Below, one piece after another: positions 1 through 17,393 of a stretch of 17,393 nt of DNA. Position 1 is the first letter of the stretch. Each line of letters opens with the position of its first letter. The translations under genes and the position numbers were made by a program. The notes beneath the pieces were generated by a model, which searched no databases, was not told the origin of the DNA, and was given only the letters and a program-made list of their open reading frames with translations. This DNA is from Rhodospirillales bacterium (GTDB lineage: Bacteria > Pseudomonadota > Alphaproteobacteria > Rhodospirillales_A > JACZKS01): positions 1-17,393 of the forward strand of contig JABGRG010000086.1 of NCBI GenBank assembly GCA_018648445.1, read 5' to 3'.

Positions 1-16
1 GAACGCGCTCAGTCAT
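1..16 (-). CDS. Possible start of a minus-strand gene cut by the window edge
   Basis: An ATG on the minus strand (complement of 14-16) is followed by codons reading MTERV before the window ends. A GGAAG ribosome-binding-like sequence lies about 5 bases upstream of it. That is the only support. The product cannot be named from five codons, and a plus-strand gene ending upstream of the terminator at 96-139 is an equally possible reading of this edge. Confidence 0.2.
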
Positions 17-95
17 GGCTGCTTCCGGCTATACGGGTTGACGGTGGAAATGTTGATAACCGATAGGGGCTGCCCACGCCAGCGCAAAGGGCGCA

Positions 96-139
96 AAAAA
101 ACCGCCGCGTCCCTGGGCAGGGAGGCCACGGCGGTTTTT
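96..139. terminator. Bidirectional rho-independent terminator
   Basis: The arms AAAAACCGCCG (97-107) and CGGCGGTTTTT (129-139) are perfect inverted complements with a GC-rich loop. The A/T runs at the stem bases give a T-tract on both strands. It sits 21 bases past the stop of the minus-strand 63-aa gene and probably ends that transcript; it could also stop plus-strand transcription entering from the left. Confidence 0.8.
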
Positions 140-160
140 CTGTCTTGGACGTAAATCGTA

Positions 161-352
161 TCAGGCGGTGTGGGGCACTTTCAGCCCGTTTTTAAGGTGC
201 GCCGGATTTAGCAGGAACGAAGAGATCGCCCGGCGAACGGCGTGTGCGAACTGGCGCAGGCCTTCGCTGCGGGCGTCCCTTGCCACGGCCATGCAACGAT
301 CCAGTTCATACGCACTGCGTGCGTGACGGGGAGTCAAAACCGAATGTGACAT
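161..352 (-). CDS. Small hypothetical protein (63 aa), divergent from lysR-type regulator
   Basis: I do not recognise a family. The protein is short and rich in Ala, Arg and Ser, and its middle (about residues 20-48, including RDARSEGLRQFAHAVRRAI) looks like an amphipathic helix. No signal peptide or membrane segment is evident. I chose the second of two neighbouring ATGs (350-352) because AAGGA lies 8 bases before it; the first ATG (356-358) is only 2 bases from that site and would give 65 aa. The open frame continues further upstream to 652, but that part runs through the regulatory region and antisense to the regulator. A terminator follows directly. Its divergent position next to a LysR-type regulator makes it a candidate target of that regulator; this is inferred from arrangement only. 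Confidence 0.6.
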   Translation of the reverse strand: MSHSVLTPRHARSAYELDRCMAVARDARSEGLRQFAHAVRRAISSFLLNPAHLKNGLKVPHTA

Positions 353-376
353 AACCATGTTCCTTATATTTGTGCC

Positions 377-390
377 GGTTCGTTTGAACC
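377..390. repeat. Short hairpin in the leader of the 63-aa gene
   Basis: GGTTC (377-381) and GAACC (386-390) pair around the loop GTTT. The core GTTC-N4-GAAC resembles the outer bases of the larger palindrome at 457-475. It might be a second regulator site or an mRNA hairpin; the arms are short, so chance is possible. Confidence 0.3.
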
Positions 391-435
391 GAGGGGGTAT
401 TGCTTTCGCCGAAACAGAAAGTACGCCCGATCCTC

Positions 436-465
436 TTGAAACATAAGGCATCAAAGGTTCATAAT
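436..465 (+). promoter_or_regulatory. Candidate sigma-70 promoter of the LysR-type regulator
   Basis: TTGAAA (436-441) and CATAAT (460-465) are separated by 18 bases and resemble -35 and -10 boxes. The predicted start of transcription near 472 leaves a leader of about 25 bases before the ATG at 498. The -10 box lies inside the left arm of the palindrome at 457-475, which would suit autorepression. This is motif matching only. Confidence 0.45.
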
Positions 466-486
466 ATTTATGAACAAAATTCATAA
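457..486. promoter_or_regulatory. Palindromic operator candidate with a third half-site
   Basis: GTTCATAA (457-464) and TTATGAAC (468-475) form a perfect inverted repeat with 8-base arms around TAT. A further direct copy of the half-site, TTCATAA, lies at 480-486, just before the regulator's start codon. LysR-type regulators commonly bind AT-rich dyads between themselves and a divergent gene and repress their own gene. The overlap with the candidate -10 box and the leader fits that role. Binding is inferred. Confidence 0.6.
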
Positions 487-497
487 GTGGGGCAGGT

Positions 498-1403
498 ATG
501 GAACGGTCACAGGAAATGGCGGTGTTTGTGAACGTCGTTGACGAAGGCGGATTTTCGGCTGCCGCGCGCATCTCCAACCTGACGCCGTCGGCCGTCAGCA
601 AGCTGGTGACGCGGCTGGAGGGGCGGCTGGGTGTACGCCTGTTGAACCGCACGACCCGGCAATTGCGCCTGACGGCTGAGGGCGAAACCTTCTATCAGCG
701 AAGCCGTACCATCATTCACGAGATCGAAGAGGCCGAGGCCGCCGTTTCGGGAACCGGGAATATGCCGCGCGGAACCCTGCGGGTGATTTCGATGGTCGCC
801 TTCGGCAATTATCAGATCGCGCCGATCCTGCCCGAGTTTGCGGCGCGTTACCCTGATCTTCATGTTGAACTGGAACTGTCGGACGGCAAGATGGATGTGA
901 TCGAGGCCGGGGCCGACATTGGAATCCTGCATGGCGACATGCCGGATTCATCGATGATCGTTCATCGCATTGCCGACGACCGCCGCATGGTGGTGGCCGC
1001 ACCCGGTTATCTGGAAAAATATGGCGTGCCGCAGACGCCGGACGAGCTCTTGCAGCACGAATGTATTTTGTGGTGGAACGCGCAACGGCATCTGAACCGC
1101 TGGCCATTTGACGACGGCCACTCGGTAACCGTTCGCGGCAGGATCGTGGTCGATAACGGCGAGACCCTGTTTCGCATGGCCGTCGCCGGTGGCGGCCTGA
1201 TCCGTCTCGCGGAACTGGTTGCGGGACGGCTGATCAAGGAAGGGCGCCTGGCCCCGGTGCTGACCGAATTCACGCGCGACGACAAGCTGCCGATCTACGC
1301 CATATTCCCGCACCGCCGCCATCTGGCCACCAAGGTGCGGGCCTTTATTGATTTTCTTGATGAAAAATTCTTGCCCGTGCCGCCGTGGCGGGCGGCGGAG
1401 TAA
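498..1403 (+). CDS. LysR-family transcriptional regulator
   Basis: This 301-aa protein has the usual LysR length. An N-terminal winged helix-turn-helix occupies about residues 1-60, with the typical core FSAAARISNLTPSAVSKLV followed by LEGRLGVRLLNRTTR. A linker helix follows, then a periplasmic-binding-protein-like effector domain from about residue 90 to 295. Within the LysR family it resembles the large group that regulates small-molecule metabolism or detoxification; the effector cannot be read from the sequence. The start at 498 keeps the complete helix-turn-helix and lies just after GGGGCAGGT. Upstream are a palindromic operator candidate and the divergent 63-aa gene. Its TAA directly abuts the stop codon of the convergent VOC gene (TAATTA), with no terminator between them, so the two transcripts must overlap. 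Confidence 0.93.
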   Translation: MERSQEMAVFVNVVDEGGFSAAARISNLTPSAVSKLVTRLEGRLGVRLLNRTTRQLRLTAEGETFYQRSRTIIHEIEEAEAAVSGTGNMPRGTLRVISMVAFGNYQIAPILPEFAARYPDLHVELELSDGKMDVIEAGADIGILHGDMPDSSMIVHRIADDRRMVVAAPGYLEKYGVPQTPDELLQHECILWWNAQRHLNRWPFDDGHSVTVRGRIVVDNGETLFRMAVAGGGLIRLAELVAGRLIKEGRLAPVLTEFTRDDKLPIYAIFPHRRHLATKVRAFIDFLDEKFLPVPPWRAAE

Positions 1404-1787
1404 TTAACCCCGGGCAACCGGCGTATAGACGCCCACCGCAGCGCCGGTGCTGTCGGCGATGATGGCGATGCGTCCGACCTCGGGCACGTCGAAGCACGGC
1501 CTCAGGATTTTCCCGCCGGAGGCTTCCGCTTTGGCAGTCGCCGCATCCACGTCGGCGACCGTGATGTAGGCGAACCAGTGATTGGGGATGCCTTCAAATT
1601 GCTTGTCGTTGATGTCGAACAGGCCCGCGACTTCCTTACCGTCCGCCTGAAAAACCGTATAGACGCCCATGTCGCCCATGTCGGATTCGCGGGAAGTCCA
1701 TCCGAGAAGCCCGGAATAGAAAGACTTCGCAGCCTCGACATCACGGGTCATCAGCTCGTTCCAGGTGAAGTGACCGTGGTTCGCCAT
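1404..1787 (-). CDS. VOC-superfamily protein (glyoxalase/bleomycin-resistance fold), copy 1
   Basis: This is a 127-aa single-domain vicinal-oxygen-chelate protein. The opening segment with WNELMTRD and FYSGLLGWT is the hallmark of the SgaA/Cfp30B-like VOC subgroup. The middle has VAGLFDIN and GIPNHWFAYI, and the end FDVPEVGRIAIIAD plus GAAVGVY. Family members are metal-dependent lyases, dioxygenases or binding proteins that usually act as dimers of paired beta-alpha-beta modules. E and H residues suitable for metal binding are present (WNEL, PNHW), but the reaction is unknown. The start at 1785-1787 was chosen because AGGAAA lies 4 bases upstream; the open frame extends further with no ribosome site. 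It is a clear paralogue of the next gene, in the same orientation, separated by 180 bp in which I see no gene. Confidence 0.88.
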   Translation of the reverse strand: MANHGHFTWNELMTRDVEAAKSFYSGLLGWTSRESDMGDMGVYTVFQADGKEVAGLFDINDKQFEGIPNHWFAYITVADVDAATAKAEASGGKILRPCFDVPEVGRIAIIADSTGAAVGVYTPVARG

Positions 1788-1967
1788 GAGATTTCCTTTC
1801 CGCAGGCAATAAATCAAAAAAATGCGTTGGCAGAAAGATATGAACTCGGCAGGCGTTCGCCTAGCGGATTTTCCAACCAAGTTCGGTTGCCCCGACAAGC
1901 ATCAGGCACGTGGTTCCGTCCGCCCAGCGAATGCCGCGGAACGGACGGCGCGCAATTTGGCCATCAA

Positions 1968-2351
1968 CTACATCGGGTCTTCAGGTTCCAAAAGGCCGAC
2001 AACGGCCCCTGTTGTGTCGGCGATACAGGCGATCTTTCCGACCTTCGGCACGTCGAAGGGTGGCTTGTAGATTTTGCCGCCCGAGCTTTCCACCTTGGCA
2101 CAGGTGGCGGCGATGTCTTCCACTTGAATATAGGGGAACCAATGATTGGGGATTCCGTCGAACTGCGCGTCGTTGATGTCCATCATTCCGGCGACGACGG
2201 TTTCGCCCGCCTTGAACAAAACGTATCTGTCTGGTTGATCGGCATCCCAGGCATGGGATGTCCAGCCCAGAACCTCTTCATAGAACTTCCTGGCCGACTT
2301 CATGTCGCGGGTTTCCAGCTCGTTCCAGCAGAATTTTACCTCAAACGCCAT
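1968..2351 (-). CDS. VOC-superfamily protein, copy 2 (tandem paralogue)
   Basis: Also 127 aa and collinear with the downstream copy. Shared segments are WNEL.TRD, LGWTS, VAG..DIND.QF.GIPNHWF.YI, SGGKI, FDVP.VG.IA.IAD and TGA.VG, which points to an old tandem duplication followed by divergence. It belongs to the same SgaA/Cfp30B-like VOC subgroup, with no determined substrate. A GGAG motif lies 9 bases before the ATG. It follows the methyltransferase gene by 100 bp on the same strand, with a weak 7-base inverted repeat (2412-2418 and 2439-2445, 20-base loop) between them, so read-through from upstream is possible but unproven. The two proteins might form a heterodimer; this is inference from their similarity and adjacency. 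Confidence 0.88.
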   Translation of the reverse strand: MAFEVKFCWNELETRDMKSARKFYEEVLGWTSHAWDADQPDRYVLFKAGETVVAGMMDINDAQFDGIPNHWFPYIQVEDIAATCAKVESSGGKIYKPPFDVPKVGKIACIADTTGAVVGLLEPEDPM

Positions 2352-2451
2352 TTTCGAATGCTCCTTGCAAAACCCTTCCGGGAAAAGAACAAAAACAGAA
2401 CATTTACGGTAGCCAAAATCTTAATTCATTTCAAGACCTTTTGGCGGGGCG

Positions 2452-3759
2452 TCACACGCGTGCGAGAATCGAGCAGAAAAATCCGTCCGTGTCGGTCGTG
2501 GCGGGCGACAGGCGCAGGTAGGGGCCGGAAGCCGGGCAGGGGGCGTCAAAGGTTTCGGACCAGATGTCCGAGACCGGGACCGGTACGAATTCGGGGTGGG
2601 CGGCGAGGAAGGTCTCGACGCGGTCTTCGTTTTCTTCGCGCAGCAGGGAGCAGGTGGCGTAGACCATGCGTCCACGGGGTTTGATTAGCCGCGCTGCGTT
2701 TTCAAGGATTTCCGCCTGCCGGGCGACACTTTCGTCCAGCCGTTCGGCGCTCATCTGCCATTTTGCGCCGGGGTTGCGCCGCCAGGTGCCCATTCCCGAA
2801 CACGGCGCGTCGATGAGCACCACATCGGCGAAGCCTTCATTTTCGGCGATCCAGGCGTCGTCCCTTGCGGCCAGCACGTGTTGGTGGATGCCCTCGACCC
2901 CGGCCCGCGCGGTGCGCTTGGACAGGCGGCTTAAGAAGCGTTCCTGCGTATCGCAGGCCCAAAGGGTTTCGACCTCGACACCCTCGTTCGCCATTTGCGC
3001 GGCCAGAGCCAGGGTCTTGCCACCCGCGCCCGCGCAGAAATCAACCACCGTCATGCCCGGTTTCGCGCCGCAAAGCAGGGAAATGATCTGCGAGCCTTCG
3101 TCCTGCACCTCGATCAGGCCCTCGCGAAAGGCGCGTGATCCACGCAGGTTGATGCGGTTCTGGACCCGGATGGCGATGGGCGACCATGGCGTGGTTTCGG
3201 TCTTGATTTGCTCGTCGGCCAAAACCTTGCGCGCGCCGTTCACATCGGTACGTACAATATTGACCCGTAAATCCAGCGGCGCAGGTGTGTTAAGCGCCGT
3301 CATCTCGCGCGAAAACTCATCGCCAAAAGCGGCTTTCAACGAACCGTCCAGCCAATCGGGGTATTCCAGGGCGACCCAGTCGGGCATGTCGGCGTGATCG
3401 AACGTTTGACCGTCAAGGCGCGCGGCCAGCGCAATCTCTTCCTCGTCCAGCGGCTCCGGAGCATGACCAAGCCCTGAAAACAACGCGCCGAATTCCGCCT
3501 CGCGTTCGTCCGCATGAAGGGCCAGATCGACCAGAACCAGGGCGCGCGACGTGACCGCATATTCGGCCAGCCACCACGAAAGGCGGCCATAACGGCGCAA
3601 AATGGCATAAACCCGCCCGGTGACCGAGCGGCGGTCCTTCGATCCCATATAGCGCCGGGATCGCACGAAACGTTCGACAATGCCGTCGGCGGGCGCGTCG
3701 GTCCCTCCGATGGCCTCGATCAATTCGATGGCAGCCTGAATGCGCGCACCCGGCGTCAT
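2452..3759 (-). CDS. rsmB: RsmB/NOP-family rRNA (cytosine-C5) methyltransferase
   Basis: This 435-aa SAM-dependent RNA m5C methyltransferase has the expected motifs. The N-terminal helical RNA-binding part spans about 1-150. The SAM-binding motif I is VVDFCAGAGGKT at 239-250. Motif IV, DAPCSG, has the release cysteine C320, and motif VI, YATCSLL, has the nucleophile C370. The family modifies a cytosine in rRNA; E. coli RsmB acts on 16S C967. The symbol is given by family, and the exact target base here is not shown by the sequence. The start at 3757-3759 is 34 bases downstream of the guaB stop, so the two genes are probably one transcript led by the guaB promoter. The ribosome site is weak (GGGAT about 9 bases upstream). 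Confidence 0.9.
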   Translation of the reverse strand: MTPGARIQAAIELIEAIGGTDAPADGIVERFVRSRRYMGSKDRRSVTGRVYAILRRYGRLSWWLAEYAVTSRALVLVDLALHADEREAEFGALFSGLGHAPEPLDEEEIALAARLDGQTFDHADMPDWVALEYPDWLDGSLKAAFGDEFSREMTALNTPAPLDLRVNIVRTDVNGARKVLADEQIKTETTPWSPIAIRVQNRINLRGSRAFREGLIEVQDEGSQIISLLCGAKPGMTVVDFCAGAGGKTLALAAQMANEGVEVETLWACDTQERFLSRLSKRTARAGVEGIHQHVLAARDDAWIAENEGFADVVLIDAPCSGMGTWRRNPGAKWQMSAERLDESVARQAEILENAARLIKPRGRMVYATCSLLREENEDRVETFLAAHPEFVPVPVSDIWSETFDAPCPASGPYLRLSPATTDTDGFFCSILARV

Positions 3760-3793
3760 TGTGCGTTATCCCTTTTTCGAAATTTCAAAACGT

Positions 3794-5359
<1,566 letters not shown>

Positions 5360-5361
5360 TT

Positions 5362-5392
5362 ACCAACCTGCATAAATAATGACCTATTGAGA
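5362..5392 (+). repeat. Left terminal inverted repeat of palindromic element
   Basis: It begins ACCAACCTG and ends TTGAGA. It pairs with 5591-5621 except at 5371 (C opposite T5612) and 5386 (A opposite C5597). Its AT-rich core ATAAATAATGACCT is identical in both ends. Confidence 0.85.
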
Positions 5393-5487
5393 CGGCTTTC
5401 CAAGGCTTTCGGTTAGGAGCGCGCGGCGTAGCGATGCGCGTGCATCGGAAGCTGTGTGCGACGACATCCGAAAGCCTTGGAAAGCCG
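5393..5487. repeat. Internal hairpin 1 of palindromic element
   Basis: The arms at 5393-5412 (starts CGGCTTTCC) and 5468-5487 (ends GGAAAGCCG) are a perfect 20-base inverted repeat. Inside the loop, GCGCGCG (5419-5425) can pair with CGCGTGC (5437-5443) with one G-T pair. The arm starts at the base directly after the left terminal repeat. Confidence 0.85.
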
Positions 5488-5496
5488 CCGTTCCGG

Positions 5497-5590
5497 TCGT
5501 CACTGCGCCCCGTCGGAGGGCGTCGCAAAGGCTTGACGATCAAAGGCATCGCCTGCACTTTAGCTCCTACCCGACGGGACGCGGTGACGA
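5497..5590. repeat. Internal hairpin 2 of palindromic element
   Basis: The arms 5497-5516 and 5571-5590 match at 18 of 20 positions. One difference would be a U-G pair in RNA (T5504), the other a C-A mismatch (C5508). A weaker inner pairing joins 5519-5526 to 5546-5553 with two mismatches. The arm ends at the base directly before the right terminal repeat. Confidence 0.8.
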
Positions 5591-5621
5591 TCTCAACAGG
5601 TCATTATTTATTCAGGTTGGT
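5591..5621 (-). repeat. Right terminal inverted repeat of palindromic element
   Basis: It begins TCTCAACAGG and ends CAGGTTGGT, the reverse complement of the left repeat with two differences. ATTT follows directly, as it precedes the left repeat. Confidence 0.85.
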
Positions 5622-5697
5622 ATTTGGCGGTGATGGTGCCTAAATCTTAAGTATGGTACCCTTCGTACCGACATAGGCAGAATCTGGAGGCGCCGAC

Positions 5698-6141
5698 GTG
5701 AAAGCGCAAAAGATGTGGATTCTAGTCGCCGATGGTGCGCGAGCGCGCATATTCTCAAATGATGGACCGGGAAAAGGGTTGAAACGGGCGGCCACGGACG
5801 ATTTCGTGGCCGAAATTCCGCCGACCCGCGAGGTCATATCGGACAGACCGGGAAGCAAGTCCGGCCCCGGAACCGGCCACGGTTACGCGCCACGCAATGA
5901 TTGGCACAAGTATGAAAAACGCCGCTTCGCGGGCAGTATGGCCAAGATTTTGAACGAAGCGGCCCATCGCAATGACTTTGATCGGCTGGTGCTGGTTGCG
6001 CCGCCCGAACCGCTGGGCGCGCTACGGGCCAAGTTGACGCCGACGGCCCGCGGGCGCGTGGTTCAGGAAATCGGCAAGGACTTGACCGGTCTTTCGGAGC
6101 ATGAATTGCCGACGCAACTGGGCAGGCACTTTATTCTTTAG
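5698..6141 (+). CDS. Host-attachment-family protein (baeRF-related)
   Basis: This 147-aa protein matches the 'protein required for attachment to host cells' family known from Agrobacterium and widespread in alphaproteobacteria. Characteristic parts are the N-terminal strand WILVADGARARIF (7-19), a variable Gly/Pro-rich stretch (about 41-65), a helix with FAGSMAKILNEAA (77-89), the strand LVLVAPPEPLGALR (97-110) and the end GLSEHELPTQLGRHF (131-145). Related sequences have been grouped with bacterial relatives of archaeo-eukaryotic release factors, hence a possible ribosome link; the molecular role is not established and the name may mislead. It looks cytosolic, with no signal peptide. The start is GTG at 5698, backed by GGAGG 7 bases upstream. 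It lies beside the palindromic element and converges with rlmE, overlapping its end by 4 bases. Confidence 0.85.
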   Translation: MKAQKMWILVADGARARIFSNDGPGKGLKRAATDDFVAEIPPTREVISDRPGSKSGPGTGHGYAPRNDWHKYEKRRFAGSMAKILNEAAHRNDFDRLVLVAPPEPLGALRAKLTPTARGRVVQEIGKDLTGLSEHELPTQLGRHFIL

Positions 6142-6863
6142 TCCTGTGGTTCTTTTTCGTCAGGCTGGCCCCTGAAACCCACGGCGACGACGTAGGTTTC
6201 AGACGATTCCTTGCGCGAGGACGGCGGCTTGGCGTGGCGCACGGTCGCGAAATCGCGTTTCATGCGGTTCAGCAGGTCGCGTTCGCTGCCACCCTGAAAA
6301 ACCTTGGCTACGAACACGCCGCCCGGAACCAGAACGCTGGCGGCGAAATCCAGCGCCACCTCCAAAAGACCCATCAGACGCAGATGGTCGGTTTTGGGGT
6401 GTCCGGTGATGGGTGCGGCCATGTCCGAAAGAACGACATCCGCAGGGCCGTCCAGTGCGCCGGTTATCAGGCCGGGGGCGGCGTCATCCAGAAAGTCGCA
6501 ATGAAAAACCTCGGCCCCCGTGACCGGTTCCATTTCGTTGATGTCCAGCGCCACGACCCGGCCCTTATTGCCGACCCGTTCCATCGCCACCTGGGTCCAG
6601 CCGCCGGGTGCCGCGCCCAGATCGACGATGCGCATCCCGGGTTTGAGAAAATGGAACTTCTGATCCAGTTCAAGCAGCTTGAAGGCGGCGCGCGAGCGAT
6701 AGCCGCGCTTCTTGGCCTCGGCCACGTAAGGGTCGTTTAACTGTCGTTGCAGCCATCGCGTCGAGGACGTTTTTCGCCCCCGCGCGGTCCTCACCCGGGT
6801 TGCCAGATTGCGCCCGCTCATCCGGGTATTGCCGCCGCGCGGGCCCTTTTTATTGGTCGTCAT
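6138..6863 (-). CDS. rlmE: 23S rRNA (uridine-2'-O-) methyltransferase RlmE (FtsJ/RrmJ)
   Basis: RlmE methylates the 2'-OH of U2552 in the A-loop of 23S rRNA, using SAM, late in large-subunit assembly. The 241-aa product has the SAM motif VDLGAAPGGWTQVA (80-93). The complete K-D-K-E catalytic set is visible: K62 in FKLLEL, D147 in VLSDMAAP, K187 in FVAKVFQGG and E222 in SSETYVV. The first 30 residues are a basic extension rich in Arg, Lys and Gly, which is common in alphaproteobacterial members. Its ATG overlaps the ppx stop (ATGA), so translation is probably coupled to the phosphatase. Its 3' end overlaps the convergent host-attachment-family gene by 4 bases, and no terminator is seen between them. 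Confidence 0.95.
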   Translation of the reverse strand: MTTNKKGPRGGNTRMSGRNLATRVRTARGRKTSSTRWLQRQLNDPYVAEAKKRGYRSRAAFKLLELDQKFHFLKPGMRIVDLGAAPGGWTQVAMERVGNKGRVVALDINEMEPVTGAEVFHCDFLDDAAPGLITGALDGPADVVLSDMAAPITGHPKTDHLRLMGLLEVALDFAASVLVPGGVFVAKVFQGGSERDLLNRMKRDFATVRHAKPPSSRKESSETYVVAVGFRGQPDEKEPQD

Positions 6864-7948
6864 GGCAAAATTGTTTCCAGCTCAAAGGAAGGAATTCGTC
6901 CGGCATCCTTCATAAAACCGTCCGTACCCATCATTTCGAAGAGTATCCCTTCGCGAATGCCTCTGTCGGCCACGGTCAGGCGGTCGACCGTCCAACGGTT
7001 ACAAATGGTTTGCAGAAGCGTGCATCCGGCGATCATCAGGTCGGCCCGCTGCGTCCCGACACAGGGAATGGCGGCGCGTTGCGGTTCCGACAGCCCACCC
7101 AGCCGATCGGCGATCTTATGGATGGCCGAAATGGAAAGGTCGATGCCGTCGACCTTCGATCGGTCGTAACGGCGAAGATTCAGATGAATGCCGCCCAGAG
7201 TGGTGACGGTCCCGGATGTTCCCAGCATTTGAACCCGGCCGGCTGCGATGTGTTCGGATATGCCGTGGGCCTGGTCCAGCTCTGCCAGTTTCGCGTCAAC
7301 GCGGTTTGTGATTTCCTTGACCGCGCGCGGCGGCAGGATCCCGGTGCCGAATTGATCGGCGATGGTCATAACGCCGATGGCCACCGAACGGGTGCCGAGA
7401 ATGCGCAGGCGGCCTTCGCCCTGTTGTTCGATCCAGGTGACTTCGGTGCTGCCGCCGCCGATGTCGAACATCAGCACGAAGCGCCGTTCGGCATCAAAAA
7501 GCGGCACACACCCCGACACCGTCAGCCGTGCTTCCTCGTCGGCGGAAATGCATTCCATTTCAAGACCGGTGTCCGCCTTGACCCGATCCAGAAAATGCGT
7601 GCCGTTGGAGGCTGCGCGGCAGGCCTGTGTGGCGATATTTCGCACCCGCTTTGCTCCGAGCCGGTGGATTTTTCCGGCGCAAATTCTCAGGGCGGCGATG
7701 GTGCGCTCGATGGCGGCATCGTCGAGGATGCCGCTAACGGAAGCGCCCTCGCCAAGACGCACGATGCGTGAGAACGAGTCAACGATCCGTAATTGCCCCC
7801 TGGCGGGGCGGGCGGCCAGCATGCGGCAGTTGTTGGTGCCCAGGTCAACGGCGGCGTACACCGGGATTGCCGGCTGGCGCTCCCTGCGCCGCCCGGTTCG
7901 TTCCCGTCCACCTCGGTCCCGCCCAACCCTGGGGGTCGTTTGCCGCAT
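6860..7948 (-). CDS. Ppx/GppA-family phosphatase (exopolyphosphatase / pppGpp phosphohydrolase)
   Basis: Members hydrolyse terminal phosphates of polyphosphate or convert pppGpp to ppGpp in the cytosol. The protein has the actin-like ASKHA phosphate loop AVDLGTNNCR (33-42), the acidic catalytic region ISADEEARL (134-142) and the second phosphate motif DIGGGSTEV (162-170). At 362 aa it holds only the N-terminal catalytic Ppx-GppA region (about 30-340) and lacks the C-terminal HD-like domain of the roughly 500-residue E. coli enzymes; this short form is common in alphaproteobacteria. The first 28 residues are strongly Arg-rich and not part of the fold, so an alternative start or an RNA-binding tail is possible. 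It is first in a pair with rlmE, linked by ATGA. Ppx and GppA cannot be told apart from sequence alone. Confidence 0.9.
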   Translation of the reverse strand: MRQTTPRVGRDRGGRERTGRRRERQPAIPVYAAVDLGTNNCRMLAARPARGQLRIVDSFSRIVRLGEGASVSGILDDAAIERTIAALRICAGKIHRLGAKRVRNIATQACRAASNGTHFLDRVKADTGLEMECISADEEARLTVSGCVPLFDAERRFVLMFDIGGGSTEVTWIEQQGEGRLRILGTRSVAIGVMTIADQFGTGILPPRAVKEITNRVDAKLAELDQAHGISEHIAAGRVQMLGTSGTVTTLGGIHLNLRRYDRSKVDGIDLSISAIHKIADRLGGLSEPQRAAIPCVGTQRADLMIAGCTLLQTICNRWTVDRLTVADRGIREGILFEMMGTDGFMKDAGRIPSFELETILP

Positions 7949-8078
7949 GTCCTGCTCTTCTTTTCAAAAATCACGTGCTAACGTTGCGCATTGATACCCC
8001 AATTTGCAGGGGCGACGGAAGGGTGCGAAAATGCCTACCCAAATGAAAAAAGCTGTGCTAGAAGCCGCTCTTCCCAGA

Positions 8079-8152
8079 TGGGGCGTAGCCAAGCGGTAAG
8101 GCAACGGGTTCTGGTTCCGTGATCCCTGGTTCGAATCCAGGCGCCCCAGCCA
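8079..8152 (+). tRNA. tRNA-Gln (anticodon CUG)
   Basis: The 74-base sequence folds as a complete cloverleaf: acceptor TGGGGCG pairs with CGCCCCA (8142-8148), the D-stem is GCC/GGC, and the T-arm contains GGTTCGAATCC. The anticodon loop TTCTGGT puts CTG at 8111-8113, reading CAG codons. Discriminator G and an encoded CCA (8150-8152) are present. It resembles E. coli tRNA-Gln in the acceptor, D and T arms. A GTGCTAG sequence at 8055-8061 could be its -10 region, with no convincing -35 box. A terminator follows 2 bases later. Confidence 0.96.
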
Positions 8153-8154
8153 TC

Positions 8155-8188
8155 AAAAAAACAGGGTCCCGTTTGGGGCCCTTTTTTG
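8155..8188. terminator. Bidirectional rho-independent terminator
   Basis: GGGTCCC (8164-8170) pairs with GGGGCCC (8175-8181) around GTTT, with one T-G pair. The hairpin is flanked by an A-run (8155-8161) and a T-run (8182-8187). It ends the tRNA transcript on the plus strand and, on the minus strand, lies 20 bases past the aapP stop. Confidence 0.88.
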
Positions 8189-8208
8189 TTGGCGGCCCCA
8201 GTGCGTCC

Positions 8209-8961
8209 TTAGTGCGACAATATCTGGCTCAGGAACAACTGGGTTCGGTCCATCTTCGGGTTGTTGAAGAAGTTGTGGGGATCGTTTTGTTCGACGATCT
8301 CGCCGAAATCCATAAAGATGACCCGGTTGGCCACCGATTTGGCGAAGCCCATTTCGTGGGTGACGCACAGCATGGTCATGCCTTCTTCGGCCAATTCGAC
8401 CATGACGTCGAGAACTTCTTTGATCATTTCGGGATCGAGCGCCGAGGTTGGTTCGTCGAAAAGCATGACGCTGGGGTTCATGCACAGGGACCGGGCGATG
8501 GCAACGCGCTGCTGCTGGCCGCCGGAAAGCTGGCCGGGATATTTGCCCGCCTGTTCGGCGATGTCGACGCGCTCCAAATAGGTCATGGCCATGGCCTCGG
8601 CTTCCTTGCGCGGGATCTTGCGCACCCAGATCGGGGCCAGCGCCAAATTTTCCAGGATGGTCAGGTGGGGGAATAGGTTGAAGTGCTGAAACACCATGCC
8701 CACGTCGCGCCGCGTCTTTTCGATGTTTTTGGTGTCGCTGGTCAATTCGGTTCCGTTGACGACGATGCGGCCGCGCTGGTGTTCTTCCAACCGGTTGATG
8801 CAGCGGATCAAGGTGGACTTGCCCGAACCCGACGGACCGCAAATGACGATGCGCTCGCCCTGCTTGACCTCAAGGTCGATGTTTTTCAGCACATGAAAGT
8901 CGCCGAACCACTTGTGAACGCCTTGCATGCTGATGACGGTGTCTTGAGGTTGCGTTGTCAT
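8209..8961 (-). CDS. aapP: General amino-acid ABC transporter, ATP-binding protein
   Basis: This 250-aa cytosolic ATPase powers the importer. Motifs are complete: Walker [10 protein letters not shown] (42-50), Q-loop FQ (91-92), signature LSGGQQQR (145-152), Walker B VMLFDEP (165-171) and H-loop histidine H202. The sequence is of the polar-amino-acid (GlnQ/AapP) subfamily. It is the last gene of the unit, 3 bases after the aapM stop, in the order binding protein, permease, permease, ATPase that is typical of Rhizobium AapJQMP, a broad-specificity L-amino-acid importer. The bidirectional terminator at 8155-8188 ends the operon. Substrate range here is inferred from family and operon order. Confidence 0.95.
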
Positions 8962-8964
8962 TTG

Positions 8965-10056
8965 CTAATCCCTAAACGCCCCGTGGCCGCGGCGTTCCAG
9001 GGAACGACCGTAGCGGCTGAGGCTGAAACACAGGGTCCAGTATATCGCCGCGCAGAAGACAAACGCTTCGGCGTCGAAGCCCAGCCATGCCGGGTCCTGC
9101 GACGCCGCCTTGGCGATGCCGAGGAAGTCGAGCAGACCGACGATGATGACCAGCGAGGTATCCTTCAAAAGTGCTATGCAGCGCCCGATCAGCGGCGGCA
9201 GCACGTCGCGCAGGGCTTGCGGCAGGACGATGAAGACTGTCGTGTGCCATCCGCGCAGACCCAGCGCGGCGGCGGCCTCATGCTGGCTTTTGTCAACGCC
9301 CTGCAAACCGCCGCGAACGACCTCGGCCATATAGGCCGACGAGAAAATAATGATGCCGATCTGCACCCGGTGCAGAACCCCCAGTTCGACCCCTTCGGGC
9401 AAAAAGAAGGGCAGCATGATGGTGGCCATGAACAAAATGGTGATCATGGGCACGCCGCGCACCAGCTCGATAATGCCGATGCTCAAGCTCTTGATGGCGA
9501 TGAAGCGCGAGCGGCGGCCCAGCGCCAGCAATACGCCCAGCGGAACCGAGACGACAACGCCGATGACCGCCAACAGCAGGGTCAGCATCAAACCGCCCCA
9601 TCGGGAGGGCTCGACCGGCTCCAGCCCGAAACCGCCGCCCAGCAGCCAGTACACCGGGATCGGCAGCAGCAGCCACAGGATTGCGGCGACAAGCGGGCTC
9701 ATCATGTGGCGCGCCGTCGCCACGAAAAGAACCACCAGCATGACGCCCGACAGCAGTGCGCGCCATGTGGCTTCGTTCGGGTAGGTGCCGACCATGAACA
9801 GTTTGAATTCGGCGCCGATAAACGACCAGCACGCGCCGCCCGCCGCGCGGCAGGTTTCGGCGTCGCCGATGAAGGTGGCATCGATCAGGAACCACGAAAC
9901 CAGCGGCGGCACGGCGTAGGCGAGAAAGGCCACGGCCAGCACGGTCAGCGTGGAATTGAACCAGCCCTTGAACAGGTTTTCGCGCAGCCAGCCGATGACG
10001 CCCACGGTGGACGGCGGGGGCGGAAGATCGGGCGCGGCGACGAATACTTCGGCCAT
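8965..10056 (-). CDS. aapM: General amino-acid ABC transporter, permease AapM
   Basis: This 363-aa inner-membrane permease has many hydrophobic segments. The first is near residues 37-60, followed by a periplasmic loop with two cysteines (DAETCRAAGGACW) that is typical of AapM. The conserved cytoplasmic EAA loop, which docks the ATPase, is seen as HEAAAALGLRGWHTTVFIVLPQALRDVLPPL near the C-terminal third. The other half of the channel is presumably AapQ. It lies 3 bases after aapQ, with GGAG about 9 bases before its ATG inside the end of aapQ, and 3 bases before aapP, so the three genes are tightly co-translated. Confidence 0.93.
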   Translation of the reverse strand: MAEVFVAAPDLPPPPSTVGVIGWLRENLFKGWFNSTLTVLAVAFLAYAVPPLVSWFLIDATFIGDAETCRAAGGACWSFIGAEFKLFMVGTYPNEATWRALLSGVMLVVLFVATARHMMSPLVAAILWLLLPIPVYWLLGGGFGLEPVEPSRWGGLMLTLLLAVIGVVVSVPLGVLLALGRRSRFIAIKSLSIGIIELVRGVPMITILFMATIMLPFFLPEGVELGVLHRVQIGIIIFSSAYMAEVVRGGLQGVDKSQHEAAAALGLRGWHTTVFIVLPQALRDVLPPLIGRCIALLKDTSLVIIVGLLDFLGIAKAASQDPAWLGFDAEAFVFCAAIYWTLCFSLSRYGRSLERRGHGAFRD

Positions 10057-10059
10057 GCT

Positions 10060-11232
10060 CTAACGCTCCACCAACTGGGCTTTGAGATTGGCCCAGTTCA
10101 TGAGCAGCGACACCACCAGATTGATAGCCAGGTAGATGGCCATCCACATGCCGATGACCTCGATGGCCTGCCCGTTCTGGCCGATCATGGTGCCGCCCAC
10201 CGAAACCATGTCGGGATAGCCGATGGCGACGGCCAATGAGCTGTCCTTGACCAGACTGGCGTAGTCGTTGGTGGTCGACGGGATGATGGTGCGCAAAGCC
10301 TGCGGCAGGACGACGAGCTGCATGGTGCGGCCCGGCGCAAGACCTACGGCGGCGGCTGCCTCGCGCTGGCCCTTGCCGACCGCCTGGATGCCGCTGCGAA
10401 CGTTCTCGGCGATAAACGCGCCGCGATAGACGACGAGACCCAGCAGAAGGGCGGCGAACTCGGGCCGGAATACCAGGCCACCCTTGAAATTGAAGCCCTT
10501 GAGGGCCGGCAGTTCCCAGTCCAGCGGCGCGCCCACAACGAAATAGGTCAGCACCGGCAGGCCAATGATCATGGCGAACCCGATGCGCACGGATGGAACG
10601 GCCACGCCCGTGCGGTCATGATGGCGTCGCGCCCAAATGATCAGGGCAACCGCGCCAATCAACGCGATGAGCGCTGCGGCCAATACGAAACCGAAGCCGT
10701 CCAGCGGCAACGGCCGGGGCAAATAAAGCCCCCGCTGATTAAGATAGCCGCCCGTGAACATCTCGAAGCTGCGGCGCACGGACGGAAGCCCTGCCAGCAC
10801 TACCCCGTAAACGAACAAAAGGGTCAGCAGCAACGGGATGTTGCGCATGATCTCGACGTAAATTTCAGCCAGCTTGGCGATCAGCCAGTTATGCGACACC
10901 TGGGCGACGCCCATGATGACGCCGACCACGGTGGCCCCGATGATGCTGAGGACCGAAACGTAGAAGGTATTGATGACGCCGACCACGAAGGCGCGGCCAT
11001 AGCTGTCCGACGCTTCGAAAGAAATCAGCGAATCGCCGATGGGAAACCCGGCTTCGTGACCCAGAAACGTAAAACCCGATTCGATATGGCGCGCTTCAAG
11101 GTTTCCCTGCGTGGTCACGAACAGCATGTAGCCGCCGGTAAGGACCGCCGCCACCACAAGAAACTGCGTCGCCGCTGACAGAATTTTGTCGGCGGCGAAC
11201 GGATTGGTTCGCGGTGGGGCGATATCGTTCAT
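10060..11232 (-). CDS. aapQ: General amino-acid ABC transporter, permease AapQ
   Basis: The 390-aa permease starts with a short cytoplasmic tail and a hydrophobic segment (about 20-42), then a periplasmic stretch with FTFLGHEAGFPIGDSLISF that is characteristic of AapQ. Further membrane segments follow. The EAA loop reads REAAAAVGLAPGRTMQLVVLPQALRTIIPS near the C-terminus. It presumably pairs with AapM. The ribosome-binding site before its ATG (11230-11232) is poor, and a strong stem-loop separates it from aapJ, so it is likely made at lower level than the binding protein. Confidence 0.93.
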   Translation of the reverse strand: MNDIAPPRTNPFAADKILSAATQFLVVAAVLTGGYMLFVTTQGNLEARHIESGFTFLGHEAGFPIGDSLISFEASDSYGRAFVVGVINTFYVSVLSIIGATVVGVIMGVAQVSHNWLIAKLAEIYVEIMRNIPLLLTLLFVYGVVLAGLPSVRRSFEMFTGGYLNQRGLYLPRPLPLDGFGFVLAAALIALIGAVALIIWARRHHDRTGVAVPSVRIGFAMIIGLPVLTYFVVGAPLDWELPALKGFNFKGGLVFRPEFAALLLGLVVYRGAFIAENVRSGIQAVGKGQREAAAAVGLAPGRTMQLVVLPQALRTIIPSTTNDYASLVKDSSLAVAIGYPDMVSVGGTMIGQNGQAIEVIGMWMAIYLAINLVVSLLMNWANLKAQLVER

Positions 11233-11256
11233 TGTCGGATTTTACCGGTGGGAATA

Positions 11257-11281
11257 ACGGGGCGGCCCGTGGCCGCCCCGT
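11257..11281. terminator. Intercistronic stem-loop between aapJ and aapQ
   Basis: ACGGGGCGGCC (11257-11267) and GGCCGCCCCGT (11271-11281) form a perfect 11-bp stem with a 3-base loop, starting 8 bases past the aapJ stop on the minus strand. No T-run follows, so full termination is unlikely. In ABC operons such stem-loops usually protect or attenuate the message so that binding protein exceeds permease. Confidence 0.75.
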
Positions 11282-11289
11282 AAACCCGC

Positions 11290-12303
11290 CTATCGCAGCG
11301 GCGGAACGTAGAGAAGTCCGCCCTGGTTCCACAGCGCATTCTTGCCGCGTTCCATCTTCAGCTTGCTACCCATTCCCAGGTTGCGATCGAAGATTTCACC
11401 GTAGTTTCCGGTCGCCTTGATGGCTTTGTGAAGCCAGTCTTTTTCGAGGCCGATGTAGGAACCGTAATCGCCCGAAACGCCCAGCATGCGCTGGATCGTC
11501 GGGTTCTTGGAATTGGCCTTCATGTCATCGACATTGGCCTTGGTCACGCCCAGTTCCTCAGCCGAGATCAGGCCGACCAGAAGCCACGTCACCAGATCTT
11601 TCCACTGGTTGTCGCCATGCTTGACCAGCGGCGACAGCGGTTCTTTTGAAATGACGTCCGGAAGGATCACGTGATCGGCCGGTTTGGGGAACGTGGTACG
11701 GAAGGCGGCGAGCTGGCTGTAATCGGTGGTCAGCGCGTCGCAACGACCGCTCTTGTAGGCGTTGACGGCCTCTTTCTTGCCCTCGAACACGACGGGCTCG
11801 AACTTGATCTCGTTGGCCCGCGCAAAATCGGCCAGATTAAGTTCGGTGGTCGTGCCCGACGTCACGCATACGGCGGCGCCGTCCAGTTCCGTGGCCGACT
11901 TAAGGTTCAGTTCCTTGCGCGCCATGAAGGCCTGTCCGTCGAAATAGACAATGGCGGTGAAATCCACGCCTTCCTTGGTGTCGCGCTTCATGGTCCAGGT
12001 CGTGGTGCGGGACGTCAGATCAACCTGTCCGGTGACCACGGCGAGAATTTTCTGTTTGGAACTGAGCGAGACGAATTTGATCTTGTCGTCATCGTTGAAG
12101 ATGGCGGACGAGAGGGCGCGGCACATGTCCACATCCAGCCCGACCCAGCGGCCCGACGAATCAGGAATTGAAAAACCGGGGACGCCTTCGCTGACGCCGC
12201 AATTAAGCTGCCCGCGCGCCTTGACGTCGTCGAGCGTTCCAGCCGACGCCGAACCCGCCATAAACGCAGCCGCCGCCATTATCGGAAATAATATCTTTTT
12301 CAT
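11290..12303 (-). CDS. aapJ: General amino-acid ABC transporter, periplasmic binding protein
   Basis: This 337-aa binding protein delivers amino acids to AapQM. The signal peptide MKKILFPIMAAAAFMAGSASA (residues 1-21, a type I AXA site) is followed by the mature start GTLDDVKARGQLNCGVSEG. The type 2 periplasmic binding fold of the AapJ/BztA group is recognisable from GFSIPDSSGRWVGLDVDMCRA and TWTMKRDTKEGVDF, and from cysteines in AAVCVTSG and SGRCDALTTD. I chose the ATG at 12301-12303 because GGGAG lies 7 bases upstream and it starts the signal peptide; the frame stays open for 36 more codons without one. It is first in the operon and divergent from the oxidoreductase gene; I see no clear promoter in the 161-bp gap. 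Confidence 0.95.
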   Translation of the reverse strand: MKKILFPIMAAAAFMAGSASAGTLDDVKARGQLNCGVSEGVPGFSIPDSSGRWVGLDVDMCRALSSAIFNDDDKIKFVSLSSKQKILAVVTGQVDLTSRTTTWTMKRDTKEGVDFTAIVYFDGQAFMARKELNLKSATELDGAAVCVTSGTTTELNLADFARANEIKFEPVVFEGKKEAVNAYKSGRCDALTTDYSQLAAFRTTFPKPADHVILPDVISKEPLSPLVKHGDNQWKDLVTWLLVGLISAEELGVTKANVDDMKANSKNPTIQRMLGVSGDYGSYIGLEKDWLHKAIKATGNYGEIFDRNLGMGSKLKMERGKNALWNQGGLLYVPPLR

Positions 12304-12464
12304 TGCTAACTCCCTGTTTTCAGGCTTCCGCCCTTGAAAAACATAGCGCGCGATAGTGACCGCAGGCGAGAGCAAACTCAAGCGCGTTGTAGGCCGGTTG
12401 ACGGAGATCACCCGCGCCGCTTATCGTCGGGCAAGGACAACTCTTTAATAAATGGAGTGCGATC

Positions 12465-13478
12465 ATGCCGGGCGAAACCATTGGATGGGGGCTCATCGGA
12501 ACAGGAACGGTCGCGCAGCAATGGATGATCGACGCCATTCGCTCCGAAGCGTCCAGCGAAGTGGCGGCCGTGTTTGATATCAATCGCGAGCGGGCCGCAC
12601 AGGTGGCCAGGGATTGGCCGGGGCCACGGGTTGAGGATTCGGTGGAAAGCCTGCTGGCCAACGAAGCCGTGGATGCCGTTTACATCTGCACCACCAACGA
12701 AACCCACGCCCCCCTTACCCTTCAAGCGGCTGCCGCGGGCAAGCACGTTTTGTGCGAAAAGCCCATGGCCATGAACCTCGAAGATGCGCGGACCATGATC
12801 GGGGCGTGCGAGAAAGCCGGTGTCGTGCTGGGCATCAACCACCATCTGCGCCACGCGGCAACGCACCGCGCCATGCGCCGGGCCATTGCCGACGGGCGCA
12901 TCGGCACCCCCATCGCCGGGCGCGTGTTCCATGCGGTGTCTCTGCCTGGCTTTCTGCAAACCTGGCGAACCAAGGACGCCAAGGCGGGAGGCGGGGCCAT
13001 TCTCGACATCACCGTTCACAATGCCGACACCATCCGCTACCTGTTTGGCGAGGAACCGCGCGAGGTCGTCGCCATGACCCAGACGGCGGGCATGGGCGAG
13101 GGTGGGATCGAGGACGGCGTCATGTCGGTGGTTAGTTTCGATTCGGGCCTGATTGTTCAGATGCACGAAGGTTTCACCGTCGAATTTGGCGGCACCGGGC
13201 TGGAAATTCACGGGTCCCAAGGTTCGCTTTTCGCCAAAGACGTCATGACCCAGCAACCCGTTGGGACCGTCACCCTGCGCAACGCCGACGGGGAAGCCGA
13301 AATCGTGGTTAAACCTGAAAATCTGTATGCGCGTGGCGTACGCCTGTTCGCCGATGCGCTTCGCGGCAAAGGAAAACCGCAGGCTTCGGGCGAGGACGGG
13401 TTCTATTCGCTGGCGTTGGCGTTGGCGGTTCGTGAAGCGGCGCAAACCGGAACCCGGGTGAAAATCGGAAGTCCGTAG
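12465..13478 (+). CDS. Gfo/Idh/MocA-family NAD(P)-dependent oxidoreductase
   Basis: The 337-aa protein has an N-terminal Rossmann fold with GLIGTGTVA (9-17) and a negatively charged strand end (DIN, 38-40). The family signature EKP is at 98-100 in CEKPMAMN. The C-terminal substrate domain contains GGGAILDITVHNADTI (175-190), where D181 and H185 fit the usual catalytic pair. Members oxidise or reduce sugars, inositols or sugar acids. The substrate cannot be read here, but the nearby sugar genes suggest a carbohydrate. GGAG lies 7 bases before the ATG. It is divergent from aapJ and ends in its own strong terminator, so it is a separate transcript from the ROK genes that follow on the same strand. 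Confidence 0.92.
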   Translation: MPGETIGWGLIGTGTVAQQWMIDAIRSEASSEVAAVFDINRERAAQVARDWPGPRVEDSVESLLANEAVDAVYICTTNETHAPLTLQAAAAGKHVLCEKPMAMNLEDARTMIGACEKAGVVLGINHHLRHAATHRAMRRAIADGRIGTPIAGRVFHAVSLPGFLQTWRTKDAKAGGGAILDITVHNADTIRYLFGEEPREVVAMTQTAGMGEGGIEDGVMSVVSFDSGLIVQMHEGFTVEFGGTGLEIHGSQGSLFAKDVMTQQPVGTVTLRNADGEAEIVVKPENLYARGVRLFADALRGKGKPQASGEDGFYSLALALAVREAAQTGTRVKIGSP

Positions 13479-13502
13479 CTTTCACCAATTCCTTTTTTTC
13501 AT

Positions 13503-13532
13503 GGGGCGGCAATCAAATGCCGCCCCTTTTTT
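13503..13532 (+). terminator. Rho-independent terminator after the oxidoreductase gene
   Basis: GGGGCGGCA (13503-13511) pairs perfectly with TGCCGCCCC (13518-13526) around ATCAAA, followed by six T (13527-13532). It isolates the oxidoreductase transcript from the ROK unit. Confidence 0.93.
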
Positions 13533-13565
13533 GTCGGCTGGGGAAACCCGTGGTGAAAAAAAAGC

Positions 13566-13604
13566 TTGCGCGAATAAAGAAAAACAATTTATTTAATTTA
13601 ATAC
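13566..13604 (+). promoter_or_regulatory. Candidate promoter/operator of the ROK regulator-kinase unit
   Basis: TTGCGC (13566-13571) and TTATTT (13589-13594) are 17 bases apart. The stretch 13572-13604 is almost entirely A/T, in sharp contrast to its surroundings. ROK repressors of the NagC/Mlc type bind AT-rich sites, so this may also be an autoregulatory operator. The match to -10 and -35 is poor. Confidence 0.4.
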
Positions 13605-13631
13605 AGGGAGACTATTCGGGCTCAATTAACC

Positions 13632-14825
13632 ATGCCACATAGAGGGCTGTCCGGTACCAATCTAAAATTTGCGCGTAACCACAATGTTCGGGTTACGCTG
13701 CAGGCGGTGCGTGTGCACGGTCCGGTATCGCGCCCCGAACTGGCTCAGATCATGGGCCTGACCCCCCAGGCCATCGCCTATTTGTGCCGCGAACTTCTTG
13801 ATGACGGGATGATCATTGAGACCGGCCGCAGGCGGGGCGGGCGTGGCCAACCGGCGGCTGAATTATCCATAAACCCCGATGGGGGATATGCCCTTGGCGT
13901 CAACATCGATCGCGATCACCTGACCGTTATCCTCACCGATCTCGCGGGAACCGTCCGCGCCCGCATGCACTGGGAAGAAAACTTCCTGCTTCCCGATGAG
14001 GTTTTCCGGCGCATTGAACGGGCCTATGGCGCGCTTCTCGAAGAGGTTGGGCTGGTTCCCGATGACCTGGCCGGTGTCGGTTTGGCCATGCCGTACAGGC
14101 TGGGTTATCTGCGCACCGAATATACGCCCAGGTCCTACGCCGCATGGCGTGATGTCCCGGCGGGCGAACGGCTGCGGGAATTGACGGGCAGGCCCGTATT
14201 TCTGGAAAATGACGCTTCGGCGGCGGCCTATGGCGAGATCCACTATGGCCTCGGCATCGACTACAAAAACTTCTTCTATTTATTCATGGGCGTCGGCCTC
14301 GGCGGCGGACTGGTCGTCAACGGCGACTACGTTCCGGGTACCGACGGTCTGGGCGGCGAAATCGGATTTATCCCGGCGACCAACGGTTCCGGGCAACCCA
14401 AGGATAATCGCAACATTGAGGCCGAGGTCTCGATGGCGGCGCTTTATTCGCGTCTGAAGGAAGAGGGCATCGACGTATCGACCCTCGAGCAACTGGGCGC
14501 TCTTCACAAAAAGGGCAGCCAAACCATTAACCAATGGATGGACGATGGGGCCGCGCATCTGTTGATGACCCTGATCACCATCATATGCGTGGTCAATCCC
14601 GAAGCGATTTTGTTTGGCGGTCGTCTGCCCCCGGCCCTGATTGATGATTTTATCGTCGATATCGAGAAGAAGTTGCTTCCGTTCCGGTCCAACTTGCCTA
14701 ATTTTCCGCCGATTTTGCGTTCGACGTCCTCGCCCGAAGCCGCCGCCATGGGCGCGGCGATCCTGCCGTTTTCAAACCTGTTTTTGCCGCGTCGCCGGGG
14801 CATGATGATCCGAGGTGACACATGA
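13632..14825 (+). CDS. ROK-family transcriptional repressor (NagC/Mlc/XylR type)
   Basis: A winged helix-turn-helix spans about residues 18-78 (SRPELAQIMGLTPQAIAYLCREL, then wing GRRRGGRGQP). The 397-aa protein continues with an ASKHA sugar-binding domain (from about 85), including LENDASAAAYGE (191-202) and FMGVGLGGGLVVNG (218-231). Such proteins bind a sugar and release operator DNA. Two usual ROK elements are missing: the phosphate loop D-x-G-G-T-K is NIDRDH, so it cannot be a kinase, and the zinc motif CxCGxxxCxE with its histidine (GEIGH) is GEIGF followed by a Cys-free stretch (246-262). No good ribosome site precedes the ATG at 13632; GGAG is 22 bases away. It overlaps the ROK kinase by ATGA, so the two are co-translated. 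Confidence 0.92.
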   Translation: MPHRGLSGTNLKFARNHNVRVTLQAVRVHGPVSRPELAQIMGLTPQAIAYLCRELLDDGMIIETGRRRGGRGQPAAELSINPDGGYALGVNIDRDHLTVILTDLAGTVRARMHWEENFLLPDEVFRRIERAYGALLEEVGLVPDDLAGVGLAMPYRLGYLRTEYTPRSYAAWRDVPAGERLRELTGRPVFLENDASAAAYGEIHYGLGIDYKNFFYLFMGVGLGGGLVVNGDYVPGTDGLGGEIGFIPATNGSGQPKDNRNIEAEVSMAALYSRLKEEGIDVSTLEQLGALHKKGSQTINQWMDDGAAHLLMTLITIICVVNPEAILFGGRLPPALIDDFIVDIEKKLLPFRSNLPNFPPILRSTSSPEAAAMGAAILPFSNLFLPRRRGMMIRGDT

Positions 14826-15745
14826 GCGGGACCTATCGCATCGGCATTGATCTGGGCGGCACCAAGTGCGCGGGCGCATTGCTTGGTCCCGACGGGCGCG
14901 AGGTTACGCGCACACGGGTCAAAACGCCGCGTGGCGATTACGACGGAACCATCCGGACCGTGGTCGATCTGATTACGCAGCTTTCCGACGGAGCCCCGTC
15001 CCAGCCGACGGTCGGCGTCGATATGCCGGGCATTATTGATCCCAGAACCCGAACCGTGAAGAACAGCAACGCAACCTGGATTCAGGGGCACACCTTCCAG
15101 GAAGACCTGGAAAAGGCCCTTGGCCGAGCGGTTCGCGTCGCCAACGACGGCAATTGCTTCACCATCGCCGAAGCGCGCGACGGCGCGGCCGCAGGCGCCG
15201 CAGTGGTTTTCGGCGCGACGCTGGGAACCGGGTGCGGCGGCGGCGTGGTGGTGAACGGCGTCTGCCTGAACGGCTGCAACGGGATCGCGGGCGAATGGGG
15301 CCATTCGCCGCTTCCGTGGGCCGACAAAACGGTTCGTCAGGGCCGTCCGTGTTTCTGTGGCCAAAAGGACTGCCTGGAACAATACCTTTCGGGCGGCGGC
15401 CTTGCGCGCACTTACCGCGATATTGCGGGGCGTAAAGTCAAGGCCAAGGAAATTTCGGGGCTTCTGGCGGAAAACGACGCCGACGCGGTTCGCGCCATCG
15501 AGATTTACGAGGATCGTCTGGCCCGCGCGCTGGCCGCCATCGTCAACATTCTCGATCCCGATGTGATCGTTTTGGGTGGCGGCGTTTCGAATGTTGAGCG
15601 GCTTTATGACAACGTGCCGGGCCTGATCGGGAAGTACGCGTTTTCGGATCGGTTCGAAACGCCGGTCGTCAAGGCGGTGCACGGCGACGCGGGCGGGGTC
15701 CGCGGCGCGGCCTGGTTATGGAGCGAGAATGAAGTCGATGCTTGA
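14822..15745 (+). CDS. ROK-family sugar kinase (fructokinase/glucokinase-like)
   Basis: The 307-aa kinase phosphorylates a hexose with ATP. Motifs are complete: phosphate loop DLGGTK (10-15), catalytic D109 in ANDGNC, second glycine-rich loop GATLGTGCGGGVVVNG (131-146), GEWGH with H161, and zinc site CFCGQKDC with C177, C179 and C184. NDGNC resembles the NDANC of the bacterial fructokinase Mak group, so fructose or mannose is a reasonable guess; glucose or an amino sugar is possible. Its start codon overlaps the stop of the upstream ROK repressor, making regulator and kinase one unit. A 90-bp gap with a possible promoter separates it from the cupin gene. Confidence 0.92.
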   Translation: MSGTYRIGIDLGGTKCAGALLGPDGREVTRTRVKTPRGDYDGTIRTVVDLITQLSDGAPSQPTVGVDMPGIIDPRTRTVKNSNATWIQGHTFQEDLEKALGRAVRVANDGNCFTIAEARDGAAAGAAVVFGATLGTGCGGGVVVNGVCLNGCNGIAGEWGHSPLPWADKTVRQGRPCFCGQKDCLEQYLSGGGLARTYRDIAGRKVKAKEISGLLAENDADAVRAIEIYEDRLARALAAIVNILDPDVIVLGGGVSNVERLYDNVPGLIGKYAFSDRFETPVVKAVHGDAGGVRGAAWLWSENEVDA

Positions 15746-15776
15746 ATTAATAAAAACTTTTGGTTTAATCTATAGA
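15742..15776 (+). promoter_or_regulatory. AT-rich promoter/operator candidate before the cupin gene
   Basis: TTGAAT (15742-15747) overlaps the kinase stop; 17 bases later is TTAATC (15765-15770), followed by TATAGA. The region is AT-rich against a GC-rich background and includes GGTTTAA (15762-15768), the inverse of TTAAACC at 16346-16352 before the binding-protein gene. It may be a site for the ROK repressor. The evidence is weak. Confidence 0.35.
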
Positions 15777-15835
15777 ACAGGCCGATACGAACGGGCGAAA
15801 AAGATCCGGCGGTCGGGTGTTGAGGGAAGGCAGAA

Positions 15836-16216
15836 GTGAACGAGCGAATTTCCGCAGGGAATAGCTACGAGGTAGGCGCGTCCGATACGCGGCCTTGGGG
15901 TTCGTGGCGCGTGATTGACGTGGGCGTTGGGTACGCCGTTAAGCGCATCACCGTCGAACCCGGCAATATTCTCTCGCTTCAACGCCATCAGCATCGTTCG
16001 GAACACTGGACTGTTGTCCAGGGTCTGGCGCGGGTGCGTGTCGGCGACGAGGAACTCGAACTTGGCCCGAACGAAGCCGTGTACATCCCACCCCAGGCAT
16101 TGCACCGCATTCAGAACGTGGGCGCGCAAAGCATGGTGTTTATTGAGGTTCAGTGCGGCGCAATCCTGGACGAAAACGACATTGAACGTATCGAGGATAC
16201 GTATGGCCGCGCGTAA
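15836..16216 (+). CDS. Stand-alone phosphomannose-isomerase type II cupin domain protein
   Basis: The 126-aa protein is one cupin barrel equivalent to the C-terminal isomerase domain of bifunctional ManC/AlgA proteins (about 480 aa), without the nucleotidyltransferase part. Recognisable blocks are RPWGSWRVID (19-28), YAVKRITVEPG (33-43), LSLQRHQHRSEHWTVVQG (47-63) and AVYIPPQALHRIQNVG (81-96). The metal ligands H51, H53, E56 or H57 and H90 are present. Full-length homologues interconvert mannose-6-phosphate and fructose-6-phosphate; whether the single domain keeps this is not known. Start GTG at 15836 with GGGAAGG about 6 bases upstream. Context (ROK kinase, sugar-binding protein) supports a role with imported sugars, perhaps mannose. 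Confidence 0.88.
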   Translation: MNERISAGNSYEVGASDTRPWGSWRVIDVGVGYAVKRITVEPGNILSLQRHQHRSEHWTVVQGLARVRVGDEELELGPNEAVYIPPQALHRIQNVGAQSMVFIEVQCGAILDENDIERIEDTYGRA

Positions 16217-16295
16217 GCGTGCGGCGGGACGTGTGAAGAGCGGAGGTTTCAAGACCAAAAGACCCGAGAAACCTAATACGAAGACGACCGGTTGA
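16203..16295 (+). CDS. Possible 30-aa Lys/Arg-rich peptide overlapping the cupin gene
   Basis: An ATG at 16203, preceded by GAGG about 6 bases upstream, opens a 30-codon frame overlapping the cupin's last 14 bases in another frame. The peptide is about one-third Lys and Arg (MAARKRAAGR at its start), Gly/Thr/Pro-containing and probably unstructured. I do not recognise it. Overlap and ribosome site would allow coupled translation, but a chance frame is equally plausible, because it contains an inverted repeat (AGGTTTC 16244-16250 with GAAACCT 16268-16274) and falls in the gap before the binding-protein gene. Confidence 0.3.
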   Translation: MAARKRAAGRVKSGGFKTKRPEKPNTKTTG

Positions 16296-16368
16296 GCCGT
16301 GAAACAGGGGTTATTTCAATATCCGTACGGTTCGATCAATTTTTCTTAAACCGAGGAGGCATTATAAA

Positions 16369-17393
16369 ATGGAAATTAGAAAAACAACTCTGGCAATGGT
16401 TAGCGCGGCAGCCCTTATGCTTGCCACGTCAACCGCGTCCGCGGCCGGTAAGGTCGAGGTCATTCACTGGTGGACATCCGGTGGCGAAGCTGCGGCCCTT
16501 AACGTTCTCAAGAAGAACCTTGAGAAGCAGGGTATTGGATGGATGGACGGCGCCGTGGCCGGCGGCGGCGGCGATCAGGCCCGCACCGTGGTCAAGGCCC
16601 GCGTTGCGGCCGGCAATCCGCCGACCACCATGCAGCAGCTCGGCTTTGCCATTCTTGACTTCGCGGATGGCGGGTTCCTCGCCAACCTCAATGATCTGGC
16701 CGCCAAGGAAGGCTGGGACAAGGTTGTTCCGAATGCCCTGAAACGCTTCATGAAGCCGGACGGCGTATGGGTTGCGGCCCCGGTCAACGTTCATACCACC
16801 AACTGGGTATGGGCCAACAAGGCGATCTTCGACAAATTGGGCATCGCCCAGCCGACCAACTGGGACGAATTCGTCGCAGCAGCCGACAAGATCAAAGCCG
16901 CGGGCATCACCCCCATCGCGTGGGGCGGACAAGCCTGGCAGGAAGCGACCGTGGTCGACGCTCTCGTTAATTCGACCGGCGGCACCGACTTCTACAAAAA
17001 GGCCTTTGTCGACATGGATCAGGCCGCTCTGTCATCCAAGACCATGGTTGAGGTTTTCCAGCGTCTGCGTAAGCTCAAAAGCTACGTCGATCCCAACTAT
17101 CCGAACCGCGACTGGAACCTTGCCACCGCCATGGTCATCAATGGCGAAGCCGCCATGCAGATGATGGGCGATTGGGCCAAGGGCGAATTCATCGCCGCCA
17201 AAAAGGTCCCCAACAAGGACTTCCTGTGCTTCCGTTTCCCCGGAACTGCGGGTTCGGTGACGTTTAACTCCGACGCCTTCGCCATGTTCAAGGTCGGCGA
17301 CGACGCCAAGGGCAACCAGGCGGCGCTGGCCAGCGCCATCATGGAACCTGGCTTCCAGGCTGCGTTCAACATCGTCAAGGGTTCGGCCCCGGC
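16369..17393 (+). CDS. Sugar ABC transporter periplasmic binding protein (partial, 3' end missing)
   Basis: At least 341 codons are present and the frame is open at the window edge. A signal peptide (about residues 1-26, ending STASA) precedes [20 protein letters not shown], the typical start of glucose/mannose-type family 1 sugar-binding proteins (COG1653; similar to Pseudomonas GtsA). Other family parts are [41 protein letters not shown] and a GDWAKGEF segment. It should bind a mono- or oligosaccharide and pass it to permeases and an ATPase that probably follow outside the window. The start is secure: GAGGAGG lies 9 bases upstream, the strongest ribosome site in this locus, as expected for a protein needed in excess. 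Confidence 0.93.

Follow-up and report, generated by a model that had tools for sequence, protein, structure and literature searches.

Background

Two inverted hairpins make up the mobile unit of REPINs. Target duplications of 3 bp, of the TNA or TWA type, are typical of the IS5 family (IS1031/ISL2-type) and of PIF/Harbinger, and IS200/IS605 elements are not known to have terminal inverted repeats (TIRs) or target duplications. Bacterial MITEs, such as QMITE2 of Coxiella, are described in the available part of PMC10969869 as short sequences with no recognised gene, TIRs, a target duplication, many copies and the prediction of a stable stem-loop. Excerpts of two other sources give a size of 20-40 bp for REP units (PMC3733652) and report subterminal secondary structures at the ends of IS200/IS605 elements (PMC6006769).

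The element described here shares all these MITE traits as they are set out in that part of PMC10969869, and differs in that its terminal repeats are not common to the whole family, in its doubled hairpin with covarying stems and strand-specific wobble, in the spread of the family over a bacterial class, and in that the transposase families and genomes searched yielded no source IS. With REPINs and REPs associated with RAYT it has in common an inverted hairpin pair and, according to excerpts of PMC3116915, PMC8266576 and PMC3733652, a high copy number and a non-autonomous nature; however, its hairpins measure about 95 nt and not 20-40, which places them outside the REP size, and it makes a 3-bp TNA duplication. 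Its subterminal structures are like those in the excerpt on IS200/IS605, whereas it has both TIRs and target duplications and its hairpins are mirror images. The 3-bp target is shared with the IS5 family and PIF/Harbinger, and the C-TNA-G context with IS5 groups, but no transposase bounded by the element ends was found among 26 PF01609 loci, and PF13359 is nearly absent from carriers. A possible link to IS5-type enzymes comes from the target triplet, given what is typical of such families.

Results

The window (the whole 17,393-nucleotide stretch of Rhodospirillales DNA that was analysed) carries a single copy of the element according to the covariance model R1, which scored it at 245.2 bits on the plus strand and 150.9 bits on the minus strand, this copy being part of the R1 training set. 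The element and its surroundings are laid out as follows.

5361..5622, no strand: whole mobile element, 262 bp (empty site in L001/L002; copies in other genomes; R1 match)
5361..5392, plus strand: left terminal inverted repeat, 5' arm of stem P1 (repeat detection; 22 of 31 P1 pairs compensated in alignment A1)
5393..5487, plus strand: hairpin H1, the conserved motif in sense orientation (R2 bits; 17 of 20 arm pairs compensated in A1)
5488..5496, plus strand: small junction hairpin CCG-TTC-CGG (sequence and fold; pairing in A1)
5497..5590, minus strand: hairpin H2, the H1 motif read on the minus strand (R2 bits; unit listing; 16 of 23 arm pairs compensated in A1)
5591..5622, minus strand: right terminal inverted repeat, 3' arm of P1 (repeat detection)
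5358..5360, no strand: left flank ATT, place of the target duplication, degenerate here
5623..5625, no strand: right flank TTT, place of the target duplication, degenerate here
3794..5299, minus strand: guaB (IMP dehydrogenase), left neighbour (Pfam PF00478, E 7.5e-160; listed ORF)
5698..6141, plus strand: gene for a host-attachment / baeRF-family protein, right neighbour (Pfam PF10116, E 1.1e-36; listed ORF)

Both neighbouring genes point away from the element; the distance to their listed starts is 61 bp for guaB and 75 bp for the host-attachment gene. Among the listed ORFs of 80 aa or more, just one overlaps the element (5277-5558, minus strand), and it had no Pfam match.

The stacked inverted repeats reported by the initial annotation were recovered, with complementarity at 20 of 20 positions in the H1 arms (5393-5412 / 5468-5487; repeat detection) and at 18 of 20, or 90%, in the H2 arms (5497-5516 / 5571-5590; self-BLAST). 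Its outer arms were also found, although each proved to be one base longer at the outer end (5361-5392 / 5591-5622), and the two P1 arms of 32 nt are 94% complementary by repeat detection. The nested palindrome is real and far beyond chance: the predicted RNA fold has an MFE of -161.3, compared with -91.15 +/- 5.03 in 200 dinucleotide shuffles, none of which was as good (z -13.95). The three long stems of what had been described as an exact three-way junction are present, but the predicted fold places a fourth, small stem (5488-5496) between H1 and H2, so that in this model the junction is four-way. This small hairpin has 98% of its cells paired in A1, and CCCTTCGGG occurs there in many of the distant members printed.

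A genome scan with a nearby Ppx/GppA protein yielded 80 loci, of which the closest, L001 and L002, both belong to one Rhodospirillales MAG. These two align to the window on both sides and lack the element, the joined flanks being 82% and 81% identical over 597 bp. The empty-site comparison proposed earlier thus shows that not every guaB locus has the element. The genome of L001 (G001) carries seven strong element matches elsewhere, one of them cut by a contig end, while that of L003 had no match better than E 0.33. When two candidates per genome were scored, 38 of 317 genomes of the order had matches at E 1e-5 or better, some of them partial. Three sister genomes (G010, G011 and G012) had at least 40, 41 and 42 matches, respectively, counting partial and split ones, with the scoring limited to 40 of the 155 to 298 candidates per genome; 30 of the 40 in G010 were full length. 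The search for further copies in relatives, also suggested at the outset, therefore found many. Across 81 copies scored with a crude ORF caller, flanking genes were in tandem in 37, convergent in 26 and divergent in 18. By the same caller, a long ORF runs across 34 of 103 copies, an overlap that is doubtful because many such ORFs are probably spurious in high-GC DNA. Alignments under 100 columns were left out of one copy comparison. One copy (L119/L085, G001:C17) has about 28 extra bases at the H1/H2 junction.

The target site was read from an empty site and from flank counts. In G010, copy L171 is bordered by TTA at both ends; in G011 and G012, its sister genomes, the corresponding site carries no insert and TTA occurs there once. 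For the counts, 166 places (131 full-length and 35 partial) were reduced to 103 by removal of duplicates, and one lacked a usable flank, leaving 102 full copies. The flank pair was TNA/TNA in 82 of these; the middle base agreed in 60 of the 82 (30 expected), a level that none of 20,000 permutations reached. Identical TNA flanks are thus present in 60/102 copies, and 42/102 flank pairs do not match. The commonest base was C at position -4 (47/103) and G at +4 (46/102), which makes the target a palindrome, C-TNA-G. Unlike many other copies, that of the window, with flanks ATT/TTT, shows no exact TNA duplication. Two readings made from the window copy alone, a TA duplication of the Tc1/IS630 type and a 4-bp ATTT duplication, were dropped after the L171 empty site and the flank counts had pointed to TNA. 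Outside these counts, some distant members have matching flanks, TNA in L308, L310 and L325 and CTAG in L312, L313 and L319, and others (L306, L307, L309 and L318) do not. Some flanks are shared between copies with different partners: in L197 (G012), the left flank is similar to the one beside L193 (G011) and the right flank to the one beside L182 (G011), and L164 (G010) and L216 (G012) have a common flank joined to different partners. Such cases, and some of the unmatched flanks, look like the outcome of either exchange or recombination between copies rearranging the genome, or short-read misassembly.

Compensatory change in the stems, another check proposed initially, was strong. In A1, the whole-element alignment of 33 of 35 representatives (two of odd length were left out), 92.1% of cells are paired and 69 of 109 pairs changed on both sides. 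The covariation was 0.358, as compared with 0.134 +/- 0.005 after shuffling and at most 0.100 with slid partners. About half of the 42 G010-G012 copies are without up to four standard P1 pairs and yet multiplied, which indicates that perfect P1 pairing is not required. At consensus positions 9 and 253, GC, AT, AC and GT intermediates coexist among copies of one genus. Accordingly, the three outcomes named by the initial annotation as speaking against a mobile or structured element (a single copy, no compensation, the same sequence at all guaB loci) all came out opposite.

Placed beside the reverse complement of H2, H1 displays the same motif, although the stems differ. Its order is a free stem of about 19 pairs, approximately GGnTAGGAG, an inner stem, GCGATGC-n-GCATCG, nnAAG, the inner stem again, CGACGnCnTCC and the closing stem. 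In the window, R2 (whose training set included both units) gave H1 92.9 bits on the plus strand and 24.8 on the minus strand, and H2 75 bits on the minus strand; with H1 in sense on plus and H2 in sense on minus, there is one sense unit per strand. Each end of the element is therefore a terminal repeat plus an inward-reading hairpin of about 95 nt with free stems and conserved loop letters. The 82 hairpin units measured 86-112 nt, nearly all of them 93-98. While the MITE-type reading offered at the outset held, this twofold inverted, strand-specific hairpin motif had been missed in it.

To compare the strands, we used A3, which comprises 67 of the 82 units; the other 15, which were duplicates or had an irregular form (from L218, L226, L234, L309, L310, L314, L321, L322 and L323), had been removed by eye ahead of the wobble test. 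In sense orientation, the inner stem of the 67 units had 56 G.T and 10 A.C cells; by unit, 37 had more G.T, four had more A.C and 26 tied. As the sequences are related, they are not independent trials, and in 31 less redundant units the counts were 22 and 6. The core folded better in sense than in antisense in 63 of 67 units. The outer arms of the units had 121 G.T against 62 A.C, but 56 against 57 once two fixed-wobble columns were removed, or 16 against 17 per sequence. However, outer-arm energies favored sense in 46 units and antisense in 16 of the 67, so that the energy contrast is not confined to the core; P1 energies stood at 17 against 10 of 33, and the apical stem at 11 against 6.

Without fixed-wobble columns, the G.T and A.C counts of A1 were 13 and 11 in P1, 10 and 10 in the outer stem of H1, and 15 and 20 in that of H2. 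The H1 inner stem had 67 and 37 (14 and 10 without the fixed columns). That of H2, read on the plus strand, had 5 and 37 (3 and 22), so its sense strand is the minus one; the H2 arms, also on plus, had 61 and 30, which goes against a minus sense strand and comes mainly from two columns. A one-strand RNA spanning the whole element was rejected for two reasons: once fixed-wobble columns are left out, P1 and the outer stems have no G.T preference, and the inner stem favors one strand in H1 and the other in H2. The G.T preference of the inner stem means that the hairpin probably works single-stranded, as RNA or ssDNA. In DNA too, G.T pairs better than A.C, and for this reason the wobble test can tell recognition of a single strand from that of a duplex, but not RNA from ssDNA.

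Among 385 sampled alphaproteobacterial genomes, R1 found matches in 37 at E 0.001 or better, mostly to the full model, with a few that were short or at contig ends. Across the phylum, 7 of 398 sampled genomes were positive; five appear to have been already in the order sample, and G895 and G975 were not placed. The 23 distant loci viewed were all 257-286 bp long and, in the orientation set by the model, 15 of them do not begin with TACC; their ends include TGTGGTG, TAGGAGCC and AAGCATG. A named carrier is the Thalassospira marina chromid NZ_CP024200.1, with hairpins of 55.7 and 30.5 bits between annotated genes near 700 kb. Searched with the window element, plasmid and phage collections gave only 26-27 bp matches (E 0.8-0.9), and phages gave none with the L103 copy. 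With L313, L332, L327, L318 and L312 as queries, the plasmid collection returned only Thalassospira marina, for L327, and a pattern scan of viral contigs had 0 matches.

With the window and 20 further loci, distant members included, Rfam 15 had no match on the element at the gathering threshold. Four sub-threshold matches fell on the window copy, the best being mir-1294 (E 0.012, 22.3 bits versus 90); the other Rfam matches were a tRNA gene at 8079-8149 of the window, on the plus strand, and suhB in the flank of L321.

We looked for a partner transposase with the element ends and found none in the two families, PF01609 and PF13359, and the genomes searched. A search of six genomes gave 26 PF01609 loci, none bounded by matching ends on both sides: L257 and L270 have an element end on one side only, and L273, in which TACCAA and TTGGTA are separated by 1.1 kb, shares six bases and has 18-bp repeats of its own. 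PF01609 is present in G010 only as a 60-position fragment. PF13359 had no match in eight of ten carrier genomes, and what matched in the other two was weak or contained a stop. Of the pairs of ends considered as candidate autonomous elements, the one 2.26 kb apart in G031 was discarded on reading the translations by eye, as the ORFs of the interval read as unrelated cellular genes, and the one 1.65 kb apart in G001 (C32) because its right end is part of a complete copy; of a third pair, spanning 4.6 kb (L238), the ends were viewed.

Discussion

The element inserts as a unit, duplicates a 3-bp TNA in a C-TNA-G context and reaches dozens of copies in some genomes. By the features tested (262 bp of non-coding DNA, 32-bp TIRs of 94%, a TNA duplication that is degenerate in the window copy, and dispersed copies in relatives), it is of MITE type, and it carries in addition a doubled strand-specific hairpin motif. 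Of the options first put forward, a MITE, a palindromic intergenic repeat or a structured RNA, the data support a MITE-type insertion. We believe that the most probable explanation, in which we have a good though incomplete degree of confidence, is a non-autonomous MITE-type transposable element whose family is spread through the Alphaproteobacteria, with two inverted ends, each made of a TIR and a hairpin, a DDE transposase acting in trans and recognition of the folded hairpin. Under this proposal, a DDE-type enzyme encoded elsewhere would move the element, and the hairpin would be recognised in a folded single-stranded form, be it RNA or ssDNA, which would be why the stems must pair and yet many sequences are allowed. 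The doubled inverted layout would then place a hairpin in the correct orientation on each strand and at each end. It is also conceivable, although unlikely, that the mobilising machinery reads the folded hairpin and not the terminal sequence, so that an RNA- or ssDNA-reading system would still make a DDE-like 3-bp duplication. Such reading would explain both the conservation of the loop letters while ends and stems drift across the class from TACCAAG to TGTGGTG and TAGGAGCC, and the absence of any IS found with the same ends.

Other explanations have to be weighed against this MITE with recognised hairpins. The strand-specific RNA-like hairpins, the very stable fold, the UUCG-like junction loop of many members and the position of the window copy between divergent gene starts would suit a domesticated regulatory RNA repeat, transcribed from neighbouring genes as a processing, stability or termination signal of the kind proposed for other bacterial MITEs, with mobility as only its way of spread; the palindrome would provide a sense hairpin whichever way it was read. 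We find this somewhat unlikely, since the element is absent from the orthologous position next to guaB in L001 and L002, the gene layouts around the copies are mixed, and R1 found no copy in 80 related named loci around ppx, not all of which reach guaB, other than one weak match of 56 bases in L045 (19.5 bits, E 2.5e-4). Rather unlikely in our judgement is an ordinary MITE with functionless hairpins, in which template switching or gene conversion between the palindrome arms during replication would copy the mutation of one arm onto the other and so produce the compensation. The multiplication of copies with broken P1 pairs is in keeping with it, as are the intermediates that coexist in one genus and the equal G.T and A.C counts of P1 and the outer stems outside the fixed columns. 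It fits poorly, however, with loop letters kept across members that have different ends, with the strand-specific G.T excess of the inner stem, which persists in the less redundant units, and with the single motif that H1 and the reverse complement of H2 retain despite differing stems.

It seems quite improbable that the element is REPIN-like and is moved by a RAYT/Y1 (HUH) nuclease recognising ssDNA hairpins. Its two hairpins, inverted, conserved in their loops and free in their stems, do resemble the REPIN layout, and the families and genomes searched yielded no matching IS; but, to our knowledge, Y1 transposition makes no 3-bp target duplication, and the element has one. Moreover, its 95-nt hairpins contrast with the REP size given in the excerpt of PMC3733652.

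The family is a natural test of whether a transposon end is read by shape or by sequence, because evolution has already produced variants of its stems, ends and loops, and it is a further source of structured, strand-specific RNA or DNA at many sites. It is a mobile DNA family found across the sampled Alphaproteobacteria, for which 0 of 21 loci passed the Rfam 15 threshold on the element and for which the accessible portions of open PubMed Central papers gave no description, either of the family or of a doubled strand-specific hairpin motif.

Variant forms exist as well. Single-hairpin forms were seen in L342, L344 and L350, the first two with flanks TTA/TTA and TAA/TAA, and L240, L363 and L364 are stem-only mini palindromes with element ends but no hairpins. 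In G609 (L329-L333) there are hairpin units for which no partner was recognised, and several of them have similar sequence to their left and right; these are perhaps doubles whose second hairpin is missed by R2. Lastly, many isolated terminal-repeat ends, some 10-40 bp long (TNATACCAAG..., TAGTGTGGTG...), lie directly next to the start or end of a gene in G031, G008 and G001 (L237-L256) and in G421 and G649 (L351-L369), and may be remnants of excision or deletion. Matches to the end pattern, in totals that include the ends of complete copies, and to reversed-pattern controls numbered 41 and 3 in G031, 18 and 3 in G008, 39 and 5 in G421, 20 and 10 in G001, and 17 and 12 in G649.
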